Shown: positions 1-64,000 of the stretch, piece by piece
Layout: every line of letters starts with the position of its first letter
How positions within the stretch are numbered: the first letter of the stretch is position 1
Source of the DNA: Ruania rhizosphaerae
Lineage (GTDB): Bacteria > Actinomycetota > Actinomycetes > Actinomycetales > Beutenbergiaceae
Reading direction: 5' to 3'
DNA: 64,000 nt
Assembly: GCF_009805705.1 (NCBI RefSeq)
Contig: NZ_VSMB01000003.1
Span: forward strand, 124,001 to 188,000
The notes under the pieces: model-generated
Databases searched by the model: none
What the model was told of the DNA's origin: nothing
The model's input: the letters and a program-made list of their open reading frames with translations, nothing else
Translations under genes and position numbers: made by a program

Positions 1-235
1 CCTGATCGTGCGCAGCCAGGATGGTTCTGGCGAAGCCGGCCATCGCGTGCCCGTTGTCGGTCAATGAGACCTCGTGGGTGTCCCGCAGGACGAGTCGCCG
101 GTTCGCCGCCTTCTCCAGGCGCGCGACATGCTGACTGACCGTGGGTTGGCTGATCCCGAGCCGCTGTGCAGTGCGGGTGAAGCTGAGCGTCTCGCTCAGG
201 GTGAGGAAGGTGCGGAGCTGGGCGGGTTCGAACAC
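1..235 (-). CDS. LysR-family transcriptional regulator, N-terminal part only
   Basis: The first 78 codons of a LysR-type regulator are visible and the rest lies beyond the left edge. The start is a GTG preceded by GAGAAGG at good spacing. The translation begins VFEPAQLRTFLTL, and the winged helix-turn-helix contains FTRTAQRLGISQPTVSQHVARL, the classic LysR recognition helix. It is transcribed away from the MFS exporter gene, with a dyad at 283-297 between them. By analogy with other LysR/transporter pairs it probably controls that exporter and its own gene. The effector domain is not in view, so the ligand cannot be guessed. Confidence 0.85.
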   Translation of the reverse strand, partial: MFEPAQLRTFLTLSETLSFTRTAQRLGISQPTVSQHVARLEKAANRRLVLRDTHEVSLTDNGHAMAGFARTILAAHDQ

Positions 236-282
236 GGGGACCTTCTCGATTGGTCAATGATTCGACCACGATAGGACCGGCT

Positions 283-297
283 ATTGATGAGCGCAAT
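283..297. promoter_or_regulatory. Candidate LysR-type binding box (ATTG-N7-CAAT)
   Basis: The dyad ATTGATGAGCGCAAT lies between the divergent LysR and MFS genes and contains the T-N11-A core expected of LysR-type boxes. A TATAGG or TATGCG -10-like hexamer follows at 304-318 on the exporter side. Assignment to the adjacent LysR protein is inference from position. Confidence 0.5.
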
Positions 298-416
298 GGC
301 TCTTATAGGCTGTATGCGTTGGATTAATGACGGCGACTCTCCGTACCGTAGAACTGGTCGCCCTGATCTGGGCGAGACCTGATCTGCTCACCCCCTTCGT
401 TCTCGAGGAACTTTCC

Positions 417-1898
417 GTGCGCTCGGCTCACTCAGCCCCGACAGCCACCCCACCCGCCGACTCCGCCAGCCCCACCGACGCCGCCAGCCCCACCGACGCC
501 GCCAACGTGCTCGACCCGCCGACGGCCCGTACCCGCCAGAGCGAGCCGGCCCAGCCTCATCAGCGACCCGAGACGCCTCGGGTACGGCCCAGTCGCAAGC
601 CGTCGTCCGTGCTCGCCGCCCTGCGGGTGCGCAACTACCGTTTCTACGTCGGTTCCATGGCCCTGACGAGCACCTGCGGTTGGGCGGCGCGTGTGGTGCA
701 GGACTGGTTGGTGCTCGAGCTCAGCGGTTCCGCCGCCCTGGTCGGCCTCACCGTGGCCCTCCAGTTCGCCCCGATGCTGCTCTTCGGTCTTTTCGGCGGG
801 GTGCTGGCCGACCGGTACGACCGGCGCCGGATCCTCACGATCACCCAGTCCCTGTTCGGGTTGTTCACCCTGGTGCTCGGTGTGCTCACAGTGATCGGCG
901 TGGTCCAGGTGTGGCACGTGCTGCTGGCCGCGTTCGCCGGCGGCATGACGATCGTCGTGGACAATCCCGCGCGTCAAGCATTCCTGCATGAGATCGCCGG
1001 TCCGGAGCACCTGCGCCGCGCGATCAGCCTCAACACCTCTGTGTTCCAGCTGGGTGCGCTCATCGGACCGGCCTTCGCCGCCGGCCTGATCGCCTTGGTC
1101 GGCAATGGCTGGGCGTTCATCGCCAACTCGATCGCCTGCGGCGTGGCAGCCTGGTTCATCTTCTCGATGCGCCGTTCGCAGATGTACCCGGCGCCCCGGG
1201 TGGCCCGTGCGAAGGGGCAGCTGCGTGCGGGGCTGCACCACGTGCGGCACCGGCCCGAGATCCTGTGGACCTGCGTTCTTGTCGGGTTCGTGGCGCTCAC
1301 CGGGGTCAATATGGCCACGGTGCTCGCCGCCTACGCCGACGAGGTCGTCCAGATCGGCGCGAGTGGCTACGGGCTTCTCACCTCCACACTCGCCCTCGGC
1401 GCGATCACCGGTGCGATGCTCGCCGGGCGTGCCCGGCGGCTGCGCCTACGTACCTTGGTGCTCGGTGCGGTGGTTCTCGGCTCGTTGCAGTTGGTGGCAG
1501 CCGCGGTCGGAAGTGTGTGGCTGTTCCTCGTAGTGCTGTACTTGATGGGCATGACCTGCCTGCTGTACCTCACCCGCAGCAACACGATGGTGCAGACCAA
1601 TGCTGACCCGGCGATGCGTGGCCGGGTGCTCTCCCTGTACGTCCTCATCAACATGGGAGCGCAAGCTGCCTCCGGTCTCATCATCGGCGCGGTCATCGAG
1701 CTTGGCGGCGCCCACTGGGGACTGGCCGCCTGTGCGACCGGTCCGCTTCTCGGTGCCGTGGTGGTGGGAACCATCCTCGCGCGCCGCGGCCACCTGCGGC
1801 CCGTGCTGCGTCGTGCGGATCTGCACGCCGGGCGCTGGCACGCGCCGGGAGTGCGGTTGGACTTCGAGCCGCGCTCCGGTCTGGCACACGTCGCCTGA
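417..1898 (+). CDS. MFS transporter (DHA3/EntS-like exporter)
   Basis: This is a 493-residue major facilitator protein with about 12 hydrophobic segments from residue 75 onward. The loop after TM2 carries the MFS motif A-like sequence GVLADRYDRRRIL, and EHLRRAISLN and DPAMRGRVLSLY resemble the EntS/DHA3 group of proton-driven drug or siderophore exporters. The N-terminus is a long Pro/Ala-rich cytoplasmic tail that includes two exact 18-bp tandem repeats at 463-498. The GTG at 417 has GAGGA at good spacing. An in-frame ATG at 327 would add 30 residues but has no ribosome-binding site. The substrate is unknown, and control by the divergent LysR protein is likely. Confidence 0.85.
   Translation: MRSAHSAPTATPPADSASPTDAASPTDAANVLDPPTARTRQSEPAQPHQRPETPRVRPSRKPSSVLAALRVRNYRFYVGSMALTSTCGWAARVVQDWLVLELSGSAALVGLTVALQFAPMLLFGLFGGVLADRYDRRRILTITQSLFGLFTLVLGVLTVIGVVQVWHVLLAAFAGGMTIVVDNPARQAFLHEIAGPEHLRRAISLNTSVFQLGALIGPAFAAGLIALVGNGWAFIANSIACGVAAWFIFSMRRSQMYPAPRVARAKGQLRAGLHHVRHRPEILWTCVLVGFVALTGVNMATVLAAYADEVVQIGASGYGLLTSTLALGAITGAMLAGRARRLRLRTLVLGAVVLGSLQLVAAAVGSVWLFLVVLYLMGMTCLLYLTRSNTMVQTNADPAMRGRVLSLYVLINMGAQAASGLIIGAVIELGGAHWGLAACATGPLLGAVVVGTILARRGHLRPVLRRADLHAGRWHAPGVRLDFEPRSGLAHVA
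463..498 (+). repeat. Two 18-bp tandem repeats in the MFS N-terminal tail
   Basis: Two identical copies of an 18-bp unit encode repeated SPTDAA blocks in the low-complexity cytoplasmic tail of the MFS protein. Such a repeat can vary in copy number by slippage without breaking the frame. Confidence 0.9.
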
Positions 1899-1918
1899 TC
1901 CACTCCCTTCCCGCCGAG

Positions 1919-1965
1919 CGCTGAGTTGTTCGGCATCGCCGGCTCAGACGCCGAGGAGCTCAGCG
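1919..1965. terminator. 47-bp palindromic element / bidirectional terminator, copy 1
   Basis: Arms at 1919-1934 and 1950-1965 (16 bp, three mismatches) flank a 15-nt loop. The element lies between the convergent MFS and ligD genes, and its right arm covers the ligD stop codon. There is no U-tract. The left arm and the first four loop bases are identical to a second copy at 34431-34477, which also separates convergent genes. Confidence 0.6.
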
Positions 1966-4608
1966 TTCGCCGTCGAGGGCACGCAGATCGGCGACGGTGA
2001 GATCGCTGCGCCACCCTCGCCACCGGGGATGGCGCAGCCGACCGGCAGCCGACCACTCGCCGAACTCCACCTCGGCTACCTGCTCCGGGCGCAGCCAGTG
2101 CGCCCCGCGGGCGTCGAGTGCGGGGACGTCGTCGAAGGGCGGCTCACCGATCTCCAGGGGAGCGAACCTCTCCACCCACGCCCGCGCCTCCTTCTCACTG
2201 AAGCCCGTGCCCACTCGTCCCACATAGCGCCAGCCGCCCTCCGCCGTCGGCACACCGAGCAGCAAACCCCCGACGGAACCTGCCCGCCCGCCCTGACCGG
2301 GGCGCCATCCGCCCACGACGACCTCCACGGACTCGGTGTGCTTGAGCTTGACCCACCCGCTCGAGCGGCGCCCCGGCAGGTACCGCCCGTCGGGTCGCTT
2401 GGCCACCACGCCTTCCAAGCCCCAGGTGCGGCTGGCCTGCATCGCCGCGTCCAGATCGCCTTCGAAAGCAGGCGGTACCTGGATCCGGGTGCTGGGCCGC
2501 ACCAGATCGGAGAGGATCTCCCGACGGTGCCGGTACGGCTCGTCGGTCACGGGCACCCCGGCCACCTCGAGCACGTCGAAGAGCATGAGGTGCACCGGCC
2601 GACGGGCGGCGAGAGATCGTGCCTCCGACTCCCGGGAGACCTGCATCCGCGGTTGGAGTAGTTCGAAGGACGGCCTGCCGTCCTTGGTGAGCGCGACGAC
2701 CTCACCGTCCAGCACGGCATCGCCGTTGACGGCGTCGGCGAGCTCGGCCAGCTCCGGGTAGGAGGCAGTGATGTCCCGGCCGCTGCGAGCCCACAGCCGC
2801 ACGGTCCCGCCCGCTACGCGCGCGATGCATCGCTGCCCATCCCACTTCATCTCCATCGCCCAGTCGGGACCCACGTCGGTGGGGGAGCCCGGGGAGGCGA
2901 GCATGGGTGCAGGAGGCCGGCCCTCCGGCGGCCGATCACCAGCACGTGTAGCTGCACGCGGTCCGCGTCGCACCGGGGTGGGCAGAGCGCGCGACCGATC
3001 CCCCGGCCCTGAGTTCGGCGCTGAGTCCGGCCCCATGTCCGGCCCCATGTCCGGCCCCATGTCCGGCTCCGCAACCGGCGTCGAGATCCCGGCAGCGACC
3101 GGTACAGCGGCGCGCCCCGCCGGATCCTCCGACCGGCCAGCGTGCGTCCGGCCGGTCATCAGGTGTAGGAGCCAATGCCGCCTTTCCTCCGGCGTCTCGG
3201 CCCGGGAACCGGTGTGGATCAGCGCGAAGGTCGACGTCTGCCCGGTACTGGAGGCCAATCCACCGTCCGGCAACCCCGTGAGAGCGACGATCAGCTCAGC
3301 GCCCACGCGCCACTTGAGCACCTCGTAGGTCCCGGTGTCCCAGATGGTCATCTCCCCAGCGCCGTACTCCCCGCGCGGGATCGTTCCCGAGAAGGTCAGG
3401 TACTCCATCGGATGGTCCTCGGTCTGGACCGCCAGGTGCTGCCGCGTCGGGTCCGTCGGCATCCCTTTCGGCACCGCCCAACTGACCAGCACGCCATCAT
3501 CGGCCAGCCGCAAGTCCCAGTGCAGACGGCTGGCGTGGTGTTCCTGGATGACGAACACCCGCTCCCCACCGGGCAGTGGTGAGACATCGGGTACCGGTTC
3601 GGGCGTACGGGCCGGATCGCGCATGGCGCGGTAACTGGTGAGTGCATCTCCCGCAAGGTCGCTCGTGCCGGTGGTGTTGATGGCATGTGCCCGACGTTCG
3701 AGCGCTGCCATCGGGTCAGCGGTCTCACCGGTCTGGCCGGCGACCCGCTCGAGCACCTCCGCCATCTCCAGCTGCCGCAACCCCGGGTCCTCGAGCTCGG
3801 CCCAGGTGCGTGGCACAGCGACAGTCGGGTGCTCACGCCCCCGCAGCGAGTAGGGCGCCACCGTCGTCTTGTTCGGGTGGTTCTGGCTCCAGTCGATGAA
3901 TACCTTGCCCGGCCGGGCCACCTTCGCCATCTGCGCGGTGACGGCGTCCGGATGGTCCGCCTCCAGGCTCACCGCGAGCTCACGGGCCAGCCCCCGGATC
4001 TGCTCGGCGTCGTGACCGCCGTCCAGTGGGGCGTACAGGTGGATCCCCTTCGAGCCGCTGGTGACGGGCACACAGTCCCATCCCAGACCGGCGAGCACAT
4101 CGCGGATCCACCGCGCCACCTCGGCCACCTCGGGGAGGGTGACGCCCGGCCCCGGGTCGAGGTCGAACACGATCCGGTCGGGATGGCGGGGCCGGCCGGA
4201 GGAGTCGAAGCGCCACTGGGGCACGTGGATCTCCAATGCGGCCATCTGCGCCAGCCACACCAAGGTCGGGCGATCGTTGACCAGCGGATAGGTATTGGTG
4301 TGATCGGAGTGGGCCAGATCCGCCCGTGCCACCCAGTCAGGTGTCCCCGAGTCGAGGTTCTTGGTGAAGAACACCTGGCCCGGGTCGGCGGCGGTGCCGA
4401 CGCCGTTGACCCACCGTTTGCGCGTTGCGGGTCGTCCCGCGCAGTGCGGGACCATCACGGCGGCGATCTCGGAGTAGTACCCGATCACCTCCGCCTTGGT
4501 GGTGCCGGTGGCCGGGTACAGAACCTTGCCGAGGTTGGTCAGGCGCAGGCGACGGCCGTCGACCTGGGCGATCGTCTCGGTGCGGGCCATGGGGCTATCG
4601 TGACGCAT
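1960..4608 (-). CDS. ligD: Multifunctional non-homologous end-joining protein LigD (Pol-PE-Lig)
   Basis: An 882-residue ATP-dependent DNA ligase D that repairs double-strand breaks with Ku. The N-terminal polymerase/primase domain (about 15-300) carries the metal-binding DLDPGPG motif. The central 3'-phosphoesterase domain (about 355-495) has HHASRLHWDLRL and the RGEYGAG region. The C-terminal ligase domain has the nucleotidyl-transfer motif KWDGQR with the adenylated lysine at K588. The order Pol-PE-Lig is the mycobacterial one. The linker between PE and ligase is Pro/Gly/Asp-rich and carries a 12-bp triplicate repeat. The ATG at 4608 has TAGGAG six bases upstream. The gene is divergent from ku, 89 bp away. 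Confidence 0.95.
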   Translation of the reverse strand: MRHDSPMARTETIAQVDGRRLRLTNLGKVLYPATGTTKAEVIGYYSEIAAVMVPHCAGRPATRKRWVNGVGTAADPGQVFFTKNLDSGTPDWVARADLAHSDHTNTYPLVNDRPTLVWLAQMAALEIHVPQWRFDSSGRPRHPDRIVFDLDPGPGVTLPEVAEVARWIRDVLAGLGWDCVPVTSGSKGIHLYAPLDGGHDAEQIRGLARELAVSLEADHPDAVTAQMAKVARPGKVFIDWSQNHPNKTTVAPYSLRGREHPTVAVPRTWAELEDPGLRQLEMAEVLERVAGQTGETADPMAALERRAHAINTTGTSDLAGDALTSYRAMRDPARTPEPVPDVSPLPGGERVFVIQEHHASRLHWDLRLADDGVLVSWAVPKGMPTDPTRQHLAVQTEDHPMEYLTFSGTIPRGEYGAGEMTIWDTGTYEVLKWRVGAELIVALTGLPDGGLASSTGQTSTFALIHTGSRAETPEERRHWLLHLMTGRTHAGRSEDPAGRAAVPVAAGISTPVAEPDMGPDMGPDMGPDSAPNSGPGDRSRALPTPVRRGPRAATRAGDRPPEGRPPAPMLASPGSPTDVGPDWAMEMKWDGQRCIARVAGGTVRLWARSGRDITASYPELAELADAVNGDAVLDGEVVALTKDGRPSFELLQPRMQVSRESEARSLAARRPVHLMLFDVLEVAGVPVTDEPYRHRREILSDLVRPSTRIQVPPAFEGDLDAAMQASRTWGLEGVVAKRPDGRYLPGRRSSGWVKLKHTESVEVVVGGWRPGQGGRAGSVGGLLLGVPTAEGGWRYVGRVGTGFSEKEARAWVERFAPLEIGEPPFDDVPALDARGAHWLRPEQVAEVEFGEWSAAGRLRHPRWRGWRSDLTVADLRALDGER
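3026..3061 (-). repeat. Three 12-bp tandem repeats in the LigD interdomain linker
   Basis: Three exact copies of a 12-bp unit (plus-strand tccggccccatg) encode repeated DMGP tetrapeptides, followed by a partial fourth copy. They lie in the flexible linker between the phosphoesterase and ligase domains of LigD. Confidence 0.9.
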
Positions 4609-4697
4609 CGAGGTCTCCTACGGTGGCACGAGGGCACTCCGGGCTCGCGGGCGGCGACTGGGGCGTGTGTACTGGTGTGGGAACGGAAGGAGCGAGC

Positions 4698-5609
4698 ATG
4701 AGGGCGATCTGGAAGGGGTCGGTCACCTTCGGGCTGGTCAACGTCCCTGTCTCGGTCTACAGCGCCACCGAGAGTCACGACGTCAAGCTGCACCAGGTCC
4801 ACGACGCCGACGGCGGACGCATCCGGTACCAGCGCAAGTGCGAGCAGTGCGGCGAGATCGTGCCGTATGAGCACATCGACAAGGCGTACGTCGACGATGA
4901 GCAGACCGTGGTACTCACCGGTGAAGACTTCGCGACCCTGCCGGCCGAACGTAGCCGCGAGATCGACGTGCTGGAGTTCGTCCCTTCCGACCAGGTCGAA
5001 CCCGTCATGCTCGACTCGTCCTACTACCTCGCGCCCAGTTCCAACTCCGCGAAGTCCTACGTGCTGCTGCGCCGCACGCTCGAGGAGTCCGACCGCACCG
5101 CGATCGTCTCGTTCACGCTGCGCCAGAAGACGCGGCTCGCTGCGCTGCGCGTGCGCGGCGAAGTGCTGATGCTGCAGACCCTGCTGTGGGCAGACGAGGT
5201 CCGGGCCCCCGAGTTCGAGTCGCTGGAGGGCGACGTGAAGGTCAGCGCCAGGGAGCTCGAGATGTCGGCGGCGCTGGTGGCCGCCTACGAGAAGGACTTC
5301 GTGCCCGCCGAGCATGAGGACGAATACCAGATCCAGCTCCGCTCGCTCATCGACGCCAAGCTCGAGAAGGGCGAGGGATACACGGCCGAGGAGACCGTGG
5401 AGGAGGAATCGGGGGAGGTGCTCGACCTGATGGAGGCCCTCCGGCGCAGCGTCGAGGCGAGCCGCGGTTCGCGTGGGAGGCAAGGCGCAGCCGATGATGC
5501 AGACAGTGCTGACGGTGCCGCAGAGGCCACCGATGCTGACGAGGATTCCGGTTCCGGCGAGCCGAGCAAGCCTGCGCGCACATCCCGACGGCGGTCCAAG
5601 AGCGCCTAG
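4698..5609 (+). CDS. ku: Non-homologous end-joining protein Ku
   Basis: A 303-residue bacterial Ku beginning MRAIWKGSVTFGLVNVPV, the conserved family start. Ku homodimers thread onto DNA ends and recruit LigD. The Ku core covers about residues 1-255, including the CEQCGEIVPYEHIDKAYV region. The tail after about 265 is low-complexity and acidic, then basic (TSRRRSKSA), like the C-terminal extensions reported to affect DNA binding and LigD stimulation. The ATG at 4698 has AAGGAGC seven bases upstream. It is divergent from ligD, so the two may share a control region at 4609-4697. Confidence 0.95.
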   Translation: MRAIWKGSVTFGLVNVPVSVYSATESHDVKLHQVHDADGGRIRYQRKCEQCGEIVPYEHIDKAYVDDEQTVVLTGEDFATLPAERSREIDVLEFVPSDQVEPVMLDSSYYLAPSSNSAKSYVLLRRTLEESDRTAIVSFTLRQKTRLAALRVRGEVLMLQTLLWADEVRAPEFESLEGDVKVSARELEMSAALVAAYEKDFVPAEHEDEYQIQLRSLIDAKLEKGEGYTAEETVEEESGEVLDLMEALRRSVEASRGSRGRQGAADDADSADGAAEATDADEDSGSGEPSKPARTSRRRSKSA

Positions 5610-5808
5610 GAGAGCCGCTCCCGTCTGAGGCACCGTGGGCGAGCCCGCCGTCGCAGTCCCTGGCGTTGCTCCTCCTGCTGGGCCGAACCCAGGAGTAAGA
5701 TGGACAGCGTTCTCCGAGGTGGGGGACCGGCGCTCACGGGTACAGGTACAGGCTGACGCGGCCGATGCCGGGCGTTCGACGACGACCTCGAGGAGGCCCA
5801 CTCCGCTC

Positions 5809-7869
5809 ATGCCGTCTGACCATCCCGGCCGGCAACGCACCGACCCATCCACCAACAGGACCGACACCTCAACCGACTCGCCTTCCCACTCGGCCGGCCA
5901 CACGGCAACCGAGACCGCGGATTCCGCAGGAGGCGCCACCGCAGGCGCCTCGTCTTCCGCCCGCCCCGGTTCCACACCGATGGAGCCGAGTGCGCTGCCA
6001 CCGAGCACCGCAGTCGTGGCGACGCTCGCCCGGCTCTATCCGTTCTTCCGGCCGGCCATCCCGCGTTTCGTCGCCGGGATGCTCTGCGCGCTGGGTGCGA
6101 GCCTGTGTGCCCTCGGGATCCCGCAGGCCCTGCGCTGGGCCGTCGACGGCCCGCTGATGGGTGCCGTCGGAAGCTCCGACCGCACCGGCATCTGGCAGGC
6201 GATCGCTCTGGTCCTGGGCCTCGGTGTGCTGGAGGCCGGGCTGATCGCCGCCCGCCGTGCCTTCATCCTCATCCCGGGAACCAAGGTGGAGGCGAGCATG
6301 AGGCTCGCCCTGTTCCGCCACCTGCAGGACCTGCCGAGCGCGTTCCACGACCAGTGGCCCGGTGGGCAGCTGCTCTCCCGCTCGATGTCGGACCTGGGCA
6401 TGCTGCGACGGTGGCTGTCCTTCGGTCTGGTGATGCTCGTGGTCAACACGTCCACGATCGCCGTCGGTATCGGCCTGATGGTCCACGGTGGGGGCTGGCT
6501 CGGCATCGCCTACCTGGCCGGTGCACTGCCGGTGATCTGGTTCTCCTACCGGTTCTCCTCCCGATTCCGGCGCATCTCCCGGCTCAGCCAGGACCAGGCC
6601 GGTGACCTCGCCACCACGGTGGAGGAGTCGGTCCACGGGATCCGGGTCCTGAAGGCCTTCGGGCGCGGCCGTGAGGCGTACCAGAACTTCTCCGTGCAGG
6701 CAGACCAGCTGCGCCGGACCGAGATGAACAAGGCCCGTACCCTCGGCGCCTTCACCTTTGCCATCACCGCGATCTCGGAGGTGATGCTGGGGCTGTGCCT
6801 GCTCGCCGGTGTGTGGCTGGCCATCGAAGGGCAGATCAGCGTCGGTGACCTGGTCGCGTTCTTCGCCACCGCCGTCGTGGTGGCGGGGCCGGTCGAACAG
6901 CTTGGGCACCTGGTCTCGATGACCCTCTACGCCAAGACGGCCGTCGACCGCTACTTCGAGGTGCTCGACAGCCCGAACACGGTCGCCGACCCCGAGCACC
7001 CCCGGCGCCCGGACGAGGTGCGCGGGCAGGTTCAGTTCGACGGTGTCCACTTCTCCTACCCGGATGAGCCGACACCGGACCAGACCTGGCGAGACCCGGA
7101 CCGGCCGCGCGAACGTCCACGCACCGAAGTCCTCGACGGGATCGATCTCGAGATCCGCCCGGGGGAGACGATGGCACTCGTCGGCCTCACCGGCTCCGGC
7201 AAGTCGACCCTCATCTCGCTCGTGCCCCGTCTGTTCGACGTCACTGCCGGTACCGTGCGCATCGACGGTGTCGACGTGCGCGACTACTCGCGCCACCACC
7301 TGCGTGAGATCGTCTCGATCGCGTTCGAGGATTCCACACTGTTCTCGGCGACCGTTCGCGAGAATGTCCTCCTCGGCGCACCGCAGGGACATGACGGCGA
7401 GGAGGACCTGCAGCGCGCGCTCACCGTGGCGCAAGCCCAGTTCGCCCATGCTCTTCCCCGCGGCGTCGACACCACCATCGGGGAGGAAGGCCTGAGCCTC
7501 TCCGGCGGTCAGCGGCAGCGGCTCGCGCTCGCCCGTGCGGTGGCAGCCCGGCCCCGCGTGCTGGTGCTCGACGACCCGCTCTCTGCGCTGGACGTGGCCA
7601 CGGAGGAGGCGGTGACGGCGCAACTGCGCCAGGAACTGGCCGGCACCACGACGCTCGTGGTGGCGCACCGACCCTCGACGGTGGCCCTCGCCGATCGGGT
7701 GGCCGTGCTCCAGGACGGGCGTATCAGCGCGGTGGGGACCCACACCGACCTGCTGGCCACGCACGAGCACTACCGGTTCGTCATCTCCAGTCTCGTCGAT
7801 CCGGTCAGCGCTGGGCCGGAGGACGCGGCGGTGCCTCCGAGCACGCGCTCTGCGGAGGTGGGGTTCTGA
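5809..7869 (+). CDS. ABC exporter half, degenerate Walker B subunit
   Basis: A 686-residue type IV ABC exporter half-transporter: an N-terminal disordered tail, six TM helices (about 80-370), then an ATPase domain. The Walker A is [11 protein letters not shown], the signature is a canonical [14 protein letters not shown], and the H-loop is VVAHRPS. The Walker B ends [11 protein letters not shown], with Asp where the catalytic Glu should be, and the Q-loop position reads FEDSTLFS with no Gln. These losses mark the degenerate subunit of a heterodimer. I chose ATG 5809: a TAAGAT -10-like box at 5696-5701 lies downstream of the longer GTG start at 5635 and argues against it. It is coupled to the next gene by a TGATG overlap. 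Confidence 0.88.
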
Positions 7870-9689
7870 TGCGCGCCGTTCCGGTCACCCCGCGCGGGGT
7901 CACCGACGAGGAGAACAGCCACCTCGACCGGGCCGACTCCCGCCTCGTGCGCAGGCGATCGTTGCGCTTGCTGGGCAGTCTGCTCGCTCCGCTCAAGCGG
8001 CTGTTCGTCCTCACGGTCGTCCTGGTGGTCGCTGCGCAGGCGGCGAAGGCCGCTGGCCCGGCGCTGATCGCACGTGCCATCGACGTCGGGATCCCAGCAG
8101 CCCAGGACGGTTCCTGGGGCCCGGCGGTGCTGACGGGGGCCGTGTATGTCGTCACCGCCCTGGTGGCTGGTGCGGCCACCGCTGGCTACATCCGCCTCGC
8201 GGCTCGGGTGAGTCAGTCGATCCTGCTGGACCTGCGTCAGCGCGTGTTCCGTCAGACGCAGCGGTTGAGTCTGGAGTTCCACGAGTCCTACACCTCGGGG
8301 CGTATCATCTCCCGGCAGACCGCTGACCTGGACGCGCTCAAGGAGCTGCTCGACTCGGGTATCACCTCGCTGGCGTCGGGTTTCCTCTACATGATGTTCG
8401 TGGGGATCTCGCTGTTCCTCCTGGACTGGCAGGCGGGTCTGGTGCTGCTGGTGGCCGTGATCCCGGTGTGGCTGATCACCCGCTGGTTCCAGAAGCGTTC
8501 TCAGGTGCTGTACCGGATCTCGCGTGTCGCCTCGGCCCGGCTGATCGTCAACTTCGTCGAGACGATGACCGGGATCCGTGCGGTCCACGCCTTCCGCCGG
8601 GAGGACGCCAACAACCGGACCTACGCGGATCTCACCGAGGAGTACCGGCACAACAACGCGCGCACGATGGGCCTGAACGGCATCTACGATCCGGCCCTGC
8701 AGCTCACGGGCAATGTGACCGTGGCGGTAGCCATGGCGTTCGGCGCCTTCCGGGTGCTGGACGGACAGCTCGAGGTCGGCGTGCTGATCGCGACCCTGCT
8801 CTACACGAAGCGGTTCTTCCAGCCTGTGGGGCAGATGGCGATGTTCTACAACTCCTTCCAGTCCGCCGCGGCAGCGCTGGAGAAGATCTCCGGGCTGCTG
8901 GAGGAGGTCCCGACTGTACGTCAGGCTGAACGGCCCGTTCCGCTCCCGACGGCGTCCGGTCACCTCCGCTTCGAGCACGTGCGCTTCGGCTACGGGAAAG
9001 ACAGCGTCGTGCTGCCCGACCTGGACCTGGACGTCCCGGCCGGGCAAACGGTGGCGTTGGTGGGGCAGACCGGGGCCGGCAAGTCGACGGTGGCGAAGCT
9101 GGTGTCTCGCTTCTACGACGTCACCGGTGGCCGCCTGTTGCTCGACGGCGTGGACCTGCGGGAGGTGACGATGCGGGATCTCCGGCGAGCGGTGGTGATG
9201 GTGACGCAGGAGGCGTACCTGTTCTCGGGCACGGTGCGTGACAACATCGCCCTGGCCCGCCCCGACGCCGACGATGCAGCGATCGAGGCGGCAGCCCGGG
9301 CGGTGGGTGCGCATGACTTCATCACCGCGCTGCCCGAGGGCTACGACTCCGACGTCAACAAGCGCGGTGGCCGCGTCAGTGCCGGGCAACGGCAGCTGAT
9401 CTCGTTCGCCCGGGCGTTCCTCGCCGACCCTGCCGTCCTCATCCTGGACGAGGCGACCAGCTCGCTGGACATCCCCGGTGAGCGACTCGTACAGCGAGGG
9501 TTGCAGACGCTGCTGGCCGACCGGACGGCGATCATCATCGCCCACCGCTTGTCGACAGTGGCGATCGCCGACCGGGTGCTGGTGATGAGCGAGGGGCGCG
9601 TGGTCGAGGATGGTGCGCCCGAGGACCTCATCGGTGGTACCGGACGGTACGCGGCTCTCCATCAAGCGTGGCAGGACTCCCTGGTGTGA
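7869..9689 (+). CDS. ABC exporter half, catalytic Walker B subunit
   Basis: A 606-residue partner of the preceding gene, with six TM helices (about 35-320) and a C-terminal ATPase. Here Walker A ([11 protein letters not shown]), Q-loop ([10 protein letters not shown]), Walker B ([11 protein letters not shown]) and H-loop (IIAHRLST) are intact, but the signature motif is altered to VSAGQRQ. Together with the first subunit this gives one fully consensus composite site (this Walker A/B plus the partner's LSGGQ) and one doubly degenerate site, as in known heterodimeric exporters such as TM287/288. The start overlaps the upstream stop by one base. The substrate is unknown; multidrug or lipid export is the usual family role. 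Confidence 0.9.
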
Positions 9690-9704
9690 CGCACCGCTGC
9701 TCGC

Positions 9705-9755
9705 GCTCGTCGATCTGGCTGCGGGTCCGGGCCACCCACAGCCAGATCGACGAGC
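9705..9755. terminator. 17-bp perfect hairpin after the ABC operon
   Basis: Perfect 17-bp arms at 9705-9721 and 9739-9755 flank a 17-nt loop, 15 nt after the stop codon of the second ABC gene. The T-run after the stem is short. It probably ends the ABC operon transcript. Confidence 0.7.
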
Positions 9756-9816
9756 AATTCCGGTCCGCGGTGATCTCCCCTGAGACGCGACGCGCAGTTG
9801 CTGCCAGGATGGGACC

Positions 9817-10563
9817 ATGAGCGAAGCGAAGCCTGCCTCGGGTGCCCCACCGGCGTGGATCCGGACCGTCACGACGGTCAGCGGCGCCGTCCTGCTCGCG
9901 ATCGTGCTCTTCGTGCTCGGCAGTGCGCTGTTGCCGGGCTGGTGGGCGGCGGTGGTGACCGGGTGGGTCGGGGGAGTGGCGAGTGCGGGGGTGCTCGTGG
10001 GCTTGCTCTGCGGGGCCGTCTTCACCCTCGTGCCCGTCGCGATCGGCTTCATCGCTGTCCGGTGGCATCGCCCGTGGCGCACCCGCCTCATCATCGGTGG
10101 CGTCGCCCTACTCCTGACCCTTCCGCTCGTGCTGACCATCGCGATCGACGTGGCGAGCACGACCGCCGCGCTGGACGCCAAGATCGACATGCAGATCGGA
10201 GCTCCCTCGTTCACCGGTGCCACCTATACCGGGGCGCTCGGATCGGCAGCCGTCGCCACCGTGCTCATCCTGCTGCTACTGCGGTGGCGCCGTTCCCGCA
10301 AGGAGGTCCGCGCACTGCGTGGCACGGTTGCCAAGAACAAGGAGACCGACCGCGCACGGCGTCAGCGTGAGGAAGCGGCCGAGGAGGCACGGACCCAGGT
10401 GGCGCGGGAGGCCGCCGAACGAGCCAAGGAGCGTGAGGGCGGGGCTGCGGGCCCGGACTCTCAGCGTGGTGAGCCTCGCAGTGGCGGGTCCCCGAACGGC
10501 GACTCCCGCAGGAAGGACCGGCACCACGGCGACCAGGACGCCGAGGAGACATCCGGCCAGTGA
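9817..10563 (+). CDS. Membrane protein with charged coiled-coil tail, unknown function
   Basis: I do not recognise a family. The 248-residue protein has a short cytoplasmic start, four hydrophobic segments (about 19-45, 55-78, 88-112 and 135-155), and a highly charged Arg/Glu/Ala-rich tail from about 160 that looks helical or coiled-coil before ending in a Gly/Ser/Asp-rich segment. The ATG at 9817 is preceded by GGATGGGA, which serves as a weak Shine-Dalgarno or an imperfect leaderless -10 (CAGGAT). It is bounded upstream by the ABC hairpin and downstream by a promoter-like region, so it looks monocistronic. Confidence 0.6.
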   Translation: MSEAKPASGAPPAWIRTVTTVSGAVLLAIVLFVLGSALLPGWWAAVVTGWVGGVASAGVLVGLLCGAVFTLVPVAIGFIAVRWHRPWRTRLIIGGVALLLTLPLVLTIAIDVASTTAALDAKIDMQIGAPSFTGATYTGALGSAAVATVLILLLLRWRRSRKEVRALRGTVAKNKETDRARRQREEAAEEARTQVAREAAERAKEREGGAAGPDSQRGEPRSGGSPNGDSRRKDRHHGDQDAEETSGQ

Positions 10564-10609
10564 GTCGGAGCCAGTTCGGGACGGGACGCCCCGGTGCGCT
10601 CTGAGATGG

Positions 10610-10637
10610 CGTCGTCGAGGTGACGACGACGTAGACT
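10610..10637 (+). promoter_or_regulatory. Candidate promoter with CGTCGTC/GACGACG dyad upstream of the envelope operon
   Basis: A TAGACT -10-like hexamer lies at 10632-10637, and a 7-bp inverted repeat (10610-10616 and 10622-10628) overlaps the expected -35 region. It would give a leader of roughly 45 nt to the lipoprotein gene. No good -35 hexamer is visible, which suggests activator or alternative sigma control. Confidence 0.35.
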
Positions 10638-10690
10638 GTGAGAGGTTCGCGCCGCCACGGGCGGACCTTGACCCATGCCGGGGGGAACAG

Positions 10691-12316
10691 TTGCGCAGAC
10701 TTGCCGCCGTGGTTGCGAGCGTGGCTCTCGCGGCCGCTCTGGCCGGGTGTACCGGCTCGATGGAGATCGACTCCGGTCCCAGTTCACCTCCGCCGGATCC
10801 GCAGCCCGCTGCCGTTGCCCAGTTGCCTGGGAGCGCGAGCACGCTGGTCACAGGCGATGAGGCTGTTCCGCTGGCACTGACCGCCAGTCGCGAGTTGTTC
10901 ACGCAGGCCCAGGCGGTGCTGCTCGCCCCGGCCGATGACGAGGCCGCGATCGCGCGGGCGGCCTCGCTTGCGGTCGCGCTGGGAGCGCCGGTCCTCCTTA
11001 CAGGCGAGGATAACCCCGGCGTCGGCGAGGAGCTGCTCCGGCTGTCCGCCACGACATTGCTACCCGTCGGCGAGGTCGACCTCACCGGGATCGATCTGAC
11101 CAGCATGAACGTCCAGCCCGTTCCTGCGGAGACGAGTGCCGCCGGCGAATTGCTTGGTATCGATCTCACGGACGCTCCCGCCGGGAGCGGCGCTGATGTC
11201 CACTCACTCGCGGATCTGGCGCGAGGTGCCGTGGTCTCCGGCCCCGCCGGGGTTGCCGATGCTGCGGGGCACATGCCCGCGCTGCTCACCGGTGAGCCCG
11301 TCGAGGGGATTCAGCTACTTGCCGATGGGGCACCGGAACAGCTGGCAGCCGTCGGCACTGCACGAGCGGCCGGTGCCACGGTCACCGTCCTCGAAGGTGA
11401 TCCGCGGGCCTCGGCGGCGCAGCTGGCCGACGTCGGTGACACGGAGGCCGTCGTCGGACTGGGTACCAGCTTCGGCGATCCGGAGACGTTCCAGTGGCAG
11501 GCGGAGACGGCGCTCTCGGGCACGCAGTTGCCCGGTGGCGGCCAGCTCGCCTTCGACAGCGCCAGGTACGTCGGGCTGTATGGGAGCCCGCACACCGAGG
11601 TGCTCGGCGCTCTCGGGGAGCAAGGAACCTCAGAGACGATCGACCGCGCGGCACAGCTTGCCAGCGCCTACCAGGCGCACACCGAGGACGTCGTGGTCCC
11701 GACGTTGGAGATCATCGTCACCGTGGCGACGGTGGCCGCGGGAGGCGACGGGAACTACTCGCAGGAGTGGCCCGCGGAGGGCTTCGTGCCGCTGGTCGAG
11801 GCGGCCGCCGAGGCAGGTCAGTACGTGGTGCTGGACTTCCAGCCGGGACGGGCGACCTTCCTGGAGCAGGTCCAGCAGTACGAGGAGCTGCTTGACTACC
11901 CCCACGTGGGTATCGCACTCGATCCGGAGTGGCGCATCACCGCTGATGAACTGCCAGGGGAGCGTATCGGTTCGGTGTCCGCAGCCGAGGTGAACGACGT
12001 GATCACGTACGTGGCCGACTACGTCCGTGAGCAGCGCCTGCCCCAGAAGATCGTGATGATCCATCAGTTCCGCACCAGCATGGTGACCGACCGGTCCGAC
12101 CTGCTCACGTCCCGGCCGGAGGTGGAGATCGTCATCCATGCCGATGGATTCGGTACGCCCGAGCAGAAGCAGGACACCTGGCAGAGCGTGCGCGCCGGTG
12201 CGCCGGCAGGGATCCACTGGGGGTGGAAGGTGTTCTACGACGAGGACGACCCGCGCATGAACTCGGCCGAGGTCATGGCCGTGGAACCCATGCCCGAGTT
12301 CGTGAGCTACCAGTGA
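10691..12316 (+). CDS. Large secreted lipoprotein, unknown function
   Basis: A 541-residue predicted lipoprotein. The signal peptide ends in a lipobox LAGC with the lipidated Cys at residue 20. The N-terminal half has alternating Ala/Val-rich strands with phrases such as AVLLAPADDEAAIARAASLAVALGAP and a later AAVGTARAAGATVTVL; these resemble the cell-wall-binding type 2 fold, but I cannot prove that. The C-terminal half (about 335-541) looks TIM-barrel-like, with VVLDFQPGR, HVGIALDPEWRI, QKIVMIHQFR and IHWGWKVFYDEDDPR. The start is a TTG with GGGGGGA five bases upstream. It overlaps the next gene by 4 bp (GTGA), so the two are translationally coupled. Confidence 0.65.
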   Translation: MRRLAAVVASVALAAALAGCTGSMEIDSGPSSPPPDPQPAAVAQLPGSASTLVTGDEAVPLALTASRELFTQAQAVLLAPADDEAAIARAASLAVALGAPVLLTGEDNPGVGEELLRLSATTLLPVGEVDLTGIDLTSMNVQPVPAETSAAGELLGIDLTDAPAGSGADVHSLADLARGAVVSGPAGVADAAGHMPALLTGEPVEGIQLLADGAPEQLAAVGTARAAGATVTVLEGDPRASAAQLADVGDTEAVVGLGTSFGDPETFQWQAETALSGTQLPGGGQLAFDSARYVGLYGSPHTEVLGALGEQGTSETIDRAAQLASAYQAHTEDVVVPTLEIIVTVATVAAGGDGNYSQEWPAEGFVPLVEAAAEAGQYVVLDFQPGRATFLEQVQQYEELLDYPHVGIALDPEWRITADELPGERIGSVSAAEVNDVITYVADYVREQRLPQKIVMIHQFRTSMVTDRSDLLTSRPEVEIVIHADGFGTPEQKQDTWQSVRAGAPAGIHWGWKVFYDEDDPRMNSAEVMAVEPMPEFVSYQ

Positions 12317-14079
12317 CAGAGCCCGAGCGGCGCGTCGGATGGTGGCACCGGCTGCGCCCCATGACCCGCCGCACCATCCGTGCCTCGATAGCCGTCCTCG
12401 TCGCCGCCCTGGTCAGCGTGCTCATCGGCGTACTCACGGCGACCTACACCGGCTCGCTCGGCCCCCACGCCGCGCAGTACTCGGTGCGCCTCAATGGCGA
12501 GGTCCGGGTGGACATGGGTCCGCTCGGCGCGCTGATCATCGACTCACCACTCCCGCTGAACCTGGGTGCGGACGTCATCGTCAAGGAGATCCCTGCTGAG
12601 CTGACAGCTCCGGGCGCGAGCCCGGTGGCGGGACTGACAGCCGACCTCGAGAGCTACACCCAGTTCCTCGCCAATCCCGAGGCCGCGATCGATGACGCCG
12701 TCCAAGGCCTGGTGACGGACGCCGTCGGACGCTCGGTGTTGTTCTTGAGCGTGCTGCTGGTGACGGTGGCTCTGGGACGGCTGGCCGCGCACGGGGTGCT
12801 GCGCGATGCCGTGCGCAGCGCCTGGTCACGGACGGGAGTGCCGGCACTGAGTGTGACTCTCACCGCGGTCCTGGTGTCCGTGCCGGTGATCGAGCTGACA
12901 CGTACCTCCGGCGGGGTGGGCCGCACCTCGACGATCCTCGCCGGGACGCCGCTCGAAGACGCGCGTATCACCGGTCGGCTCGCCACGCTGGTGGACCACT
13001 ACGGCACCTACGTCGTCGAGGCGATTGATGACAACACCAGCTTCTACGCCGCGGCGCGGGAGAATCTGCTCGCGGCCTATGCAGCCGACCCGCACCCGCT
13101 CGCACCCGACCCGGTCGACGTGGCGAGCCCAGGCAGCGATGACAGTACCGACAGCACAGACAGCACAGGCAGTTCCGACGACCCAGACGGCCAGGATGAC
13201 CCAGGAGGGCCGACGCCCGAGATCGCCGATCCTGGCGACGGTGAGCCCGCCAGCGCCGAGACTGAGGCAGCCGCCCCGGAACCCGCAGATGAGTCAGCCG
13301 TGACCACGGCGCTGCTGGTGAGCGACCTGCACTGCAACATCGGGATGGCGGACGTCATCGGTGCGGCGGTCACCGCCTCGGAATCGGACCTGGTGCTCAA
13401 CGCCGGCGACACCGTGATGGGCGGCACATCCGTGGAGTCGTACTGCATCAACGCCTTCGCTGCAGGGATTCCGGAAGGAGTCCCGGTCGTGGTGGCCGAC
13501 GGCAACCACGACTCCCGCACCACCACGGCGCAGGAGGAGGCGAACGGCTGGATCGCACTGCAGGGTGACGCCGTCGAGGTCGCGGGCCTACGGATCCTCG
13601 GCGATACCGACCCCACCCTGACTTCCCTCGGCGCCCCGACCCGGCCGCAACGCGAGGAGACCATCAACGCGATGGGGAACCGGCTCGCGCGGACGGCCTG
13701 CGACCTCGCTGAGCAGGGCCAGGGCATCGATGTGCTGCTCGTGCACAGCCCCTATGCGGGCCGGCAGGCGGCCGAGGCGGGCTGCGCGGCAGCAACGATC
13801 TCCGGCCATCTGCATCGCCAGCTCGGTCCGCGCCCACTCGGCTGGGGAGTGCAGTACCTCTCCGCCAGCTCCGCCGGTGCCGGGCACGGCACGCCAACGA
13901 TCGGCCCGCTCAACAACCCGGCGGTGATGACGGTGCTGCGGTTCGACACCGACACCGGGCTGATGACCCACTACCGGCTGCTGACGATCGGGACCGACAC
14001 CAGCGCCGAGATCTCCGAGTGGCGTGCGTGGCCCGAGCTGCCGCCGGAGTACGCGGACGTGGACGTCGACCAGGAGTGA
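12313..14079 (+). CDS. Membrane-anchored calcineurin-like metallophosphoesterase
   Basis: A 588-residue protein with an N-terminal TM (about 20-45), an extracytoplasmic stretch, two more hydrophobic segments (about 135-160 and 175-200), a Ser/Thr/Asp/Pro-rich linker (about 265-325) and a C-terminal metallophosphoesterase domain. The metal-binding motifs are all present: DLH (338-340), NAGD, GNHD (397-400), VHSP and GHLH (498-501). The catalytic domain comes after the last TM; with three TMs it would be extracytoplasmic. The GTG at 12313 overlaps the lipoprotein stop. The substrate is unknown; a cell-envelope phosphoester or nucleotide is plausible given the partner. Confidence 0.85.
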   Translation: MTEPERRVGWWHRLRPMTRRTIRASIAVLVAALVSVLIGVLTATYTGSLGPHAAQYSVRLNGEVRVDMGPLGALIIDSPLPLNLGADVIVKEIPAELTAPGASPVAGLTADLESYTQFLANPEAAIDDAVQGLVTDAVGRSVLFLSVLLVTVALGRLAAHGVLRDAVRSAWSRTGVPALSVTLTAVLVSVPVIELTRTSGGVGRTSTILAGTPLEDARITGRLATLVDHYGTYVVEAIDDNTSFYAAARENLLAAYAADPHPLAPDPVDVASPGSDDSTDSTDSTGSSDDPDGQDDPGGPTPEIADPGDGEPASAETEAAAPEPADESAVTTALLVSDLHCNIGMADVIGAAVTASESDLVLNAGDTVMGGTSVESYCINAFAAGIPEGVPVVVADGNHDSRTTTAQEEANGWIALQGDAVEVAGLRILGDTDPTLTSLGAPTRPQREETINAMGNRLARTACDLAEQGQGIDVLLVHSPYAGRQAAEAGCAAATISGHLHRQLGPRPLGWGVQYLSASSAGAGHGTPTIGPLNNPAVMTVLRFDTDTGLMTHYRLLTIGTDTSAEISEWRAWPELPPEYADVDVDQE

Positions 14080-14081
14080 GG

Positions 14082-14792
14082 ATGATGGCACATACTGGGG
14101 GAGTGAGCACGCAGAACTCCGCCGAGCGGAGCGCAGACGACGAGCACGACCAGCACGACTCATTGGTGGAGGACGGGCAGGCGGCCGAGGCTGTCGATTC
14201 GCACGTGGCCGCGGGCGGGTCGGGACGCGAGTACGCCGTTCTCGCGGTGATCACCGGGGTGCTGGGTCTGCTGGCTGCGATCGAACTCATGCTCGACTAC
14301 CTGCGCATCACCGCCGACCCGGACTACGTGCCGGCCTGCGACCTGAACCCGTTGATCGGCTGCGGGATGTTCCTCGGCAGCTGGCAGTCGAGCGCGTTCG
14401 GGATCCCCAACACCATCATCGGGATGGCCGCCTTCCCCGTGGTGCTGGCTACGGGCATGATGCTGTTCGGACGTGCCCGCCTTCCGCGGTGGTACTGGCG
14501 CGGTCTCCTTGCCGGCGCCACCTTCGGGATCGGCTTCGTCACCTGGCTGCAGTACCAGGCGATCACCCAGATCGGGGCCCTGTGCCCCTACTGCCTGGTG
14601 GTCTGGCTCGTGGTGATCCCGTTCTTCGTGCACACCGTGGCGCGCTGCATGCAGAACGGGGCGCTACCGGTGCCTGCAGGCCTGCGCGACTTCGTGGTGC
14701 CGAACCGCTGGCTACTGACGGTGATCTGGTACCTGGCGGTGATCGCGGCCGCCGCCTTCGGCCTGGGAGAGGCTTGGCTGTTGGTGTTCTGA
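14082..14792 (+). CDS. Vitamin K epoxide reductase (VKOR) family protein
   Basis: A 236-residue membrane oxidoreductase with about five hydrophobic segments. It carries the VKOR quinone-site CXXC as CPYC (168-171) and the partner cysteines in ACDLNPLIGCGMFLGSW. Family members reoxidise a periplasmic DsbA-like thioredoxin and pass electrons to menaquinone, so this protein should drive disulfide formation outside the membrane. No DsbA-like gene is next to it. The start ATG 14082 follows GGAG; ATG 14085 is an alternative. It begins 2 nt after the phosphoesterase stop, so all three envelope genes likely share one transcript. It converges on the CBS-domain genes with only 2 nt between stops. Confidence 0.9.
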   Translation: MMAHTGGVSTQNSAERSADDEHDQHDSLVEDGQAAEAVDSHVAAGGSGREYAVLAVITGVLGLLAAIELMLDYLRITADPDYVPACDLNPLIGCGMFLGSWQSSAFGIPNTIIGMAAFPVVLATGMMLFGRARLPRWYWRGLLAGATFGIGFVTWLQYQAITQIGALCPYCLVVWLVVIPFFVHTVARCMQNGALPVPAGLRDFVVPNRWLLTVIWYLAVIAAAAFGLGEAWLLVF

Positions 14793-14794
14793 CG

Positions 14795-15883
14795 TCAGGC
14801 CTGACGCGGCTGGCGCATTCCGGGTCGCACGCCATGATGTCGAACGGCCGCCGGACGCCGGGAGTCGTCGCGGATGACCCCGACCAGTTCTTCGAGCACA
14901 TCCTCCAGGGCCACGACACCGAGGGTGGTCTGCCCGTCTCGTACCTCGGCCAGGTGCGCCCCGCCGGACTGCATGGTCACCAGTGCGGTGCGCAGCGAGT
15001 CGGAGGCGGCCACCACGGGCATCGTCCGGATCGAGTCCGATTCGATCGGCCGGTCGCGGCGTAGCGGGTCAGTCTCCAGCAGATCCTTGATGTGGACGTA
15101 CCCGGAGAGGCTGCCGTCGGCGCGCTTGACCGGGAAGCGGGAGAACCCCCCGGCGGACACCGCTTCCGCGCCGGCCGGGGTGATGCCCTCGGGCATCGTG
15201 CGCACAGTATGCACCGGCAGCAGCACGCTGGAGACCTGGCGATCGGCGAACTGCAACGCTCCCATCAACAGGCGTTCGTCGTTGAGTTCGAGCAGGCCGC
15301 CACTGCGGGATTCCGCAACCAGCCCAGCCACCTCGTCCCGGGTGAATGCGCTGGCCACTTCGTCCTTGGGCTCGATCCGCATCAGCCGTAGCGCGAGATT
15401 GGCGATCTGGTTCAGCAGCCAGAGCATCGGATAAAGCACCCGTACCAGGCCGGCCAGCAACGGACCCAGCACCATCGCCGTGCGTTCGGGCCCGGCGAGG
15501 GCGATGTTCTTCGGAACCATCTCGCCCAGCACCACGTGCAGGAACGTGATGAGTGCGAAGGCCACCGCGAACGCGATGGGGTGCACGAGTGCCTCGCCCA
15601 CGCCGATCCCCAGCAGGGGCCCTTCGATCGCATGGGCGATCACGGGTTCACTGACCTGCAGGAGCAGCAGCGAGCAGATGGTGATGCCCAGCTGAGCGCC
15701 GGCCATCATCAGCGAGACTCGCTCCATTGCCCACAGGGTGATGCGGGCAACCCGCTTGCCCTCTTTCGCCGCCGGCTCGATCTTGGTCCGGCGTGCGGAG
15801 ACCAGGGCGAACTCAGAGCCCACGAAGAACGCATTGAGGGCCAGCAGCACCACCGTGAGAACGATTGTCGCGCCGTCGCTCAT
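14795..15883 (-). CDS. CNNM/CorC-type DUF21 and CBS-domain transporter-like protein (second of pair)
   Basis: A 362-residue membrane protein. The N-terminal DUF21 domain (about 1-190) has four hydrophobic segments and the family phrases SARRTKIE, GAQLGITICSLLL and GEMVPKNIALAGPE. A CBS pair follows (about 200-330) with VLLPVHTVRTMP and TLGVVALEDVLEELVGVI. The C-terminal transporter-associated domain is missing or reduced to a short tail, unlike the paralog upstream. CNNM/CorC proteins are linked to Mg2+ efflux or homeostasis. Its ATG overlaps the stop of the upstream paralog by 4 bp, so the two are coupled and may form a heteromer. Confidence 0.88.
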   Translation of the reverse strand: MSDGATIVLTVVLLALNAFFVGSEFALVSARRTKIEPAAKEGKRVARITLWAMERVSLMMAGAQLGITICSLLLLQVSEPVIAHAIEGPLLGIGVGEALVHPIAFAVAFALITFLHVVLGEMVPKNIALAGPERTAMVLGPLLAGLVRVLYPMLWLLNQIANLALRLMRIEPKDEVASAFTRDEVAGLVAESRSGGLLELNDERLLMGALQFADRQVSSVLLPVHTVRTMPEGITPAGAEAVSAGGFSRFPVKRADGSLSGYVHIKDLLETDPLRRDRPIESDSIRTMPVVAASDSLRTALVTMQSGGAHLAEVRDGQTTLGVVALEDVLEELVGVIRDDSRRPAAVRHHGVRPGMRQPRQA

Positions 15884-17331
15884 CGGTCCACCCCCGTCCG
15901 CTCGGACCGCTGATCCACGTGTTCGCCGTCATCCTCGGCCGACTCCGCTTCTTCGGTGCAGGGTTCGGCGTCCTCTGCGTCCGGATCGATCGGCGTCAGG
16001 GTGACGCGCACCCGCTCCACCCGGTGCCCGTCCAGGCTGACCACCTCGAAGAGCACCTGCACCCGGCCGGGCTCGTCGTCCCGGTCGACCGTCAGCTCGA
16101 TCTGGTCACCGGGTTCGGGCAAGCGCTCCAGCTCATCTGCGAGCAGGCCACCGACAGTGTCGTAGGCCTCGTCCTCGGGCAGGATAGCGTCGATCAGCTC
16201 GCTGACCTCGTCCACTCGCATGAGCCCAGGGATGGTCCAGGAGCCGTCATCCTCAGCCACGGGCTCCGGTTCGTCTTCGTCGTGCTCGTCGCGGACCTCG
16301 CCGACGATCTCCTCGACGAGGTCCTCCAGTGTGACCAGGCCGGCGGGGGAGCCGAACTCGTCGATCAGGACGGCCATCTGCAGCCCTCCGGCGCGTAGAT
16401 CGTCCATCAGAGTGTCGAGTTCGAGGGAGTCGGGCACGAGGGTCGCTTCGGTCAGGACCTGAGAGACCGGAACGTCGTCTCGACTGTCGAAGGGTACCGA
16501 GAGGGCTCCGCGGACGTGGGCAAGTCCCACGACCCGGGAGTCGGTGTGCCCGTTGTCCTGAACCATCTCGATCACCGGGAAGCGGGAGTGCCCCGACGCC
16601 TTGGCAGCGGAGATCAGATCCGTCAGCGAGTCGTCCGGGCGCATGCTGACGACCTGCGAGAGCGGGGTCATCGCATCGCGTGCACGCCGGTCACCGAAGG
16701 CGAGTGAGCGCTCGACCAGCTCGGCGGTGTCCTCGGGCAGCACCCCTTCGCGAGCCGAGTGCCGCACAAGCGCCGAGAGTTCCTCAGCAGACCGGGCCGA
16801 GGCCAGCTCCTCCTGAGGTTCGATACCCATCAGTCGCAGGATCCGGTTGGCAGTGCCGTTGAAGAATCGGATCGGCCAGGTGTTGACCCAGGTGAATCCG
16901 CGCTGGAAACGCACGACCGCCTTGGCGGTGCGCAGCGGTTGAGCGATCGCGAGGTTCTTCGGGATGAGTTCCCCGACGATCATGGTCACGGCCGTCGCCA
17001 GCAGCATCGCTATCGTCAGTGAGACCGACCGGGTGGCCGTGTCACTGAGACCGGCTGAGCCCAGCGGTCCCTGCAGGAGCCGAGCGATGGATGGTTCCGC
17101 CAGGTAGCCGATCCCGAGATTGGTGACCGTGATGCCCAGCTGGGCACTGGAGAGCTGGGTGGACAGGGTGCGCAGGGCGCCCAGTACCCGGGTGGCGCCG
17201 CGGTCACCGGCAGCGGAGTCGGCCTCCACCTGGGCCCGGTTGACGGTGACGAACGCGAACTCGGCAGCGACGAATGCGCCGCATGCCGCCACCAGCGCCA
17301 TTGCCAGAATGAGGAAGAGGATCTCGGTCAC
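15880..17331 (-). CDS. CNNM/CorC-type DUF21, CBS and CorC_HlyC protein (first of pair)
   Basis: A 483-residue protein with a DUF21 membrane domain (about 1-195, four hydrophobic segments; AQLGITVTNLGIGYL and GELIPKNLAIAQP), a CBS pair (about 215-345; DAMTPLSQVVSMR and GLVTLEDLVEEIVGEV), and the C-terminal CorC_HlyC domain (about 360-445) with DEAYDTVGGLLADELERLPEPGD split by normal spacing. It ends in an acidic tail. The GTG start is preceded by GAGCAGG and overlaps the stop of a small upstream frame. The likely role is Mg2+/Co2+ homeostasis; hemolysin is a historical name without evidence here. Confidence 0.9.
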   Translation of the reverse strand: MTEILFLILAMALVAACGAFVAAEFAFVTVNRAQVEADSAAGDRGATRVLGALRTLSTQLSSAQLGITVTNLGIGYLAEPSIARLLQGPLGSAGLSDTATRSVSLTIAMLLATAVTMIVGELIPKNLAIAQPLRTAKAVVRFQRGFTWVNTWPIRFFNGTANRILRLMGIEPQEELASARSAEELSALVRHSAREGVLPEDTAELVERSLAFGDRRARDAMTPLSQVVSMRPDDSLTDLISAAKASGHSRFPVIEMVQDNGHTDSRVVGLAHVRGALSVPFDSRDDVPVSQVLTEATLVPDSLELDTLMDDLRAGGLQMAVLIDEFGSPAGLVTLEDLVEEIVGEVRDEHDEDEPEPVAEDDGSWTIPGLMRVDEVSELIDAILPEDEAYDTVGGLLADELERLPEPGDQIELTVDRDDEPGRVQVLFEVVSLDGHRVERVRVTLTPIDPDAEDAEPCTEEAESAEDDGEHVDQRSERTGVDR

Positions 17332-17489
17332 GGGTGTACCTGCTCAAGGTGGCCCGTGAACGAACGCGAGGGATGCCCGGGCGTCAGGACGCCGCTGGGC
17401 CAGGGTCTATGACCCTCCAATGAGTCGGACTCCGATGCTGAGTCCGTCGTGGAAGAGCCGGTACTGTCATAGTCGCCGGTGGCGGCCAT
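17328..17489 (-). CDS. Possible small protein upstream of the CNNM pair
   Basis: A 53-codon frame starting ATG with GGAG three bases upstream and ending in a TGA that overlaps the GTG of the CNNM gene (GTGA). The product is Ser/Thr/Asp-rich in its first half (for example TGSSTTDSASESD) and has no hydrophobic segment. It lies downstream of a TAGAAT -10-like box (17535-17540, minus strand). It may be a real small protein or a translated leader that couples to the CNNM gene; there is no homology I can recognise. Confidence 0.3.
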   Translation of the reverse strand: MAATGDYDSTGSSTTDSASESDSLEGHRPWPSGVLTPGHPSRSFTGHLEQVHP

Positions 17490-17508
17490 GGTCTCCATCC
17501 TGTCTGAG

Positions 17509-17525
17509 CCCTGCACGGTGCAGGG
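17509..17525. promoter_or_regulatory. Perfect 8-bp palindrome just downstream of a candidate promoter
   Basis: CCCTGCACGGTGCAGGG is an 8+1+8 perfect inverted repeat. It begins a few bases after the predicted start site of a minus-strand TAGAAT -10 box (17535-17540). It could be an operator or an early 5'-UTR hairpin controlling the CNNM pair. No other copy was noticed in the window. Confidence 0.4.
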
Positions 17526-17573
17526 ATGCGGGAGATTCTAGCGGGTTGTTCACGTGGAGTGAGCGCTCGCCGG

Positions 17574-18341
17574 TCACGGGCTGTGGATCGCTGAAGCGTC
17601 GGTGGTGTCCGGCCGCGGGTGACGAGCGATCTGTGCGGCCAGATGGCCGGCACCATAACCGTTGTCGATATTGACCACCGCGACGCCAGGAGCGCATGCG
17701 TTGAGCATGGTCAGCAGCGGTGCCAGGCCGTCGAAAGCGGCCCCGTAGCCCACCGAGGTCGGCAAGGCCACCACGGGCACCTCCACGAGCCCGGCCACGA
17801 CGCTGGGCAGGGCGCCGTCCATGCCGGCTGCGACGACGATCACATCGGCGGCCCGGAGCTCGGGCAGCCGCGCCAGGATCCGGTGCAGACCCGCGACCCC
17901 CACGTCGGCGATGAGATCGGTGCGTCGTCCCAGATAGCCCGCGGTGAGTTCCGCTTCGCGTGCGACCGCTAGATCGGACGTTCCGGCCGTGACCACCAGC
18001 ACCATGCCACCGGTCGGGTCGGGTGGGTGCGGTGGCCACGCCAGCAGGCCGGCGTCGGGGTAGTCGGCCGCATCGGGAAGTGCGGCCAGGACGGAAGCGG
18101 CGTGGTCGCGGTTCGCCCGGGTGAAGAGGGTGGTGGTTCCACCGCGAGCTGCGCTGGCGGCGCCCGCGCCGGCTCCGATGCGGGCGGCGATGGCGTGCAC
18201 CTGGTCCGGAGTCTTCCCGGCGCAGTAGACGGCCTCGGGGTAGCCGCGGCGCGCCATCCGGTCCTGGTCCAGATTCGCGAACGCGGACACGGCGGCCAGT
18301 GAGGCGGGTATAGCAGGTGCAGCTGGTGGGTCTGTGCTCAC
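17574..18341 (-). CDS. larB: Nickel-pincer cofactor biosynthesis protein LarB
   Basis: A 255-residue protein of the LarB/PurE-like family. LarB carboxylates and hydrolyses nicotinic acid adenine dinucleotide, the first step towards the nickel-pincer cofactor of lactate racemase. The N-terminal part carries the family phrase PEAVYCAGKTPDQV (LarB-type YC-GKT), and the C-terminal AIR-carboxylase-like domain shows VVTAGTSDLAVAREAEL, VVAAGMDGALPSVVAGLVEVPVVALPTSVGYG split by normal spacing, and VVNIDNGYGAG. The GTG start overlaps the larE stop by 4 bp. No larC lies beside it, and no lactate-racemase gene is in the window. Confidence 0.9.
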   Translation of the reverse strand: MSTDPPAAPAIPASLAAVSAFANLDQDRMARRGYPEAVYCAGKTPDQVHAIAARIGAGAGAASAARGGTTTLFTRANRDHAASVLAALPDAADYPDAGLLAWPPHPPDPTGGMVLVVTAGTSDLAVAREAELTAGYLGRRTDLIADVGVAGLHRILARLPELRAADVIVVAAGMDGALPSVVAGLVEVPVVALPTSVGYGAAFDGLAPLLTMLNACAPGVAVVNIDNGYGAGHLAAQIARHPRPDTTDASAIHSP

Positions 18342-19273
18342 GATGCCGCATGCTCCGTGCCGAGCAGAGTGAGCGAGAACGCCCCGGATTGCAGGCCGCG
18401 CACGTCCACGGCGGCGAATGCGAATCCACTGTCCCGTGCCAGCAGGTGCACCTCGGCCCGCATCTCGGGGGCCCAGGCTCGTTCGAGCTCGCCTTCCACC
18501 AGCTCGATCCGTGCGACCTCGCCGTGGTGTCGTACGCGGCAGTCGCTGAATCCGAGCGCGCGCAGGCCCGCCTCGACCCGCTCCACCTGGCGCAACTTCT
18601 CGGGCGTGACGCTCTGATGGTGCGGGATGCGCGAAGCCAGGCACGGAGCAGCGGGCTTCTCCGCACACGGCAGGGCGAACGCCCGCGCGATCGCCCGCAC
18701 CTGTGCCTTCGAGGCACCGGCGTCGGCGAGCGGACGCAGGATCCGGTGGTTCGTCGCGGCCTGCGAACCCGGCCGGTCGGGGCGAGTGGCGTCGTCGGCG
18801 TTCTCCCCGTAGGCCACGGCACCGAGTCCGTGTGCGGTGACCACCTCATCGGAGATCCGGCTGAACAGCTCGTCCTTGCAGTGGAAGCAGCGGTCCAGGC
18901 CATTGCGTTGGTACGCGGGATTCTCGCCCTCGCGGGTGTGGACCTCGATCACCCGGGCGCCGATGTGCCCGGCGACGTCGTGCGCCGCGAGCCGTTCCTC
19001 GGCGGCCAGGCTGGGGGAGACGCCGAGCACCGCCACCACCTGCCCCGGTCCCAGCTCGTGCACGGCCAGGGCCAACAACGTCGCCGAGTCGACGCCGCCG
19101 GAGTAGGCCACCCCGAGGGGGCCTTGACCCCGGACGCCGGCACGAACGTGGTCGGCTACCTGGAGGGCATCCGCATCCAGGTGCCCACCCGCGATGGCGT
19201 CGGCGAAGGCCGTTGACGCCGCTGAGGCGATGCTCGCGCCGTCCGCCGTCGGGGTGGTTCCTGGAGCGGTCAT
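18338..19273 (-). CDS. larE: ATP-dependent sacrificial sulfur transferase LarE
   Basis: A 311-residue PP-loop enzyme of the LarE family, which adenylates the carboxylates of the LarB product and donates sulfur from its own cysteine. The ATP-binding PP-loop is YSGGVDSATLL. A conserved Cys lies in PCLASRIPHH, the expected sacrificial residue, and a further pair is in CFHCKDELF. It follows gnd by 3 nt and overlaps larB by 4 bp, so gnd-larE-larB is one transcript. LarC, which inserts nickel, must be encoded elsewhere for the cofactor to be made. Confidence 0.92.
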   Translation of the reverse strand: MTAPGTTPTADGASIASAASTAFADAIAGGHLDADALQVADHVRAGVRGQGPLGVAYSGGVDSATLLALAVHELGPGQVVAVLGVSPSLAAEERLAAHDVAGHIGARVIEVHTREGENPAYQRNGLDRCFHCKDELFSRISDEVVTAHGLGAVAYGENADDATRPDRPGSQAATNHRILRPLADAGASKAQVRAIARAFALPCAEKPAAPCLASRIPHHQSVTPEKLRQVERVEAGLRALGFSDCRVRHHGEVARIELVEGELERAWAPEMRAEVHLLARDSGFAFAAVDVRGLQSGAFSLTLLGTEHAAS

Positions 19274-19276
19274 ACG

Positions 19277-20710
19277 TCAGTCCAGCTTGGTCTCGGAGCG
19301 GTCGGCGGACCACTCGGTGTGGAAGGTGCCTTCGGCGTCCACCCGCTGATAGGTGTGCGCACCGAAGAAGTCCCGCTGCCCCTGGATCAGGGCGGCCGGC
19401 AACCGCTCGGCCCGGACAGCGTCGTAGTAGGAGACGGCGGCCGCGAACCCGGGTACCGGCACCCCGGCCTCGAACGCCCGGGCGAGGACCCGGCGAGTAC
19501 CGTCGGAGGCGTCCGCCAACCCGGCGGCGATGCTCGGGGCGGCGAGCAGCGTGGGAAGCTGGCCGGCGGCGTACTCGGAGCGGATCCGCTCCAGCAGGCG
19601 GGCACGGATGATGCACCCCGCGCGCCAGATCGTTGCCACAGCTGCAACGTCAATGTTCCAGCCGTACTGCTCGCTCGCAGACCGGATCAAGTGCAGACCC
19701 TGCGCGTAGGCCACCACCTTCGCGCTCCACAGCGCCTGGCGCACGTCCTCGATCAGCGTGGCCTTGTCCTCCGGGGTGAACGAGTGGGCCGGGCCGCTCA
19801 GGTGCTCACGGCCGGCGGCACGCAAGTCCAGATGACCGGAGACCGAGCGGGCGAAGACCGACTCGGCGATCGTGTTCACCGGCACGCCCAGCTCGAGAGC
19901 GATCTGCACGGTCCACCGGCCCGTGCCCTTCTGCCCGGCAGAGTCGGCGATCACGTCCACCAGTGCCTTGCTGGTGGTGGCGTCGGTCTGATCGAGCACC
20001 TCCGAGGTGATCTCGATCAGGTAGGAGTCCAGGTCACCGGTGTTCCACTCGCGGAACACGTCGGAGATCTCCGGCACGCTCAGGCCACCGGCACGGAGGA
20101 CGTCGTACGCCTCGGCGATGAACTCCATATCAGCGTACTCAATACCGTTGTGCACCATCTTCACGAAGTGACCGGCACCGTCGGGGCCGATGTAGGTGCA
20201 ACAGGGTGTTCCGTCGTAGGAGGCGGCGATGGTCTCCAGCAGGGGGCCGATCGCCTCGTACCCTTCCTTGGAGCCACCGGGCATGATCGAAGGCCCGTTC
20301 AGGGCGCCCTCCTCACCACCGGAGATGCCGACACCGAAGAAGTGCAGGCCCTTCTCACGCAGTGCTTCCTCGCGCTTGCGGGTGTCCTCGTAGTGGGCGT
20401 TCCCACCGTCCACCACGATGTCGCCTTCCTCGAGGTGCGGCAGCAGGGCCTCGATCGTGGCGTCGGTACCGGCGCCGGCCTGCACCATGATCACGATGCG
20501 ACGGGGCCGCTCCAGGCTGGCCACGAACTCTTCAATGGTGGTGGAGGGGACGAAGTCTCCGTCCTTGCCATGCGCGGCCATCAGGTCGTCGGTGCGGGCG
20601 GTGGTGCGGTTGTACAGCGCCACCGTGTAGCCGTTGTTGGCGAAGTTCCGGGCGAGGTTGCGTCCCATGACGGCCAGGCCGACGACGCCGACGTGAGCGG
20701 AGGAGGTCAT
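19277..20710 (-). CDS. gnd: 6-phosphogluconate dehydrogenase, decarboxylating
   Basis: A 477-residue enzyme that converts 6-phosphogluconate to ribulose 5-phosphate with NADP reduction and CO2 release. The N-terminal Rossmann domain begins VGVVGLAVMGRNLARNFA. The catalytic region shows GVGISGGEEGALNGPSIMPGG and HFVKMVHNGIEYADM with the catalytic Lys, and the C-terminal domain has SAGQKGTGRW. Length matches the long (enterobacterial-type) class. The start ATG has AAAGGATC upstream. It heads the gnd-larE-larB unit. It is the only pentose-phosphate gene in view. Confidence 0.96.
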   Translation of the reverse strand: MTSSAHVGVVGLAVMGRNLARNFANNGYTVALYNRTTARTDDLMAAHGKDGDFVPSTTIEEFVASLERPRRIVIMVQAGAGTDATIEALLPHLEEGDIVVDGGNAHYEDTRKREEALREKGLHFFGVGISGGEEGALNGPSIMPGGSKEGYEAIGPLLETIAASYDGTPCCTYIGPDGAGHFVKMVHNGIEYADMEFIAEAYDVLRAGGLSVPEISDVFREWNTGDLDSYLIEITSEVLDQTDATTSKALVDVIADSAGQKGTGRWTVQIALELGVPVNTIAESVFARSVSGHLDLRAAGREHLSGPAHSFTPEDKATLIEDVRQALWSAKVVAYAQGLHLIRSASEQYGWNIDVAAVATIWRAGCIIRARLLERIRSEYAAGQLPTLLAAPSIAAGLADASDGTRRVLARAFEAGVPVPGFAAAVSYYDAVRAERLPAALIQGQRDFFGAHTYQRVDAEGTFHTEWSADRSETKLD

Positions 20711-20786
20711 CTGTTGCGATCCTTTGTCGATGGTTGCGGGCTCGGTGCCGATCGTGCCAGGTCAGCGGCCAGGGTGCTGGCCCGTC

Positions 20787-21857
20787 TCACCCTGAGATCG
20801 GTGCCCGGCCGCGCAGATCGGGGGAGGCGTCGTAGACCTGCGCGATGGCGGCCACGGTGGCGGCGCCGTCGTCGATCCCGATCCAGAACGGGTCGCGATC
20901 ACCCAGCCGGGCGTAGAAGTCCTCGATGAGCAGCCGGTGGGAGTCTCCCCAGTAGCTGCGTCCGGAACCGGCGCGCTGTGCCGTGACGTTCTCGCTGCGT
21001 CCGTCGGTCCACTGCACGGTCAGATCACCGGCCATGACGGCGGAGCCCAGCTCGGCATGCACCTCCAGCGTGACCGGGGCGTTCAGCGGGTAGGTGTTCG
21101 TGGCGTGCAGCACCGACCGCACGCCACCGGCGTGGGTGAGCAGCATCTCGGCGGTGTCCTCCACCTCGATCGCCTCACCCAGCAGGTGTGTGGCCGCGCG
21201 GCCGGTGACAGACGTGGCTGGACCGAGCAGCCACAGCAACAGATCGAGAGTGTGGATCGCCTGGTTCATCAGCACCCCGCCGCCGGCCTGGGCCCACGTT
21301 CCCCGCCAGGGCCTGGCTGCGTAGTACTCGGGTGTGCGATGCCAGCTGACGGCGGCTCTCGCCCCGTACACGGCGCCGAGCGCTCCGGAGGTGATCAGTT
21401 CGTGCAGGCGCCGGTTGGGTGGGTTGTACCGGTTCTGGTAGACCACGCCCGAGCGCACGCCGCGGCGCTGGGCCGCATCGGCGGCCTCGACGAGGCGCTG
21501 CGCCTGGGGGACCGACTCGGCAACGGGCTTCTCCAGCAGCAGGTGCGCTCCGCCGTCGAGGGCCTCCAGGGCAACGGGCACATGCTCGGCGTGCGGGGTG
21601 CAGACGTGCACCACACTCGGGCGGGCTTGTGCGAGCAGCTCCTGGGCGCTGGTGTAGGCCTGAGTGCCCAGTCGTTGCGCGAGTGCCTGCGCCCGGACGG
21701 GGGAGACGTCGCACACCCCGACCACGGGGATCTGCAGGGCGGTCAGTGCCTCGGCGTGGAGGGGGGAGATGTCCCCGCAGCCGACGATGGCGGCCGTGGG
21801 ATGAGGAGTACCGGAGGGTGTCACGGTGCCCATTGTCTGGTGTGCTCGTGTGCTCAC
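20787..21857 (-). CDS. Gfo/Idh/MocA family oxidoreductase
   Basis: A 356-residue NAD(P)-dependent sugar or polyol dehydrogenase-like protein. The Rossmann domain begins AAIVGCGDISPLHAEALTAL, with the family EKP motif in LLLEKPVAESV. The C-terminal beta-sheet domain contains GGGVLMNQAIHTLDLLLWLLGP, the usual His/Asp region. The GTG start overlaps the stop of the upstream isomerase-like gene by 4 bp (GTGA), so the pair is coupled. TIM-barrel plus Gfo/Idh pairs commonly act in oxidation and isomerisation of sugars or cyclitols; the substrate is not evident. Confidence 0.88.
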   Translation of the reverse strand: MSTRAHQTMGTVTPSGTPHPTAAIVGCGDISPLHAEALTALQIPVVGVCDVSPVRAQALAQRLGTQAYTSAQELLAQARPSVVHVCTPHAEHVPVALEALDGGAHLLLEKPVAESVPQAQRLVEAADAAQRRGVRSGVVYQNRYNPPNRRLHELITSGALGAVYGARAAVSWHRTPEYYAARPWRGTWAQAGGGVLMNQAIHTLDLLLWLLGPATSVTGRAATHLLGEAIEVEDTAEMLLTHAGGVRSVLHATNTYPLNAPVTLEVHAELGSAVMAGDLTVQWTDGRSENVTAQRAGSGRSYWGDSHRLLIEDFYARLGDRDPFWIGIDDGAATVAAIAQVYDASPDLRGRAPISG

Positions 21858-22678
21858 GCGTAGGCGATGCCCTCGGCGTCCAGCAGCGACGTGAACGCGC
21901 GGTGTGCCTCAGTGAACAGCTCCGGGCCGGAGAAACCACCGAAGGTTCCCACCGCGCTCAGGTGCGGTTCGAGGGAGAAGAACCCGTCGAAGCCATCGGC
22001 CGCCAGGGCGCGCATGGTCTCGGCCACCTCACCATCCCCCTGGCCGGCGGGGACAACGGTGCCGTCCGCGAGCAGCGCGTCCTTGATCTGGACGTAGGCG
22101 GTGTGCGGGCGCAGGAGTTCGTAGCCGTCGGTGAATGGGCGCACACCGCACTGGACGAAGTTCGCCGCGTCCCAGGCCAGACGCAGGTGGTCGTTGTCGA
22201 CGGTGGTGACGATGTCGTGGCACCGGGAGGGGATGTCGCCGTAGATCTCCTTCTCGTTCTCGTGCAGCAGCACCAGACCCTCGGCGGCGCCCACGGTCGC
22301 GAGCGCATCCATCCGGCGCAGCACCTCGCTACGTACCGTTGCCGGCTCGGCACCGTTGAGGAAGAACGAGAAGAGCCGGACGTACGGCGCCTTGAGACGG
22401 TGGGCGACGTCGGCGGCGTGCTTCATCGCGTCCAGGTGCTGGCCGAAGTCGTCGCCGATGCCGATCTTGCCGATCGGGGAGCCGATGGCGGAGACCTTCA
22501 GGCCGGCGTCGGCCAGGGTGTCCGCCACCCGCGCCAGTTGAGCGTCGCTGAGGGCCAGGACGTTGGTGCCCCAGGCGCTGCGGAACTCGATGTGCGTGAG
22601 CCCGAGCGCGGTGGCGACCTCCACCTGGGTGTCGAAGTCGGGATCGATCTCGTCGACGAATCCGGAGAGAGTCCACAT
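21854..22678 (-). CDS. Sugar phosphate isomerase/epimerase (AP endonuclease 2 TIM-barrel family)
   Basis: A 274-residue xylose-isomerase-like TIM-barrel protein beginning MWTLSGFVDEIDPDFDTQVEVA. The barrel carries THIEFRSAW, LVLLHENEKEIYGD (metal-binding Glu and His) and LAWDAANFVQCG. Members include inosose dehydratases and epimerases. I chose ATG 22678 because homologous starts and the compact promoter favour it; an upstream in-frame GTG at 22726 would place the N-terminus over the putative operator. It is transcribed divergently from the LacI gene with a LacI-like site between, so LacI control is likely. Confidence 0.82.
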   Translation of the reverse strand: MWTLSGFVDEIDPDFDTQVEVATALGLTHIEFRSAWGTNVLALSDAQLARVADTLADAGLKVSAIGSPIGKIGIGDDFGQHLDAMKHAADVAHRLKAPYVRLFSFFLNGAEPATVRSEVLRRMDALATVGAAEGLVLLHENEKEIYGDIPSRCHDIVTTVDNDHLRLAWDAANFVQCGVRPFTDGYELLRPHTAYVQIKDALLADGTVVPAGQGDGEVAETMRALAADGFDGFFSLEPHLSAVGTFGGFSGPELFTEAHRAFTSLLDAEGIAYA

Positions 22679-22710
22679 GCCATCCAGGCAACTGGCCGTG
22701 AGACGGCGGC

Positions 22711-22724
22711 GGCAAGCGGTTGCC
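22711..22724. promoter_or_regulatory. Candidate LacI-family operator 1
   Basis: GGCAAGCGGTTGCC is an imperfect palindrome with a central CG step, typical of LacI-family operators. It sits in the 77-bp region between the divergent isomerase and LacI genes. A closely similar site is at 25780-25793. Confidence 0.5.
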
Positions 22725-22755
22725 ACTTGTTGTTGCCGCCGCCTACGGTGGGCCA

Positions 22756-23763
22756 GTGGTCAGTGAGGGCGAGCGACGGCAGACGACCATCTACGACGTC
22801 GCAGCCGCGGCCGGGGTCGCGCCCTCGACCGTCTCCCGGGCGTTCTCGCGACCGGGCAGAGTGCGCGCGGAGACCGCCGAGCGGATCCGGGCCGTCGCGG
22901 CCGAACTGGGGTATCGCGCCAACCCCCAGGCTCGTGCGCTGACGACGACGCGCACAGGCATGCTCGCGCTGGTGCTGGCCGATGTGACCAACCCGGTGTT
23001 CGCGGAGGTGGTGCGTGGGGCGGGCCGGGCGTGCGAACGCGACGGGTACACCCTGCTGCTGGCTGAGACGGAGGAGTCGGCCGAGAAGGAACGTGCGATG
23101 GTCGATCGCGCGCAGGGATCGGTCGATGCGATCGTGCTGACGAGCTCGCGGATGTCCGACGCCGCCATCCGGCAGATCGCCAAGGTTGAACCACTCGTGG
23201 TGCTCAACCGGGAGGTGCCGGGGGTCCCGTCGGTGCTCGTGGACTTCGAACCGGCGATGCGGCGGATCACCGAGCATCTCGCCGAGCTCGGTCACCGGCA
23301 GATCACCTATGTGGCCGGCCCGGAAGCATCGTGGGCGGATGGGATGCGCTGGCGCGGGTTGCGGTTGGCCACCGAGCACCTGGGAATCCGGTTACGCCGG
23401 GTCGGGCCGGTCGCCCCGACGGTCGCAGGTGGTCAGACGGCGGTCGTCGACTGGGACGACCACCGCACCAGCGCTGTGGTCGCCTACAACGACATGGTCG
23501 CGATCGGCATCGTCCGGCGGCTGACTGCGTCCGGGGTGCGGGTTCCGGAGGATGTCAGCGTCGTCGGATTCGACAACACTCCGGTCGGGGAGCTGGTGAC
23601 TCCGGCGCTGACGACCGTGGCGGCGCCGCTGCGGGCGCTGGGGGAGACCGGGGCGTCGAACGCGATCGCACTCGCCGCGGGCGCCCGGTCCCGGGCGACC
23701 GATCCCATCCGGCTGCCCACGCGGCTGATCGTGCGGGAATCGACCGGCCCGGCGCGGGACTGA
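22756..23763 (+). CDS. LacI-family transcriptional regulator
   Basis: A 335-residue regulator. The N-terminal HTH is TTIYDVAAAAGVAPSTVSRA followed by the hinge helix ANPQARALTTTRTG. The periplasmic-binding-like effector domain runs from about 60 to 335 and contains LVLADVTNPVFAEVVRGA, YVAGPEASWADGMRWRG and VVGFDNTPVGELVTPALTTV. The GTG at 22756 lies six bases after a TACGGT box (22744-22749), which predicts a leaderless mRNA. It is divergent from the isomerase/Gfo-Idh pair and 2 kb from the uronate genes, which carry a similar operator. Role as the local sugar-acid repressor is inference. Confidence 0.9.
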   Translation: MVSEGERRQTTIYDVAAAAGVAPSTVSRAFSRPGRVRAETAERIRAVAAELGYRANPQARALTTTRTGMLALVLADVTNPVFAEVVRGAGRACERDGYTLLLAETEESAEKERAMVDRAQGSVDAIVLTSSRMSDAAIRQIAKVEPLVVLNREVPGVPSVLVDFEPAMRRITEHLAELGHRQITYVAGPEASWADGMRWRGLRLATEHLGIRLRRVGPVAPTVAGGQTAVVDWDDHRTSAVVAYNDMVAIGIVRRLTASGVRVPEDVSVVGFDNTPVGELVTPALTTVAAPLRALGETGASNAIALAAGARSRATDPIRLPTRLIVRESTGPARD

Positions 23764-23807
23764 GCGCTCGCAGGTGGCAGGCCCACCCAGCGCGTTCGAA
23801 TCCCGGT

Positions 23808-23856
23808 GCGGCATTCGAATCCCGCTCCGGGGGTTGTGACGGGCTTCGAATGCCGC
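23808..23856. terminator. 17-bp hairpin with TTCGAAT repeats after lacI
   Basis: Arms at 23808-23824 and 23840-23856 match over 17 bp with one mismatch around a 15-nt loop. The arms contain TTCGAATSCCG-type units, and two more related units flank them (23794-23804 and about 23859-23867 inverted). It lies about 45 nt after the LacI stop. It may be the terminator of that gene. Confidence 0.55.
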
Positions 23857-23947
23857 AACGGGATTCCAACGGCCGGGGTGTCCGGTGAACGCCTGGATCG
23901 GGCTGGCTGTCAGGGCGCGTCGCGTGGTCACCTCGTACTCTTGTGCG

Positions 23948-24463
23948 ATGGTCGAGGTACGACACGCCGTTCGCTCGGATGTTCGGGCCATCAGCGAACT
24001 GCGGGTGGCGGGCTGGCGTGCCGCCTACACCGGTCTGGTGCCGCAGGAGATGCTCGACCGGCAGGACCCGGAACGTGAGGCCGAGCGCCGGGATGCGGCC
24101 TGGGAGTCGCGCACCTGCGACGCGGAGCTGGTTGCCGTGGACGAGCGCGGCTCGGTGGTTGGCTGGGCGGTGGCCGGAGCGGCCCGTGACGAGGCCTGGA
24201 CGGGTGCAGGCGAGCTCTACGCGCTGTATGCCCACCCCGAACACTGGTCCACCGGGGTGGGTCACGCGCTCATCCGGGCCGCCGAGAACGTGCTCCGTGA
24301 GGCGGGATACCGGCGCGCCTACCTCCTGGTGCTGACCGGGAACGAGCGTGCCGCCCGTTTCTACGAGCGGCACGGCTGGATCGAGGACGGCACCGAGGTA
24401 CGTGATGAGCGACCCTTGGGGGTGTTGGTGGAGCGTCGGCGGGTCCGCTCCCTGGCGGGGTGA
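23948..24463 (+). CDS. GNAT-family N-acetyltransferase
   Basis: A 171-residue acetyltransferase beginning MVEVRHAVRSDVRAISELR. The acetyl-CoA-binding region reads ELYALYAHPEHWSTGVGHAL, an R/Q-X-X-G-X-A-like P-loop with STGVGHAL, and the C-terminal motif B reads LTGNERAARFYERHGW, both standard for GNAT enzymes. The ATG at 23948 lies six bases after TACTCT (23936-23941), predicting a leaderless mRNA. The substrate is unknown; small-molecule or protein N-acetylation are both possible. Confidence 0.88.
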   Translation: MVEVRHAVRSDVRAISELRVAGWRAAYTGLVPQEMLDRQDPEREAERRDAAWESRTCDAELVAVDERGSVVGWAVAGAARDEAWTGAGELYALYAHPEHWSTGVGHALIRAAENVLREAGYRRAYLLVLTGNERAARFYERHGWIEDGTEVRDERPLGVLVERRRVRSLAG

Positions 24464-24515
24464 GGCTCACCGCGTGTGATGCACGTGGGCCGACGACCTG
24501 CCTGGGTCTCTCGCG

Positions 24516-24920
24516 TCAGTGCGGTCTCTCGCCCGCGTAGGACCCGCAGCTCCAGAAGTTCCCTTCGGGGTCGAGCACAGAGGCGCTGCGGCCGCCGAAG
24601 TCCTGGTCGGCCGGTTCCTGCTCGGGCCGGCCGCCGGCGGCCACGGCACGTGCGAACCAGCCATCGACGTCATGGTCGTGTTCCGTGACCAGGTAGGCGG
24701 CCGCATGTCCGGCAGTCTGGTCGAGGACGCTGCCGTCCCCGCGGATGCTGCCGAGCATGACGCCGCCGGTTCCCCGCCAGGTGAGCTGAGCATGTTCGAC
24801 CGTCTGGTCCGGTCCGTCGACGACGAGGGCGCGTTCGAAACCGATCGCCTCGAGGAAGGCGATCAGGGTGCGGGCATCTCGGGCACGAAAGCAGGTGTGA
24901 AGTGTGTTCATGGCACTCAC
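24516..24920 (-). CDS. VOC (glyoxalase/bleomycin-resistance) family protein
   Basis: A 134-residue vicinal-oxygen-chelate fold protein with paired beta-alpha-beta-beta-beta modules: FLEAIGFERALVV, VMLGSIRGDG, HDVDGWFARAVAAGG and ASVLDPEGNFWSCGSY. It resembles the glyoxalase superfamily members that bind small molecules or act as dioxygenases. The GTG at 24920 overlaps the AraC stop by 4 bp and has GGTGG six bases upstream; ATG 24911 is an alternative. Coupling to the AraC gene suggests joint expression and perhaps sensing or detoxification. Confidence 0.8.
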   Translation of the reverse strand: MSAMNTLHTCFRARDARTLIAFLEAIGFERALVVDGPDQTVEHAQLTWRGTGGVMLGSIRGDGSVLDQTAGHAAAYLVTEHDHDVDGWFARAVAAGGRPEQEPADQDFGGRSASVLDPEGNFWSCGSYAGERPH

Positions 24921-25744
24921 TGTGCGCCACCAGCTCGGGTGAGGTCTTGAACATTCGGGAACTCGGTGCGCAGCGAGCGCGCCGGTGCGCGGCCGGTCGT
25001 GGCGGTCCAGTCGCGTGTGAGGTGCGACTGGTCGGCGTATCCGGCGGTGGCAGCGACGGTAGCGAGGTCCAGGCCCTCGTGAGCGAGTGCCCGGGCGGTC
25101 TCGAACCGGGCGATCCGGGCCGCTTCCTTCGGGCGCAGGCCGAACTCGCCGCCGAACTGTGCGCTCAGGTGGCGCCGTGACCAGCCGACGGCCCGGGCGA
25201 TCGCGTCGATGGACTCGGTGCCGCGGCTGGTCCGGATCAGCCGCCACGCCTCGACCACCTCCGGCCGCGGGCGGGTTGATCGGGTGCGGTCGAGGCCACC
25301 CGCGGTCTCCACCAATCCACGGCGGAGCATGGCAGGACGTGCGTGGTCCGGAGCGTCCAGCACGGCAGTGACGAGGCGGTGCAAGGGGGCGGCGGGAAGA
25401 TCGCCGAGCTCGAGGATGTGCCGGGTGATCGTGGCGAGCGGTACGCCGAGCAGCGTCCTGACTCCCCACGGCGAGAGAGCCAGTTGCATCCCGTGCTGGC
25501 GACCATGTGTCCGCACCAGCGAGGGGCGTGTGTGCAGCCCAGCCACCAGGACCCGAAACTCGCCATGACCGGCCTCGTCAGCCCACCCGACATCGGTCGG
25601 TCGATCGAAAGCGAGGACGATCGTGGCAGTGAGGCTGGGGACGCCGAAATGCACGGCATCAGGGGGAAGGGCCAGGTCGAACCACGCGGTTCGCGCGACG
25701 CCGAGCGACTGTGCCGCGCCGGCCGCGGAGTCTCGCTCACCCAT
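24917..25744 (-). CDS. AraC-family transcriptional regulator
   Basis: A 275-residue regulator. The N-terminal part is an effector-binding region with TIVLAFDRPTDVGWADE. The C-terminal AraC DNA-binding domain shows two HTH units: SIDAIARAVGWSRRHLSAQF and DLATVAATAGYADQSHLTRDW. The second is the hallmark of the family. The ATG at 25744 follows TATCGT (25751-25756, minus strand) by six bases, predicting a leaderless mRNA. It is coupled to the VOC gene downstream and divergent from uxaC, so it could control either. Confidence 0.88.
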   Translation of the reverse strand: MGERDSAAGAAQSLGVARTAWFDLALPPDAVHFGVPSLTATIVLAFDRPTDVGWADEAGHGEFRVLVAGLHTRPSLVRTHGRQHGMQLALSPWGVRTLLGVPLATITRHILELGDLPAAPLHRLVTAVLDAPDHARPAMLRRGLVETAGGLDRTRSTRPRPEVVEAWRLIRTSRGTESIDAIARAVGWSRRHLSAQFGGEFGLRPKEAARIARFETARALAHEGLDLATVAATAGYADQSHLTRDWTATTGRAPARSLRTEFPNVQDLTRAGGAQ

Positions 25745-25779
25745 GCTCCGACGATAGCCGTCGCCGCCGGGCAACTCGT

Positions 25780-25793
25780 GGCAACGGGTTGCT
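25780..25793. promoter_or_regulatory. Candidate LacI-family operator 2 upstream of uxaC
   Basis: GGCAACGGGTTGCT matches the site at 22711-22724 at 11 of 14 positions and keeps the GGCAA/TTGC arms. It lies 32-45 bp before the uxaC start and between the divergent AraC and uxaC genes. Binding by the nearby LacI protein is inference. Confidence 0.45.
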
Positions 25794-25824
25794 GTACAGC
25801 GCCGGGAACCGGTTTCGTAGCGGC

Positions 25825-27267
25825 GTGTCCACGACAACGCCACCGCTTGAGCTCCACCCAGACCGCCTGCTGCCCGCCGACCCCAGCCGGCGGGAGATCT
25901 CCCGCCGCTTGTACGAGTCGGTGCGGGACCTGCCGATCATCTCCCCGCACGGGCATGTGCCGCCGAGCTGGATCAGCGAGGACACCCCGTTCCGGGACCC
26001 GACCTCGCTGCTGATCACCCCGGACCACTACATCAACCGGATGCTGCACGCCCACGGGGTCCCTCTCAGCGACCTGGGTGTGGGCCGCGAGCCAGGCGAC
26101 GGCTTCGACGACGCTGCCGCTCGCTCGGCGTTCCGTGCACTGTGCACGCACTGGTCCGCCTACCGCGGTACCCCGGTGCGGTACTGGCTCGAGGAGGAGC
26201 TGGCCGGCATCTTCGGCGTGACTGTGCGGCCCAGTGCCGAGACCGCGGACGCCATCTACGACCAGATCGCCGCGAAGCTTGCCGAACCGGACTTCCGGCC
26301 GCGTGCCCTCATGGACGCCTTCGGGATCGAGGTGCTCGCCACGACCGACGACCCGTGCGACACCCTCGACGAGCACGCAACGCTTGCCGCCGATACGACC
26401 TTCACCTCTCGCGTCGTCCCGACCTTCCGCCCGGACAAGTACCTCGACCCGGCGCTGCCGACCTGGACGGCGGATGTGGACCGGCTCGGTGAAGTCTCGG
26501 GTATCGACACCAGTACCTACTCCGGGTACATCGCTGCGCTGGAGGACCGCCGACGCTACTTCGTCTCCCGTGGAGCCGTCTCGGCCGATCACGGCGTGAT
26601 CGACGCCGTGACCGTGATCCTCGACGAGCCGGAGGCAAGCCGGATCTTCGCCGCGGCCCGCGCCGGCGCCGCCACTGAGGACGAGACGACTGCCTTGCGG
26701 CGCCACATGCTCACCGAGATGGCCAGGATGTCCTGCGAGGACGGCCTGGTCATGACCATCCACCCGGGGGTGCGCCGCAACCACCACACACCCACCTGGC
26801 AGGAGTACGGGCCCGACGTCGGCTGCGACATCCCGATCGCGGTGGAGTACACCGACGCGCTGCGTCCGCTGCTGAACGCCTACGGCACCCACCCGAACTT
26901 CACGCTGGTGCTGTTCACCATCGACGAGACCGTGTACTCCCGCGAACTCGCCCCGCTGGCCGGGTTCTACCCCTCGGTGTACGTCGGTGTGCCCTGGTGG
27001 TTCATCGACGCTCCGGAGGCGATCCGCAGGTTCCGCTCCACCGTGACCGAGACGGCCGGGTTTTCCCGCACGTCCGGCTTCATCGACGACACCCGGGCGT
27101 TCTGCTCCATCCCGGCCCGGCACGATATGAGCCGCCGGCTCGACGCCGGCTACCTCTCGGAGCTGGTGGTCGAGCACCGGCTGCCCGAGGACGAGGCCTT
27201 CGAAGCCATCCACGATCTCGTGGTCACCAACCCGCGCAGGGTGTTCAAGCTAGGAGGGCAGTCCTGA
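25825..27267 (+). CDS. uxaC: Glucuronate isomerase (uronate isomerase)
   Basis: A 480-residue amidohydrolase-superfamily uronate isomerase that interconverts D-glucuronate and D-fructuronate (and galacturonate/tagaturonate). The metal-site motif is ISPHGHVPPSW near residue 40, with the usual THW in CTHWSAYRGTP, EVLATTDDPCD, and the HPGVRRNHH and VPWWFIDAPEAIRRF regions. Length fits the family. The GTG at 25825 has no strong Shine-Dalgarno. The next gene starts on its stop codon (TGATG), so the two form an operon, probably under the operator at 25780-25793. Confidence 0.93.
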   Translation: MSTTTPPLELHPDRLLPADPSRREISRRLYESVRDLPIISPHGHVPPSWISEDTPFRDPTSLLITPDHYINRMLHAHGVPLSDLGVGREPGDGFDDAAARSAFRALCTHWSAYRGTPVRYWLEEELAGIFGVTVRPSAETADAIYDQIAAKLAEPDFRPRALMDAFGIEVLATTDDPCDTLDEHATLAADTTFTSRVVPTFRPDKYLDPALPTWTADVDRLGEVSGIDTSTYSGYIAALEDRRRYFVSRGAVSADHGVIDAVTVILDEPEASRIFAAARAGAATEDETTALRRHMLTEMARMSCEDGLVMTIHPGVRRNHHTPTWQEYGPDVGCDIPIAVEYTDALRPLLNAYGTHPNFTLVLFTIDETVYSRELAPLAGFYPSVYVGVPWWFIDAPEAIRRFRSTVTETAGFSRTSGFIDDTRAFCSIPARHDMSRRLDAGYLSELVVEHRLPEDEAFEAIHDLVVTNPRRVFKLGGQS

Positions 27268-28658
27268 TGACACGTCCCACGACACTGCGTCTCGCCCGAG
27301 GCCTCGACGGCCTGCCCGCCGCCAGCGCTCCCGTGCGGATCGTGCACCTGGGAGTGGGCAACTTCCACCGTGCCCACCAGGCCTGGTACACCCACCACGC
27401 GCCCGACGCCGAGGGATGGGGGATCGCCGCGTTCACCGGCCGCCGGCCCGACCAGGCCGACGCACTGGCCCCGCAGGACGGGCTCTACACCCTCATCACG
27501 AAGGGGCCGGACGGCGATGAGGTCGAGGTCATCTCCTCGATCGTGGCCGTGCACCCGGCCGCCGACCACGAGGCCTACCTGGCCTACCTGCGCGACCCGG
27601 CCGTGGTGATCGTGACGCTCACGGTGACCGAACACGGGTACCGCAGGGACGCCGTCGGGAACCTGGACCTGGCTGCCGAGGATGTGGCGGCCGATGTGGC
27701 CGCCCTGCGCAAGGACCCGAAGGCACCGGTGACCTCGGCGCCGATGCGGTTGGTGGCCGGTTTGCTGGCCCGGCGTGCGGCCGGGGCGACGGCGATCACG
27801 ATCCTGCCGTGCGACAACTTGCCGGACAACGGGGATGTCGCCCGCACCCTCGTGATCGACGGCGCGGCAGCGATCGACGAGTCGCTCGTGCCGTGGATCG
27901 AGCAGCACGTGGACTTCGCCACCTCGATGGTGGACCGGATCACCCCGGCCACCACCGACGACGACCGCGCCCTGGCGGCTGACCGGCTCGGCTACACCGA
28001 CGCCGCCCCGGTTCCGACCGAGCCGTTCTCCGAGTGGGTCATCTCCGGCAGATTTCCCGGCGGTCGCCCCCGATGGGAGGACGCCGGCGCGCAGATCGTC
28101 GACGACGTCGCCCCGCACGAGCGCCGCAAGCTGTGGTTGCTGAACGGTTCCCACTCCCAGCTCGCCTACGTGGGCAGCGCCCGGGGCCACGAGACCATCG
28201 ACGCCGCCATCGCCGACCCGCAGTGCCGGGCGTGGGTGGACCAGTACTGGGACGAGGCCGAACGCAACCTGAGCCTGCCGCGCGAGGAGGTGCAGGCATA
28301 CCGGGATGCGCTCATCGCGCGCTACGAGAACCCGCGCGTGCGTCACCTCACCGCCCAGATCGCCCACGACGGTTCCCAGAAGCTGCCGGTGCGCACCTTG
28401 CCGACGCTGAAAGCCGAACGTGCCGCCGGCCGGGTCCCCGTCGGCTGCGCCACGACGTTAGCGGGCTGGGTGCTGCACCTGCGCGGTATCGGGGCTCCCG
28501 TGCACGATCCGGGTGCCGGACCGGCTCAGGAGGCCGCCGGCGCTGGGCCGATCGCCGAGGTCGTGCCTGCAGTGCTGGAGACTCTGCAACCCGGGCTGGG
28601 GCAGGACGCTGAGCTCGTGAGTGCCGTAGTCGAGCAGGCCCAGGCGATCACTGCCTGA
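27267..28658 (+). CDS. Mannitol dehydrogenase family protein, probable fructuronate/tagaturonate reductase
   Basis: A 463-residue polyol-specific long-chain dehydrogenase. The N-terminal Rossmann domain begins IVHLGVGNFHRAHQAWYTHH. The catalytic region KLWLLNGSHSQLAYVG contains the family Lys, Asn and His. Its position right after uxaC, starting on that gene's stop with AGGAGGG upstream, points to reduction of D-fructuronate to D-mannonate (UxuB type) or tagaturonate to altronate (UxaB type). The next enzyme, mannonate dehydratase UxuA, is not in the window, so the pathway must finish elsewhere. Confidence 0.87.
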   Translation: MTRPTTLRLARGLDGLPAASAPVRIVHLGVGNFHRAHQAWYTHHAPDAEGWGIAAFTGRRPDQADALAPQDGLYTLITKGPDGDEVEVISSIVAVHPAADHEAYLAYLRDPAVVIVTLTVTEHGYRRDAVGNLDLAAEDVAADVAALRKDPKAPVTSAPMRLVAGLLARRAAGATAITILPCDNLPDNGDVARTLVIDGAAAIDESLVPWIEQHVDFATSMVDRITPATTDDDRALAADRLGYTDAAPVPTEPFSEWVISGRFPGGRPRWEDAGAQIVDDVAPHERRKLWLLNGSHSQLAYVGSARGHETIDAAIADPQCRAWVDQYWDEAERNLSLPREEVQAYRDALIARYENPRVRHLTAQIAHDGSQKLPVRTLPTLKAERAAGRVPVGCATTLAGWVLHLRGIGAPVHDPGAGPAQEAAGAGPIAEVVPAVLETLQPGLGQDAELVSAVVEQAQAITA

Positions 28659-28663
28659 CCAGA

Positions 28664-28684
28664 GTCGCCGCAGACTCCGGCGAC
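28664..28684. terminator. Short hairpin after the uronate operon
   Basis: GTCGCCG (28664-28670) and CGGCGAC (28678-28684) form a 7-bp stem with a 7-nt loop directly after the stop of the mannitol dehydrogenase family gene. There is no clear U-tract. Confidence 0.5.
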
Positions 28685-28783
28685 CTCACCCGTCGCGATC
28701 CACGAGATCGATGACATCGCGGTCACCCTTGTTCTCGTCGTCTGGGAATACCTGCGCACCCACTGTGTTGACCCTCTCAGAAG

Positions 28784-28801
28784 TTCATGCAAATGCATGA
28801 A
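28784..28801. promoter_or_regulatory. Candidate MarR operator overlapping the flavoprotein promoter
   Basis: The 18-bp sequence TTCATGCAAATGCATGAA is a perfect 8-bp inverted repeat with a 2-nt centre. A TTGACC -35 hexamer lies at 28768-28773, so the palindrome covers the expected -10 region. This geometry suits repression by the MarR protein encoded as the second gene of the same operon. Confidence 0.65.
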
Positions 28802-28844
28802 ACTACCGGCCGTGAGAACCACGGGAGCAGACGAGAGGCAGACC

Positions 28845-29981
28845 ATGCAGTTCGGCATCTTCACCGTCGGGGACGTCACCACCGACCCCACGACAGGTCG
28901 CACACCCACCGAGCACGAGCGCATCAAGGCGATCCTGACGATTGCCAAGCATGCCGAGGACGTCGGCCTCGACGTGTTCGCGACCGGTGAGCACCACAAC
29001 CCGCCGTTCATCCCCAGCTCACCGACCACGCTGCTCGGTTACGTGGCCGCGCAGACCGAGCGCATCATCCTGTCGACCTCGACCACCCTCATCACCACGA
29101 ACGACCCGGTGAAGATCGCCGAGGACTATGCGTTCCTTCAGCACGTCGCGCAGGGCCGGGTGGACCTCATGCTCGGGCGTGGCAACCACGGCCCCGTGTA
29201 CCCGTGGTTCGGACAGGACCCACGCCAGGGTCTGCCGCTGACGATCGAGAACTACCAGCTGCTGCGCAAGCTGTGGGATGAGGAGCAGGTCGACTGGGAG
29301 GGCCGCTTCCGTAGCCCGCTGCAGGGATTTACGGCCACCCCGCGTCCACTGGACGGCGTCGCCCCCTTCGTCTGGCACGGATCGATCCGTACGCCGCAAG
29401 TGGCCGAACTGGCTGCCTTCTACGGCGACGGCTTCTTCGCCAACCACATCTTCTGGCCGAAGGAGCACTTCCAGCAGCTGATCGGGTTGTACCGGCAGCG
29501 GTTCGAGCACCACGGCCACGGCAGTGCCGACCAGGCGATCGTGGGACTCGGCGGCCAGGTGTTCATGCGCAAGAACTCCCAGGACGCCGTCAACGAGTTC
29601 CGGCCATACTTCGACAACGCGCCGGTCTACGGGCACGGGCCGAGCCTGGAGGAGTTCACCGAGGCGACCCCGCTGACCGTGGGCAGCCCGCAGGAAGTGA
29701 TCGACAAGACGCTCACCTTCACCGAGAGCTTCGGTCACTACCAGCGTCAGCTGTTCCTGATGGACCACGCGGGTTTGCCGCTGAAGACCGTGCTGGAGCA
29801 GCTCGACCTGCTCGGCGGCGAGGTGGTGCCGGTGCTGCGCAAGGAGCTCGCGATGAACCGCCCCGCTCACGTGCCGGACGGGCCCACCCATGCCGCCCGC
29901 GTGGAGGCCAACGGAGGACCGGTCGACCTCACGCCGAAGTTCGCTGTGGACCCGATGTCCGGGAGTGCGATCCCGCGATGA
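28845..29981 (+). CDS. LLM-class flavin-dependent oxidoreductase (CE1758-like)
   Basis: A 378-residue luciferase-like TIM-barrel protein beginning MQFGIFTVGDVTTDPTTGRT, as in the CE1758-like subgroup. Characteristic segments are GEHHNPPFIPSSPTTLLGYVA split by normal spacing, RVDLMLGRGNHGPVYPWFG, and LTVGSPQEVIDKTLTF. The enzyme should use reduced FMN, which the third gene of the operon can supply. The ATG at 28845 has GAGAGG upstream; the longer frame from 28797 would begin inside the palindromic operator. The stop overlaps the MarR start (ATGA). The substrate is unknown. Confidence 0.88.
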   Translation: MQFGIFTVGDVTTDPTTGRTPTEHERIKAILTIAKHAEDVGLDVFATGEHHNPPFIPSSPTTLLGYVAAQTERIILSTSTTLITTNDPVKIAEDYAFLQHVAQGRVDLMLGRGNHGPVYPWFGQDPRQGLPLTIENYQLLRKLWDEEQVDWEGRFRSPLQGFTATPRPLDGVAPFVWHGSIRTPQVAELAAFYGDGFFANHIFWPKEHFQQLIGLYRQRFEHHGHGSADQAIVGLGGQVFMRKNSQDAVNEFRPYFDNAPVYGHGPSLEEFTEATPLTVGSPQEVIDKTLTFTESFGHYQRQLFLMDHAGLPLKTVLEQLDLLGGEVVPVLRKELAMNRPAHVPDGPTHAARVEANGGPVDLTPKFAVDPMSGSAIPR

Positions 29982-30475
29982 GTGCGCGGACCGCAGCCCC
30001 CGCGTGGGAGGCACTCTTCCGGGCTCAGGTGCACCTGATGCGTCACTTCGAGGAGGCCAAGGACTTCGCGCCGCTCACATCCCGCGAGTACGACGTGCTG
30101 TTCACACTCGCCCGGTGCGGGGGAGCGGCCCGGATGCGCGACCTGGTTCCGCACCTGCTGATGAGCCAGCCGAGTCTGTCGCGCATGGTGGATCGCCTCG
30201 CGTCTGACGGTGTTCTGGAACGCCGGATCGCCGACGGCGACGGCCGGGGTGTGATTGTTGCGCTCACCGACCGTGGGGCTGAACTGCAGCGGCGCGTCGG
30301 ACGGCGGCACGTGCGTTCCATCAGCTCCCGGCTGGACGCCGTGCTCACCGAGGATGAGCAGGTCGAGCTGCGACGGTTGTGCGCGAAGCTGCAGGACCCC
30401 GAGACCGGCCCTGACGATGCCCGGCACGCAGGCGAGACCAGGCGTGCAGGATCACAGAAGGAGGAAGAACGATGA
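29978..30475 (+). CDS. MarR-family transcriptional regulator
   Basis: A 165-residue winged-helix regulator. The DNA-binding region reads LTSREYDVLFTLARCGGAARM and LMSQPSLSRMVDRLASDGVLERR, followed by the wing IADGDGRGVIVALTDRG, a standard MarR signature. It lies between the flavoprotein and the FMN reductase with 4-bp overlaps on both sides. It is the likely repressor acting on the 28784-28801 palindrome, with redox stress or a phenolic compound as a possible inducer. Confidence 0.92.
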   Translation: MSARTAAPAWEALFRAQVHLMRHFEEAKDFAPLTSREYDVLFTLARCGGAARMRDLVPHLLMSQPSLSRMVDRLASDGVLERRIADGDGRGVIVALTDRGAELQRRVGRRHVRSISSRLDAVLTEDEQVELRRLCAKLQDPETGPDDARHAGETRRAGSQKEEER

Positions 30476-31035
30476 CTGAGTCCGAGACCCTGTCCGTGGT
30501 CGCGGTCAACGGCGGGGTGGGATTCCCCTCCACCACCCGTGCGCTGACGGACGCGCTGGTGCGGGAGGTCGCCGCCAGCGCGAACGTGACCACACGGACC
30601 GTCGACGTGCGGGACGTGGCCACCGACATCGCGGACGCCACCGTGATCGGTCTGCCCTCAGGTGCGCTGGATGAGGCGTTGCGTGCAGTGGAGCAGGCGG
30701 ACCTGGTGATCGCAGGCACTCCGGTGTTCCGCGGCACGTACGCCGGTCTGTTCAAGGGGTTCTGGGACCTGGTGGAACCGACGTCGATGCGCGGTAAGCC
30801 GGTGGTGCTCGCCGCGACCGGTGGCAGCACCCGCCACCAGCTGATGATCGACCAGGCGATGCGGCCACTGTTCGCCTATTTCGGTGCCCTGGTGGTGCCC
30901 ACGGCCGTGTACGCCGCCAAGGACGACTTCGCCGTCGCCGGCGCGCCGGGTGTGGAGCTGGCGGCTCGCGTCGAGCGGGCGGGCCGTGAGGCGGCCCGAC
31001 TCGCGCAGGCGGTCGCGGTCGGCCAGCGCGCGTAG
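30472..31035 (+). CDS. NAD(P)H-dependent FMN reductase (CE1758/SsuE-like)
   Basis: A 187-residue flavodoxin-fold reductase. It shows SVVAVNGGVGFPSTTRALTDAL at the FMN phosphate site, split at normal spacing, and LVIAGTPVFRGTYAGLFKGFWDLVEP with the GTYAGLFK loop. It should reduce FMN with NAD(P)H for the LLM monooxygenase encoded first in the operon. The ATG overlaps the MarR stop by 4 bp. The combination of LLM protein, MarR and FMN reductase is a complete two-component flavin monooxygenase unit. Confidence 0.9.
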   Translation: MTESETLSVVAVNGGVGFPSTTRALTDALVREVAASANVTTRTVDVRDVATDIADATVIGLPSGALDEALRAVEQADLVIAGTPVFRGTYAGLFKGFWDLVEPTSMRGKPVVLAATGGSTRHQLMIDQAMRPLFAYFGALVVPTAVYAAKDDFAVAGAPGVELAARVERAGREAARLAQAVAVGQRA

Positions 31036-31055
31036 GCCCCGGCGCCTGAGGCACG

Positions 31056-31088
31056 ACCGCCCGGACTGCATGTTGCGGCCCGGGCGGT
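31056..31088. terminator. Bidirectional hairpin between the flavin operon and dps
   Basis: ACCGCCCGG (31056-31064) and CCGGGCGGT (31080-31088) form a perfect 9-bp stem with a 15-nt loop between the convergent FMN reductase and dps genes. No U-tract is present on either strand. Confidence 0.6.
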
Positions 31089-31114
31089 GCTGCGAAGGTT
31101 GCTCGGTGCGGACC

Positions 31115-31576
31115 TCAGCCCTCCGCTGAGCGGAACATCCAGGCGTGCTTCTCCAGGCCCGTGGCCACCCCGATCAGCAGGTCCTGGCTGAGGAGGTCCA
31201 CCTCCAGGTCCGCCAGCCCGGACTTGATCCGCTCACTGGTGGCCTGGAGCCGGTCATCGAAGATCTTGATCACCTTGTCGGTGCCGATCTGCCCGGCGTC
31301 CACAGCAGGCACGTGCGAGGAGTCAGCGATGGTCGCGGCACGGCCGTCCGGTGCGGTGCCGAGGGTAGCCAGGCGCTCGGCGACCTCGTCGGACCATCCC
31401 CGCAGGTCCGCGATCACCTCGTCGAGCTGGAGGTGGATGGACCGGAAGTGGGGGCCATGCAGGTTCCAATGCGCCTGCTTGCCCTGCAGGGCGAGGTCGA
31501 TCAGGTCGACAAGGGCGGCTTGCAGTCGATCGATGACGACGTCCGGTGCCTTCGGGCGGGTGGCGTGTGTGCTCAC
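31115..31576 (-). CDS. dps: Dps-family DNA-binding ferritin-like protein
   Basis: A 153-residue Dps/MrgA protein that oxidises and stores iron as a dodecamer and protects DNA. The intersubunit ferroxidase motif is in KQAHWNLHGPHFRSIHLQLD with the conserved His, Asp and following Glu. The four-helix bundle length is usual. The N-terminal tail is short. The start is GTG with AAGGGAAGGA five bases upstream. The 5'-UTR holds a GTCGCGG/CCGCGAC hairpin, and a TAGCAT -10-like box lies at 31643-31648 on the minus strand. Confidence 0.93.
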   Translation of the reverse strand: MSTHATRPKAPDVVIDRLQAALVDLIDLALQGKQAHWNLHGPHFRSIHLQLDEVIADLRGWSDEVAERLATLGTAPDGRAATIADSSHVPAVDAGQIGTDKVIKIFDDRLQATSERIKSGLADLEVDLLSQDLLIGVATGLEKHAWMFRSAEG

Positions 31577-31780
31577 GTGTGTCCTTCCCTTCGGTCGGAA
31601 CCCGTCGCGGTCTCGCCGCGACGAGAGGTCTCCCTCGTCTTCATGCTAGGTCGGCCGGCCGCAGTCCGCGCGGGGAGCCGCACGATTGGCAGTGATGACC
31701 CCGGCGGGCGCTGGCTGTACTGACAACTGGCCCGTGAGGTGCGCAGCCGTCCACCGGCGCAGGGGCGCTACCATGGGCGT

Positions 31781-31819
31781 ATGCAGTTGGTCCTGCTCCT
31801 TATCGAGCCGCGTCGGTAG
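31781..31819 (+). CDS. Putative leucine-rich leader peptide of leuS
   Basis: The 12-residue frame reads MQLVLLLIEPRR, with four different Leu codons (TTG, CTG, CTC, CTT) plus Val and Ile near its middle. It would be translated as a leaderless message from the TACCAT promoter at 31769-31774. Its last codons lie in the first arm of the hairpin upstream of the terminator. This is the expected design of a leader peptide that senses leucyl-tRNA charging. The alternative frame from ATG 31773 is not Leu-rich. Confidence 0.55.
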   Translation: MQLVLLLIEPRR

Positions 31820-31838
31820 ATCACACACCGTCGCGGCT

Positions 31839-31863
31839 GCCCCTCTGTGAGAGGGGCTTTTTT
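31839..31863 (+). terminator. Intrinsic terminator inside the leuS leader
   Basis: A perfect 8-bp stem with a GTG loop is followed by six T residues. It points towards leuS and lies between the leader peptide and the leuS start, so transcription must read through it to express the synthetase. Confidence 0.85.
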
Positions 31864-31906
31864 GTGCCGATGCCACAGGGCAGGACTCACCCGGGAGACG
31901 AGGCGA

Positions 31907-34399
31907 ATGAGCACCGAGCAGATCGAGACCACCTACGACGCGCACGCCATGGAGGCGAAGTGGTTGCCGGTGTGGGAGGAGCTCCAGCCCTTCCGTGCCG
32001 ACGACGAGGCGGTGCGCACCGGCGAGAAGCAGAAGCGGTACGCCCTCACGATGTTCCCGTACCCGAGCGGGGACCTGCATATGGGGCACGCCGAGGTGAC
32101 AGCCCTGCACGACGTCATCGCCCGGTACTGGTGGCTGCGCGGGTTCGAGGTGATGAACCCGATGGGTTGGGACTCCTTCGGCCTGCCGGCCGAGAATGCC
32201 GCGATCCGCAATGATGAGCACCCGGCCACCTACACCTACGGCAATATCGACACCCAGGCGGCCTCGTTCAAGAAGTTCGGCATCAGTTTCGACTGGTCCC
32301 GACGGTTGCACACCTCCGACCCGGAGTACTACCGGTGGACGCAGTGGCTGTTTCTGAAGTTCGCCGAGCGCGGGCTGGCCTATCAGAAGTACTCGCCGGT
32401 CAACTGGTGCCCGAACGACCAGACCGTGCTGGCCAACGAACAGGTCGTGGACGGGCGGTGTGAGCGGTGCGGTGCCGAGGTGACCAAGCGTGAGCTGAAC
32501 CAGTGGTACTTCAAGATCACCGACTACGCCCAGGAACTGCTCGACGACCTGGACGGCCTGGCATCGACCTGGCCGGATCGCGTGGTCACCGCACAGCGGA
32601 ACTGGATCGGACGCTCCGAGGGCGCCCACGTCGATTTCACGCTGCACCTGGCGGACCGATCCGACCGGGTCGTGACTGTCTACACCACCCGCCCGGACAC
32701 CCTTTACGGCGCCACCTTCATGGTCGTCGCCGCCGACGCCGGGCTGGCCGCCGAGATCGTCGCTCCCGAGCGACGTGAGGCCTTCGAGGCGTATCTGGCG
32801 CAGACCCGCAAGGCCTCCGACATCGACCGCATGTCCACCGAGCGACCCAAGACCGGTGTGGACCTGGGCGTCACCGCGACGAACCCGGTCAGCGGGGAGC
32901 AGGTGCCGGTGTGGGCCTCCGACTACGTGCTGGCCGACTACGGCACCGGGGCGATCATGGCGGTACCCGCGCACGACCAGCGCGACCTCGACTTCGCCCG
33001 CGCCATGGGACTGCCGGTGCGCCGGGTGATCGACACCGGTGAGGAGAACCCGGAGACCTCCGGTGTGGCCACCACCGGTGACGGTTCCTACGTCAGCTCG
33101 GGAGTGCTGGACGGGCTCACCGACAAGCAGGCCGGGATCGCCACGATCGTCGATCGACTGGAGTCCGAGGGCACCGGCACCCGCGCCGTGAACTTCCGGC
33201 TGCGCGACTGGCTGCTGAGCCGGCAGCGCTACTGGGGCTGCCCGATCCCGATCATCCACTGTGAGTCGTGCGGTGCGGTTCCGGTGCCGGAGGACCAGCT
33301 CCCGGTGACGCTGCCGGACATGCGCGGTGCCGACCTGAAGCCGAAAGGCGTCTCCCCGTTGGCGACGGCCACCGACTGGGTGAACGTCGACTGCCCGCGC
33401 TGTGGTGCTGCGGCGAAGCGCGACACCGACACCATGGACACCTTCGTCGACTCGTCCTGGTACTTCCTGCGCTACTGCTCACCGAACGATGGCACCCAGG
33501 TGTTCGATCCCGAGCTGACGAATGCCTGGATGCCTGCAGACATCTACGTCGGCGGTGTCGAGCACGCCGTGCTGCATCTGCTGTATGCCCGGTTCTTCGC
33601 CAAGGTGCTGGCCGATATGGGCCTGCTGGAGGTGCGCGAGCCCTTCGCCGCGCAGCTGAACCAGGGCGTGGTGATCAACGAGGGCAAGAAGATGAGCAAA
33701 TCCCTGGGCAACGGCGTGAGCCTGGGGGAGCAGCTGGCAGAGTTCGGCGTCGACGCGGTGCGCCTGACGTTGGTATTCGCCGGCCCGCCGGAGGACGACA
33801 TCGACTGGGCGGACATGTCCCCGGCCGGGTCGCTACGGTTCCTGCAGCGGGCGTGGCGCCTGGCGGGAGACGTGACCTCCGCCGTCGGGACCCCCGCGGA
33901 CCAGGGCGATACCGCCCTGCGGAAGGTGACTCACAGGACCCTGCACGAGGCGGCGGGCCTGATCGAGTCGCACCGGTTCAACGTGGTAGTGGCTCGCACG
34001 ATGGAGCTGGTCAACGCCACCCGCAAAGCCATCGACTCCGGTTGTGGCGGGGCCGATCCGGCCGTGCGGGAAGCCGTGGAGGCGGTGGCCATCCTGCTCT
34101 CGCTGGTCGCCCCGTACACGGCCGAGGACATGTGGGAGCGGCTGGGCCACGCCCCGACCGTGGCACGCGCCGGCTGGCCTGAGGTGGACGAGTCGCTGCT
34201 CGTGGAGGATGTCGTCACCTGCGTGGTCCAGGTCAAGGGCAAAGTGCGTGGGCGACTCGAGGTCTCCCCGGACATCTCCGAGGCCGACCTGCAGGCCGCC
34301 GCGCTCGCCGACCCAGGCGTGCAGCGCGCCTTGAACGGTGCCCAGGTGCGCAAGGTGATCGTGCGCGCACCCAAGCTTGTCAACATCGTCCCGGCATGA
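31907..34399 (+). CDS. leuS: Leucyl-tRNA synthetase
   Basis: An 830-residue class I aminoacyl-tRNA synthetase that charges tRNA-Leu. The HIGH motif appears as [12 protein letters not shown] (HMGH), and KMSKS as [11 protein letters not shown]. The CP1 editing domain lies about 225-415 with [14 protein letters not shown] and the editing-site Asp region in [17 protein letters not shown]. Zinc-site cysteines occur in RCERCGAEV and [10 protein letters not shown]. The C-terminal anticodon-binding region is complete. The ATG at 31907 has GAGG three bases upstream. Expression probably depends on the leader at 31769-31863. Its 3' end faces a HerA-like ATPase gene across the second 47-bp palindromic element. 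Confidence 0.97.
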
Positions 34400-34430
34400 T
34401 CTGAGGCGCGTGCCCCGAGGGCGCCGCGAA

Positions 34431-34477
34431 CGCTGAGTTGTTCGGCATCGAGCGACTGAACGCCGAACAACTCAGCG
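34431..34477. terminator. 47-bp palindromic element / bidirectional terminator, copy 2
   Basis: Perfect 16-bp arms (34431-34446 and 34462-34477) flank a 15-nt loop between the convergent leuS and HerA-like genes. The left arm and the first four loop bases are identical to those of the element at 1919-1965, and loop lengths are equal. There is no U-tract. Confidence 0.7.
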
Positions 34478-34509
34478 CTCGTCCCTGCTGGGGCAGCGAG
34501 CAGTGGCTC

Positions 34510-36276
34510 TCAGCGGCGCCGCCGCGTGCCGAAGAGCGACCGGGTGACCTCGCGCGCCAAGGTGGTGCCCGCGGTTCGTAGCACGGAGGTCAGCACCGAC
34601 CGTCCCGCCCGGGCCGTCTCCTGCGCCCGGCGTTCCTCGGCCTTGCGGGCCGCCTCGGCCTCCTTGCGGAGCCGGGCCTCCATCTCCTCGAGTTCCTCAG
34701 CCCGTGCGGCCGCCTGCGCTGCCTCCTGGGCCGCCACGTCCTCGGCCGCGATCCGGGCGGCCAGCATCTCGAAAGCCGACTCCCGGTCGACGGCGGTGCC
34801 ATAGCGCGCCGAACCCGCGGAGGCGGTGACGATCTGCTCGATCTGCGCCTCGGGAGCCGGATCCATCGCGGCCCGCGGCGCCCGCAGGCGCGTCCACGCC
34901 ACGGGCGTCGGTGCCCCGTCCTCGCCAAGCGCGGTGACGACCGCCTCGCCCGTGCCCAGGCTCGTGAGGAGCTCCTCCAGGTCGTACTCGCTCGTGGGGT
35001 AGGTGCGCACGGAGGCCCGTAGATCCTTGGCGTCGTTCGGGGTGTGCGCCCGCAGTGCGTGCTGGACCCGGCTGCCGAGCTGGGCGAGCACCTCGTCGGG
35101 CACATCGGTGGGGGTCTGGGTCACGAAGAAGATGCCCACCCCCTTGGACCGGATCAGCCGCACCGTCTGGATCACCTGGTCGGTGAACGCGTCCGAGGCG
35201 CCCTTGAACAGCAGGTGTGCCTCGTCGAAGAAGAACACGAGTTTCGGCTTCTCCGGGTCGCCGACTTCGGGTAACCCACCGAACAGGTCGGCGAGCAACC
35301 ACATCAGGAAGGTGGAGAAGACGGCCGGGCGATCCTGGAGGTCGGGCAGCTCCAACGCGGAAATGACGCCGCGCCCGTCCGCAGCAGAACGCAGCAGGTC
35401 TGCGGTGTCGAACGCCGGCTCGCCGAAGAACACGTCAGCGCCCTGGGCTTCCAGGGCGGAGAGCTCGCGCAGGATCACCCCGGCCGTGGAGGTGGCGATG
35501 CCGCCGATGTCCTTGAGCTCGTCCTTGCCTTCGTCGCTGGTGAGGTAGGAGACCACCGACCGCAGGTCCTTGAGGTCGAGCAACGCCAGGCCTTGGCTGT
35601 CGGCCCAGTGCACGATCAGGGTCAGGGCGGACTCCTGCGTCTCGTTCAGGTCCAGCACTTTGGCCAGCAGTAGCGGACCGAAGTCGGTGATGGTCGTCCG
35701 GATCGGGACCCCGTGGCCGACGCCGCCGAGGCTGTAGAACTCCACCGGATAGCCGGCGGGCGTCCAGTCCTGCCCGATGCTGGTGGTGCGTTCGAGGAGC
35801 CGGTCGCCGGCCTCGCCGGGGACGGCCAGTCCGGACAGGTCGCCCTTGATGTCGGTGACGAAGACGGGGACACCGGCCTCGCTGAGCCCCTCGGCCATCA
35901 GCTGCAGGGTGCGGGTCTTGCCCGTACCGGTGGCGCCGGCGACCAGGCCGTGCCGGTTGAGCGAACGCAGAGGGATCCCGATCGGAACGCCCGCCAGGGC
36001 TTCGTCGTTCTCGACGAGCGCTCCCAGTGGCAGCCACGGGACCTCTGGCCTGTACCCGGCGGCGATGCTCGCCGCGTGCTCCGACACCTCCGATGGTTCG
36101 GAAGGCTCTGACGTCGCCGCCGCGCGATCGGCGGGAGTCCTCGCCTGATCTCGAGCGGCCGCCTCAGCCGCTTCGAGTGCCGCCCTGGCAGCCTCAGCCC
36201 GTGCCTGGGCCGCCTCGGCCTCGGCCTGCGCTGCGGCGGCTCGCAAGGCTGCCAGGTCCGCGGTGTTCTCGCTCAT
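34510..36276 (-). CDS. HerA-like ATPase of the DUF853 (YjgR) family
   Basis: A 588-residue P-loop ATPase. The first 60 residues are an Ala/Glu/Arg-rich coiled coil. The DUF853 ATPase follows: Walker A GATGTGKTRTLQLM, DIKGDLSGL after it, Walker B KLVFFFDEAHLLF, and the sensor-like FFVTQTPTDVPDEVLAQLG with an Arg-rich HALRAHTPND. A second coiled coil (about 520-570) and a basic tail SLFGTRRRR end the protein. Function is unproven; HerA/FtsK-like DNA or polymer translocation is possible. The ATG at 36276 lies seven bases after TAGGCT on the minus strand, predicting a leaderless mRNA. It is divergent from comEA. Confidence 0.85.
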   Translation of the reverse strand: MSENTADLAALRAAAAQAEAEAAQARAEAARAALEAAEAAARDQARTPADRAAATSEPSEPSEVSEHAASIAAGYRPEVPWLPLGALVENDEALAGVPIGIPLRSLNRHGLVAGATGTGKTRTLQLMAEGLSEAGVPVFVTDIKGDLSGLAVPGEAGDRLLERTTSIGQDWTPAGYPVEFYSLGGVGHGVPIRTTITDFGPLLLAKVLDLNETQESALTLIVHWADSQGLALLDLKDLRSVVSYLTSDEGKDELKDIGGIATSTAGVILRELSALEAQGADVFFGEPAFDTADLLRSAADGRGVISALELPDLQDRPAVFSTFLMWLLADLFGGLPEVGDPEKPKLVFFFDEAHLLFKGASDAFTDQVIQTVRLIRSKGVGIFFVTQTPTDVPDEVLAQLGSRVQHALRAHTPNDAKDLRASVRTYPTSEYDLEELLTSLGTGEAVVTALGEDGAPTPVAWTRLRAPRAAMDPAPEAQIEQIVTASAGSARYGTAVDRESAFEMLAARIAAEDVAAQEAAQAAARAEELEEMEARLRKEAEAARKAEERRAQETARAGRSVLTSVLRTAGTTLAREVTRSLFGTRRRR

Positions 36277-36422
36277 GACGGTCAGCCTAGAAGAAGCTGC
36301 TCGTCCGCGAGCCCCCGACGGCGGAGCTGACGTGTCCACAGCCCCTGCGGTTCGGAGGTGGCATCCACAACCCCCTCGTCCTGGCCGGCCCGCGTAGGTC
36401 CCTTCCGGTTAGCGTCGCCGCC

Positions 36423-37214
36423 GTGGAAGCACGTGAGCCCCGCGAGCGCCTGCGGCGTGCGGTGGTGGCTGCCTACGGCGCGGCGCCGGCGGACCTGCAG
36501 GGTGGAATCGAGTTCGAGGACGTTCCCGGCGTCGCTGTCGAGGGGCGGCGCAGCGACCGGCGAAGTGACCGGCGACAGAGACGGGCCGCCGGTGCCGCCA
36601 CGGAGATGCCAGTCACCATGGCCGCGCGCGTGGCGATCATCGTGCTCGTCGTGGCACTGGTCGTCGTAGTGGTGCTGATGGCACGCACGATGGGCCCAGA
36701 ACCGGTTGCCGTGCCCCTTCCCTCCCCGGAGCCCGCAGCGGATGAGCCCTCGACTGACGCCGGAGATGACAGCGACGGAAGCGCCGCAGCGGTGGTGGTC
36801 GTGCATGTCGCCGGTGCCGTCGTGGAGCCGGGTGTCGTGACCGTGCCGGAGGGCACACGAGTGGCTGATGTGATCGAGGCCGCCGGAGGGGCGGTCCCGG
36901 ACGCGGATCTGGATGCCGTCAACCTCGCGGCCCCGGTCGAGGATGGGCAGCAGGTGTATCTGCCCCACGAAGGCGAGGCTGCCCGGCCGGCGCCCGGAAC
37001 TGGCGCCGCGGAGGGTTCGGAGCCGCTGGTCGACCTGAACAGCGCCGATGCGCCGACGCTGGAGCAATTGACGGGTATCGGCCCAGCGCTCGCATCCGAG
37101 ATTGTCGCGTGGCGTACTGAGCATGGCCCCTTCGAGAGCGTCGAGGACCTGCTCCAGGTGTCCGGGATCGGCCCGGCCACGCTGGAGCGGTTGCGGGACG
37201 AGGCGGTCCTATGA
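36423..37214 (+). CDS. comEA: ComEA-family helix-hairpin-helix DNA-binding protein
   Basis: A 263-residue protein with an Arg-rich cytoplasmic start (RRSDRRSDRRQRR), one TM (about 66-86), an acidic spacer, an SLBB domain (VHVAGAVVEPGVVTVPEGT, about 122-175) and a C-terminal HhH pair (VDLNSADAPTLEQLTGIGPA and LLQVSGIGPATLERL). This is the ComEA layout: a membrane-bound receptor for DNA during uptake. The GTG start lies seven bases after TAGCGT (36410-36415), predicting a leaderless mRNA. It overlaps comEC by 4 bp. No pilus or comF gene is nearby. Confidence 0.9.
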   Translation: MEAREPRERLRRAVVAAYGAAPADLQGGIEFEDVPGVAVEGRRSDRRSDRRQRRAAGAATEMPVTMAARVAIIVLVVALVVVVVLMARTMGPEPVAVPLPSPEPAADEPSTDAGDDSDGSAAAVVVVHVAGAVVEPGVVTVPEGTRVADVIEAAGGAVPDADLDAVNLAAPVEDGQQVYLPHEGEAARPAPGTGAAEGSEPLVDLNSADAPTLEQLTGIGPALASEIVAWRTEHGPFESVEDLLQVSGIGPATLERLRDEAVL

Positions 37215-38650
37215 CGTCGCAACCGGTGGGGGCGCGGCGAGATTGGCGACTCGTTCCCGGCGGGTGCCTGGTGTGGGCCGGGTGCGGTGCCGGCGTGGGT
37301 CTACCGGGCACCGCGGTGTGGCTGGTCGTGCTCTCGCTCCTGGTCGTGGCGCTGGGCCTGCTGCGGTGTCTGCGCCGGGATCTCTACCGGCACGACGGTC
37401 ATCGCCCCCGGGATCGCCGGCGATCCCGGGGGCGCCACCGCCGGGTACCGGTGCGCTCAGTGCACGCCACGGCCGTGCTGAGCGTGTTGCTCGCCGCAGC
37501 CGTCCTGGCGACGGTGGCGCCACGGGTCGAGCAGCGCGCGGAGCAGGTCCGGGCACTGGACGGTGTGACCGAGACCGTCCGGTTACGACTGACCGGTGAC
37601 CCGGTGGAGCTGACTCAGGGGACGGGTGTACGGATCGAGGCGACGCTGCTTGGAGTCGGGACGCATCCCGGCACTGCGTTGCCCGTGCTGGTTCTCGCCG
37701 ACGACCGTTGGAGCGAGGCCGCCACCGGTGCCATGGTGCGGGTGAACGCTCGCCTGTCCGCGACAGACCCGGGAGACAGCCGGGCGATGCTGGTGATGCC
37801 CGAAGGACCCGGCGCCCGGGACCCGCCGCAGGGGTGGCGGGCGATCGTGGCCGACCTTCGTGCCGGGCTGGTCAGCGCCAGCGCGCCATTGCCACCGGCC
37901 TCCCGTGGGCTCGTCCCGGGGATCGCGGTCGGAGACGACCGGGCCATGCCGCCGGCCTTGCAGGAGGCGATGCGCCGCACGAGCCTGACCCATCTGACCG
38001 CAGTGTCGGGGGCTCATGTCGCACTCGTCCTGGGACTCGTGCTCACGCTCCTGTGGTGGGCACCGCGGAACCTCCAGGCGGTCGTCGGCGGCCTGGTCCT
38101 GGTGGCGTTCGTGGCGCTCGTGCACCCGGACGGCAGCGTGCTGCGGTCGGCTGTGATGGGTGGAGTGCTGTTGCTGGGTCTGTGGCTTCGGCGGCCGCGC
38201 GCCGCGCTACCGGCGTTGGCGAGCGCTGTGGTCCTGCTCCTCGGCGTGGACCCCTGGATGGCACGTTCCTACGGTTTCGCCCTGTCCGTCCTGGCGACCG
38301 GTGGGCTGCTCGTCGGCAGCCGAGCGCTGGCAGCGTGGCTGGGCCGGTGGCTGCCGGCTCCACTCGCGATGGGTCTGGCCGTTCCCGTTGCCGCGCAGAT
38401 CGCCTGCACCCCGGTGCTGCTGCTCCTGGAACCGGCGATCCCGCTCTATGCGGTCCCCGCGAATCTCATGGCGGCACCGGTGGTGGCCCCGGCGACCATC
38501 CTCGGTCTGGCGGTGGCGCTGCTCGGGCCAGTAGCCCCCGCAGCTACTGACCTGCTTGTCCACGCCGCCTCGTGGTGCACCGCGTGGATCGCCGCAGTCG
38601 CTCATGGCTGGGCAGGCCTGCCCGGTGCATCACTGCCCGTGCTGCCCTAG
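37211..38650 (+). CDS. comEC: ComEC/Rec2-family membrane protein lacking the C-terminal nuclease-like domain
   Basis: A 479-residue polytopic membrane protein. The N-terminal OB-like DUF4131 region (about 90-200) is followed by the Competence domain, starting near SRGLVPGIAVGDDRAMPPAL and containing TSLTHLTAVSGAHVALVLGL split at normal spacing. Multiple TMs run to the end. ComEC forms the channel for single-stranded DNA entry. The metallo-beta-lactamase-like domain of full-length ComEC (about 750 residues) is absent and the reading frame ends cleanly, as in several other actinobacterial ComEC proteins. It is coupled to comEA by an ATGA overlap. Confidence 0.88.
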   Translation: MTSQPVGARRDWRLVPGGCLVWAGCGAGVGLPGTAVWLVVLSLLVVALGLLRCLRRDLYRHDGHRPRDRRRSRGRHRRVPVRSVHATAVLSVLLAAAVLATVAPRVEQRAEQVRALDGVTETVRLRLTGDPVELTQGTGVRIEATLLGVGTHPGTALPVLVLADDRWSEAATGAMVRVNARLSATDPGDSRAMLVMPEGPGARDPPQGWRAIVADLRAGLVSASAPLPPASRGLVPGIAVGDDRAMPPALQEAMRRTSLTHLTAVSGAHVALVLGLVLTLLWWAPRNLQAVVGGLVLVAFVALVHPDGSVLRSAVMGGVLLLGLWLRRPRAALPALASAVVLLLGVDPWMARSYGFALSVLATGGLLVGSRALAAWLGRWLPAPLAMGLAVPVAAQIACTPVLLLLEPAIPLYAVPANLMAAPVVAPATILGLAVALLGPVAPAATDLLVHAASWCTAWIAAVAHGWAGLPGASLPVLP

Positions 38651-38694
38651 CGCCTCGATTCGGCGTTGTCACCGCGTGGTGGCAGGCTGTACCT

Positions 38695-39699
38695 GTGCCT
38701 CCAGCTCGTCGCTCCCGCCCCGCCGCCGGACCCTCCTGGCGGGACGTGCCGCTCGCGCCGGTGGTGCTCGTCCGGGGCGGTGAAGGACTCCTCGTCGACC
38801 GCACCGTCGCACGCCTGACCGCGCTGGTGCGAGAGCACGACCCGGAGGCCGAGGTGACGGTGCTGGAAGCCGGTGCCTACGAACGTGGCCAGCTCGAGGT
38901 GCTGACGAGCCCGTCGCTGTTCGGCGAGCACCGGCACCTGATCGTCGAGGGCACCGAGTCCGCCTCGGACGCCTTCATCGAGGACGCACTGGCCCACGTC
39001 GCCGCGGCCGGCTCCACGATCGAGGACGTCACCCTGGTGATCCGGCACGAGAAGGGCACTCGGGGAAAGAAGCTCCTGGACACGATCGGCAAGGCCGGAT
39101 ATCCCGTCGTGACCTGCGACCAGATCAAGCGAGACGGGGAGAAGGCCGACTTCGCTGCCGCCGAGTTCAGCGCCGCGGGCCGCCGGGCCACCTCCGCGGC
39201 GGTGCAGGCCCTGGTCGAGGCGCTCGGCTCCGATCTGCGAGAGCTGGCCGCCGGGTGCTCCCAGCTGATCTCCGACACCACCGGCACGATCACCCCGGAT
39301 GTGGTCGAGCGCTACTACGGCGGACGCGTGGAGGCGACCGGCTTCCGGGTGGCCGACGCCGCAGTGGCCGGTGAGCAGACGCAGGCGATCACGCTGCTTC
39401 GCCATGCCCTCGAAACCGGGGTGGACCCGGTCCCGTTGGTGGCCGTCCTCGCCATGAAACTGCGGACTCTTGCGAAGGTGGCCGCCACCCGCGGGCGCGG
39501 GTCGGCCGCTGATCTCGGCTTGCCGCCATGGCAGGTCGACCGTGCCCGCCGAGAACTGCGGGGGTGGACGCCCGAAGGACTGGCCCGTGCGATCACCGCC
39601 GTTGCGGATGCGGACGCGCAGGTGAAGGGGGAGTCGCGAGACGCTCGCTACGCCGTCGAGCGTGCCGTGCTCATCGTCGCCTCAGCCCGCGAGGGCTGA
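38695..39699 (+). CDS. holA: DNA polymerase III subunit delta
   Basis: A 334-residue clamp-loader subunit that opens the sliding clamp. The N-terminal P-loop-like fold starts APVVLVRGGEGLLVDRTV; SPSLFGEHRHLIVEG is the clamp-contact region, and the C-terminal collar carries DLRELAAGCSQLI and VERYYGGRVEATGF. Length fits HolA. Its position right after comEC is the usual bacterial order (comEA-comEC-holA, then rpsT). The GTG at 38695 is favoured because actinobacterial HolA proteins have a short basic extension before the conserved core. The stop codon lies within the terminator hairpin at 39681-39700. Confidence 0.92.
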   Translation: MPPARRSRPAAGPSWRDVPLAPVVLVRGGEGLLVDRTVARLTALVREHDPEAEVTVLEAGAYERGQLEVLTSPSLFGEHRHLIVEGTESASDAFIEDALAHVAAAGSTIEDVTLVIRHEKGTRGKKLLDTIGKAGYPVVTCDQIKRDGEKADFAAAEFSAAGRRATSAAVQALVEALGSDLRELAAGCSQLISDTTGTITPDVVERYYGGRVEATGFRVADAAVAGEQTQAITLLRHALETGVDPVPLVAVLAMKLRTLAKVAATRGRGSAADLGLPPWQVDRARRELRGWTPEGLARAITAVADADAQVKGESRDARYAVERAVLIVASAREG

Positions 39700-39700
39700 G
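39681..39700. terminator. Hairpin overlapping the holA stop codon
   Basis: CTCAGCCC and GGGCTGAG form a perfect 8-bp stem with a GCGA tetraloop; the holA TGA is in the right arm. There is no U-tract. The 240 nt from here to the next gene hold only short GCGAAC-type repeats (39731-39762) and no recognisable gene. Confidence 0.6.
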
Positions 39701-39939
39701 GCTGCGCACGGAGCGGTCGCCAACGGCGCAGCCGCGAACCAGGGAACCCGCGAACCCGGGAACTCACTGATCGCATCTTCCGGGTCTGGAGAGGGGCATC
39801 CCCGATACCGCACGGCCGGCGCGGCCGCTGAACTGGATCGTATGTCTTCGCGCCGTCGGTCCACGACAACGATCAAGGTTCACCCGGGCGTCGGATGCCC
39901 GCTGCGCTGTGTTCACATGTTCACGACAGGCTGAAAGCC

Positions 39940-41058
39940 GTGCGAGTCGCTGTCGTGACCGAGTCCTTCCTTCCCAGTCTCAATGGCGTGACCACGTCAG
40001 TGCTCCGGGTGCTCGACCATCTGGCCGAGCAGGGGCACCAGGCGATCGTGGTCTGTCCGGGACCAGCACCGCGGGAGTACGCCGGCTTCCCGGTCTTCCC
40101 GGTGCCGGCCCTCGACTATCGCGGGTTCCGCGCCGGGGTGCCCAGCAGGCGCCTGACCCGCGCCGTCCTCGAGTTCGGCCCGGACGTGCTGCATGCCGCG
40201 GCACCGTTCGGGATCGGTGCCCAGGCGCTGGCATTGGCCCGGCGGCACGGGATCGGGTCGGTCGCGATCTTTCAGACCGATGTCGCCCGCTACACCCGCT
40301 CCTACGGCCTGTCCCTGACCCATCATGCAGCGTGGCGGTGGATTCGCCGCGTGCACTCCTCCGCCGACCTCACCCTCGCCCCGTCCCGGGCCTCCCTGGA
40401 CGATCTCGCGGCCGTGGGTGTGGAACGCACGGACTGGTGGGGCCGGGGCGTGGACTCGGTGCTCTACCACCCGAATCGCCGCACGAGCGAGGCAGGGCGG
40501 GCGCTGCGCGAGCGGTTGGCGCCACAGGGTCAGACTCTGGTCGGCTACGTCGGCCGGCTCGCCCCGGAGAAGAACGTCACCGAGCTGGCGCCGCTGGCAC
40601 GCATGCACGGCGCGCGGCTCGTCGTGGTCGGCGACGGCCCCGATCGCGGGGTGCTCGAACGCGAGCTGTCCGGTACCGACGCCGTGATGCTCGGACGCCT
40701 GGAGGGGGAGGAGCTGGCAACCGCCTATGCAGCTCTCGATGTCTTCACGCACACCGGCACCTCGGAGACCTTCGGGCAGACACTGCAAGAGGCCATGGCC
40801 TCCGGCCTACCAGTGGTGGCGCCGGCCGCCGGAGGACCCATCGATCTTGTCGCCGCGGGCGAGTCCGGGTTCCTGGTGCCGCCGCACGATCAGGCGGCCC
40901 TCGTCGGTGCCGTGGGTGCGTTGGTCCGCGATCCCGGGATGCGGGCCCGCATGGGTGAGGCCGGCCGTCGGGCGATCCTGCCGCGCAGCTGGCGCGCCCT
41001 GTGTGCTCAGCTGGTCGAGCACTATGAGCACGTGGCCGAGCCGGTCACGATCCGCTGA
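39940..41058 (+). CDS. Glycosyltransferase family 4 protein, probable GDP-mannose-dependent mannosyltransferase
   Basis: A 372-residue GT-B glycosyltransferase. The N-terminal acceptor domain begins VRVAVVTESFLPSLNGVTTSVLRVL, with the Gly-rich loop of GT4 enzymes, split here at normal spacing. The donor domain carries LVGYVGRLAPEKNV, VVVGDGPDRGVLE and the E-X7-E region ETFGQTLQEAMASGLPVV. These match the MgtA/PimB-like alpha-mannosyltransferases of Actinobacteria that act on lipid-linked acceptors. The GTG at 39940 has only GAAAG upstream. It converges on rpsT. The acceptor is unknown. Confidence 0.87.
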   Translation: MRVAVVTESFLPSLNGVTTSVLRVLDHLAEQGHQAIVVCPGPAPREYAGFPVFPVPALDYRGFRAGVPSRRLTRAVLEFGPDVLHAAAPFGIGAQALALARRHGIGSVAIFQTDVARYTRSYGLSLTHHAAWRWIRRVHSSADLTLAPSRASLDDLAAVGVERTDWWGRGVDSVLYHPNRRTSEAGRALRERLAPQGQTLVGYVGRLAPEKNVTELAPLARMHGARLVVVGDGPDRGVLERELSGTDAVMLGRLEGEELATAYAALDVFTHTGTSETFGQTLQEAMASGLPVVAPAAGGPIDLVAAGESGFLVPPHDQAALVGAVGALVRDPGMRARMGEAGRRAILPRSWRALCAQLVEHYEHVAEPVTIR

Positions 41059-41125
41059 CTGCTCAGGATTCGCCGACGGGTGAGGGCAGCCTGCCTGCCG
41101 GACTCTCACGACCTTCTTTCACGAC

Positions 41126-41162
41126 GACGGCGCCGCACCCCCGGCAGGGGAGCGGCGCCGTC
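41126..41162. terminator. Strong bidirectional terminator between the mannosyltransferase-like gene and rpsT
   Basis: GACGGCGCCGC (41126-41136) pairs with GCGGCGCCGTC (41152-41162), and the loop pairs further as CCCC with GGGG, giving about 15 bp of nearly uninterrupted stem. It lies between convergent genes and serves both strands. Confidence 0.8.
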
Positions 41163-41244
41163 ATGCAGGGCCGTGGGTGAACCACTTCGCTCAGGCGCTC
41201 TCGCCCAGGCGGTCGTTCTCAGCCCGTCGTTCAGAGGGTGTACC

Positions 41245-41505
41245 TCACAGGGAGGCGACCTGCTGAGCCAGGGCCGACTTGCGGTTGGAGGCCTGGTTCT
41301 TGTGGATGACGCCCTTGCTGACGGCCTTGTCCAGCTTGCGGGTGGCCGTGCGCAGAGCGGTCTCGGCCGACTCCTTGTCGCCGGAAGCGATCGCCTCGCG
41401 CACCCTGCGCACCTGCGTCTTCAGTTCGGACTTGTAGGCCTTGTTGCGCAAGCGGGCCTTCTCGTTGGTGCGGATCCGCTTGATCTGGGACTTGATGTTT
41501 GCCAC
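41245..41505 (-). CDS. rpsT: 30S ribosomal protein S20
   Basis: An 86-residue S20 protein beginning [29 protein letters not shown] split over the family's normal helix, highly basic, and ending [13 protein letters not shown]. It binds the 5' domain and the 3' minor domain of 16S rRNA early in 30S assembly. Its opposite orientation to holA across a short interval is the usual bacterial arrangement. The 179 nt upstream hold its promoter region and no other gene. Confidence 0.97.
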
Positions 41506-41684
41506 GTTTTGACTCTCTCGTGTGTTCGCTGGCGCGAAACTCTCATTGACGTCGTAGAGGGCGTCCCATGACCTGGGACCGGGGCGTGGGGATGCCCTGT
41601 GCGTGGTCGATGGGCGGCTGCCGCGCGCAGACCGGGTGGCCTAGCGGTGGCGCCAGCCGCCCAGTCTAGCAGCCCGTGGACCCA

Positions 41685-42254
41685 TCAAGCGCCGCGACGG
41701 TACGCACGTAGCGCCGCCATCACGTCGGCAAAGCGGGACCGATCGAGGGCGGCGCCCTCGCGCCGCACCGCATCCTCGGCGAGCCACAGCACGCGGTCGA
41801 GCCGGGCCTCGGACGGACGACGCTGGGAGTCCCAGCCGCCGCTTCCCACGTCGACCCAGTACCGCCCCCACCGAGCCTCCTGCTCGGCGTCGCGGTCGTG
41901 GTCCTTCGACGTCAGCTGCAGGCCGATCAGACCCCCGTCATGTTCGGCGATGATCAGAACCGGGCGGTCCTTTCCCTGGTTCGGGTCGTCCTCGTAGGGC
42001 ACCCACGCCCAGACCACCTCACCGGGATCAGCCTCACCATCGGCGCGAGGATCGTAGATCAGCTCGGGCAGGCGACCGGAGTACTCACGCACACCGTCCT
42101 GGCGGGCAACCTGCTCGGGTGTGCCCTCTGCGGGCGCCGTCGGCACGGGCCGGCCATGCTGAGACGACGAGGACCGTCCCTTGCGGGACTGGGTACGCAG
42201 GACGTCCACGGCGACCCCGGCCGCGGCGCGGACAAACCGGCTCAGCACGCTCAT
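41685..42254 (-). CDS. PemK/MazF-like family protein
   Basis: A 189-residue protein with a basic or hydrophobic N-terminus (MSVLSRFVRAAAGVAVDVLR), a disordered middle, and a C-terminal PemK/MazF-like SH3 barrel: PGEVVWAWVPYEDDPNQGKDRPVLII and GLIGLQLTSKDHD at their usual spacing. It is much longer than typical MazF (about 115 residues) and no antitoxin gene is next to it, so toxin activity is not established. The ATG at 42254 lies eight bases after TACCGT (minus strand), consistent with a leaderless mRNA. It is divergent from the ATP-grasp operon with an 88-bp gap. Confidence 0.75.
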   Translation of the reverse strand: MSVLSRFVRAAAGVAVDVLRTQSRKGRSSSSQHGRPVPTAPAEGTPEQVARQDGVREYSGRLPELIYDPRADGEADPGEVVWAWVPYEDDPNQGKDRPVLIIAEHDGGLIGLQLTSKDHDRDAEQEARWGRYWVDVGSGGWDSQRRPSEARLDRVLWLAEDAVRREGAALDRSRFADVMAALRAYRRGA

Positions 42255-42342
42255 GACGCACCACGGTAGCGGGTACTCAGTCCCCGGCGCGCCGGTACCG
42301 TTCGACACGCGTCGGACACATCGGGGCAGTAGCGTCGAGGCC

Positions 42343-43986
42343 ATGGCAGACCTCTTCGACGGCTACCCCGAGGGTGTGGCCTGGGACGAGATGATCGAGC
42401 CCGGCCACACCGTGCGGGCGCCCTACCAGCATGTGCACCGAACCATGGGGCGCCTCAACGCCGACGAGTTGCGGGTGAGAGCAGACGCCCTCGCACGCTC
42501 GTACCTGGCGCAGGGGGTCACCTTCGACGTCGGCGGGGAGGAACGCCCGTTCCCGCTCGACTCGGTGCCCCGCGTCATCGACGCCGATGAGTGGGGCGTC
42601 CTGGCACCGGGAATCGCCCAGCGGGTGCGCGCGCTGGAGGCGCTGCTCGCCGACGCCTACGGTCCGCAGCAGGCGATCGCCGACGGCGTGCTTCCCCGCT
42701 CCTTGGTGGTCTCCTCGGCCCACTTCGCCCGTGCCGCCCGCGGGATCGAGCCGCCGAACGGCGTCCGGGTGCACGTCGGCGGCATCGACGTCATCCGTGA
42801 CAGTGCCGGTGGATGGCGGGTGCTCGAGGACAATGTGCGCGTCCCCAGCGGCGTGAGTTACGTGCTGTCCAACCGCCGTGCCATGGCCCAGTCCTTTCCC
42901 GAACTCTTTGCCCGGATGCGTATCCGCCCCGTAGCCGACTACCCGCGCAGGCTGCTCCAGGCATTGCACGCTGCCGCGCCGAGCGGAGTGGACGAGCCGG
43001 TCGTCGTGGTGCTCACCCCCGGGGTGTACAACTCGGCCTATTTCGAGCACTCCCTGCTCGCCCGGCTGATGGGAGTGGAGCTGGTCGAAGGGCGCGACCT
43101 GTTCTGTGCCGGTGGCAAGGTGTACATGCGCACCACCGAGGGCCGCCGCCGAGTGGACGTCATCTACCGCCGTGTCGACGACGACTTCATCGACCCCGTG
43201 GTCTTCCGGCCCGACTCCCTGCTCGGCTGCCCCGGGCTGCTGAGCGCCGCGCGAGCCGGCTCGGTGACCATCGCCAACGCCGTGGGCAACGGGGTGGCCG
43301 ATGACAAGCTCACCTACACCTACCTGCCCGACCTCATCCGCTATTACCTGGGTGAGGAGCCGCTGCTGAACAATGTGGACACCTGGCGCCTCGAGGAGCC
43401 GGAGTCGCTGAACGAGGTACTCGACCGGCTCGACGAACTCGTGGTCAAGCCCGTGGACGGCTCCGGCGGCAAGGGAATCATCATCGGTCCGGCCGCCTCC
43501 CGTGAGGAGCTCGACCTCGCTCGGGCGCACCTGCGGGCCGATCCACGTGGATGGATCGCCCAGCCCGTCGTTCAGCTCTCCACGGTGCCCACCCTCGCCG
43601 GGGATGCGCTCCGGCCCCGCCATGTGGACCTGCGTCCGTTCGCGGTCAACGACGGTGACGACGTCTGGGTGCTGCCCGGCGGACTCACCCGGGTGGCACT
43701 CGCCGAGGGGCAGTTGGTGGTCAACTCCTCGCAGGGCGGCGGGTCCAAGGACACCTGGGTGCTCGGTGAGATGCGTCGCGGTGCCAGGCCACCCCTCACC
43801 ACCGAGGGTGGACCCCCAGCGCCCTCGTCGGCCGACGGCGACACCCCGGCCGGAGTGCAGCAGGATGCCAACCCCACGGACACCGAGATGCGGGAGCAGA
43901 ACCAGCAACAGCAGCAGACGCCGAGCTCGGGTGAGCCACCCGAACCGCCGACCCGGCGCTTCCCCGCCTGGAGGTCGTCATGCTGA
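42343..43986 (+). CDS. Circularly permuted type 2 ATP-grasp protein
   Basis: A 547-residue protein of the circularly permuted ATP-grasp family (DUF404/DUF407). Features include RPFPLDSVPRVIDADEW, VPSGVSYVLSNRRAMAQSFP, VVLTPGVYNSAYFEHSLLARLMG, VYRRVDDDF-type IYRRVDDDFIDP, and LVVKPVDGSGGKGIIIGP, the Gly-rich ATP-binding loop. ATP-grasp ligases make amide bonds through acylphosphates. A Gln-rich tail (QQQQQ) precedes the end. The ATG lies seven bases after TAGCGT (42330-42335), predicting a leaderless mRNA. It overlaps the alpha-E gene by 7 bp. The trio with alpha-E and transglutaminase is a known conserved cluster predicted to make or modify peptides. Confidence 0.9.
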   Translation: MADLFDGYPEGVAWDEMIEPGHTVRAPYQHVHRTMGRLNADELRVRADALARSYLAQGVTFDVGGEERPFPLDSVPRVIDADEWGVLAPGIAQRVRALEALLADAYGPQQAIADGVLPRSLVVSSAHFARAARGIEPPNGVRVHVGGIDVIRDSAGGWRVLEDNVRVPSGVSYVLSNRRAMAQSFPELFARMRIRPVADYPRRLLQALHAAAPSGVDEPVVVVLTPGVYNSAYFEHSLLARLMGVELVEGRDLFCAGGKVYMRTTEGRRRVDVIYRRVDDDFIDPVVFRPDSLLGCPGLLSAARAGSVTIANAVGNGVADDKLTYTYLPDLIRYYLGEEPLLNNVDTWRLEEPESLNEVLDRLDELVVKPVDGSGGKGIIIGPAASREELDLARAHLRADPRGWIAQPVVQLSTVPTLAGDALRPRHVDLRPFAVNDGDDVWVLPGGLTRVALAEGQLVVNSSQGGGSKDTWVLGEMRRGARPPLTTEGGPPAPSSADGDTPAGVQQDANPTDTEMREQNQQQQQTPSSGEPPEPPTRRFPAWRSSC

Positions 43987-44912
43987 GCCGGATCGCCGAG
44001 TCACTGTTCTGGATCGGGCGCTACGTCGAGCGGGCCGACGACACGGCCCGCATCCTGGACGCGCACCTGCAGTATCTGCTCGAGGACCCCTACCTGGAGG
44101 AGGAGGCGGCGTGCCGGGCACTGCTCGCGGTCATGGGGGCCACGCCACCATCGGAGGAGACCGAGGCGACGCGCACCACAGTGCTGGACGTCCTCGCCTA
44201 CGACCGCCATGCTCCGGGCTCGATCGCGGGAGCGCTCGCCGCCTCCCGCGAGAACGCCCGGCGCGCGCGGGAGGTTCTCTCCTCGGAGCTGTGGGAGTGC
44301 CTCAACACCACCTGGAATGCGCTGCCCTCCCGGATCCGTTCCTCCAGCCCGCACGAGTACTTCGCCTGGGTACGTGAGCGCGCGGCCATCGTCGGCGGCA
44401 TCACCGACGCCGCCACCCGCCGGGACGAGACGCTGCAGTTCCTCCTGCTCGGGCGCAGTATCGAGCGCGCGGACATGACCGCCCGGCTCGTCACCAGCCG
44501 TACCCTCGCTGGCGGTGCCGGCCCCGGCTGGATGACACTGCTGCGTTCGTGCGGTGCACACGAGGCCTTCCTGCGTACCTATCGGGGCCGTGACTCGGAG
44601 ACCCTCGCTGCTGAGTTCCTGCTGCTCGACCGGCTGTTCCCGCGTTCGGTGCTGTTCTCACTCGAACAGGCTGAACGGTGCCTGACCAGACTCGCGCCCA
44701 TCGACGGGCGTGGCCTGCGTGAGGAGGATGCACGCAAGGTGCTCGGGCGGGTGCGTTCCCGCCTGGAGTACCAGCCGTTGCTGAGCCTGCTGAGCTCGCT
44801 CACCGAGGAGATGGTGGCCGTACAGGAGGGGTGCTCGGATGCCAGCGATGCGATCCGGCTGCGCTACTTCCCCTCCGGTGTGGCCGATGACTGGATCGGA
44901 GACCGACTGTGA
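43980..44912 (+). CDS. Alpha-E domain-containing protein (DUF403)
   Basis: A 310-residue, almost all-helical alpha-E protein beginning MLSRIAESLFWIGRYVERADDTARIL. Repeated helical motifs include ENARRAREVLSSELWECLN and LGRSIERADMTARLV, the conserved Arg/Glu pattern that names the domain. No catalytic activity is proven for the family. It overlaps its neighbours on both sides (7 bp and 4 bp) in the ATP-grasp/alpha-E/transglutaminase operon, where it is thought to work with the ATP-grasp enzyme. Confidence 0.92.
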   Translation: MLSRIAESLFWIGRYVERADDTARILDAHLQYLLEDPYLEEEAACRALLAVMGATPPSEETEATRTTVLDVLAYDRHAPGSIAGALAASRENARRAREVLSSELWECLNTTWNALPSRIRSSSPHEYFAWVRERAAIVGGITDAATRRDETLQFLLLGRSIERADMTARLVTSRTLAGGAGPGWMTLLRSCGAHEAFLRTYRGRDSETLAAEFLLLDRLFPRSVLFSLEQAERCLTRLAPIDGRGLREEDARKVLGRVRSRLEYQPLLSLLSSLTEEMVAVQEGCSDASDAIRLRYFPSGVADDWIGDRL

Positions 44913-45751
44913 GCCGCCTGCACATCGTCCACCGGACCACCTTCGAGTACGTGCGGACCGTCACCGCCTCCTACAACGAGGTGCGTATGCGCCCGGCCAC
45001 GCTGCCCGGCCAGGTCGTGCTCGAAGCCAGTGTGCAGGCCACTCCGTCGACGTATTCCTCCGAGTACCGCGACTACTGGGGCTCGTCGGTCACGGCGTTC
45101 GAGATGCTCGGCGCACACGACCGGCTGGAGGTGGTGGCCGAGTCCCGCGTCGAGGTCTCGGCCCCGGTGCGTTCGTCCAGCCCAACCGGATGGAGCACCT
45201 TGCGCTCGCCGGAGGTGCAGGACCGGATGAGCGAGTATCTCGCCGTCACCCCCACGACCGAACCAGCCCGCGACCTCGTGCAGTTGGCACGCTCGGCCGC
45301 CGGCGACCTTGAGCCCGCCGACGCCGCGATCGCCGTCGCCACGGCGGTGCGGGAACTGATGGAGTACGTCCCCGGAGTCACCGGCGTGCATACCCGGGCA
45401 GCGGAGGCGTGGGCGGCGCGCAAGGGCGTCTGCCAGGATCTGGCGCACCTGGTGGCAGGGGCGCTGCGGCGCCTGGGCATCCCGACCCGGTACGTCTCCG
45501 GCTATCTGCACCCGCAGACCTCCACCGCGCAGATCGGGGAGCCGGTCACGGGTGAGTCGCACGCCTGGGTGGAGTACTGGTGCGGGGAGTGGGTGGGCTT
45601 CGATCCGACGAACCTCATCAGTGTGGCCGAGCACCACGTGATGGTCGGGCGCGGCCGGGAGTACCCGGACGTGACCCCGATCCGTGGCGTGTATGCGGGC
45701 GGTGGCCGATCCACCCAGGAGGTGGAGGTGACGATGATCCAGGAGGCCTGA
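44909..45751 (+). CDS. Transglutaminase-like family protein
   Basis: A 280-residue protein with the N-terminal beta domain (SRLHIVHRTTFEYVRTV) typical of bacterial transglutaminase-like proteins and a C-terminal papain-like domain. The triad is visible: Cys in ARKGVCQDLAHLV, His in GESHAWVEYW, Asp in VGFDPTN. Members can act as amidases or proteases on amide bonds, consistent with trimming a product of the ATP-grasp enzyme. There is no signal peptide, so it acts in the cytoplasm. The GTG start overlaps the alpha-E stop by 4 bp. Confidence 0.92.
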   Translation: MSRLHIVHRTTFEYVRTVTASYNEVRMRPATLPGQVVLEASVQATPSTYSSEYRDYWGSSVTAFEMLGAHDRLEVVAESRVEVSAPVRSSSPTGWSTLRSPEVQDRMSEYLAVTPTTEPARDLVQLARSAAGDLEPADAAIAVATAVRELMEYVPGVTGVHTRAAEAWAARKGVCQDLAHLVAGALRRLGIPTRYVSGYLHPQTSTAQIGEPVTGESHAWVEYWCGEWVGFDPTNLISVAEHHVMVGRGREYPDVTPIRGVYAGGGRSTQEVEVTMIQEA

Positions 45752-45788
45752 AGGCCGTGCGTCACCCTCTGAGGTCTCAGGTTCCGCC

Positions 45789-46445
45789 TCAGGCAGTCAG
45801 CAGCACCAGGGCGAGGATGATCGCCAGCAGGGAGGCGAGCGGGATCGCGAGCAGAGTCCCCACGAGCGCCAGTGCACTCAGCCGCAGGTCGTCCTTCAGG
45901 TAGGGCGCACGCACCGGTCCGCCGGCCGCGACCAGGAGCGCACGTTGTGCCTTCTCCACGCGTGTGAGGGCGTACCCCGCCAGACCCAGCCTGCCCGAGC
46001 CCAGGAACCGGCCGACGAACCGGCCCGCTCCACGGCGCTGACCATATCCGGCCGGCAGTTGGCTCTCGGTGAACGCGTCGAGCACCACCCGCACGTCCTC
46101 GGCTCCGGGCTGTCCACGCATCTCCTCTTCCACCCGGTCGGCCAGATCGTCCGGGCTGAGGAGCTCCGTGGTGACCACGGGTCCGGTGGAGGACGCACTC
46201 AGGCGCAACCACCGCCGTCGGCGGATCGCGAACGTGACCACAGGTGCCGCGAACAGCACGGCCACGGCCAGGACGACGATCTCTCCCACGCCGAGGGAGG
46301 GTGCGGTGAGGACGTTCACCACGGCCAGCACCAGGGCAACGCCGGATGCGAGCGAGGCGAGCGTGACCAGTACCAGCGTGGGCAGCCGCATCACCCGCCC
46401 CACACCGCGTGCAAGGGCATCGATGGACTCCGGTACCGCGCTCAC
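45789..46445 (-). CDS. Membrane protein of unknown function
   Basis: A 218-residue protein that I do not recognise. It has two TMs near the N-terminus (about 22-45 and 52-72), a basic cytoplasmic segment (RRRRWLRL), a soluble middle with VEEEMRGQPGAEDVRVVLD, and a C-terminal hydrophobic hairpin of Ala/Leu (about 190-218). The GTG at 46445 lies six bases after AATGAT (a weak -10) and fits the leaderless pattern; ATG 46463 is an alternative. It is convergent with the transglutaminase operon and divergent from lepA. Confidence 0.6.
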   Translation of the reverse strand: MSAVPESIDALARGVGRVMRLPTLVLVTLASLASGVALVLAVVNVLTAPSLGVGEIVVLAVAVLFAAPVVTFAIRRRRWLRLSASSTGPVVTTELLSPDDLADRVEEEMRGQPGAEDVRVVLDAFTESQLPAGYGQRRGAGRFVGRFLGSGRLGLAGYALTRVEKAQRALLVAAGGPVRAPYLKDDLRLSALALVGTLLAIPLASLLAIILALVLLTA

Positions 46446-46527
46446 CCCACCATCATTGCGCATGCCGCGTGTGGGACGATGAACGGCAGAGTCTCCCACC
46501 CCCGACCCGATCGAGGTAGAACCACAC

Positions 46528-48393
46528 GTGCCCATCGTGACGCCGGCTGCCGCCGCACAGATCACGCCCAGCGCCACCGCGCCGGAGCTGCTGCGCAACT
46601 TCTGCATCATCGCGCACATCGACCACGGCAAGTCCACGCTCGCCGACCGGATGTTGCAGCTGACCGGTGTGGTGACCGACCGCGCGATGCGGGCGCAGTA
46701 CCTGGACCGGATGGACATCGAACGCGAGCGCGGCATCACCATCAAGTCCCAGGCTGTGCGGATGCCGTGGCAGGTCGGTGAGCAGGCGTACGCGCTCAAC
46801 ATGATCGACACCCCCGGGCACGTCGACTTCTCCTACGAGGTCTCCCGCTCCCTGGCCGCCTGCGAAGGCGCGATCCTGCTGGTCGATGCGGCCCAGGGGA
46901 TCGAGGCTCAGACGCTGGCGAACCTCTATCTGGCCTTGGAGAACGACCTCGCGATCATCCCGGTGCTGAACAAGATCGACCTGCCCGCGGCGCAACCGGA
47001 GCGCTTCGCGGAGGAACTCGCCTCGCTCATCGGCGGCGAGCCGGAGGACTGCCTCAGGGTCTCGGGCAAGACGGGCGACGGTGTGACTGAGCTTTTGGAC
47101 ACCATCGTGGAGCAGATCCCGGCTCCGGTCGGCGACGCGGACGCACCGGCACGGGCGATGATCTTCGACTCGGTCTATGACACCTACCGGGGTGTGGTCA
47201 CGTACGTGCGGGTGATCGATGGTCAGCTCTCCCCGCGGGAGAAGATCGTCATGATGAGCACGCGCGCCACCCACGAACTGCTCGAGATCGGCGCCTCCGT
47301 ACCCGAGCCGCAGGCCACGAAGGGACTCGGCGTGGGGGAGGTGGGTTACCTCATCACCGGTGTGAAGGACGTGCGCCAGTCCAAGGTCGGTGACACCGTG
47401 ACCAATGCGGCCAAGCCGGCCGAGCACGCGCTCGGCGGGTACCAGGAGCCGCAGCCGATGGTTTACTCCGGGCTGTACCCGATCGACGGTTCCGACTACC
47501 CGGTGCTGCGGGATGCCCTGGACAAGTTCAAGCTCAACGACGCCGCGCTGGTGTACGAGCCGGAGACCTCGGTGGCGCTCGGGTTCGGCTTCCGGGTGGG
47601 CTACCTGGGTCTGCTGCACGTGGAGATCGTGCGCGAGCGGCTGGAACGCGAGTACAACCTCGACCTCATCTCCACTGCACCCAGCGTGATCTACGACGTC
47701 ACGATGGAGGACGGCACTGAGCACGTGGTCACCAACCCGAGCGAGTTCCCGGCGGGCAAGATCTCCTCGGTGCGTGAACCGATCGTCAAGGCCACGATCC
47801 TCACGCCGAGTGAGTTCGTGGGCGCCGTCATGGAACTCGCGCAGAACCGTCGCGGGCAGATGGACGGGATGGACTACCTGTCCGAGTCCCGCGTGGAGCT
47901 GCGCTACACGCTGCCGCTGGCCGAGATCATCTTCGACTTCTTCGACCAGCTCAAATCCCGCACCCGCGGGTACGCCTCCTTCGACTACGACGTCGCCGGG
48001 GATCAGGAGGCGAACCTGGTGAAGGTGGACATCCTCCTGCAGGGCGAGCAGGTGGACGCGTTCTCGGCGATCGTGCACCGGGACAAGGCCTACTCCTACG
48101 GCGTGATGATGACCGCCAAGCTCAAGGAGCTCATCCCCCGGCAGCAGTTCGAGGTTCCGATCCAGGCCGCTGTCGGATCCCGCATCATCGCCCGCGAGAC
48201 CGTGCGTGCGATTCGTAAGGACGTGCTCGCCAAGTGCTACGGCGGTGACATCTCCCGTAAGCGCAAGCTGCTCGAGAAGCAGAAGGAGGGGAAGAAGCGG
48301 ATGAAGTCCATCGGCCGGGTGGATGTTCCGCAGGAGGCCTTCATCGCTGCGCTCTCCTCCGATGGTGCGGGGGGCAAGGAATCGAAGAAGTGA
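46528..48393 (+). CDS. lepA: Elongation factor 4 (LepA)
   Basis: A 621-residue translational GTPase that acts on ribosome translocation and biogenesis. It carries G1 [14 protein letters not shown], the switch-[22 protein letters not shown] split by normal spacing, G4 [11 protein letters not shown], and the LepA-specific C-terminal domain ending with [13 protein letters not shown]. Length fits the family plus a 15-residue Ala-rich start. The GTG at 46528 has GAGGT about nine bases upstream. hemW follows 4 nt later in the common lepA-hemW order. Confidence 0.97.
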
Positions 48394-48397
48394 GCCG

Positions 48398-49732
48398 ATG
48401 ACGGCGTCCCCTCGCCCGGGTGTTCCGGCACCAGGTGGCGTGCCGCTCACCCTGGGCGCCCCGCCGACGGCGACCCCCGGCGTGGCCGTGGACGGATTCC
48501 TCCCGCAGCACCCGCCGCGGGAGGAAGGTCGGCGCGTGGGCCCGCATGACGGCCCGCACGAGAGCCCATACCGCGCGGGCTCCGGTGCCGAGTACGGTCC
48601 CGACTTCGGGGTCTACCTACACGTGCCGTTCTGCACGGTGCGGTGCGGCTACTGCGACTTCAACACCTACACCGCGGCCGAGCTCGGCTCGGGCGCGAAC
48701 CGGTCGGACTACGCTGCCACCGCCGTCGGGGAGATCGCCCTGGCCGACGAGGCGCTCCGGTCCGCCGGGATGGCGCGGCGTGAGGTACGCACGGTATTCG
48801 TCGGTGGCGGCACGCCGACGTTGCTGCCGGCGGCGGACCTGGCGGCCATGCTGGACGCTGTCGATGACACCTGGGGACTGGCCGCCGATGCCGAGGTGAC
48901 GACGGAGGCGAACCCGGACTCGGTGGATGCCGCGGACCTGGCGGCACTGGCGGCGGCCGGCTTCACCCGGGTGTCCTTCGGGATGCAGTCCGCCGTACCG
49001 GAGGTGCTGGCCACGCTGGAGCGCACACACGATCCGGAGCGCATTCCTGCCGTGGTGGGTTGGGCGCGGGATGCGGGGCTGTCGGTCAGTCTCGACCTCA
49101 TCTACGGCGCGCCGGGGGAGACGTTGGCGCAGTGGCAACGGTCTCTGGAGGCGGTGCTCGCACTCTCACCCGACCACGTCTCGGCGTACGCGCTGGTGGT
49201 CGAGCAGGGGACCAAGATGGCCGCCCAGGTGCGCCGTGGCGAGTTGCCGATGCCCGATCCGGACGATGAGGCCGACAAGTACGAGCTCGCCGCGACAATG
49301 CTCGCCGACGCCGGCTACGACTGGTACGAGATCTCCAACTTCGCCCGGACGCCGGCCGACCGGTGTCGGCACAACATCGCCTATTGGCGCTCGGACGACT
49401 GGTGGGGCATCGGACCCGGGGCGCACTCGCACGTAGCGGGCCAGCGCTGGTGGAATGTCAAGCATCCGCGCCCCTACGCCGCGGCCGTCGCAGCCGGGAA
49501 CCTGCCTGTCGACGGATCTGAGGTGCTCAGCGGAGAGGACCGGGAGACCGAGCGGATCCTGCTGGGCATCCGGCTCGCGGACGGACTCGACGTCGGTGCG
49601 ACGCTCGCGGACCGGTTGCCGCAGCTGGTCGAGGAGGGGCTGCTGGAGGCTGCACCGGCGCAACGGGGCCGGGCCGTGCTGACGTTGCGGGGGCGCCTGC
49701 TGGCGGACACGGTGGTGCGGCGCCTGACCTGA
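48398..49732 (+). CDS. hemW: Radical SAM heme chaperone HemW
   Basis: A 444-residue HemW protein. The radical SAM cluster motif is PFCTVRCGYCDFNTY. Downstream are VFVGGGTPTLLPAADLA, TTEANPDS, GFTRVSFGMQSAVPEVL and the C-terminal HemW domain with NIAYWRSDDWWGIGPGAHSH split by normal spacing. HemW binds heme and inserts it into respiratory enzymes; it is not coproporphyrinogen oxidase despite its family name. There is an unusual Pro/Gly-rich N-terminal extension of about 65 residues. It ends at the hairpin 49734-49777. Confidence 0.94.
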   Translation: MTASPRPGVPAPGGVPLTLGAPPTATPGVAVDGFLPQHPPREEGRRVGPHDGPHESPYRAGSGAEYGPDFGVYLHVPFCTVRCGYCDFNTYTAAELGSGANRSDYAATAVGEIALADEALRSAGMARREVRTVFVGGGTPTLLPAADLAAMLDAVDDTWGLAADAEVTTEANPDSVDAADLAALAAAGFTRVSFGMQSAVPEVLATLERTHDPERIPAVVGWARDAGLSVSLDLIYGAPGETLAQWQRSLEAVLALSPDHVSAYALVVEQGTKMAAQVRRGELPMPDPDDEADKYELAATMLADAGYDWYEISNFARTPADRCRHNIAYWRSDDWWGIGPGAHSHVAGQRWWNVKHPRPYAAAVAAGNLPVDGSEVLSGEDRETERILLGIRLADGLDVGATLADRLPQLVEEGLLEAAPAQRGRAVLTLRGRLLADTVVRRLT

Positions 49733-49733
49733 G

Positions 49734-49777
49734 GGGTGCCCGGCCGGCGGTGGCTACAGACCCGGGGGCCGGCACCC
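49734..49777 (+). terminator. Hairpin after hemW
   Basis: GGGTGCC-C-GGCC (49734-49745) pairs with GGCCGGCACCC (49767-49777), 11 bp with a single bulge. A second small dyad, CGTGGC-CA-GCCACG, follows at 49789-49802. The rest of 49803-49938 contains the promoter area of the next membrane protein gene. Confidence 0.55.
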
Positions 49778-49938
49778 TCCCCATGCTTCGTGGCCAGCCA
49801 CGGAACAGCGGGAGACGCCCTGGTGCGCGCTCGGCGATCCGACACGACCATGGACTGTCGATAGTCACGAGCGGGCGGGAACCGATAGCGTGTGGTCGCC
49901 GTCACCGTGGCGGCTGTACCTGAAGGACTTGGGGAGAG

Positions 49939-50922
49939 ATGAGCCAGCAACCACCGGAGCAGGGGCCGCAGGATCCCGCGCAGCAGCCGAACAGCGGGCA
50001 GCCGTACGGTCAGCCACAGCAGCCAGGGACCCCGCCGCCTCCGCCAGGTCAGCCGTCCTACGGGGCCGCCGTCCCGCCGCCGAGCGGCTACCCCTCACCG
50101 GAGCAGGGCGGTTTCCAGCCCCCTGCCGCGCCCGGCCCCGGTCCGGACGGGCAGTACGGTGCGCCTGGACCTGGTTATGGCGGCCCGCCGCAGGCGCCGG
50201 GGGTGAACCCGACTGGATACGGCTCGTACGGCCAGCCGGCTCCGGCTCAATTCGACTTCGGTGGCGCGTTTGGATACGCCTGGAAGACCGTGATCCGGAA
50301 CCCGGTGGTGTGGATCCTGGGCATGGTCCTGGTGGCCATCGTGGTGATCCTGGTGGGTCTGCTGAACCCGAGTGCGCTGGCAGTGTTCGACGCGGCCAAC
50401 GGCAGTTTCAATGTGGCCACCAGTCAGTCGTTCACCGCGATGGGCTTCGTTTCGGCCATCGTGTCCGCTCTGGTGATGGGCTTGGTCCAGGCTCTGGCGC
50501 AGAACGCTGCGCTGCGCGAGACAGCGGGCAACAAGCCGAGTTTCGGTGACGTGTTCCAGATCCCGAACATGCAGAACGCCCTGATCTGGGCCGTGGTGTG
50601 GGGCGCCGCCAACGCGATCCTGCAGATGGTTCCCGGTGTGGGTCCGCTGCTGGCCCTTGTCGCCTCGATCTTCGTGCTGTTCACGATGTCGAGCATCATC
50701 GACCGCGGCATCTCCTGGGTGGACGGGATCAAGACCTCGGTGCAACTGGTCCAGCAGAACCTCGGCCCGACCCTGCTACTGGTCCTGCTGTTCATCGTGC
50801 TAGCAGCAGCCTCGGTGATCACGTGCGGGCTCGGTACCCTCATCGCCGCACCGATGGGAGCGGTGGCGACTGCCTACGCCTATCGCTCGTTCAGCGGTCA
50901 GCCGATAGCACCGAAGGCCTGA
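49939..50922 (+). CDS. Pro/Gln-rich DUF-type membrane protein, paralog 1
   Basis: A 327-residue protein. Residues 1-100 are Gly/Pro/Gln/Tyr-rich and disordered. A conserved amphipathic start (FDFGGAFGYAWKTVIRNPVVWILG) leads into about five hydrophobic segments, with ETAGNKPSFGDVFQIPN between TM2 and TM3. The fold resembles the actinobacterial membrane proteins of the DUF975/glycerophosphoryl-diester-like type, but I cannot name it. A paralog lies 89 nt downstream with the same order of segments. GGGGAGAG precedes the ATG. Confidence 0.75.
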   Translation: MSQQPPEQGPQDPAQQPNSGQPYGQPQQPGTPPPPPGQPSYGAAVPPPSGYPSPEQGGFQPPAAPGPGPDGQYGAPGPGYGGPPQAPGVNPTGYGSYGQPAPAQFDFGGAFGYAWKTVIRNPVVWILGMVLVAIVVILVGLLNPSALAVFDAANGSFNVATSQSFTAMGFVSAIVSALVMGLVQALAQNAALRETAGNKPSFGDVFQIPNMQNALIWAVVWGAANAILQMVPGVGPLLALVASIFVLFTMSSIIDRGISWVDGIKTSVQLVQQNLGPTLLLVLLFIVLAAASVITCGLGTLIAAPMGAVATAYAYRSFSGQPIAPKA

Positions 50923-51011
50923 GCAACGTCCACCGCCATGTACGAAACCGCGGGTTCCTGACTCTGTGACCATGTCAGGTCCCGATCGCCGATCAGAAGC
51001 GAGAGTGAACG

Positions 51012-51965
51012 ATGAGTGACCAACAACAGCCGGGGACTCCCGGCGAGCCCCACCAGCCGGACCAGCCGACGTACGGCCAGCCGGATCAGTCCGGCGCCAC
51101 ACCGGGGCAACCGCCCCAGGCGCCACCCCCGCCGCCCGGCGCCGGGACGCCTCCGCCGCCGCAGCAGCCCGGGTACGGTCAGCAGCCGGGAGGTGCGACG
51201 CCCCCGCCGCCGCAACAGCCTGGCTACGCTCAGCACCCCGGTCAGGCTCAGCCCGGCGGCGCCCCGCAGGGGCAGTACGCTCCGGTACCGACCGAGCCGC
51301 AGGCCACCGATGGTTTCAAGTGGGGCTGGGAAGCGTTCAAGGCCAACTGGAGCACGTTCGTCCTCGGTCAGCTCGCCTGGGCGGCGATCGTCGTCGTCGT
51401 CACCGTGATCTGGGTTGCGCTGCTCTCGGCCATCGGTGTCTTCGGCAGCGGGATCGGCGGCGAGGCGCAAGCCATGGCCTTCGCCTCCGCCGGCGTCTTC
51501 GGCACCATCCTGATGGTGCTCGTCGCCTTCGTCGTGGGGATCTTCGCCGCGGCCGGTGTGGCGAACGCGGCGCTGCGGACCGTCCGCGGTGAGAGCGTGA
51601 GCGTGGCGGACTTCTTCAAGATCCCGAACCCGGTCCAGGTGGGCCTGGTCGCCATCGCGCTGGGTCTGGCGTCATCGCTGCTGTCCTGGACCTTCGTCCT
51701 GCCGCTCGCCGTGCTGTTCTTCGGCGTGTACGCCGTGTACTTCGCCCTGGACAAGAAGCAGGGCGTGGTCGACGCGATCACCTCGTCGGTCAAGATGGCC
51801 CTGGCCACGCCGGCCCAGACGATCCTCGTGCTGCTGCTGGGAATGGTCGCGAACGCGATCGGTTCGCTGCTGTGCGGTGTCGGTACGTTGGTCTCTGCTC
51901 CCGTGGTGGTGCTGGCCGTCTCGTGGCTGTACCACCAGAACGTCGGCAGGGTACAGACCAGCTGA
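51012..51965 (+). CDS. Pro/Gln-rich DUF-type membrane protein, paralog 2
   Basis: A 317-residue paralog of the preceding gene. It has a Pro/Gly/Gln-rich tail (about 1-95) and then FKWGWEAFKANWSTFVLGQLAW, ALRTVRGESVSVADFFKIPN and a Gly-rich end GTLVSAPVVVLAVSWLYHQ. These align with YAWKTVIRNP, ALRETAGNKPSFGDVFQIPN and GTLIAAPMGAVATAYAYRS in paralog 1, so the pair arose by old tandem duplication. ATG 51012 has a weak GAGAGTG-type site. The stop is followed by the hairpin at 51983-52017. Confidence 0.75.
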   Translation: MSDQQQPGTPGEPHQPDQPTYGQPDQSGATPGQPPQAPPPPPGAGTPPPPQQPGYGQQPGGATPPPPQQPGYAQHPGQAQPGGAPQGQYAPVPTEPQATDGFKWGWEAFKANWSTFVLGQLAWAAIVVVVTVIWVALLSAIGVFGSGIGGEAQAMAFASAGVFGTILMVLVAFVVGIFAAAGVANAALRTVRGESVSVADFFKIPNPVQVGLVAIALGLASSLLSWTFVLPLAVLFFGVYAVYFALDKKQGVVDAITSSVKMALATPAQTILVLLLGMVANAIGSLLCGVGTLVSAPVVVLAVSWLYHQNVGRVQTS

Positions 51966-51982
51966 TCTCCCTCGTAGATGTA

Positions 51983-52017
51983 CGACGGCGGTTGGTGCTC
52001 AGCACCAACCGCCGTCG
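51983..52017. terminator. Perfect bidirectional hairpin
   Basis: CGACGGCGGTTGGTGC (51983-51998) pairs perfectly with GCACCAACCGCCGTCG (52002-52017) with a TCA loop, giving 16 bp. It lies between the convergent paralog-2 and DUF4190-like genes and is the strongest hairpin in the window. Confidence 0.85.
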
Positions 52018-52056
52018 CTCGTTCTGCTCGTTCTGCCTGAGTGCTGTCGCCGGTGA

Positions 52057-52389
52057 TCAGTAGCCGGTGGAACCGAGCGCCGTCATGAACGCGATGAACG
52101 CAAAGACTCCGATCACCAGACCGATGATCGCCAGGATCGTCACGATCATCCCGATGATTTTGCCGGTCGAGACGTTCGAGCGATTGCTGTACTGGATGCC
52201 GGAGGCGTCGATCTCCTTGAGGGCCTTGCTGCCCATGACCCACGCGGCGATCGCCAGCGGGGCGAAGAAGATGCCGACGAGTCCGAAGATCAGGATCATC
52301 GTGCCCTGGGGGTGCTCCTGCACACCGCTGTAGCCTCCGTAGCCGCCGTACCCGCCGGGAGCTCCGTAGGTGGGTGGGGGGTAGCTCAT
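52057..52389 (-). CDS. DUF4190-like small membrane protein
   Basis: A 110-residue protein. A Gly/Tyr/Pro-rich start (MSYPPPTYGAPGGYGGYGGY) is followed by two TMs (about 30-58 and 78-105) around AWVMGSKALKEIDAS, the loop pattern of DUF4190-type proteins. GGGAGA precedes the ATG. The same reading frame remains open upstream to 52605, but with Pro/Gly-rich, unrelated composition. It converges on the paralog pair across the hairpin at 51983-52017. Confidence 0.8.
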   Translation of the reverse strand: MSYPPPTYGAPGGYGGYGGYSGVQEHPQGTMILIFGLVGIFFAPLAIAAWVMGSKALKEIDASGIQYSNRSNVSTGKIIGMIVTILAIIGLVIGVFAFIAFMTALGSTGY

Positions 52390-52640
52390 GGGGTCTCCCT
52401 CGCTTGCTGGACGGCACCGGACCGATCCGGTGATGGTGCCGGGGGTCTGGCCTGCTTCACGCCGGACTCTAGCGGTGGTGTGCACTCCCGCGCAGCCCCC
52501 GGAGACCGGGCCGGACGAACCGCCAGGGCCAGGACCGTACGGGGAGCCGGGACCGTAGTCGGAACGACTGCCCAGTGGGTACCCCCTGGCCGATCCCGTA
52601 GCCACCGCCGTAGCCGCCCTCAGAAGGCGCAGTAGCGGTT
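52390..52640 (-). pseudogene. Possible remnant of a Gly/Tyr/Pro-rich coding segment
   Basis: Reading on the minus strand, one frame gives GGYGGGYGIGQG and a shifted frame continues as YPLGSRSDYGPGSPYGPGPGG, as if a +1 shift split one low-complexity sequence. There is no start codon in the first frame and stops follow in both. It may be the decayed 5' part of a second DUF4190-like gene, or chance coding in GC-rich DNA. The region otherwise holds the promoter of the DUF4190-like gene. Confidence 0.25.
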
Positions 52641-52659
52641 CACATGCGGTGGCGGGCCG

Positions 52660-53511
52660 CTACGCCGTCACGAAGTCGACAAGCTCCTCGACCCGTCCGA
52701 GCAGGCTCGGCTCGAGATCGCGGTAGTCACGGACAGTCCCGAGGATCCGTTTCCACCCGCGTGCGATATCGGCCTGGTCCGCGGCGGGCCAGCCGAGCGC
52801 CGTGAGCGTGCCGACCTTGATGTCGGTGCCGCGGGGCACGTGCGGCCACGCGTCCAGCCCGAGCCGTGCCGGCTTGACGGCCTGCCAGACGTCCACATAG
52901 GGGTGGCCGACGATCAGCACATTCTGTGCACCGAATCGTCGTGTCACCTCAGCGGCCACCCGGGACTCCTTGCTTCCCGCCACGAGGTGGTCGACCAGCA
53001 CCCCCACCCGCCGGCCGGACTCCGGCCCGAACTCGGTGAGACGTTCGTCCAGGTTGTCCACGCCGTCCAGGAGCTCCACCACGACTCCCTCGATCCGCAG
53101 GTCGTCTCCCCAGACCTTCTCCACGAGCTCGGCGTCGTGACGACCTTCCACCCAGATCCGCGAGCCGCGTGCCACACGCGCCCTCGCCCCGGCCACGGCC
53201 AGTGAGCCGGAGGCCGTCCTGGTCGGAGCCACCTTTGCCGGCGCCGGACGGTCGGCCACGAGGCGCACGGGTGAGCCGTCGACCCAGAAGCCCGCGCCGA
53301 GTGGGAAGGTCCGGGTACGTCCTCGCCGGTCCTCCAGCACGACGACGTGCTGCCCGCCGCTCTTCTCCACTCCCGTGACGGCGCCGACCCAGCCGGTCTC
53401 GACGTCCTCGACGACGAGTCCGGGCGTGGCCGGCGTCTCGACGGCGGCCGGACGGGTCCGCTGATGCGGGTTGCTGCTGAGGACGTCGGTGCCGTAACGA
53501 TCGTTCATCAC
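52660..53511 (-). CDS. DUF3097 family protein
   Basis: A 283-residue protein matching the actinobacterial DUF3097 family. It has an N-terminal segment with [24 protein letters not shown] and a conserved core with [45 protein letters not shown] and [17 protein letters not shown]. The core phrases recall a TOPRIM-like metal site ([11 protein letters not shown] plus DHLVAGSKE), suggesting nucleic-acid work, but no activity is known to me. It lies between hemW and hrcA, its common neighbourhood in Actinobacteria. It is divergent from hrcA. Confidence 0.85.
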
Positions 53512-53583
53512 CCGAGGAGCCTATGGTGCGCATGAGCGCGGCTGGCCGAGCGGCACGCGGGCCGGGAGCAGCAGCACGTAGAA

Positions 53584-53610
53584 TTGGCACTCATCGACGT
53601 CGAGTGCTGG
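53584..53610. promoter_or_regulatory. CIRCE operator for HrcA
   Basis: TTGGCACTC, a 9-nt spacer, then GAGTGCTGG matches the CIRCE consensus TTAGCACTC-N9-GAGTGCTAA at 16 of 18 arm positions. A TAGAAT -10 box (53579-53584) abuts it, and the hrcA start is 14 nt downstream. HrcA binding here would give heat-shock control of hrcA-dnaJ and probably the rest of the operon. Confidence 0.9.
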
Positions 53611-53624
53611 TCCAGGGAGGTGGA

Positions 53625-54674
53625 ATGTCGAGCTCGGAGCGACAGCTGCAGGTGCTGCGGGCGATCGTGCAGGACTACGTGCGTAGCCGGGAACCCGTCG
53701 GCTCGCGCAACCTCGTGGACCGCCACAACCTCGACGTCTCCCCGGCCACGATCCGCAACGACATGGCCGCCCTGGAGGAGTACGGCTACATCGCCCAGCC
53801 GCATACTTCGGCCGGCCGTATCCCGACAGACAAGGGGTACCGGCTGTTCGTCGACCAGATCTCGGTCATCAAGCCGTTGTCGGAGGTGGAGCGGCGAGCC
53901 ATCGCCGAGCTGCTCGAGGGTGCGGTCGACCTGGACGACGTGCTGGAGCGGACCGTGCGGCTGCTCGCGCACCTGACCCAGCAGGTTGCTGTCGTCCAGT
54001 ACCCGTCTCTGCGGCGTTCGGCACTGCGGCACGTCGAGCTGATCCCCACCGATGCACGGCATCTGCTCGTGGTGATCATCACTGCGAACGGACGTGTGGA
54101 GCAGCGCACGGTGGAGGCCGCGCAGGACCTTGACGAGACGATGGTCGCCGAGCTGCGGGCCCGGCTGAACGCCGAGGTGGCAGGGCGCAACGCCGCCAGG
54201 CTCCGGTCGGTGCTGACCGGCGTCGAGGAGGCGTTCCCGCCCGCGGACCGCGCGTTGGTGACCGCGGTGCTCGCCACGATCACCGACACCCTGTCCGAAG
54301 ACGCCGAGGAGCGGATCGTGATGGCCGGTACGGCCAACCTCGCGCGCGCAGATCTGGACTTCACCCGCACGATCGGGCCGGTCCTGGAGGCCCTCGAAGA
54401 GCACGTGGTGCTGCTGCGTCTGCTCAGCGAGATGGCTGCCGAGGACGCCGAGCAGTCTCAGGGCACCGATCACTCGCTTGCGGTACGGATCGGCCGCGAG
54501 ACGCACTATGAGAACCTGCAGGAAGCATCCATCGTCGCCAGCGGTTACGGTGGCGAGGGCGCTGCGTCGGTCGGTCAGCTCGGAATCCTCGGTCCGACGC
54601 GCATGGACTACCCGACCACCATGGCCGCCGTCCGGGCGGTCGCACGCTACCTCTCCCGCTTCCTCGGCGGCTGA
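53625..54674 (+). CDS. hrcA: Heat-inducible transcriptional repressor HrcA
   Basis: A 349-residue repressor. The N-terminal winged helix reads [26 protein letters not shown] at normal spacing, then [35 protein letters not shown], the diagnostic HrcA HTH and SAGR-PT segment. The C-terminal GAF-like dimer domain ends [20 protein letters not shown]. Class I heat-shock repression acts through the CIRCE site just upstream, so the gene is autoregulated. The ATG at 53625 has AGGGAGGTGG upstream; the long frame from 53523 would start before the operator. dnaJ follows 31 nt later. Confidence 0.97.
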
Positions 54675-54705
54675 CGCCCACACCCGCGACCCAAGAAGGC
54701 AACAC

Positions 54706-55836
54706 GTGACCGACTACTACGCGACCCTCGGAGTCTCCCGCGACGCCTCCACCGAGGAGATCAAGCGCGCCTACCGCAAACTGGCACGGCAGCATCACCC
54801 GGATGTCGCCGGTGCGGACAATGCGGACAAGTTCAAGGAGATCGCTGCCGCGCACGAGGTGCTCTCCAACGCCGAGAAGCGGCAGATGTACGACATGGGC
54901 CAGTACCCGGGTGCCGGCGGCGGCGGTGGCGGCGCAGGTGCCGGGTTCGGATTCTCGGACATCTTCGAGACCTTCTTCCAGGCGGCAGCAGGTGGGGGAG
55001 GCGCCGGTCGTGGACCCGCCTCGCGGACGCGCCGGGGTCAGGATGCGCTGCTGCGGATCTCGCTGGAGCTGTCCGAGGCCGCATTCGGCGTGAGCAAGGA
55101 CATCGAGGTCGAGACCGCCGTCATCTGCACCACCTGTCAGGGTTCGTGCTGCCGTCCCGGGACGAGTCCGACCACCTGTGAGGTCTGTCACGGACGCGGC
55201 TCCGTGCAGCGCATGGCCCGCTCGTTCCTCGGTCAGGTCATGACCACCTCAGCGTGTGCCAACTGCTCCGGTTTCGGCACCATCATCACCGACCCGTGCA
55301 CCGAGTGCGCCGGGGAAGGGCGAGTACGCACGCGCCGCACCGTGCGTGTGAACGTGCCCGCCGGTGTCGACGACGGCACCCGGATCAAGCTGACCGGCCA
55401 GGGCGAGGTCGGCCCGGCCGGTGGCCCTCCCGGGGATCTGTACGTCGAGGTCCGGGAGAAGCGGCACCCGCTGTTCACCCGCCGCGGCGATGACCTGCAC
55501 TGCACCACTGAGCTGCCGATGACCGCGGCCGCACTGGGGACCGTCCTGGAGCTGGAGACGCTCGACGGCGTCCGCGAGCTGGATATCCGGCCCGGCACAC
55601 AGCCGGACGAGATCGTCACGCTCAAGGGCCTGGGCATCGGGCATCTCAACGGTGGCGGGCGCGGGGATCTGCACGTGCACGTCCAGGTGACCGTGCCGAC
55701 CAAGCTGGATGACTCCCAGGAAACGCTGCTGCGCGAGCTGGCGGGCCTGCGCGGCGAGGAACGTCCCGAGGCGCGTCTGTCGCCGGCGGGCAACGGCGTT
55801 TTCTCCCGGCTGCGTGAGAAGCTGCACGGCCGGTGA
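54706..55836 (+). CDS. dnaJ: Chaperone protein DnaJ
   Basis: A 376-residue type I J-protein. The J domain (about 1-68) contains the HPD motif in RQHHPDV. A G/F-rich linker, the zinc-finger domain (about 135-215) with four CXXC motifs, and the substrate-binding C-terminal domain follow (GQGEVGPAGGPPGDLYVEV at normal spacing). The first zinc motif reads CTTCQGSCC where the usual form is CXXCXGXG, so the last Gly is Cys. It is the second J-protein type seen beside hrcA in Actinobacteria. The GTG start has AAGAAGG upstream, and the stop overlaps rsmE by 4 bp. Confidence 0.95.
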   Translation: MTDYYATLGVSRDASTEEIKRAYRKLARQHHPDVAGADNADKFKEIAAAHEVLSNAEKRQMYDMGQYPGAGGGGGGAGAGFGFSDIFETFFQAAAGGGGAGRGPASRTRRGQDALLRISLELSEAAFGVSKDIEVETAVICTTCQGSCCRPGTSPTTCEVCHGRGSVQRMARSFLGQVMTTSACANCSGFGTIITDPCTECAGEGRVRTRRTVRVNVPAGVDDGTRIKLTGQGEVGPAGGPPGDLYVEVREKRHPLFTRRGDDLHCTTELPMTAAALGTVLELETLDGVRELDIRPGTQPDEIVTLKGLGIGHLNGGGRGDLHVHVQVTVPTKLDDSQETLLRELAGLRGEERPEARLSPAGNGVFSRLREKLHGR

Positions 55837-56603
55837 GCCGGCCCGTCTTCGTCGTCCCGGAGGAGAATCTCGACGGCGTCTCACCGGGTGAGGCCGTCGC
55901 GGTTACCGGTGCGGAAGGCCGGCATGCCGCCACTGTCCGGCGTGTGCGTGCCGGTGAGCTGATCGACGTCGTCGATGGGGCTGGGCGCCGAGTGCGCGCC
56001 ACGGTGACGAACGTCACCACCGGTCACGAGGCGGGTTTGGATGCCGTGGCGGACGAGGTCACAGTGGAGCCGGCGTCCCGTCCGGCGCTGGTACTGGTGC
56101 AGGCGCTCGCCAAGGGCGGTCGCGACGAACTGGCAGTGGAGGCCGGTACGGAAGTCGGCGTCGACGCGGTCCAGCCGTGGCAGGCGGAGCGGTCCGTCTC
56201 GCAATGGCGCGGTCCGAAGGCGGCCAAGGGCGAGGCTCGCTGGCAGCAGGTGGTGCTCGCGGCGGCGAAGCAGGCCCGCCGATCCTGGATTCCGCAGGTC
56301 AGGGGATTGATCGTCGGGGCGCAGCTGATCGATGAGGTCGCCGAGAAGGTGGCCTCGGGAAGCGCTGTGCTGGTGCTGCACGAAGAAGCCGGCGTGCCGA
56401 TCACCAGTGCGGAGGTCGGTACCGAGGCACCTGAGGTGCTCGTCGTCGTCGGACCTGAGGGTGGCCTGACCGAGTTCGAGGTCGACTCCCTCGTCGCCGC
56501 TGGTGCGCAGAGTGTGCGGCTGGGCCCGCATGTGCTCCGTACCTCGACGGCCGGTCCGGTCGCGGTCGCCCTGCTGGCCGAGCGGTTGGGCCGGTGGACG
56601 TAA
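55833..56603 (+). CDS. rsmE: 16S rRNA (uracil-1498-N3)-methyltransferase
   Basis: A 256-residue SPOUT-fold methyltransferase that modifies U1498 of 16S rRNA using S-adenosylmethionine. The N-terminal PUA-like domain includes RHAATVRRVRAGELIDVVDG split over its strands. The SPOUT knot shows KGGRDELAVEAGTEVGVDAVQPW, VGPEGGLTEFE and VRLGPHVLRTSTAGPVAVALL, the SAM-binding trefoil, each at normal spacing. The GTG start overlaps the dnaJ stop by 4 bp, the usual dnaJ-rsmE order. Confidence 0.95.
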   Translation: MSRPVFVVPEENLDGVSPGEAVAVTGAEGRHAATVRRVRAGELIDVVDGAGRRVRATVTNVTTGHEAGLDAVADEVTVEPASRPALVLVQALAKGGRDELAVEAGTEVGVDAVQPWQAERSVSQWRGPKAAKGEARWQQVVLAAAKQARRSWIPQVRGLIVGAQLIDEVAEKVASGSAVLVLHEEAGVPITSAEVGTEAPEVLVVVGPEGGLTEFEVDSLVAAGAQSVRLGPHVLRTSTAGPVAVALLAERLGRWT

Positions 56604-56693
56604 TATCCGCTGCGCCACCGATGGCCGCACTGGGTACGATCGTGTTCTGCTCCATCCGATCCACGAGGGGAATCCGGGCACTGCGCCCCGCCC

Positions 56694-57749
56694 ATGACCG
56701 AGACCAGTTCTTCCGCCGCACCCGACGGCAGCATCCAGCACCAGGTGACCATTCCTGACCACGTGCCGATGGTGGCGCTGCTGGGGCAGCGCGATGAGGT
56801 GCTCAAAGCCATCGAATCGGGTTTCCCGAAGGTCGATGTGCATGTGCGCGGCAATGTGGTCACGCTGACCGGTAGGCCCGGCGATGTCGCGCTGGCCGAG
56901 CGTCTCGTCGACGAGTTGAGCGAGATCGCCTCCTCGTCGCAGCCACTGACCGCTGATGCAGTCGAACGAGCGATCACCATCCTCACCAATCCTGCGGCCG
57001 AGCGCCCTGCGCAGGTGCTCACGATGAACATCCTCTCCAGCCGGGGGCGCACGATCCGGCCCAAGACGCTGGGGCAGAAGGAGTACGTCGAGGCGATCGA
57101 CCGGAACACCCTCGTGTTCGGTATCGGACCTGCCGGGACGGGCAAGACCTACCTGGCCATGGCGAAGGCAGTGCAGGCGCTGCAGGCCAAGCAGGTCAAC
57201 CGGATCGTGCTCACCCGCCCGGCCGTCGAGGCCGGGGAGCGGCTGGGGTTCCTGCCTGGGTCGCTGAACGACAAGATCGACCCCTACCTGCGGCCCTTGT
57301 ACGACGCCTTGCACGACATGGTGGATCCGGAGTCCATCCCGCGACTGATGGCCGCGGGAACGATCGAGGTGGCGCCGCTGGCGTATATGCGCGGCAGGAC
57401 GCTCAACGATGCCTTCATCATCCTGGACGAGGCGCAGAACACCTCGGCCGAGCAGATGAAGATGTTCCTGACCCGGCTGGGTTTCGGCTCGAAGATCGTC
57501 GTCACCGGTGATGTCACGCAGGTGGACCTGCCCGGCGGTGCGGAGTCGGGACTCCGGGTGGTGCAGGACATCCTGACCGAGATCGACGATGTCACGTTCT
57601 GCCGCCTGACCAGCGCCGATGTGGTGCGCCACCGGCTGGTGGCCGACATCATCGACGCGTACTCGCGGTTCGAGACCCGCCCGGGCGCGCGGCCGGCTCG
57701 CCCCGAGCAGCTGCGAGGACCGCAGCGCTCAGACAAGGAGCACCGATGA
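56694..57749 (+). CDS. phoH: PhoH family ATPase
   Basis: A 351-residue PhoH-like protein. An N-terminal KH-like region with [15 protein letters not shown] is followed by the PhoH ATPase: Walker [42 protein letters not shown], and Walker [23 protein letters not shown], at their usual spacing. PhoH proteins are predicted RNA helicases or RNA-handling ATPases and travel with ybeY. The ATG at 56694 has a distant GAGGGGA; the stop overlaps the ybeY start (ATGA). It is part of the hrcA to era gene block. Confidence 0.95.
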
Positions 57750-58216
57750 GTGTGGAGATCACCAACGAGTCCGGGGACCGCCTGGACGAGACGGAGTTCG
57801 CCGCGCTCGCGCGTCACGTGCTCGATGCGATGCACGTGCACCCGCAGGCCGAGCTGGAGATCCGCTTCGTCGACACCCAGGTGATGAGCGAGCTGCACGT
57901 GCAGTGGATGGATGAAGAGGGCCCCACGGATGTGCTCTCGTTCCCGATGGACGAGTTGAGGCCTGGAGTCGAGGGGGTCCTCAGCGAGGGCATCCTCGGC
58001 TCGATCGTCGTCTGCCCGGAGGTCGCGCACGCGCAGGCCATGACAGCGGGGCACTCGGCCGAGGAGGAGATGCTCCTGCTGACCACGCACGGCATCCTGC
58101 ACCTGCTCGGATTCGACCACGCGGAGCCGGAGGAGGAGAAGGAGATGTTCGGTTTGCAACGTCAACTCCTGCTCACCTTCCTGGCCACGCGGGAATCAGG
58201 TGGCAGCGATGTCTGA
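57746..58216 (+). CDS. ybeY: Endoribonuclease YbeY (rRNA maturation factor)
   Basis: A 156-residue UPF0054 metalloprotein. The zinc-binding H3XH5XH motif is [21 protein letters not shown] at normal spacing. YbeY acts in 16S rRNA 3'-end maturation and ribosome quality control. The segment [15 protein letters not shown] is also a family signature. Its ATG overlaps the phoH stop by 4 bp, and the era start overlaps its 3' end. The CBS-domain gene often found between ybeY and era in Actinobacteria is absent here. Confidence 0.96.
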
Positions 58217-59153
58217 GAACCCACCCGTGATGGCGATGCCCGACGGCGTCCCACCCGATCACCGTGCCGGTTTCGTCTGTGTGGTGGGTCGCCCGAACGC
58301 TGGAAAGTCGACCCTGACGAACGCGATTGTGGGCCACAAGGTGGCGATCACCTCGGGGCGGCCGCAGACTACTCGGCACGCGATCCGGGGCATCGTGCAC
58401 CGGGAGGACCTCCAGCTGATCCTCGTCGACACCCCCGGGCTCCATCGTCCTCGCACACTGCTCGGGGAGCGCCTCAACGAGCTCGTGACCGGAACGCTGG
58501 CGGAGGTGGACGCGATTGCCTTCTGCCTGCCCGCTGACCAGAAGGTCGGACCAGGGGACCGCTTCATCGCCGCCAAGCTCGCCGAGACCCGTACCCCGGT
58601 CGTGGCGGTCGTCACGAAAGCCGACCTGGTGTCGAAGGGGCGGTTGGCCGAGCACCTGCTCGCGGTCTCCGAACTCGGTCAGTGGGCGGACGTGATCCCG
58701 GTCGCGGCGATGACCGGCTACCAGGTGACTGAACTGATCGAGGTGCTTCGCTCCCATATGCCGGTCTCACCGCCGCTGTACCCGGGCGGGGAGCTGACCG
58801 ACGAGCCTGAGCAGGTGATGGTGGCTGAACTTGTCCGCGAGGCCGCCCTTGAAGGTGTGCGGGACGAGTTGCCGCATTCACTGGCGGTGGTGGTCGAGGA
58901 GATCGTCGAACGCGAGCACCGCTCCAAGGACGGACGCCCGCTCCTGGACGTGCGGGTGAATCTGTTCGTCGAGCGGGAGTCGCAGAAGGGCATCGTGATC
59001 GGCACCAAGGGCGCGCGGCTGCGGGAGGTGGGAACCCGTGCCCGCAGCGGTATCGAAGCCCTGCTCGGTGCCGCCGTCTACCTTGATCTGCACGTGAAGG
59101 TGGCCAAGGACTGGCAGCGGGACCCGAAGAAGCTGCAGCGTCTCGGGTTCTGA
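58209..59153 (+). CDS. era: GTPase Era
   Basis: A 314-residue Ras-like GTPase with a C-terminal KH domain. It has G1 [13 protein letters not shown]2 region [15 protein letters not shown]3 [10 protein letters not shown]4 TKADLV, and the KH GXXG-type sequence [15 protein letters not shown]. Era binds the 3' end of 16S rRNA during 30S assembly. The ATG at 58209 has AGGTGG six bases upstream and overlaps ybeY by 8 bp. It ends the operon. Confidence 0.96.
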
Positions 59154-59176
59154 GTCGTGCTGGCTAGAGTGAGAGG

Positions 59177-60676
59177 GTGAAGTACCGCAAGCTGGTGGTG
59201 GTGCTCGCCATCGTCATCGGTTTCGGGCTGATCGGCTCGCTCTCGGGGCCACGGTGGACCCCGCAACCCCTCGACCAGATGATCGTCCCGGAGACCGCGG
59301 AGGCGGAGATCGGCTCCGACGCCGTCACCGATCCGGTCGGGACCTATCAGGTCTCCCGCGAGGTGGTCGAGATCATGCTCGATGGTGCCGAGGTGCTGGC
59401 CACGCTCACCTCGCCGGTTGGCGCGCCTGATCTGCGACCCGGAGTGGTGTTCATGCACGGCGCGGGGACGGGCTCGCACACGAACTTCACCGAGCAGGCC
59501 GATGCCATGGCCAGTGCCGGTGTCTACGTGCTCGTCCCGGCCAAGCGGCTCGATACCTACACCACCGCCAGCCGGAACTATCCCGCGATGGCGCAGGACT
59601 ACCTCGTCTCGTGGCGGTTCCTGCGGGACCGTGACGGGGTCGACCCGAGCCGTGTCGGTGTCTATGGGGAGAGTGAGGGTGCATGGATCGCTCCAGTGGC
59701 TGCCGTCATCGAACCTCATGTGGCGTTCGTGGCTCTCGTCTCCGCTCCGGTCGTCCCACCGCGCGAGCAGATCGCCTTCGCCGCCGACCAGTATCTGCGC
59801 AACGTCGGAGTTCCGGACGCCTTGCTGCGGGCGATCCCGCGCGGAATCGGTGCGCAGCCGCCCGGGGGAGGGTTCGAGTACGCCGACTTCGACGCTGTGC
59901 CGTGGCTGCGTCAGCTCCATCAGCCGGTCCTGATGGTCTATGGCACCGCCGACGCCTCGATGCCGATCGTGCAGGGCCCGCTGGTGCTGGAGGACGCGAT
60001 TGCCGAGGTTGGCAACGAGGCGCTCACGGTGCGCTATTTCGATGGCGCCAACCACGGTCTGCGTGTCGACGGCGAGCTCGTGGACGGATTCCTCGACGTG
60101 CTGGCGCGGTGGGTCCTCGGCCTGCCGGAGACCGCCGAGGCAGCCCCGCATGTCGCCGGTGCCCAGCCGGAGCAGCAGTTCCGAGCGGCCCCGGTGGACC
60201 ATCCGCGGTGGTACGCGAACGGGGACATGCTCGTGTGGACGCTGTTCGCGAGTGGGGTGCTGCTGGCTGTCGGTCCGCTGGTCTGGTTCGGTGGCCGGGT
60301 CGTGACTGTCCTGCGCCGTCGAGAACCGCGGCGGCTACCGCCTCCGCTGGCCAGATACACCGCGGCCACCGGGATGAGTGCCGTCGCCGTGATCGTCGTC
60401 TTCGTCGCCTATGTCGCCTATGTCGCCGACCTCGCCCTGAACTACCGGACAGATGACGTCGTGGTCAACGGTGGCTGGGTGGCATTGCACGCCCTCGGCA
60501 TTCTCGCGGTCGCGGTCGGGGTCCGTTCGGTCGATGCCGCGGTCAACGCCTGGCGCACGCTGGGCGGGGGCAAACTGGCCCTCGGGCACGCGACGATCTG
60601 GTGGACCACGCACGTGGGTGCGACGTCGTTGCTGTTGATCTCGGCCTACTGGGGCGTGTTCCCCACCTTGTTCTGA
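59177..60676 (+). CDS. Membrane-anchored alpha/beta hydrolase, unknown substrate
   Basis: A 499-residue protein. An N-terminal TM (about 5-25) anchors an alpha/beta hydrolase domain (about 40-315) with nucleophile GVYGESEGAWIAP, YGTADASMPI (Asp region) and the His in DGANHGLRV. The C-terminal third has about four TMs (about 350-372, 395-420, 435-460 and 475-498). The hydrolase is predicted outside the cytoplasm. GTG 59177 is six bases after TAGAGT (59165-59170), predicting a leaderless mRNA, and is 24 nt after era. Confidence 0.82.
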   Translation: MKYRKLVVVLAIVIGFGLIGSLSGPRWTPQPLDQMIVPETAEAEIGSDAVTDPVGTYQVSREVVEIMLDGAEVLATLTSPVGAPDLRPGVVFMHGAGTGSHTNFTEQADAMASAGVYVLVPAKRLDTYTTASRNYPAMAQDYLVSWRFLRDRDGVDPSRVGVYGESEGAWIAPVAAVIEPHVAFVALVSAPVVPPREQIAFAADQYLRNVGVPDALLRAIPRGIGAQPPGGGFEYADFDAVPWLRQLHQPVLMVYGTADASMPIVQGPLVLEDAIAEVGNEALTVRYFDGANHGLRVDGELVDGFLDVLARWVLGLPETAEAAPHVAGAQPEQQFRAAPVDHPRWYANGDMLVWTLFASGVLLAVGPLVWFGGRVVTVLRRREPRRLPPPLARYTAATGMSAVAVIVVFVAYVAYVADLALNYRTDDVVVNGGWVALHALGILAVAVGVRSVDAAVNAWRTLGGGKLALGHATIWWTTHVGATSLLLISAYWGVFPTLF

Positions 60677-60793
60677 CACTGCCACCGGGTCCGAGGCCGG
60701 TCTCGGTGTGCCGGTGGCGGGCCGAGGAGCCTTTAGGATCGTCTCCACGGCCTGGGCCCGGCGTCCAGGTGGAGGAAGGGATGAGGCGTTCGG

Positions 60794-61648
60794 GTGCAGG
60801 TCGCATGGGGTGTCGGCACGGACACGGGTGGTCGGCGTGCGGTGAACGAGGACGCCGTTCTGGCCACGCCGCCGGTATTCGTCGTCGCTGACGGCATGGG
60901 TGGGCACGTCCACGGCGAACTCGCCTCGCGAGCCGTGGTGACGGCGTTCGAGGAGCTGGCGGGCCGGTGCGATCCTGACCGTGAGGTACTGCCCGAAGAG
61001 ATCCAAGCGGCGATCCGCACGGCCCAGCGCACGATCCGGGGGGCCGGTGAGCACGATCCGCAGGGACGCCCGGTGACCGCAGGAAGCACGGTGGCAGGGG
61101 CGGTGCTGACCGTGCACGAGTCGCAACCGTTCTGGCTCGTGTTCAACGTCGGGGATTCGCGTATCTACCGGCTCAGTGAGGGCGAGCTGGCGCAGGTGAG
61201 CGTCGACCACTCCGTCGTCCAGGAGATGGTGGATGCCGGGGCGCTGGGGCCAGAGGACGCCCGGCGTCATCCGCAGCGGAATGTCATCACGCGTGCCGTC
61301 GACACCGGGCCGGATGTCGATGCCGACTTCTGGCGGCTGCGGGCAGGCTCACGGGACCGGTTGCTGCTGTGCAGCGACGGCCTGACCGACGAGCTCGGCG
61401 ACGCCGAGATCGGCGCCGTGCTGCGGGAGGTGGATTCGGCCCAGGATGCTGTCGACCGCCTGATCGCGGCAGCGATCACGGGCGGTGCGCGGGACAATGT
61501 CTCGGTGATCGTGGTCGACACGGCGGGAGCCGACGTGATGGCGACCGCGCCCCGGCCCGCCTCCGAGGGCGACGAGGGTGACGTCGCCGATACGGTGCCC
61601 CGAGGAGAACGACGTACCGGTGGGAGGGGCGAAGCACGATGGCCATGA
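60794..61648 (+). CDS. PP2C-family serine/threonine phosphatase
   Basis: A 284-residue PPM phosphatase beginning VAWGVGTDTGGRRAVNEDAVL. Metal-binding Asp motifs are FVVADGMGGHVHGE, NVGDSRIYRL, CSDGLTDEL and GARDNVSVIVV, all in PP2C order. It should reverse Ser/Thr phosphorylation by the kinase two genes downstream. The GTG start follows GGAAGGGATGAGG. It overlaps the FHA gene by 10 bp (61639-61648). It is the soluble type, with no TM, unlike PstP. Confidence 0.92.
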   Translation: MQVAWGVGTDTGGRRAVNEDAVLATPPVFVVADGMGGHVHGELASRAVVTAFEELAGRCDPDREVLPEEIQAAIRTAQRTIRGAGEHDPQGRPVTAGSTVAGAVLTVHESQPFWLVFNVGDSRIYRLSEGELAQVSVDHSVVQEMVDAGALGPEDARRHPQRNVITRAVDTGPDVDADFWRLRAGSRDRLLLCSDGLTDELGDAEIGAVLREVDSAQDAVDRLIAAAITGGARDNVSVIVVDTAGADVMATAPRPASEGDEGDVADTVPRGERRTGGRGEARWP

Positions 61649-63096
61649 TCGATGAGCAGACGGCGCGCTATCGCACCGGCACATGGACGGCGGTCGTGAC
61701 GGCCTCCGGGAGTGCCCTGCTGCATCCGTCCTATGCCGAGGAGGACGTCATCGCGCTCTGGCAGTCCATGGCTGGCGGCTCCGGGATCGGGGAGTGGCTG
61801 GAGACCCTGGCCGGTGGGGGGATCACCGGGCTGGCGGACTTCGCACTGGTGCAGCGGGCCGGGTCCGAGCTGCGCGTGCTGGTGCGTGGAGGCGCGGTCG
61901 TCATCGCGGGGGACCAGGCACTGCGTGCCGAGGGGATGAGTACGTGGCGTGAAGCCGTGGTGTCCGCCGCGCCGTCCTCGGTGACGATCCTGGCCGGCGA
62001 CGACGTCAGCTCGGCCGATGAGCACTCGTTCCCGCTGGTCGGTGGAGTCGTCCGGGCGGACGCCCTCACGTGGGGAGCACTCGACGAGACTTCCGGACCG
62101 TCGCCAGCGCTGGAGTCGCAGGCGGCGTCCTCGGACGTGGCCACACCGGTCGGGGGAAACCCCGAGCCGGCCACCGACGCGCCCGCCGACCGAGAATCGG
62201 GCTCAGAACCGGGTTCGGATCCCGAGGCGGCGCCGGAGCCCGGGGTACCGGCCGAGCCGGAGGAGAGCGAGCCCGCGGTCGCCGATTCCAGTGCCACCTA
62301 CTCCAGTGCGACCGACTCCAGCCCGGCTGACGCCAGTGCGGCCGATGCCGGCCCGTCCGAGCCCGGACCGGTGTCGGAGGCGACTATGCACCCCGGGATC
62401 GAGCCGTCGCCGGAGCTCCCGGCCGAGTCAGGCATCATCGACTCGTTGCCGTGGTCGGTGCGCTCATCCCAGCCGAGTCCGCCACCAGCACCCTTCACAG
62501 CACCGGGTGAAGCCAGCGCCACCGCCAGCGCCGACGACGACGTCGACGAGCACACGATCAAGGTTCCGCGCCGTGGGGGAGAGACCGGACCCGCAGCACC
62601 ACCGGCACCAGCCGCTGATGGTGCGTGGGAGGGCGATCATGACGGGTCGACCGTCCTGGTCTCCGACGTCGCGGCCATGCGGGACGCGACAGTGACCGGG
62701 GCGCCTGGCGAATCGGCCGCGCGCTCCGGCGAGCCGGCAACGTCGCAGCAGCCGGAGTCCGTGCTGTTGCTCTCGACGGGGATCCGCGTCCCGCTCGACC
62801 GCCCGGTGCTGATCGGAAGGGCGCCCGAGTCGAGCCGGTTCGCAGCCAGGGTCGAGCCGCGGCTGGTGACCGTCCCCAGTCCGCAGCAGGACATCTCCCG
62901 CACCCATGTGGAGCTGCGCCGCGAGGGCGACCACCTGCTGGTGACCGACCTGAACTCCACCAACGGCACGATCGTCGTGCTCCCCGGCAGCGCCCCGCGG
63001 CGGTTGCACGCCGGTGAGGCCGTGCCCGTGCGGGCAGGGACGACCGTCGACCTGGGTGACGGCGTGACAGGCACCATCGAGACTCCGGCACCGTGA
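61639..63096 (+). CDS. FHA-domain protein with long acidic linker
   Basis: A 485-residue protein. An N-terminal region of about 140 residues has ALLHPSYAEEDVIALWQSM and an unfamiliar fold. A long Ser/Pro/Ala/Glu-rich linker runs from about 150 to 340. The C-terminal FHA domain (about 375-480) carries VLIGRAPESSRF, QDISRTHVELRREGDHLLV and LNSTNGTIVV, the phosphothreonine-binding Arg, Ser, His and Asn motif. It probably binds a phosphorylated partner in this PP2C-FHA-kinase cluster. ATG 61639 is close to ATG 61645. The stop overlaps the kinase start by 4 bp (GTGA). Confidence 0.88.
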   Translation: MAMIDEQTARYRTGTWTAVVTASGSALLHPSYAEEDVIALWQSMAGGSGIGEWLETLAGGGITGLADFALVQRAGSELRVLVRGGAVVIAGDQALRAEGMSTWREAVVSAAPSSVTILAGDDVSSADEHSFPLVGGVVRADALTWGALDETSGPSPALESQAASSDVATPVGGNPEPATDAPADRESGSEPGSDPEAAPEPGVPAEPEESEPAVADSSATYSSATDSSPADASAADAGPSEPGPVSEATMHPGIEPSPELPAESGIIDSLPWSVRSSQPSPPPAPFTAPGEASATASADDDVDEHTIKVPRRGGETGPAAPPAPAADGAWEGDHDGSTVLVSDVAAMRDATVTGAPGESAARSGEPATSQQPESVLLLSTGIRVPLDRPVLIGRAPESSRFAARVEPRLVTVPSPQQDISRTHVELRREGDHLLVTDLNSTNGTIVVLPGSAPRRLHAGEAVPVRAGTTVDLGDGVTGTIETPAP

Positions 63097-64000
63097 CCCG
63101 CCGGCCACCCTCCGAACCGCCGCAGATCCCGGGCTATACCTATGAACGTCTGCTGGGCAGCGGCGGGTTCGCCGATGTCTTCCTCTACCGCCAGCTCATG
63201 CCGGCGCGTGAGGTCGCGGTCAAGGCTCTGCTCGCCAGCGCGGTGACGGCGGAAGGTCGGGAGCAGTTCACCGCCGAGGCCAACCTGATGGCTCAGCTGT
63301 CCACCCATCCGTCGATCGTGACGATCTTCCACGCCGACACCACGGCGGACGGTCGTCCGTACCTGGTGATGGAGTACTGCCCGCGCCCCAACCTCTCCGT
63401 GCGCTATCGCAACGAGCGTCTGGGCGTGGCCGAGTGCCTGAGGATCGCTGTCCGGCTCGCCGGTGCGGTGGAGACCGCTCACCGGGCGGGCATCCTGCAC
63501 CGTGACATCAAGCCGGCCAACGTGCTCACGACGGCCTACGGGTGGCCCGCGCTGACCGACTTCGGCATCTCCGTCGCGACCGGGACCCCGGCAGCGGCCG
63601 ACGGCGACCAGGCCGGCATGTCGATCCCGTGGGCGGCGCCGGAGTTCTTTGCCGAGGACGCTCCCCGTGGGGTTGCAGCGGACGTGTACGCCCTTGCCGC
63701 CACTGTCTACACCCTGCTCGCCGGGCGCTCTCCGTTCGAGCTGCCGGGCCGCCCGAACACGGCGCTGGACCTCATCACCCGGATCGAACGTGACCCGGTG
63801 CCGCCCATCGGCCGCGACGACGTCCCACCCTCGCTCGAGGCGGTGCTGGCCCGGGGAATGGCGAAGGATCCGTCCCGGAGATTCGGGTCCGCCGCCGAGC
63901 TGGCACGCGCGATTCACCAGGTCGAGCAGGAACTGCACCTGACCCCGACGGCCCTTGACGTGCCGGACACGTCCTGGATGGAGGGGCCGTCCGAACCGGA
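63093..64000 (+). CDS. Serine/threonine protein kinase (C-terminus beyond window)
   Basis: A Pkn-type kinase whose start is the GTG overlapping the FHA stop; the frame is open to the right edge (302 codons seen). The kinase domain has the Gly loop LLGSGGFADVFLYRQ, catalytic Lys K44 in VAVKALL, HRDIKPAN (H136-N143), DFG (D156), and APEFFAED with the APE motif. The C-terminal part is missing, so a TM or PASTA domain cannot be excluded. With PP2C and FHA it forms a local phosphosignalling module. Confidence 0.9.
   Translation, partial: MTRRPPSEPPQIPGYTYERLLGSGGFADVFLYRQLMPAREVAVKALLASAVTAEGREQFTAEANLMAQLSTHPSIVTIFHADTTADGRPYLVMEYCPRPNLSVRYRNERLGVAECLRIAVRLAGAVETAHRAGILHRDIKPANVLTTAYGWPALTDFGISVATGTPAAADGDQAGMSIPWAAPEFFAEDAPRGVAADVYALAATVYTLLAGRSPFELPGRPNTALDLITRIERDPVPPIGRDDVPPSLEAVLARGMAKDPSRRFGSAAELARAIHQVEQELHLTPTALDVPDTSWMEGPSEP

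Follow-up and report, generated by a model that had tools for sequence, protein, structure and literature searches.

Upstream of leuS in Streptomyces avermitilis and Streptomyces coelicolor, Seliverstov et al. 2005 predicted a leader peptide, an antiterminator and a terminator (PMC1262725), and the reannotation of Streptomyces lividans TK24 gives a leaderless LeuL2 peptide, MRAVRLLLSEPR-stop, with a hairpin and a U stretch downstream (PMC8079986). We analysed a window of 64,000 nucleotides from Ruania rhizosphaerae, whose leuS leader shares with S. lividans leuL2 the gene, a 12-residue peptide (MQLVLLLIEPRR-stop) and the succession of hairpin and U stretch, has a -10-like box placed as for a leaderless transcript, and differs from leuL2 in sequence and loop length (PMC8079986). 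Directly upstream of leuS, the window carries a Leu-rich short frame, a hairpin (P1) and a GC-rich terminator with a U run; with leuL2 published and attenuators predicted before Streptomyces leuS, the element is therefore of a kind already known.

The antiterminator of the enterobacterial leu leader shares bases with its terminator. In the window, codons for the amino acid of LeuS itself are present in the leader frame, as in a classical attenuator, and no antiterminator sharing terminator bases was found. Enterobacterial leuL is likewise a leader with Leu codons, among which the rare ones matter (PMC1183508), but it controls biosynthesis, whereas the window leader precedes a synthetase gene. 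The Corynebacterium ilvB-II motif has an upstream frame running across most of a P1 hairpin and then a terminator P2, and its lacZ fusion was high in minimal and low in rich medium, the direction expected here; it differs in gene and amino acids, and its figure legend says that an antiterminator is marked (PMC10272879). The LEU element of actinobacterial leuA also has a Leu-rich leader but is described with no typical terminator and with a base stem between the Leu run and the Shine-Dalgarno sequence (SD) plus a pseudoknot (PMC1262725); among our leaders, a LEU-like complement just 5' of the SD occurs in L001-L003 and is not family-wide. Mutating regulatory codons in the leaders of S. coelicolor ilvB and leuA is noted there to have had effects unlike those of classical attenuation (Seliverstov et al., PMC1262725). 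We found no description of a leuS leader in the accessible portions of PMC1183508, PMC8355165, PMC2965389, PMC4833913 and PMC10272879.

The features of the locus are collected in Table 1. An earlier note on this DNA had described a -10 box of the leaderless type, a 12-codon frame with four Leu codons, a 12-bp hairpin holding the stop codon, and a GC stem with six T and 43 nt to leuS, with hairpin and terminator abutting but not overlapping. Re-reading the sequence bore out the box, the frame, the terminator and its 43-nt distance from the end of T6 to the leuS ATG, and the coordinates agree that the two hairpins abut and have no bases in common. The P1 hairpin also stands, with a slightly generous length: its stem has 11 pairs plus one U.U, and its 5' arm lies within the end of the leader frame, so that of the TAG stop just the T is inside it. 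The terminator stem is 7 bp (GCCCCUC/GAGGGGC). Folded in isolation, P1 and the terminator have energies of -19.0 and -14.0 kcal/mol, and one of 200 shuffles of the 201-nt leader region folds at least as well (z -2.67). The position of the -10 box places the putative transcript start at the leader ATG, making the transcript probably leaderless. Behind the U run, the window has GTGCCGA at 31864-31870, and a TG(T/C)CCGG-like motif was seen by eye 3' of the U run in many leaders.

Table 1. Features of the leuS leader region, numbered from the first nucleotide of the window
Feature	Position	Strand	Basis or remark
-10-like box TACCAT	31769-31774	+	Sequence; six nt 5' of ATG 31781
Leader peptide frame MQLVLLLIEPRR-stop	31781-31819	+	Sequence; re-read by script; TAG stop 31817-31819
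Leader Leu codons	TTG 31787, CTG 31793, CTC 31796, CTT 31799	+	Sequence
Last Leu codon CTT, near-invariant and rare	31799-31801	+	8 nt before first model base of P1 (31807)
P1 hairpin	31806-31838; arms 31806-31817 / 31827-31838	+	Fold, covariation
Intrinsic terminator	31839-31863; stem 31839-31845 / 31851-31857, T6 31858-31863	+	Sequence, fold, covariation
GCAGGACU, complement of Leu-codon run GGUCCUGC (31789-31796)	31880-31887	+	Possible extra stem; closest relatives only
GGGAG, probable leuS Shine-Dalgarno	31893-31897	+	Sequence alone
leuS, leucyl-tRNA synthetase	31907-34399	+	Sequence, LeuS searches

We scanned both strands of the window by script for short frames with TANNNT 6-7 nt before an ATG or GTG, at least three Leu codons and at least 25% Leu. 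A single frame, at 31781, has these properties, with a terminator-like stem and a T run behind it. Rfam gave no family at gathering score anywhere in the window, T-box included; between 31700 and 31960, its only matches at E<=1 were two weak ones to sRNA families, far under their gathering scores. Of the leaders described below, 152 of 154 have a TANNNT box 6-7 nt on the 5' side of the start codon chosen for them, whereas nearby positions show one at a rate of 3.4%; the leader figure is flattered by the choice of start among in-frame candidates, for which such a box was preferred.

Searching the first 183 residues of LeuS in 59 genomes yielded 30 loci, 22 of which show the leader pattern by eye. 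Sixteen leaders were aligned (A2), and a model, R1, was built from A2; because the window leader is among the 16 training rows, its own R1 score is not independent. At E<=0.001, R1 matched 86 of the 297 genomes searched from the order and 159 of 394 from the class (a draw that overlaps with the order's), and at E<=1e-5 it matched 21 of 396 phylum genomes, of which four, from a single genus, lie outside the class; these tallies are lower bounds, since stricter filters lose weak matches. After 100 places had been fetched, R1 scans of 100 loci and of 67 loci gave 170 matches, from which 7 not before leuS, 3 secondary matches and 4 identical segments were removed to leave 156 distinct leaders. One of the 7 (L124) fell by chance within a frame in the genome that the window comes from. 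The 156 loci were hand-picked rather than drawn at random (the 22 of 30 loci from the LeuS search, and from the order and class searches the top hits and roughly one or a few per genus), with 21 rows coming from the LeuS search and the rest fetched with R1. A LeuS motif lies downstream of 155, and the remaining one runs into a contig end. The exact LeuL2 peptide, MRAVRLLLSEPR-stop, occurs in 11 of the 156; a Pro-Arg peptide end is common in the family, not universal.

For a set whose choice does not depend on the leader, 80 loci were fetched by LeuS alone, being the best matches to the window LeuS among those listed; some genomes, and one identical leader segment, are common to this set and the 156. 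At 69 of these 80 loci, R1 detects the element 5' of leuS, in genera that include Nocardioides, Arthrobacter, Nonomuraea and Actinomadura. Five of the 11 loci lacking an R1 match (L258, L259, L261, L263, L268) still carry a short frame, leaderless in layout, that contains a CTA codon for Leu; one (L260) has a frame but no Leu, and one (L254) is the second member of a tandem leuS pair. In that genome, Actinotalea caeni (L008/L254), two different leuS-like genes stand in tandem, with an R1 leader 5' of the first, the distant type (L040).

Both hairpins show covariation. Changes on both sides of a pair were seen at 16 of 17 pairs in alignment A3 and at 12 of 17 in both A4 and A5, counts reached by 0 of 500 shuffles in each case; these counts lean towards R1 because the alignments were fitted to it, and A3 and A4 still include secondary matches and matches not before leuS. 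When the partner was slid by 1-3 columns, 41-57% of cells could pair, against 96-98% in the true register. A first small alignment made with MAFFT gave 9 of 17 pairs (0 of 500 shuffles), with the structure named after the alignment had been viewed. The earlier note had proposed looking in relatives for a Leu-rich frame followed by a terminator: this arrangement is kept in many actinobacterial families, and the leader element is confirmed as conserved upstream of leuS and not a product of chance.

The last Leu codon of the frame, taken at the position that R1 assigns and here called the core codon, is strongly biased. Among the 156 leaders, it is CTT in 138, CTC in 12, CTA in 4 and CTG in none, the two odd cases being a register slip with a CTT present by eye (L116) and a contig end (L154). 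In the leuS genes that follow these leaders, as far as they are readable (3646 Leu codons), CTT makes up 1.0%, CTC 16.5% and CTG 78.9%. The 69 LeuS-fetched leaders repeat the pattern (CTT 63, CTC 3, CTA 2, CTG 1, against 3.2% CTT and 15.4% CTC among 745 Leu codons of their leuS genes), and the window leuS itself has CTT at 2 of 68 Leu codons. The core codon lies 8 nt from the first P1 base in 150 of the 156 leaders and in all 69. If CTC and CTT served equally, CTC would dominate; therefore, the U of CTT is selected, and the simplest reading is that CTT is a slow codon. Nine long tRNA genes of the window's genome (of 45 matches) include four for tRNA-Leu, with anticodons TAG, CAG, GAG and CAA, one each. 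By standard wobble, only GAG among them reads CTC and CTT. Leaders reduced to one Leu codon fit this reading in part: L029 retains a single one, a CTT. In four of the loci lacking an R1 match (L258, L259, L261, L263), the single Leu codon is a CTA two codons before the stop, and CTA is less rare there (8/60). In the Salmonella leu leader, changing three CUA codons to CUG lowered sensitivity, and the same source warns against explaining the codon effect by rarity alone, a rule that it calls too simple (PMC1183508). An arrest peptide acting through the common C-terminal Pro-Arg was also considered; we rejected it because 33 of the 156 leaders stop at the second codon after the core codon, and so end before Pro-Arg, and yet match the P1 and terminator model.

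We folded 154 leaders in four states: with the bases under the ribosome masked, placing the core codon in the A site with a footprint to +8 or to +11, or the stop codon in the A site, and as free transcripts. With the core codon in the A site, the mean best-pair probability of P1 was 0.996 on masking to +8 and 0.78 on masking to +11; it fell to 0.038 when the stop codon occupied the A site, and free transcripts gave 0.97. For the window, masking to +11 left P1 at 0.98 in a transcript cut at the U run and at 0.28 in one reaching 31930. The mean probability of the terminator was 0.93-0.97 in all four states, falling below 0.5 in 4 to 10 of the 154 leaders depending on state. Since the terminator is predicted to form whatever the ribosome does, pairing alone gives no switch: ribosome position sets whether P1 is open or closed, yet the pairing of P1 does not decide terminator formation. 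Folding of the window and the 154 leaders revealed no pairing antiterminator, P1 and terminator having no bases in common, in agreement with the earlier note, which could not identify one. Two candidates were examined by eye and set aside: the Leu run could pair with the 3' arm of the terminator, but this was judged too weak against the local 7-bp stem, and an alternative hairpin between a UANCNGG stretch and sequence 3' of the stop was seen in a few leaders and faces a P1 probability of 0.97 in the free transcript, for which reason it was dropped.

The junction between the two hairpins is tight. The gap is 0-2 nt in 153 of 156 leaders and in 68 of 69 in the LeuS-fetched set, and model-free RNAfold placed it in this range in 215 of 218 measurable leaders (221 folded), or 98.6%, against 64% when the upstream part was shuffled; abutment is thus enriched, though frequent in GC-rich sequence anyway. 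Both hairpins of L259 and L263 have changed in sequence and still lie one nt apart.

A leuS copy with 64-65% identity to that of the window over the searched part is present in three genomes of the same genus, along with a second, distant LeuS-like gene. In the leaders of these copies (L016, L019, L022), the layout of the peptide and P1 are retained, no clear U-tract terminator is visible by eye, and CCUCAGC, the 3' arm of P1, is a complement of the Shine-Dalgarno sequence GCUGAGG. Pairing of arm and SD as a family-wide switch was rejected, the mean duplex energy being -9.00 against -9.16 for permuted partners over 153 leaders (the permuted-duplex tests used a secondary match for one leader, L070). 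Five leaders had arm:SD duplexes better than all 40 permuted partners: these three, at -15.8 to -17.4 kcal/mol, and L064 and L113, at -13.5 and -14.0 kcal/mol. Five top-ranked among 153 is about what chance would give, and only L016, L019 and L022 lack a clear terminator. In these three, a ribosome at the stop codon gave an arm:SD probability of 0.88-1.00. With the ribosome on the core Leu codon and masking to +8, P1 was at 1.00 and arm:SD at 0.00, with the SD only 27-38% unpaired; masking to +11 raised arm:SD to 0.52-0.63, in competition with P1. The free transcripts disagree, with P1 at 1.00, 0.77 and 0.04. Because the arm pairs with the SD when P1 is open, closed P1 would be the ON state in these leaders. 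This argues by homology, on the small base of three related sequences, that closed P1 may be ON in the window too. From the geometry and the Shine-Dalgarno variant, we infer that Leu starvation would lead to readthrough.

The earlier note had suggested leader-peptide attenuation before leuS, a reading now supported by conservation, covariation and the published Streptomyces leuS element. The parts of the leader, their conservation, the codon choice, the geometry and the opening and closing of P1 with ribosome position are established in silico. We consider it likely that the element is a ribosome-mediated leuS attenuator of the leuL2 family, and propose that closed P1 sterically blocks the terminator. 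Judging from the -10 position, transcription would begin at the leader ATG and a ribosome would load at once. With ample Leu-tRNA, it would reach the stop codon and cover the P1 5' arm, holding P1 open; the terminator would then fold inside the exit channel of RNA polymerase, stopping most transcripts short of leuS. With scarce Leu-tRNA, the ribosome would stall on the Leu codons, the rare CTT being the last of them, and the 8-nt spacing would let P1 fold at the mRNA entrance of the stalled ribosome, as predicted in silico in a footprint-dependent manner. Closed P1, 0-2 nt from the terminator stem and backed by the stalled ribosome, would be too bulky for the base of the terminator hairpin to close inside the polymerase, which would read through into leuS. 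Steric antitermination is a proposal; the spacing, the outcome of folding and the polarity are consistent with it. We put forward only tentatively that antiterminator-free attenuators of this design are widespread, with a stall-closed hairpin blocking an abutting terminator by space, a near-invariant rare CUU codon 8 nt away as trigger and, within one genus, the hairpin re-used to free an SD. In what we could consult of PMC1262725 and PMC8079986, the CTT codon, the 8-nt spacing, the abutment and the Shine-Dalgarno variant are apparently undescribed.

If this attenuator operates as proposed, many actinobacteria would couple a synthetase gene to how far its own tRNA is charged. The comparison brings a loosely described attenuator down to three sharp, testable features: the codon CTT, a distance of 8 nt and a junction of 0-2 nt. 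Should P1 act by bulk, predictors that seek overlapping alternatives would miss such attenuators.

Other readings keep the attenuator or replace it. The same parts could work with P1 as a pause hairpin or as part of a two-hairpin terminator, readthrough being decided by the stalled ribosome pushing or crowding the polymerase. P1 and the terminator do not compete by pairing, closed P1 would shorten the path between stalled ribosome and polymerase, and hairpin clusters have been reported as terminating units (PMC8355165), opposite to steric antitermination; the Shine-Dalgarno variant appears to use P1 as an ON structure with no clear terminator, and we regard this version as possible but doubtful. 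The folding and duplex tests also bear on control exerted mainly on translation, in which the Leu-codon run would pair with 31880-31887 near the leuS start, like the leuA LEU element. The GGUCCUGC:GCAGGACU stem is in the minimum-energy fold, with a probability of 0.42 in the free transcript and 0.00-0.01 with a ribosome on the leader, and permuted partners did as well in 0 of 40 cases for L001 and L002 and 1 of 40 for L003. However, the pairing is not special in L004 (0.675) and L005 (0.925) of the same genus, nor does it characterise the family (duplex energies average -10.29, and -10.03 for permuted pairs, with 12.4% of 153 leaders at p<=0.05), and the window SD is 63-75% unpaired in every state tried, making mainly translational control improbable.

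That a protein or a tRNA reads the leader instead of a ribosome, whether T-box-like or through the LEU-binding protein proposed in 2005, we hold to be very unlikely: regulation of actinobacterial leuA was indeed proposed to be protein-mediated (PMC1262725), but the leaders conserve their start codon, reading frame, stop and choice of codon, and the Rfam search of the window returned nothing at gathering score. As for a short frame meeting a stray terminator by chance, with no regulatory role, GC-rich DNA does fold readily, as the shuffle null indicates, whereas the conservation found in relatives, the covariation and the codon bias all speak against it, leaving this reading next to no probability. 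The ribosome-mediated attenuator, with steric blocking by P1 as its proposed step, is the reading we prefer.

The gene behind the leader has an ancestry of its own. In a tree of 61 rows and 177 columns, the window LeuS nests among Nocardioidaceae (enclosing 24-row clade, 99/96), and because it groups with them and not with the host's family, leuS, and perhaps its leader too, looks horizontally acquired. R1 also matches leaders before other genes: L122 and L123 precede genes that read as leuA by eye (VLGTILLLSRRVEA-stop), and among L175, L176 and L178 there are leaders before ilvB-like genes (VRVITLVLRGRAG-stop, VQSFFLVLIERAG-stop) and a citramalate-synthase-like gene (MPSQVLIIVRRAG-stop), again by eye. 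The leuS, leuA, ilvB and citramalate-synthase-like leaders may therefore follow a common branched-chain leader layout. One further leader (L177), MFTPRIII-stop with an ATT-ATC-TAG end, is followed by P1 and a terminator and stands before no identifiable gene.
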